From positions 1 to 7,234 of the forward strand of contig CAMLFV010000135.1 in assembly GCA_946479395.1 (NCBI GenBank): 7,234 nucleotides of DNA. Reading direction: 5' to 3'. A program made the position numbers and the translations under genes. Shown here piece by piece: positions 1 through 7,234 of the stretch. Origin of the DNA: an uncultured Flavobacterium sp. GTDB taxonomy: Bacteria > Bacteroidota > Bacteroidia > Flavobacteriales > Flavobacteriaceae. The notes below the pieces were generated by a model. The model was not told the DNA's origin. It ran no database searches and saw only the letters and a list, made by a program, of their open reading frames with translations. Position 1 is the first letter of the stretch. Every line of letters begins with the position of its first letter.

Positions 1-1
1 T

Positions 2-1498
2 GATTTATTGGTTTCAGGAGATTATTATGCATCGCAAACTATTAATGGTTGTGAAAGTTTTGCAAGAACAGGAATCAATGTTGTCATTAATAATTCTCCA
101 ATTCCTTCCGGATACAGTGTTCAGGAATTTTGTGAACCTTTTGTACCAAAAATATCTGATTTACAAATTACAGGAACCAATATAAAATGGTACACAGCAG
201 CAGTTGGTGGCACGCTTTTAACAAGTACAAGTACATTGGTTAACGGATCAACCTATTATGCGTCACAAACACTAAACGGATGTGAAAGCACTACAAGATT
301 TGCAGTAAAAGTAAATGTTTACCCGAATGCACAGCTTGTTACAAGTCATTTGGCAATTTGTGATGTGGCAACTATTAATGATATTTCTATTGAAGGATAT
401 ACAAGTTCGCAATTAAAATGGTACAGCAGTTTAACTGCGACAACGCCATTAAGCCAATCGCAAGTATTAACAAGCGGAACTTACTATATCAGTACATTCA
501 ATTATAATTTATGCGAATCAGCTCGTAAAGCAGTTCAAATAGTAGTATCTAACAATGTACCAATTCCAACAACAAGTACGCTGCAGGCATTTTGTAATAC
601 TGCTACGGTTGGCGATTTGGTGGCAACAGGTATTAATGGAGCATCAATAAAATGGTATAATTCAGCACAAGCAACAACTCCGCTTACTGTAACTACACCA
701 CTTTATAGCGGTACGTATTACGTTGAGCAAGAAATGATGCCTTGTAAATCGCCAAGAATTGCAGTTGCGGTTCGTGTGGTCTCTACAACAGCACCAACAA
801 TGACAGATTTTAAATTATGCGAAGACGCTACTGTAGCCGATTTATATTTAGCGGCATCTACAACCACTAAATATGTATGGTATTTAAACAGTACAACAAC
901 TACAAAACTACCTGATACCTATGTTTTAACAAGTGGTTATTATTATGTTGCGATAGAATCGTATGGATGTATTTCTAATAGAACAAGCGTTCATGTACAA
1001 GTAAATAAACGACCAGCTTCTCCTACAGGTAGTTTAATTCAGAATTTTAACTATCAAGCAAAGGTTGGTAATTTAGTTATGAATCAGCCAAATATTGTTT
1101 GGTATTTAAGCTATAATGATGCTATTAATAAAATGAATGCTTTAAATGCTAGCGATTTATTGGTTGATGGAACTACTTATTACGGTGTTATTGTCGATAC
1201 AAATTCTTGTAACAGTTACCCAACCGCTGTTAAGGTAGGTGTTACTTTAGGAACAAACGATCTTGATTTGGAACAATTGAAATATTATCCAAATCCTGTT
1301 GAAACTGAATTGACGATATCTTATTTAGATAAAATTGAATTAGTTGAGGTATATTCAATGTTAGGTCAGAAAATTGTAGAGCATAAATTTGATACCGAAA
1401 TTGTAAAAATTGATTTCTCTAGTTTTAGCTCTGGAAATTATATTGTAAAAATAGTAAGTGGTAATCAATCACAGTTTGTAAAAATTGTAAAAAAATAA
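2..1498 (+). CDS. Partial (5'-truncated) Ig-like repeat surface/secreted protein with T9SS type A sorting domain
   Basis: The frame is open from the window edge: codons at 2-7 (Asp-Leu) precede the TTG at 8, so that TTG is internal and the true start lies upstream. At least 498 codons are visible, ending at TAA 1496-1498. The protein is an array of repeats of about 76-80 residues, each with a Cys near its start, a central Lys-Trp-Tyr or similar (xKWY/VWY), a Gly-x-Tyr-Tyr strand, and a second Cys in an NGCES-like motif. This matches the Ig-like domains common in Bacteroidota gliding/adhesin proteins. The last 76 residues (1268-1495) carry the YYPNP motif, a GQKIVE strand and a terminal FVKIVKK, typical of the Por secretion tail recognised by T9SS. 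By family knowledge it should be exported by Sec, then moved across the outer membrane and released or anchored. An adhesin or matrix role is inference; no enzymatic domain is visible in this part. Confidence 0.9.
   Translation, partial: DLLVSGDYYASQTINGCESFARTGINVVINNSPIPSGYSVQEFCEPFVPKISDLQITGTNIKWYTAAVGGTLLTSTSTLVNGSTYYASQTLNGCESTTRFAVKVNVYPNAQLVTSHLAICDVATINDISIEGYTSSQLKWYSSLTATTPLSQSQVLTSGTYYISTFNYNLCESARKAVQIVVSNNVPIPTTSTLQAFCNTATVGDLVATGINGASIKWYNSAQATTPLTVTTPLYSGTYYVEQEMMPCKSPRIAVAVRVVSTTAPTMTDFKLCEDATVADLYLAASTTTKYVWYLNSTTTTKLPDTYVLTSGYYYVAIESYGCISNRTSVHVQVNKRPASPTGSLIQNFNYQAKVGNLVMNQPNIVWYLSYNDAINKMNALNASDLLVDGTTYYGVIVDTNSCNSYPTAVKVGVTLGTNDLDLEQLKYYPNPVETELTISYLDKIELVEVYSMLGQKIVEHKFDTEIVKIDFSSFSSGNYIVKIVSGNQSQFVKIVKK
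107..1267 (+). repeat. Five tandem Ig-like protein repeats (plus a partial one upstream)
   Basis: By reading the translation I place repeat units at about 107-334, 335-568, 569-796, 797-1024 and 1025-1267; 2-106 is the end of an earlier unit. Recurring landmarks are an early Cys (EFC, AIC, AFC, KLC), KWY or VWY, a TSGTYY-type strand and a late Cys (NGCES, NLCES, MPCKS, YGCIS, NSCNS). The units are diverged at DNA level, so this is an old protein-level repeat rather than a recent DNA duplication. The final unit lacks the first Cys. Confidence 0.75.
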
Positions 1499-1505
1499 AT
1501 AACCT

Positions 1506-1533
1506 AAAACCTCGCTGAATAGCGAGGTTTTTT
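1506..1533 (+). terminator. Rho-independent terminator of the T9SS-cargo gene
   Basis: The perfect 8-bp stem ACCTCGCT (1509-1516) / AGCGAGGT (1521-1528) has a 4-base GAAT loop and is followed by six T, 8 bases after the stop codon. Flanking A and T runs extend the stem. On the opposite strand the same hairpin is followed by four T, so it may also serve the convergent gene ending at 1604, though more weakly. Confidence 0.9.
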
Positions 1534-1603
1534 ATGTAATAATATCTTTTTTATTAGAAAAAATTAAAGAATGGAATATTTTTTATATCCTTAATGTTTC
1601 ATT

Positions 1604-2389
1604 TTAATCTTCCTTGATATCAGCGTCTATTTTTTTTAATTCTATTTCTAACAATAAGTTAACTGACTTAGGATCATTTAGTTCTACACCTTTTTCTAAT
1701 ATTTCGTTACCTCTTTCTTCATTACCTGTACTAAAGTAATAGCTTGCTAATAATCCGTAACCTCTTATATCTCCTTTATCAATAATGAATTTTGCTAAAT
1801 TTTCAAGCTTAGAATTGGTTTTAATATTTAATGACTTGTTTTCAAGTAATTGATCTAGACCTCCTAAATCTTCAAGATACAACAATCCAAAATAAGAGGC
1901 ACATGCAGTTGTTAAGCCCTGATTACATAATTTTTCAATAGAATTTTTGTATTTTTCTGGATCAACAAAATAATCAAAACTAACTTGATCGGTTCCTTCA
2001 GTATAATTTATTTTGTAAAATTCGTATAATAGTTTAGGTTCTATTTTATAAACAGGAACGGTAATTTCTTTGGTTCGTATAGTATCTTTGTTTTTTTTGT
2101 AGGTATTATTTTCAACCCAAGAACTATCACCAATTAACTTATCATTGTTTAAGGTAAAAATAAATACGCTTTTATCAGGAAATAGATAGATTTTATTGTC
2201 AATTTGAACATATTCTGCAAGATAAGCTTCGTTGATTAAAGCGTGGCCATCTCCGTTTAAATAAATACTGCTGTATAATTCATTTTCTTTTGTATTAGAA
2301 TAATATCCTTTTAAAGAATTGGAAAAATTCTGAGCAAATAAATTATTTTGAATAAATATTAATGTAAGACATATAATTAGTTTTTTCAT
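1604..2389 (-). CDS. Exported protein with Sel1/TPR-like C-terminal half, function unknown
   Basis: This 261-residue protein begins with a classic signal peptide: MKK, a hydrophobic stretch to about residue 17, and probable cleavage in LFA-Q at residues 19/20. No lipobox Cys is present, so it should be soluble in the periplasm or secreted. Residues about 25-110 look beta-rich (GYYSN, NGDGHA, IYLFPDKS), resembling a small barrel or sandwich domain. Residues about 145-250 are helical and read like Sel1/TPR repeats. Cys155 and Cys163 are separated by seven residues in CNQGLTTAC, the spacing seen in Sel1-like Hcp proteins where such pairs form disulphides. A second unit appears around 206-236. 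I do not recognise a named family. The gene is 68 bp downstream of carB on the same strand but separated from it by a terminator, and I see no good TAnnTTTG promoter. It is convergent with the T9SS-cargo gene. Confidence 0.8.
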   Translation of the reverse strand: MKKLIICLTLIFIQNNLFAQNFSNSLKGYYSNTKENELYSSIYLNGDGHALINEAYLAEYVQIDNKIYLFPDKSVFIFTLNNDKLIGDSSWVENNTYKKNKDTIRTKEITVPVYKIEPKLLYEFYKINYTEGTDQVSFDYFVDPEKYKNSIEKLCNQGLTTACASYFGLLYLEDLGGLDQLLENKSLNIKTNSKLENLAKFIIDKGDIRGYGLLASYYFSTGNEERGNEILEKGVELNDPKSVNLLLEIELKKIDADIKED

Positions 2390-2404
2390 TTTTTTAGTAA
2401 AAAT

Positions 2405-2435
2405 AAAAAAAAAAGCTCAACAATTATTGCTGAGC
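2405..2435 (-). terminator. Rho-independent terminator downstream of carB
   Basis: Read on the minus strand, GCTCAGCAA (2435-2427) pairs with TTGTTGAGC (2423-2415) through one G-U wobble around a TAA loop, followed by ten T (2414-2405). It sits 22 bases past the carB stop and just before the gene starting at 2389, so it should largely separate the two transcripts. Confidence 0.85.
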
Positions 2436-2457
2436 GTTTTAAAATATTGTACATGTA

Positions 2458-4251
2458 TTATTTACTTAAATACATTTTTCTACGAGCGTATAAATCGTAA
2501 AAAGCATCGTCTTTTAAACTATCGATAAACAAAATGCTTTCTCCAGTTGATTTCATTTCAGGTCCTAAAGCTTTGTTTACTTTCGGGAATTTATTGAAAG
2601 AGAAAACAGGTTGTTTAATTGCGTATCCTTTTAACTGCGGATTAAAAGTGAAATCGGTAACTTTTGCACCCAACATTACCTTTGTAGCATAGTTTACATA
2701 AGGTTCGCCGTAGGCTTTAGCGATAAACGGAACCGTACGAGATGCACGCGGATTTGCTTCTATAATATAAACCGTATCATCTTTAACTGCAAACTGTATG
2801 TTGATTAGACCTTTTGTTTTTAAGGCAACCGCAATCTTTTTAGTATGATCTTTTATCTGCTGTAAAACAAACTCACCTAAATTGAACGGAGGCAATGTTG
2901 CGTTTGAATCGCCCGAGTGAACTCCACATGGTTCAATGTGTTCCATGATTCCAATTATGTACACATTTTCACCATCGCAAATAGCATCAGCTTCTGCTTC
3001 TATGGCTCCTGCTAAATAATGGTCTAACAAAAGTTTATTACCAGGAATAGATTTTAATAAATCAATTACGTGCTCTTCTAATTCTTTTTTGTTGATAACG
3101 ATTTTCATTCCCTGACCACCCAATACATACGACGGACGTACTAAAAGTGGGAAATCTAATTCATCAGCTAATTTCGATGCTTCGTCTGCAGTTGTTGCCA
3201 CACCAAATTTAGGGAACGGTATGTTTAATTCGGTTAACAATTCAGAGAAACGTCCACGATCTTCCGCTAAATCTAAAGCTTCAAAGCTTGTTCCAATAAT
3301 TTTAATTCCGTATTTATCTAACTTTTCAGCCAATTTTAAAGCGGTTTGTCCGCCTAATTGCACAATAACTCCTTCTGGTTTTTCGTGACGAATGATATCG
3401 TAAATATGTTCCCAATAAACAGGTTCAAAATATAATTTATCTGCCGTATCAAAATCCGTAGAAACCGTTTCAGGGTTACAGTTAATCATAATGGTTTCAT
3501 AACCACTTTCTGATGCTGCCAAAACGCCGTGCACACAAGAATAATCAAATTCAATTCCTTGTCCAATTCGGTTTGGTCCCGATCCTAAAACAACAATTTT
3601 CTTTTTATCGGTACGAACAGATTCATTTGCAGAATAAGTTGTTCCGTCTGCTTTTTCAATATCAGCTTCAAAAGTAGAATAGTAGTAAGGAGTTTGAGCT
3701 ACGAATTCTGCCGCACACGTATCAACCAATTTATAAACGCGGTTAATATTCATTTGTTCGCGTAATGCATGAATTTCGCTTTCCAAACAACGTAACATGT
3801 GTGCAATTTGGCGGTCTGCAAATCCTTTTTGCTTCGCTTCTAACAACAAATCTTTTGGTAATGAACCCAACGTGTGTTTAGATACCTCTTGCTCTAACGC
3901 GTACATTTCTTCGTACTGTTTTAAGAACCACATATCGATTTTTGTAATCTGATGAATGGTACTTAAAGGAATTCCCAATGCAATAGCATCATAAATCACA
4001 AAAACGCGATCCCATGAAGCATGCTCTAATTTATCTAAAATTTGATCGTAATTCGTGTATCCTTTACCGTCTGCGCCAATTCCGTTACGTTTAATTTCTA
4101 ACGATTGTGTTGCTTTTTGTAAGGCTTCTTGGAAAGATCTACCAATTCCCATTACTTCACCAACCGATTTCATTTGTAAACCTAATGTACGATCTGCACC
4201 TTCGAATTTATCAAAGTTCCAACGAGGAATTTTTACGATAACGTAATCCAA
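2458..4251 (-). CDS. carB: CarB C-terminal fragment (oligomerisation domain and carbamoyl-phosphate half)
   Basis: This is the open stretch after the stops, in the same frame as the N-terminal piece. A start at TTG 4251-4249 is only nominal: in the family this codon is the Leu of FEPTLDYV. The first in-frame ATG is at 4173-4171, inside the conserved LGLQMKSVGEVMG segment, so this was not built as a separate gene. Contents in local residue numbers: end of the first synthetase domain (1-50), oligomerisation domain (about 60-200, RVYKLVDTCAAEF at 171-183), and the second pre-ATP-grasp and ATP-grasp (GSGPNRIGQGIEFDYS at 223-238, RPSYVLGGQGM at 372-382, EHIEPCGVHSGDS at 437-449). The second metal site EANPRASRT (498-506) is intact. 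It ends ARRKMYLSK with no allosteric domain. Confidence 0.75.
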   Translation of the reverse strand: MDYVIVKIPRWNFDKFEGADRTLGLQMKSVGEVMGIGRSFQEALQKATQSLEIKRNGIGADGKGYTNYDQILDKLEHASWDRVFVIYDAIALGIPLSTIHQITKIDMWFLKQYEEMYALEQEVSKHTLGSLPKDLLLEAKQKGFADRQIAHMLRCLESEIHALREQMNINRVYKLVDTCAAEFVAQTPYYYSTFEADIEKADGTTYSANESVRTDKKKIVVLGSGPNRIGQGIEFDYSCVHGVLAASESGYETIMINCNPETVSTDFDTADKLYFEPVYWEHIYDIIRHEKPEGVIVQLGGQTALKLAEKLDKYGIKIIGTSFEALDLAEDRGRFSELLTELNIPFPKFGVATTADEASKLADELDFPLLVRPSYVLGGQGMKIVINKKELEEHVIDLLKSIPGNKLLLDHYLAGAIEAEADAICDGENVYIIGIMEHIEPCGVHSGDSNATLPPFNLGEFVLQQIKDHTKKIAVALKTKGLINIQFAVKDDTVYIIEANPRASRTVPFIAKAYGEPYVNYATKVMLGAKVTDFTFNPQLKGYAIKQPVFSFNKFPKVNKALGPEMKSTGESILFIDSLKDDAFYDLYARRKMYLSK

Positions 4252-4368
4252 AGTTGGTTCAAATAAAGCTGAGGTTGATTTTGTAATTTGATTTTGTAAT
4301 TCGTCTAACGTATAACCTAACGCCAGTTTTGTTGCGATTTTAGCAATTGGATATACTGTTGCTTTTTA

Positions 4369-5307
4369 TTATAAAGCAGATGAACGAGATACACGCTGAT
4401 CTATATCAATTGCCACAATGTCTTCTTTTTCGTCTGGAGATACAGCGAACTGAACGTTACATCCGCCGGCAAAATTACCAATAGAACGCATCATTTTTAT
4501 TGCCATATCGCGCATACGCTGAAACGTACGATCTGATAAGGTCATTGCAGGCGCAACAGTAATAGAATCACCCGTGTGAATTCCCATTGCATCCATATTT
4601 TCAATGGTACAGATAATTACAACGTTGTCGTTTTTATCGCGCAATAACTCTAATTCGTATTCTTTCCAACCCAACAACGCTTTGTCAATCAATACTTCGT
4701 GAATTGGTGAAGCTTCTAAACCGTATGTTAGTAAACCATCAAAATCTTCTTCTTTATGAACAAAAGCAGCACCTGTTCCACCTAAAGTAAACGATGGACG
4801 AATTACCAATGGGAAACCGAATTCCTGTGCTATTTCTTTTCCTTCTAAAAACGAAGTTGCTGTTTTAGCCGGAGCAAAAGGAATATCGATTCTTGATAAT
4901 AATTGCTTAAACTGTTCGCGATCTTCAGTTACATTAATAGCGTTGATATCAACACCGATTAATTTCACGTTGAAATCTTGCCAGATACCTTTTTCATCTG
5001 CTTCCAAACATAAATTTAAAGCTGTTTGTCCGCCCATTGTTGGTAAAACTGCATCGATTTCCGGATGCGCTTTTAAAATTTCAATGATCGATTTTGTGTT
5101 TAAAGGCTTTAAATATACATGATCCGCCATGGAAGGATCGGTCATGATGGTTGCAGGATTTGAATTGATTAGGATTACTTTGATTCCTTCTTCACGTAAA
5201 GAACGTGCCGATTGCGACCCTGAATAGTCAAACTCACAAGCCTGACCAATGATGATTGGACCAGAACCAATGATTAAAACTGTTTTAATTGAATTATCTT
5301 TAGGCAT
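4369..5307 (-). CDS. carB: CarB N-terminal fragment (carboxyphosphate half, truncated at 312 aa)
   Basis: This is the piece of carB translated before the stops. It holds the first pre-ATP-grasp region (GSGPIIIGQACEFDYSGSQ at about 14-32, then LINSNPATIMTDP and LPTMGGQTALN) and most of the first ATP-grasp domain: Arg130, Arg170 with the SFTLGGTGAA loop, GWKEYELE at about 213-220, MGIHTGDSI at 241-249 and NVQFAV near 284-289. It ends at RVSRSSAL, before the last part of the synthetase domain and without the oligomerisation domain. A protein ending here is unlikely to be active alone. The ATG at 5307 aligns with the family N-terminus (MPK...). No strong promoter is visible in 5308-5393; only a weak TAAATTTA-like element appears. 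Confidence 0.8.
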   Translation of the reverse strand: MPKDNSIKTVLIIGSGPIIIGQACEFDYSGSQSARSLREEGIKVILINSNPATIMTDPSMADHVYLKPLNTKSIIEILKAHPEIDAVLPTMGGQTALNLCLEADEKGIWQDFNVKLIGVDINAINVTEDREQFKQLLSRIDIPFAPAKTATSFLEGKEIAQEFGFPLVIRPSFTLGGTGAAFVHKEEDFDGLLTYGLEASPIHEVLIDKALLGWKEYELELLRDKNDNVVIICTIENMDAMGIHTGDSITVAPAMTLSDRTFQRMRDMAIKMMRSIGNFAGGCNVQFAVSPDEKEDIVAIDIDQRVSRSSAL

Positions 5308-5393
5308 TGTAAATAATTGGTGTTGTTATTTAGGTAAATTTATTGATAATTAGTTGAAATTCATCTTAAAAAAAGAGAAAAACGAAAAGGTAT

Positions 5394-5423
5394 AAAAAAA
5401 GGCGATACACTTAAAGTAACGCC
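5394..5423 (-). terminator. Rho-independent terminator of rpmH
   Basis: On the minus strand GGCGTTAC (5423-5416) faces GTATCGCC (5408-5401) with one mismatch around a TTTAAGT loop, followed by seven T (5400-5394). It begins 22 bases after the rpmH stop and lies upstream of carB, so rpmH and carB are probably not a simple operon. Confidence 0.8.
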
Positions 5424-5444
5424 TTTATTTATGATGAAACATCA

Positions 5445-5606
5445 TTATTTTTTATGTCTTGGTTCGCTAGAAACCGTTAACTTATGTCTTCCTTTAGCTC
5501 TTCTGCGTGCTAATACTTTTCTACCGTTAGCGCTAGCCATTCTGTCCATGAAACCGTGTTTGTTTCTTCTTTTTCTTTTTGATGGTTGAAACGTTCTCTT
5601 ACTCAT
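5445..5606 (-). CDS. rpmH: 50S ribosomal protein L34
   Basis: This 53-codon gene runs from ATG 5606-5604 to TAA 5447-5445. The product begins [19 protein letters not shown] and continues with [23 protein letters not shown], the L34 signature of a very basic short helix pair that binds 23S rRNA in the large subunit. Length is slightly above the usual 44-46 residues because of a C-terminal extension (about residues 42-53, ending EPRHKK), which I recall as common in Bacteroidota. There is no Shine-Dalgarno box, only A-rich leader. It has its own promoter (5679-5708) and terminator (5394-5423). In many bacteria rpmH sits beside dnaA/rnpA; here its neighbours are carB and a TPR gene, so no oriC link is implied. 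Confidence 0.97.
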
Positions 5607-5678
5607 TGCTTCTTATCTTTAAATCTATAAATTTTACAAATGTTCAGCTTTGAAATCAAGCAGCTTCAAAACCGAGTG

Positions 5679-5708
5679 CAAATATACAAATCCTTTTAAA
5701 ACCTACAA
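5679..5708 (-). promoter_or_regulatory. Bacteroidota-type promoter of rpmH
   Basis: On the minus strand TTG (5708-5706), a 19-base spacer and TATATTTG (5686-5679) match the Bacteroidota primary-sigma consensus TTG...TAnnTTTG. Transcription would begin around 5672, giving a leader of about 65 bases before the rpmH ATG. Confidence 0.75.
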
Positions 5709-5770
5709 ATTGTTTTTTAAAATAATTTTACTTTTATGTTACTAAATGTACTATAATTTAAAAACAACTT

Positions 5771-5799
5771 TTGTTGCTTATAGGATTTTACTACATTTG
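5771..5799 (+). promoter_or_regulatory. Bacteroidota-type promoter of the TPR membrane-protein gene
   Basis: TTG (5771-5773), an 18-base spacer and TACATTTG (5792-5799) fit TTG...TAnnTTTG. Transcription would begin around 5806, just upstream of the ATG at 5822. This decides the start of that gene: the in-frame TTG at 5771 is a promoter element, not a start codon. Confidence 0.75.
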
Positions 5800-5821
5800 C
5801 AAAATTAAAAATAAAACAGAC

Positions 5822-6385
5822 ATGATTAACAAGAATATAAAAATTATAGTTGCAGCCCTTTTATTAGCTACAGCAATTTGGCAGTTTACAGAAAACAATA
5901 TTGGCAACGGTATATTTTTAATTATTTTGGTACTGTTAATTGTACTGATTTATTTTAAGAACGAAATGCTTATTATGACCTTGTTTAAGTTTAGAAAACA
6001 AGACATGGACGGCGCTAAAAAAATTCTTTCTAAAATTAATCCCGAAACGGCTTTGGTTAAAAATCAGCAGGGATATTATTATTATTTAAACGGTATCATC
6101 AATGCTCAAAATAATTTAAATCAGGCAGAAAAAGATTTTCGTAAGGCAATTGATTTAGGTTTGAACCAGAAAGAAGATCTGGCAGTTTCTAAATTACAGT
6201 TGGCAGGAATTGTAATGAGTAAAAACCGTCCGGCTGAAGCACAGAAATTGATTGCCGAAGCAAAACAGCACGATACCAAAGGAATGCTGAAAGAACAGAT
6301 TTCAATGATCGAAGGTCAAATGAAACAAGCTCGCGGACAAAAAGTTCCTATGTGGTACAACCAAAGCAAGAAAAGAGGTTTTTAA
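5822..6385 (+). CDS. Membrane-anchored TPR-like protein, function unknown
   Basis: The product is 187 residues from ATG 5822-5824; the longer reading back to TTG 5771 is rejected because it overlaps the promoter. Two hydrophobic segments (about 6-22 and 28-45, joined by a short WQFTENNIGNG turn) form a membrane hairpin. They are followed by a soluble helical part with TPR character: helix pairs at about 52-80, 83-115 (QGYYYYLNGIINAQ then AEKDFRKAIDLGL) and 118-150 (SKLQLAGIVM then PAEAQKLIAEAK). The tail is basic and ends MWYNQSKKRGF. Similar two-TM plus TPR proteins are, to my recollection, common and uncharacterised in Flavobacteriia; TPR domains suggest a protein-binding role in the cytoplasm at the inner membrane. 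It is divergent from rpmH and ends at a clear terminator, so it is probably monocistronic. No catalytic motif is seen. Confidence 0.85.
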   Translation: MINKNIKIIVAALLLATAIWQFTENNIGNGIFLIILVLLIVLIYFKNEMLIMTLFKFRKQDMDGAKKILSKINPETALVKNQQGYYYYLNGIINAQNNLNQAEKDFRKAIDLGLNQKEDLAVSKLQLAGIVMSKNRPAEAQKLIAEAKQHDTKGMLKEQISMIEGQMKQARGQKVPMWYNQSKKRGF

Positions 6386-6406
6386 TTTCTTTACAACATA
6401 AGTATT

Positions 6407-6437
6407 AAGCCATTCATTTACAGAGTGGCTTTTTTTA
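6407..6437 (+). terminator. Rho-independent terminator after the TPR gene
   Basis: AGCCATTC (6408-6415) pairs with GAGTGGCT (6423-6430) with one U-G wobble around a 7-base loop, followed by a run of T to 6437. It lies 22 bases after the stop codon and separates the TPR gene from the lipoprotein gene. Confidence 0.88.
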
Positions 6438-6492
6438 TAAATTCAGTTTTTATCAATAACATTAAATATCTAACCTTAAAACAAACACTAAA

Positions 6493-7234
6493 ATGTATCA
6501 TAAATTAATAATTAGTTTACTTTGTATTTTATTTATCAGTTGTAATAAATCTGAAAATAATAGAACAATTGATTTTTCTAAAGACCGTGATTTTAGAATT
6601 ATCAATATTTTTAATGAACAAACGTATGCCGATTTAGAACAAAGGCTTCCAAACAACATCAAACCCAATTCCGAAAGCGAAGAATCGTATGCTTTTTATT
6701 CTTATTTATCGCTTAAAGCTAACAAAGAATATACTTTCTTAATAGGCAATAAATTTATGTACGGAACTTATGCTGTAATCAATAAAGATGAAATCGTACT
6801 GAAATCTGAAGAATTTGGAGAGATTCCTTTAAAAATTATGAAGGAAGAAAATGGTTGCGTTCAAATTCATGGAGATTTTAAAGCTTACAAAAGCGATATG
6901 ATGTTAGAGTTAGATGGAAATACAAAGTATTATTTAAACCTAAATACCGATTTTGCAAAACTGGGAAAAGAAAATGATATTCGATCTGTAGCATTCAACC
7001 AATGGCGTTTTCAACCACAGCAAAAAGAAACCGACGAAGAAATTAAAAACCGATTAATTTTAAACTTAAAGTATATCGCTGCTTACATGCGCGTGCACAT
7101 GTACGGCGGGTTCAATCAAATTCATACAGCCGGTATTCATTCGCCTTTTCTGTATGCAAGAAACGGACTGTTTTTGTATGAATGGAAACGTGTGCCTTAT
7201 TTTTGGAAACATGTTTTTTTTGATGAAAAAGATG
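6493..7234 (+). CDS. Partial (3'-truncated) putative lipoprotein, function unknown
   Basis: From ATG 6493-6495 the frame stays open to the window edge, giving 247 residues without a stop. The N-terminus MYHKLIISLLCILFISC is a lipoprotein signal peptide with a lipobox LFISC; Cys17 would be lipidated, followed by a polar linker NKSENN. The mature part is mixed alpha/beta with many Tyr and Phe residues (YAFYSYLSLKANKEYTFLIG, MYGTYAVINKDEIVLK). Toward the edge comes a His/Tyr/Trp-rich stretch at about 200-245 (MRVHMYGGFNQIHTAGIHSP, then LYEWKRVPYFWKHVFF). I do not recognise the family and name no function. The scattered His residues are suggestive but not a known metal motif. The gene follows the terminator at 6407-6437; no clear TTG/TAnnTTTG promoter is seen in 6438-6492. 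Its 3' end is beyond the window. Confidence 0.8.
   Translation, partial: MYHKLIISLLCILFISCNKSENNRTIDFSKDRDFRIINIFNEQTYADLEQRLPNNIKPNSESEESYAFYSYLSLKANKEYTFLIGNKFMYGTYAVINKDEIVLKSEEFGEIPLKIMKEENGCVQIHGDFKAYKSDMMLELDGNTKYYLNLNTDFAKLGKENDIRSVAFNQWRFQPQQKETDEEIKNRLILNLKYIAAYMRVHMYGGFNQIHTAGIHSPFLYARNGLFLYEWKRVPYFWKHVFFDEKD

What the first reader, a model, noticed from the sequence alone, without database searches (positions are those of the whole stretch)
4366..4371. Two tandem in-frame TAA codons inside an otherwise full-length carB
On the minus strand the frame from 5307 to 2458 is exactly preserved (5307-4251 is 352 codons). Codons 313-314 read TAA TAA where CarB proteins have Ala-Ser in SSALASKATGYPIAK. 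Frame and homology resume immediately. Turning Ala-Ser codons into two TAA needs at least three base changes, so this is not a single random nonsense mutation, and readthrough of a double TAA is very unlikely. There is no ATG near the break to start a second protein (first is at 4173), unlike the naturally split carB genes of some archaea and thermophiles. Either the strain lacks this enzyme (arginine and pyrimidine need) or the assembly is wrong here.
Basis: partly seen in the sequence, partly recalled or inferred. Interest (0 to 1): 0.72.

Follow-up and report, generated by a model that had tools for sequence, protein, structure and literature searches.

The report
Error cluster in a normal gene
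The two stop codons in this bacterial gene belong to a tight knot of odd base changes in an otherwise healthy gene, which looks like a sequencing or assembly error rather than biology.

Summary
The double TAA is in the given sequence (minus strand, 4371-4366, codons 313-314 of a 949-codon carB frame), but it is not isolated. Against 82 close CarB proteins of equal length, the window has six residues at otherwise invariant columns, all in codons 301-318: the two stops, Asp for Glu (301), Asp for Asn (303), Gln for Pro (304) and Val for Gly (318). None of the 82 relatives has more than two such singletons in 18 codons.

At DNA level nine private changes fall in 51 bases. Six are C-to-A/G-to-T, against 6 of 136 elsewhere in the stretch comparable with two relatives (p = 6e-6). 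carB has no indel against the nearest relative. The rest of the gene looks constrained: 93 of 102 private changes are at third codon positions. In 161 of 161 fetched loci the region is intact.

The most likely explanation is a local consensus error: a poorly read stretch entered the assembly. The organism, a relative of Paenimyroides/Flavobacterium dauae, very probably has intact carB. No reads and no whole genome were available, so a very recent clustered mutation is not excluded.

The parts
2458..5307 (-). carB reading frame (carbamoyl-phosphate synthase large subunit), 949 codons plus stop, interrupted at codons 313-314
   Evidence: up to 99% identity (C-terminal query) to 949-aa CarB proteins; Pfam CPSase_L_D1, D2 and D3
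4354..4407 (-). anomalous stretch: codons 301-318, with six residues (two of them stops) at columns invariant in the 82 relatives compared; nine private base changes between 4355 and 4405
4366..4371 (-). TAA TAA, codons 313-314
4369..5307 (-). 312-aa open frame before the stops: pre-ATP-grasp domain and 186 of 211 profile positions of the first ATP-grasp domain (which ends at residue 336 in an intact relative)
2458..4365 (-). 635 codons after the stops: rest of the first synthetase half, oligomerisation domain and second synthetase half, uninterrupted

Best explanation
The gene is an ordinary carB of a flavobacterium close to Paenimyroides / Flavobacterium dauae. The double stop is most likely not in the organism. 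About 51 bases of the consensus (4355-4405) carry a cluster of substitution errors from a poorly read stretch that was not outvoted by other reads, for example low coverage or low-quality read tails. Shown here: the clustering, the changed substitution spectrum, the absence of indels, the normal constraint on the rest of the gene, and the intact region in every locus examined. Inferred: that the source is a base-calling or read-merging error, because no reads could be examined.
For: (1) Six of the seven residues seen in at most one of 82 close CarB proteins lie in 18 codons, with 0 of 2,000,000 random placements as tight. As a control, the largest count of singletons at otherwise invariant columns in 18 codons is 2 among the 82 relatives and 6 in the window. 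(2) Substitution spectrum: 6 of 9 polarised private changes inside 4355-4405 are C>A/G>T, against 6 of 136 outside (Fisher p = 6e-6); in carB alone 6 of 9 against 5 of 102 (p = 1.5e-5). The borders of the stretch were set by the changes themselves, not by their type. (3) Six of 9 changes inside are at codon positions 1-2, against 9 of 102 outside (p = 1.5e-4), so the surrounding gene looks constrained and no decay is visible. (4) carB aligns to the nearest relative over 2850 of 2850 bases without a gap, which suits substitution-type errors. (5) All 161 fetched loci (140 distinct near-complete carB sequences) are intact at all six columns: 157 have the exact motif inside an open frame of at least 900 codons, and L049, L068, L077 and L066 have it with one variant residue elsewhere in the motif. 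(6) A 23-base pattern over four of the changes (not the stops) is absent, at up to 2 mismatches, from 398 of 398 genomes of the genus sampled. (7) On four-colour Illumina machines A/C share one laser and G/T the other, with correlated intensities (PMC4381044, passages read). Substitutions tend to cluster, and a miscalled G is mostly read as T in the data set described (PMC4787001, passages read).
Against: No reads, coverage or platform information were available, so error is inferred from pattern only. Three of the nine changes are not C>A/G>T (one of the three is a synonymous third-position change that could be natural). The published Illumina profiles do not fit fully: in the data set of PMC4787001 the preferred wrong base for A, C and T was G, which the window does not show, and PMC4381044 reports A and C as the more error-prone bases on MiSeq. 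A strain without carB is not unheard of: 19 of 397 genomes of the family had no match better than E 1e-10 (17 weak only, 2 none), whether through incomplete genomes or true loss was not checked. A single clustered-mutation event in the living cell would give the same sequence.
Confidence: 0.85

Rival explanations
1. A real, very recent clustered mutation (one error-prone synthesis or repair event) destroyed carB in this strain, making it dependent on outside arginine and pyrimidines or on a second enzyme.
For: The cluster fits one event better than independent hits. The rest of the gene is intact, which is compatible with a very recent event. 19 of 397 genomes of the family lack a strong carB match (cause not checked).
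Against: Eight to nine substitutions in 51 bases, with both C>A and G>T on one strand and no indel. No better-than-random template elsewhere in the window: longest match 11 bases, and 48 of 200 random controls reached 11 or more. None of the 161 loci shares it. Loss of a central biosynthetic enzyme would be costly (general knowledge).
Confidence: 0.08
2. This is a decaying second copy, and an intact carB lies elsewhere in the genome.
For: No whole genome is held for the window, so a second copy could not be sought. In one search, 3 of 120 genomes list two carB places: in G446 and G428 a full-length one plus a partial one on another contig (second copy or contamination, not checked), and in G431 two pieces of complementary parts.
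Against: Outside the cluster 93 of 102 private carB changes are at third codon positions. The window is collinear over 2458-7234 with a 90% identical relative. In the four flavobacterial genomes searched, one full-length carB each was found; the other matches were its own N-terminal half or weak ATP-grasp relatives.
Confidence: 0.03
3. A functional split carB or programmed readthrough: the two pieces make a working enzyme together.
For: Frame and homology resume immediately after the stops. A TTG at 4251 could open a 597-aa frame.
Against: The break falls inside the first ATP-grasp domain (profile position 186 of 211), not between domains. Codons 301 and 303 correspond to E. coli CarB residues 299 and 301 (alignment), recalled as metal ligands, and both are changed. 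Two consecutive TAA are a poor readthrough site (general knowledge). None of the 161 fetched loci has this arrangement.
Confidence: 0.02
4. A deliberately made knock-out (laboratory strain with two stops and active-site changes written in).
For: Double TAA plus changed active-site residues resembles a designed null allele.
Against: The Gly-to-Val, the synonymous changes and the C>A/G>T bias serve no design (inference). The six window proteins scanned with Pfam include no marker-type family, and there was no match in the plasmid collection at near identity.
Confidence: 0.02

Closest known systems
CarB of Paenimyroides ummariense (P0125) and Flavobacterium dauae (P0121)
   Same: 949 aa; differ from the window frame at 15 and 16 of 949 positions; the same Pfam domains, shown for P0125
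   Different: Both have the invariant motif across codons 301-318 with no stop; the window has six deviations there
Clustered substitution errors in short-read (Illumina) data
   Same: Substitutions without indels, clustered, six of nine between bases read by the same laser
   Different: Platform and coverage of this record are unknown, and the preference for a wrong G reported in one paper is not seen, so the match is by pattern and only in part
Naturally split carB of some archaea and thermophiles (recalled)
   Same: carB sequence in two open frames
   Different: Recalled split genes separate the two synthetase halves; here the break lies inside the first ATP-grasp domain, with altered conserved residues and no ATG near the break

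Membership tests
Carbamoyl-phosphate synthase large subunit (CarB) | Two synthetase halves (pre-ATP-grasp + ATP-grasp) joined by an oligomerisation domain | tested here: met
   D1 and most of D2 before the stops; D3, D1 and D2 after them
Carbamoyl-phosphate synthase large subunit (CarB) | Conserved Glu and Asn (E. coli 299 and 301) in the first ATP-grasp domain | tested here: not met
   Asp at codons 301 and 303, where 82 of 82 relatives compared have Glu and Asn; numbering from the alignment; role as metal ligands recalled
Carbamoyl-phosphate synthase large subunit (CarB) | Single uninterrupted reading frame | tested here: not met
   TAA TAA at codons 313-314
Naturally split carB | Break between domains, with a start codon for the second piece (definition recalled) | tested here: not met
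   break within PF02786; no ATG until 4173; TTG at 4251 lies 38 codons after the break
Decayed pseudogene | Loss of constraint along the gene | tested here: not met
   93 of 102 private changes outside the cluster at third codon positions; one rare residue in the other 931 codons
Sequencing / consensus error | Local cluster with a spectrum unlike natural divergence | tested here: met
Sequencing / consensus error | Not supported by independent reads | not testable with these tools
   no reads or coverage available; no whole genome held

The most novel reading that the evidence does not exclude
A single mutational shower, rich in C-to-A/G-to-T changes and confined to about 50 bases, hit carB in the living cell. 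It changed two conserved residues recalled as metal ligands and placed two stops at once, leaving a strain that lives on outside arginine and pyrimidines.
Probability: 0.08. Interest if true: 0.45.

Novelty: not a real feature. Interest (0 to 1): 0.1.

Why it matters
It warns that an apparent loss of a key enzyme can be a 50-base patch of bad consensus. The checks used here (several invariant columns broken at once, substitution spectrum, constraint elsewhere in the gene) give a quick way to tell such patches from true gene loss in unverified assemblies. If the cluster were real, it would be a clean natural example of clustered mutation inactivating a central gene.

Tried and rejected
Template switching: substrings of the anomalous stretch that cover at least two changes match elsewhere in the window for at most 11 bases, and 48 of 200 random controls did as well or better, so there is no support for copying from a nearby sequence. 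Templates elsewhere in the genome could not be sought.

Recombination with another record: a 23-base pattern over four of the nine changes was in none of 398 genomes of the genus at up to 2 mismatches, and a 26-base pattern over the same changes had no exact match in viral contigs. Neither pattern reaches the stops. One search (near identity only) found nothing similar to the window among plasmids.

Apparent stops in other carB genes: one search listed 49 of 140 rows with in-frame stops, two of them at codon 313 (L097, L098; L098 also at 314), and one row with a gap at 314. I put these down to projecting gapped alignments onto the window's coordinates. One search read the loci directly: L097 and L098 are uninterrupted (956 and 957 codons), and 157 of 161 loci have the exact motif in a frame of at least 900 codons. 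The other four have it with one variant residue each; the length of their frames was not checked. The stops in the other 47 rows were not traced one by one.

Limits of the samples: one search listed 120 of 8000 scored proteins, and I used the 82 of exactly 949 aa, which are uninterrupted by that choice, so for the stops the 82 are no independent evidence (for the other four columns they are).

Oxidised guanine during library preparation was considered, because it also gives C-to-A/G-to-T (general knowledge). It was ranked below base-calling error because both directions occur on one strand of one molecule (inference). Literature on it was seen only as search listings with the starts of abstracts. 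A search for the metal ligands of CarB gave no usable paper among the 8 listed.

Another dense spot, 3000-3049, has 14 differences from the 90% relative, but no rare residue was flagged there, so it was taken as ordinary divergence. A second set of C>A-rich 51-base windows near 6450-6531 coincides with a gap-rich stretch of the alignment, mostly between genes, and was put down to alignment noise.

Full report
What is there. On the minus strand a carB frame runs from ATG at 5307 to TAA at 2460-2458. It is 949 codons long and has TAA TAA at codons 313-314 (4371-4366), with frame and homology resuming at codon 315. The domains are those of a normal CarB: pre-ATP-grasp and most of the first ATP-grasp domain before the stops, and the oligomerisation domain and second synthetase half after them. 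The closest named proteins are from Paenimyroides ummariense (P0125, 15 of 949 positions different from the window frame) and Flavobacterium dauae (P0121, 16 of 949). No whole genome is held for the window.

The stops are part of a larger local anomaly. I compared the frame with the 82 proteins of exactly 949 aa among the 120 that one search listed (of 8000 scored); the other 38 listed were not used. Only seven residues of the window are seen in at most one of the 82. Six of them are in codons 301-318: Asp for Glu (301), Asp for Asn (303), Gln for Pro (304), the two stops (313, 314) and Val for Gly (318). All six columns are invariant in 82 of 82. Proteins of full length are uninterrupted by choice, so for the two stops this is not independent; for the other four columns it is. 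In 2,000,000 random placements of seven residues none was as tight. As a control I treated each relative in the same way. Of 83 rows including the window, 60 have no singleton at an otherwise invariant column, 19 have at most one and 3 at most two within 18 codons, and the window has six. Codons 301 and 303 align with residues 299 and 301 of E. coli CarB, which I recall as metal ligands; that role was not confirmed here.

DNA level. Where these two agree and the window differs, nine changes fall in 4355-4405. Six are C>A/G>T, two T>A/A>T and one T>C/A>G. Outside the stretch 6 of 136 such changes are C>A/G>T (p = 6e-6); within carB alone it is 5 of 102 (p = 1.5e-5). The borders of the stretch were set by the changes themselves, not by their type. 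Six of the nine are at codon positions 1 or 2, against 9 of 102 elsewhere in carB. carB aligns to the nearest relative over 2850 of 2850 bases without a gap. So the gene outside the stretch shows normal divergence under selection, and the stretch has a different spectrum and ignores coding constraint.

Relatives. All 161 loci fetched, several of which are repeats of the same place (140 distinct near-complete carB sequences), are intact at the six columns. They were found with the piece after the stops or with the interrupted DNA itself, so they were not chosen for being uninterrupted, though one search kept only the best 80 of 592. One search found the exact motif in 157, each inside a frame of at least 900 codons; L049, L068 and L077 were read and L066, each with one variant residue elsewhere in the motif. 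Of the 240 proteins hold the exact motif and 38 do not. The first 20 of these 38 were printed: 10 have a one-residue variant and continue normally, and 10 end or shift frame near or before this place, as expected for the fragments that admits by length; none of the 20 shows the window's changes. In one search, 395 of 397 genomes of the family have a match at E 1e-3. The listed rows that match the query over its full length 1-635 have open frames of 930 to 998 codons and no stop inside. Against my reading, 19 of the 397 have no match better than E 1e-10 (17 weak only, 2 none), so absence of a recognisable carB does occur in that sample, through incomplete genomes or loss (not checked). A 23-base pattern over four of the changes was found in 0 of 398 genomes of the genus at up to 2 mismatches, and a 26-base pattern in 0 viral contigs as an exact match; neither reaches the stops.

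How it most likely arose. A patch of substitutions without indels, six of nine being exchanges within the pairs A/C and G/T, in a gene that otherwise shows no sign of decay, points to a base-calling or consensus error. On four-colour Illumina machines A and C are read with one laser and G and T with the other, and their intensities are correlated (PMC4381044, passages read). Substitution errors tend to cluster and rise towards read ends, and a miscalled G is mostly read as T in the data set described there (PMC4787001, passages read). The same paper reports G as the preferred wrong base for A, C and T, which is not seen here, and the two papers do not give one uniform profile. A stretch covered by one poor read, or by the overlapping tails of one read pair, would give this picture. 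This last step is inference: platform, coverage and reads are unknown.

Against this reading. A single clustered mutation in the cell would look the same in a consensus. I give it about 8%. It lacks a template in the window (longest match 11 bases, equalled or exceeded by 48 of 200 random controls), and no fetched locus shares it. A split gene is unlikely because the break is inside the first ATP-grasp domain and conserved residues next to it are changed as well. A decaying second copy is unlikely because the rest of the frame is conserved; but 3 of 120 genomes list two carB places (two of them a full-length one plus a partial one on another contig, one in two complementary pieces), so second copies cannot be ruled out in general.

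Verdict. The gene, and probably the organism's arginine and pyrimidine synthesis, is ordinary. Interest is low unless reads show the cluster to be real.

Noticed in passing
window 2458-5307: CarB here and in its close relatives is 949 aa; the intact relative P0125 aligns to residues 1-917 of the 1073-residue E. coli chain and shows no C-terminal regulatory (MGS-like) domain in Pfam, suggesting an enzyme without the usual allosteric domain.
   Followed up: partly
window 1604-2389 (-): 261-aa frame with no Pfam match. It lies in an interval of the window about 890 bases longer than the matching interval of the relative L135, so it may be an inserted or lineage-specific gene.
   Followed up: no
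window 8-1498 (+): Protein with Ig-like (Ig_7) domains and a Por secretion C-terminal sorting domain, so probably secreted.
   Followed up: no
window 2457/2458: The match to the 90% relative L134 runs from 2458 to the window end and stops exactly at the carB stop codon, so the region downstream of carB differs between the two.
   Followed up: no
window 6493-7233 (+): Frame of at least 247 aa, open at the window end, with no Pfam match; its start reads like a lipoprotein signal (inference).
   Followed up: no
G446 and G428: Two relatives list a full-length carB plus a partial, 78-79% identical carB piece on another contig: second copy, strain mixture or contamination.
   Followed up: no
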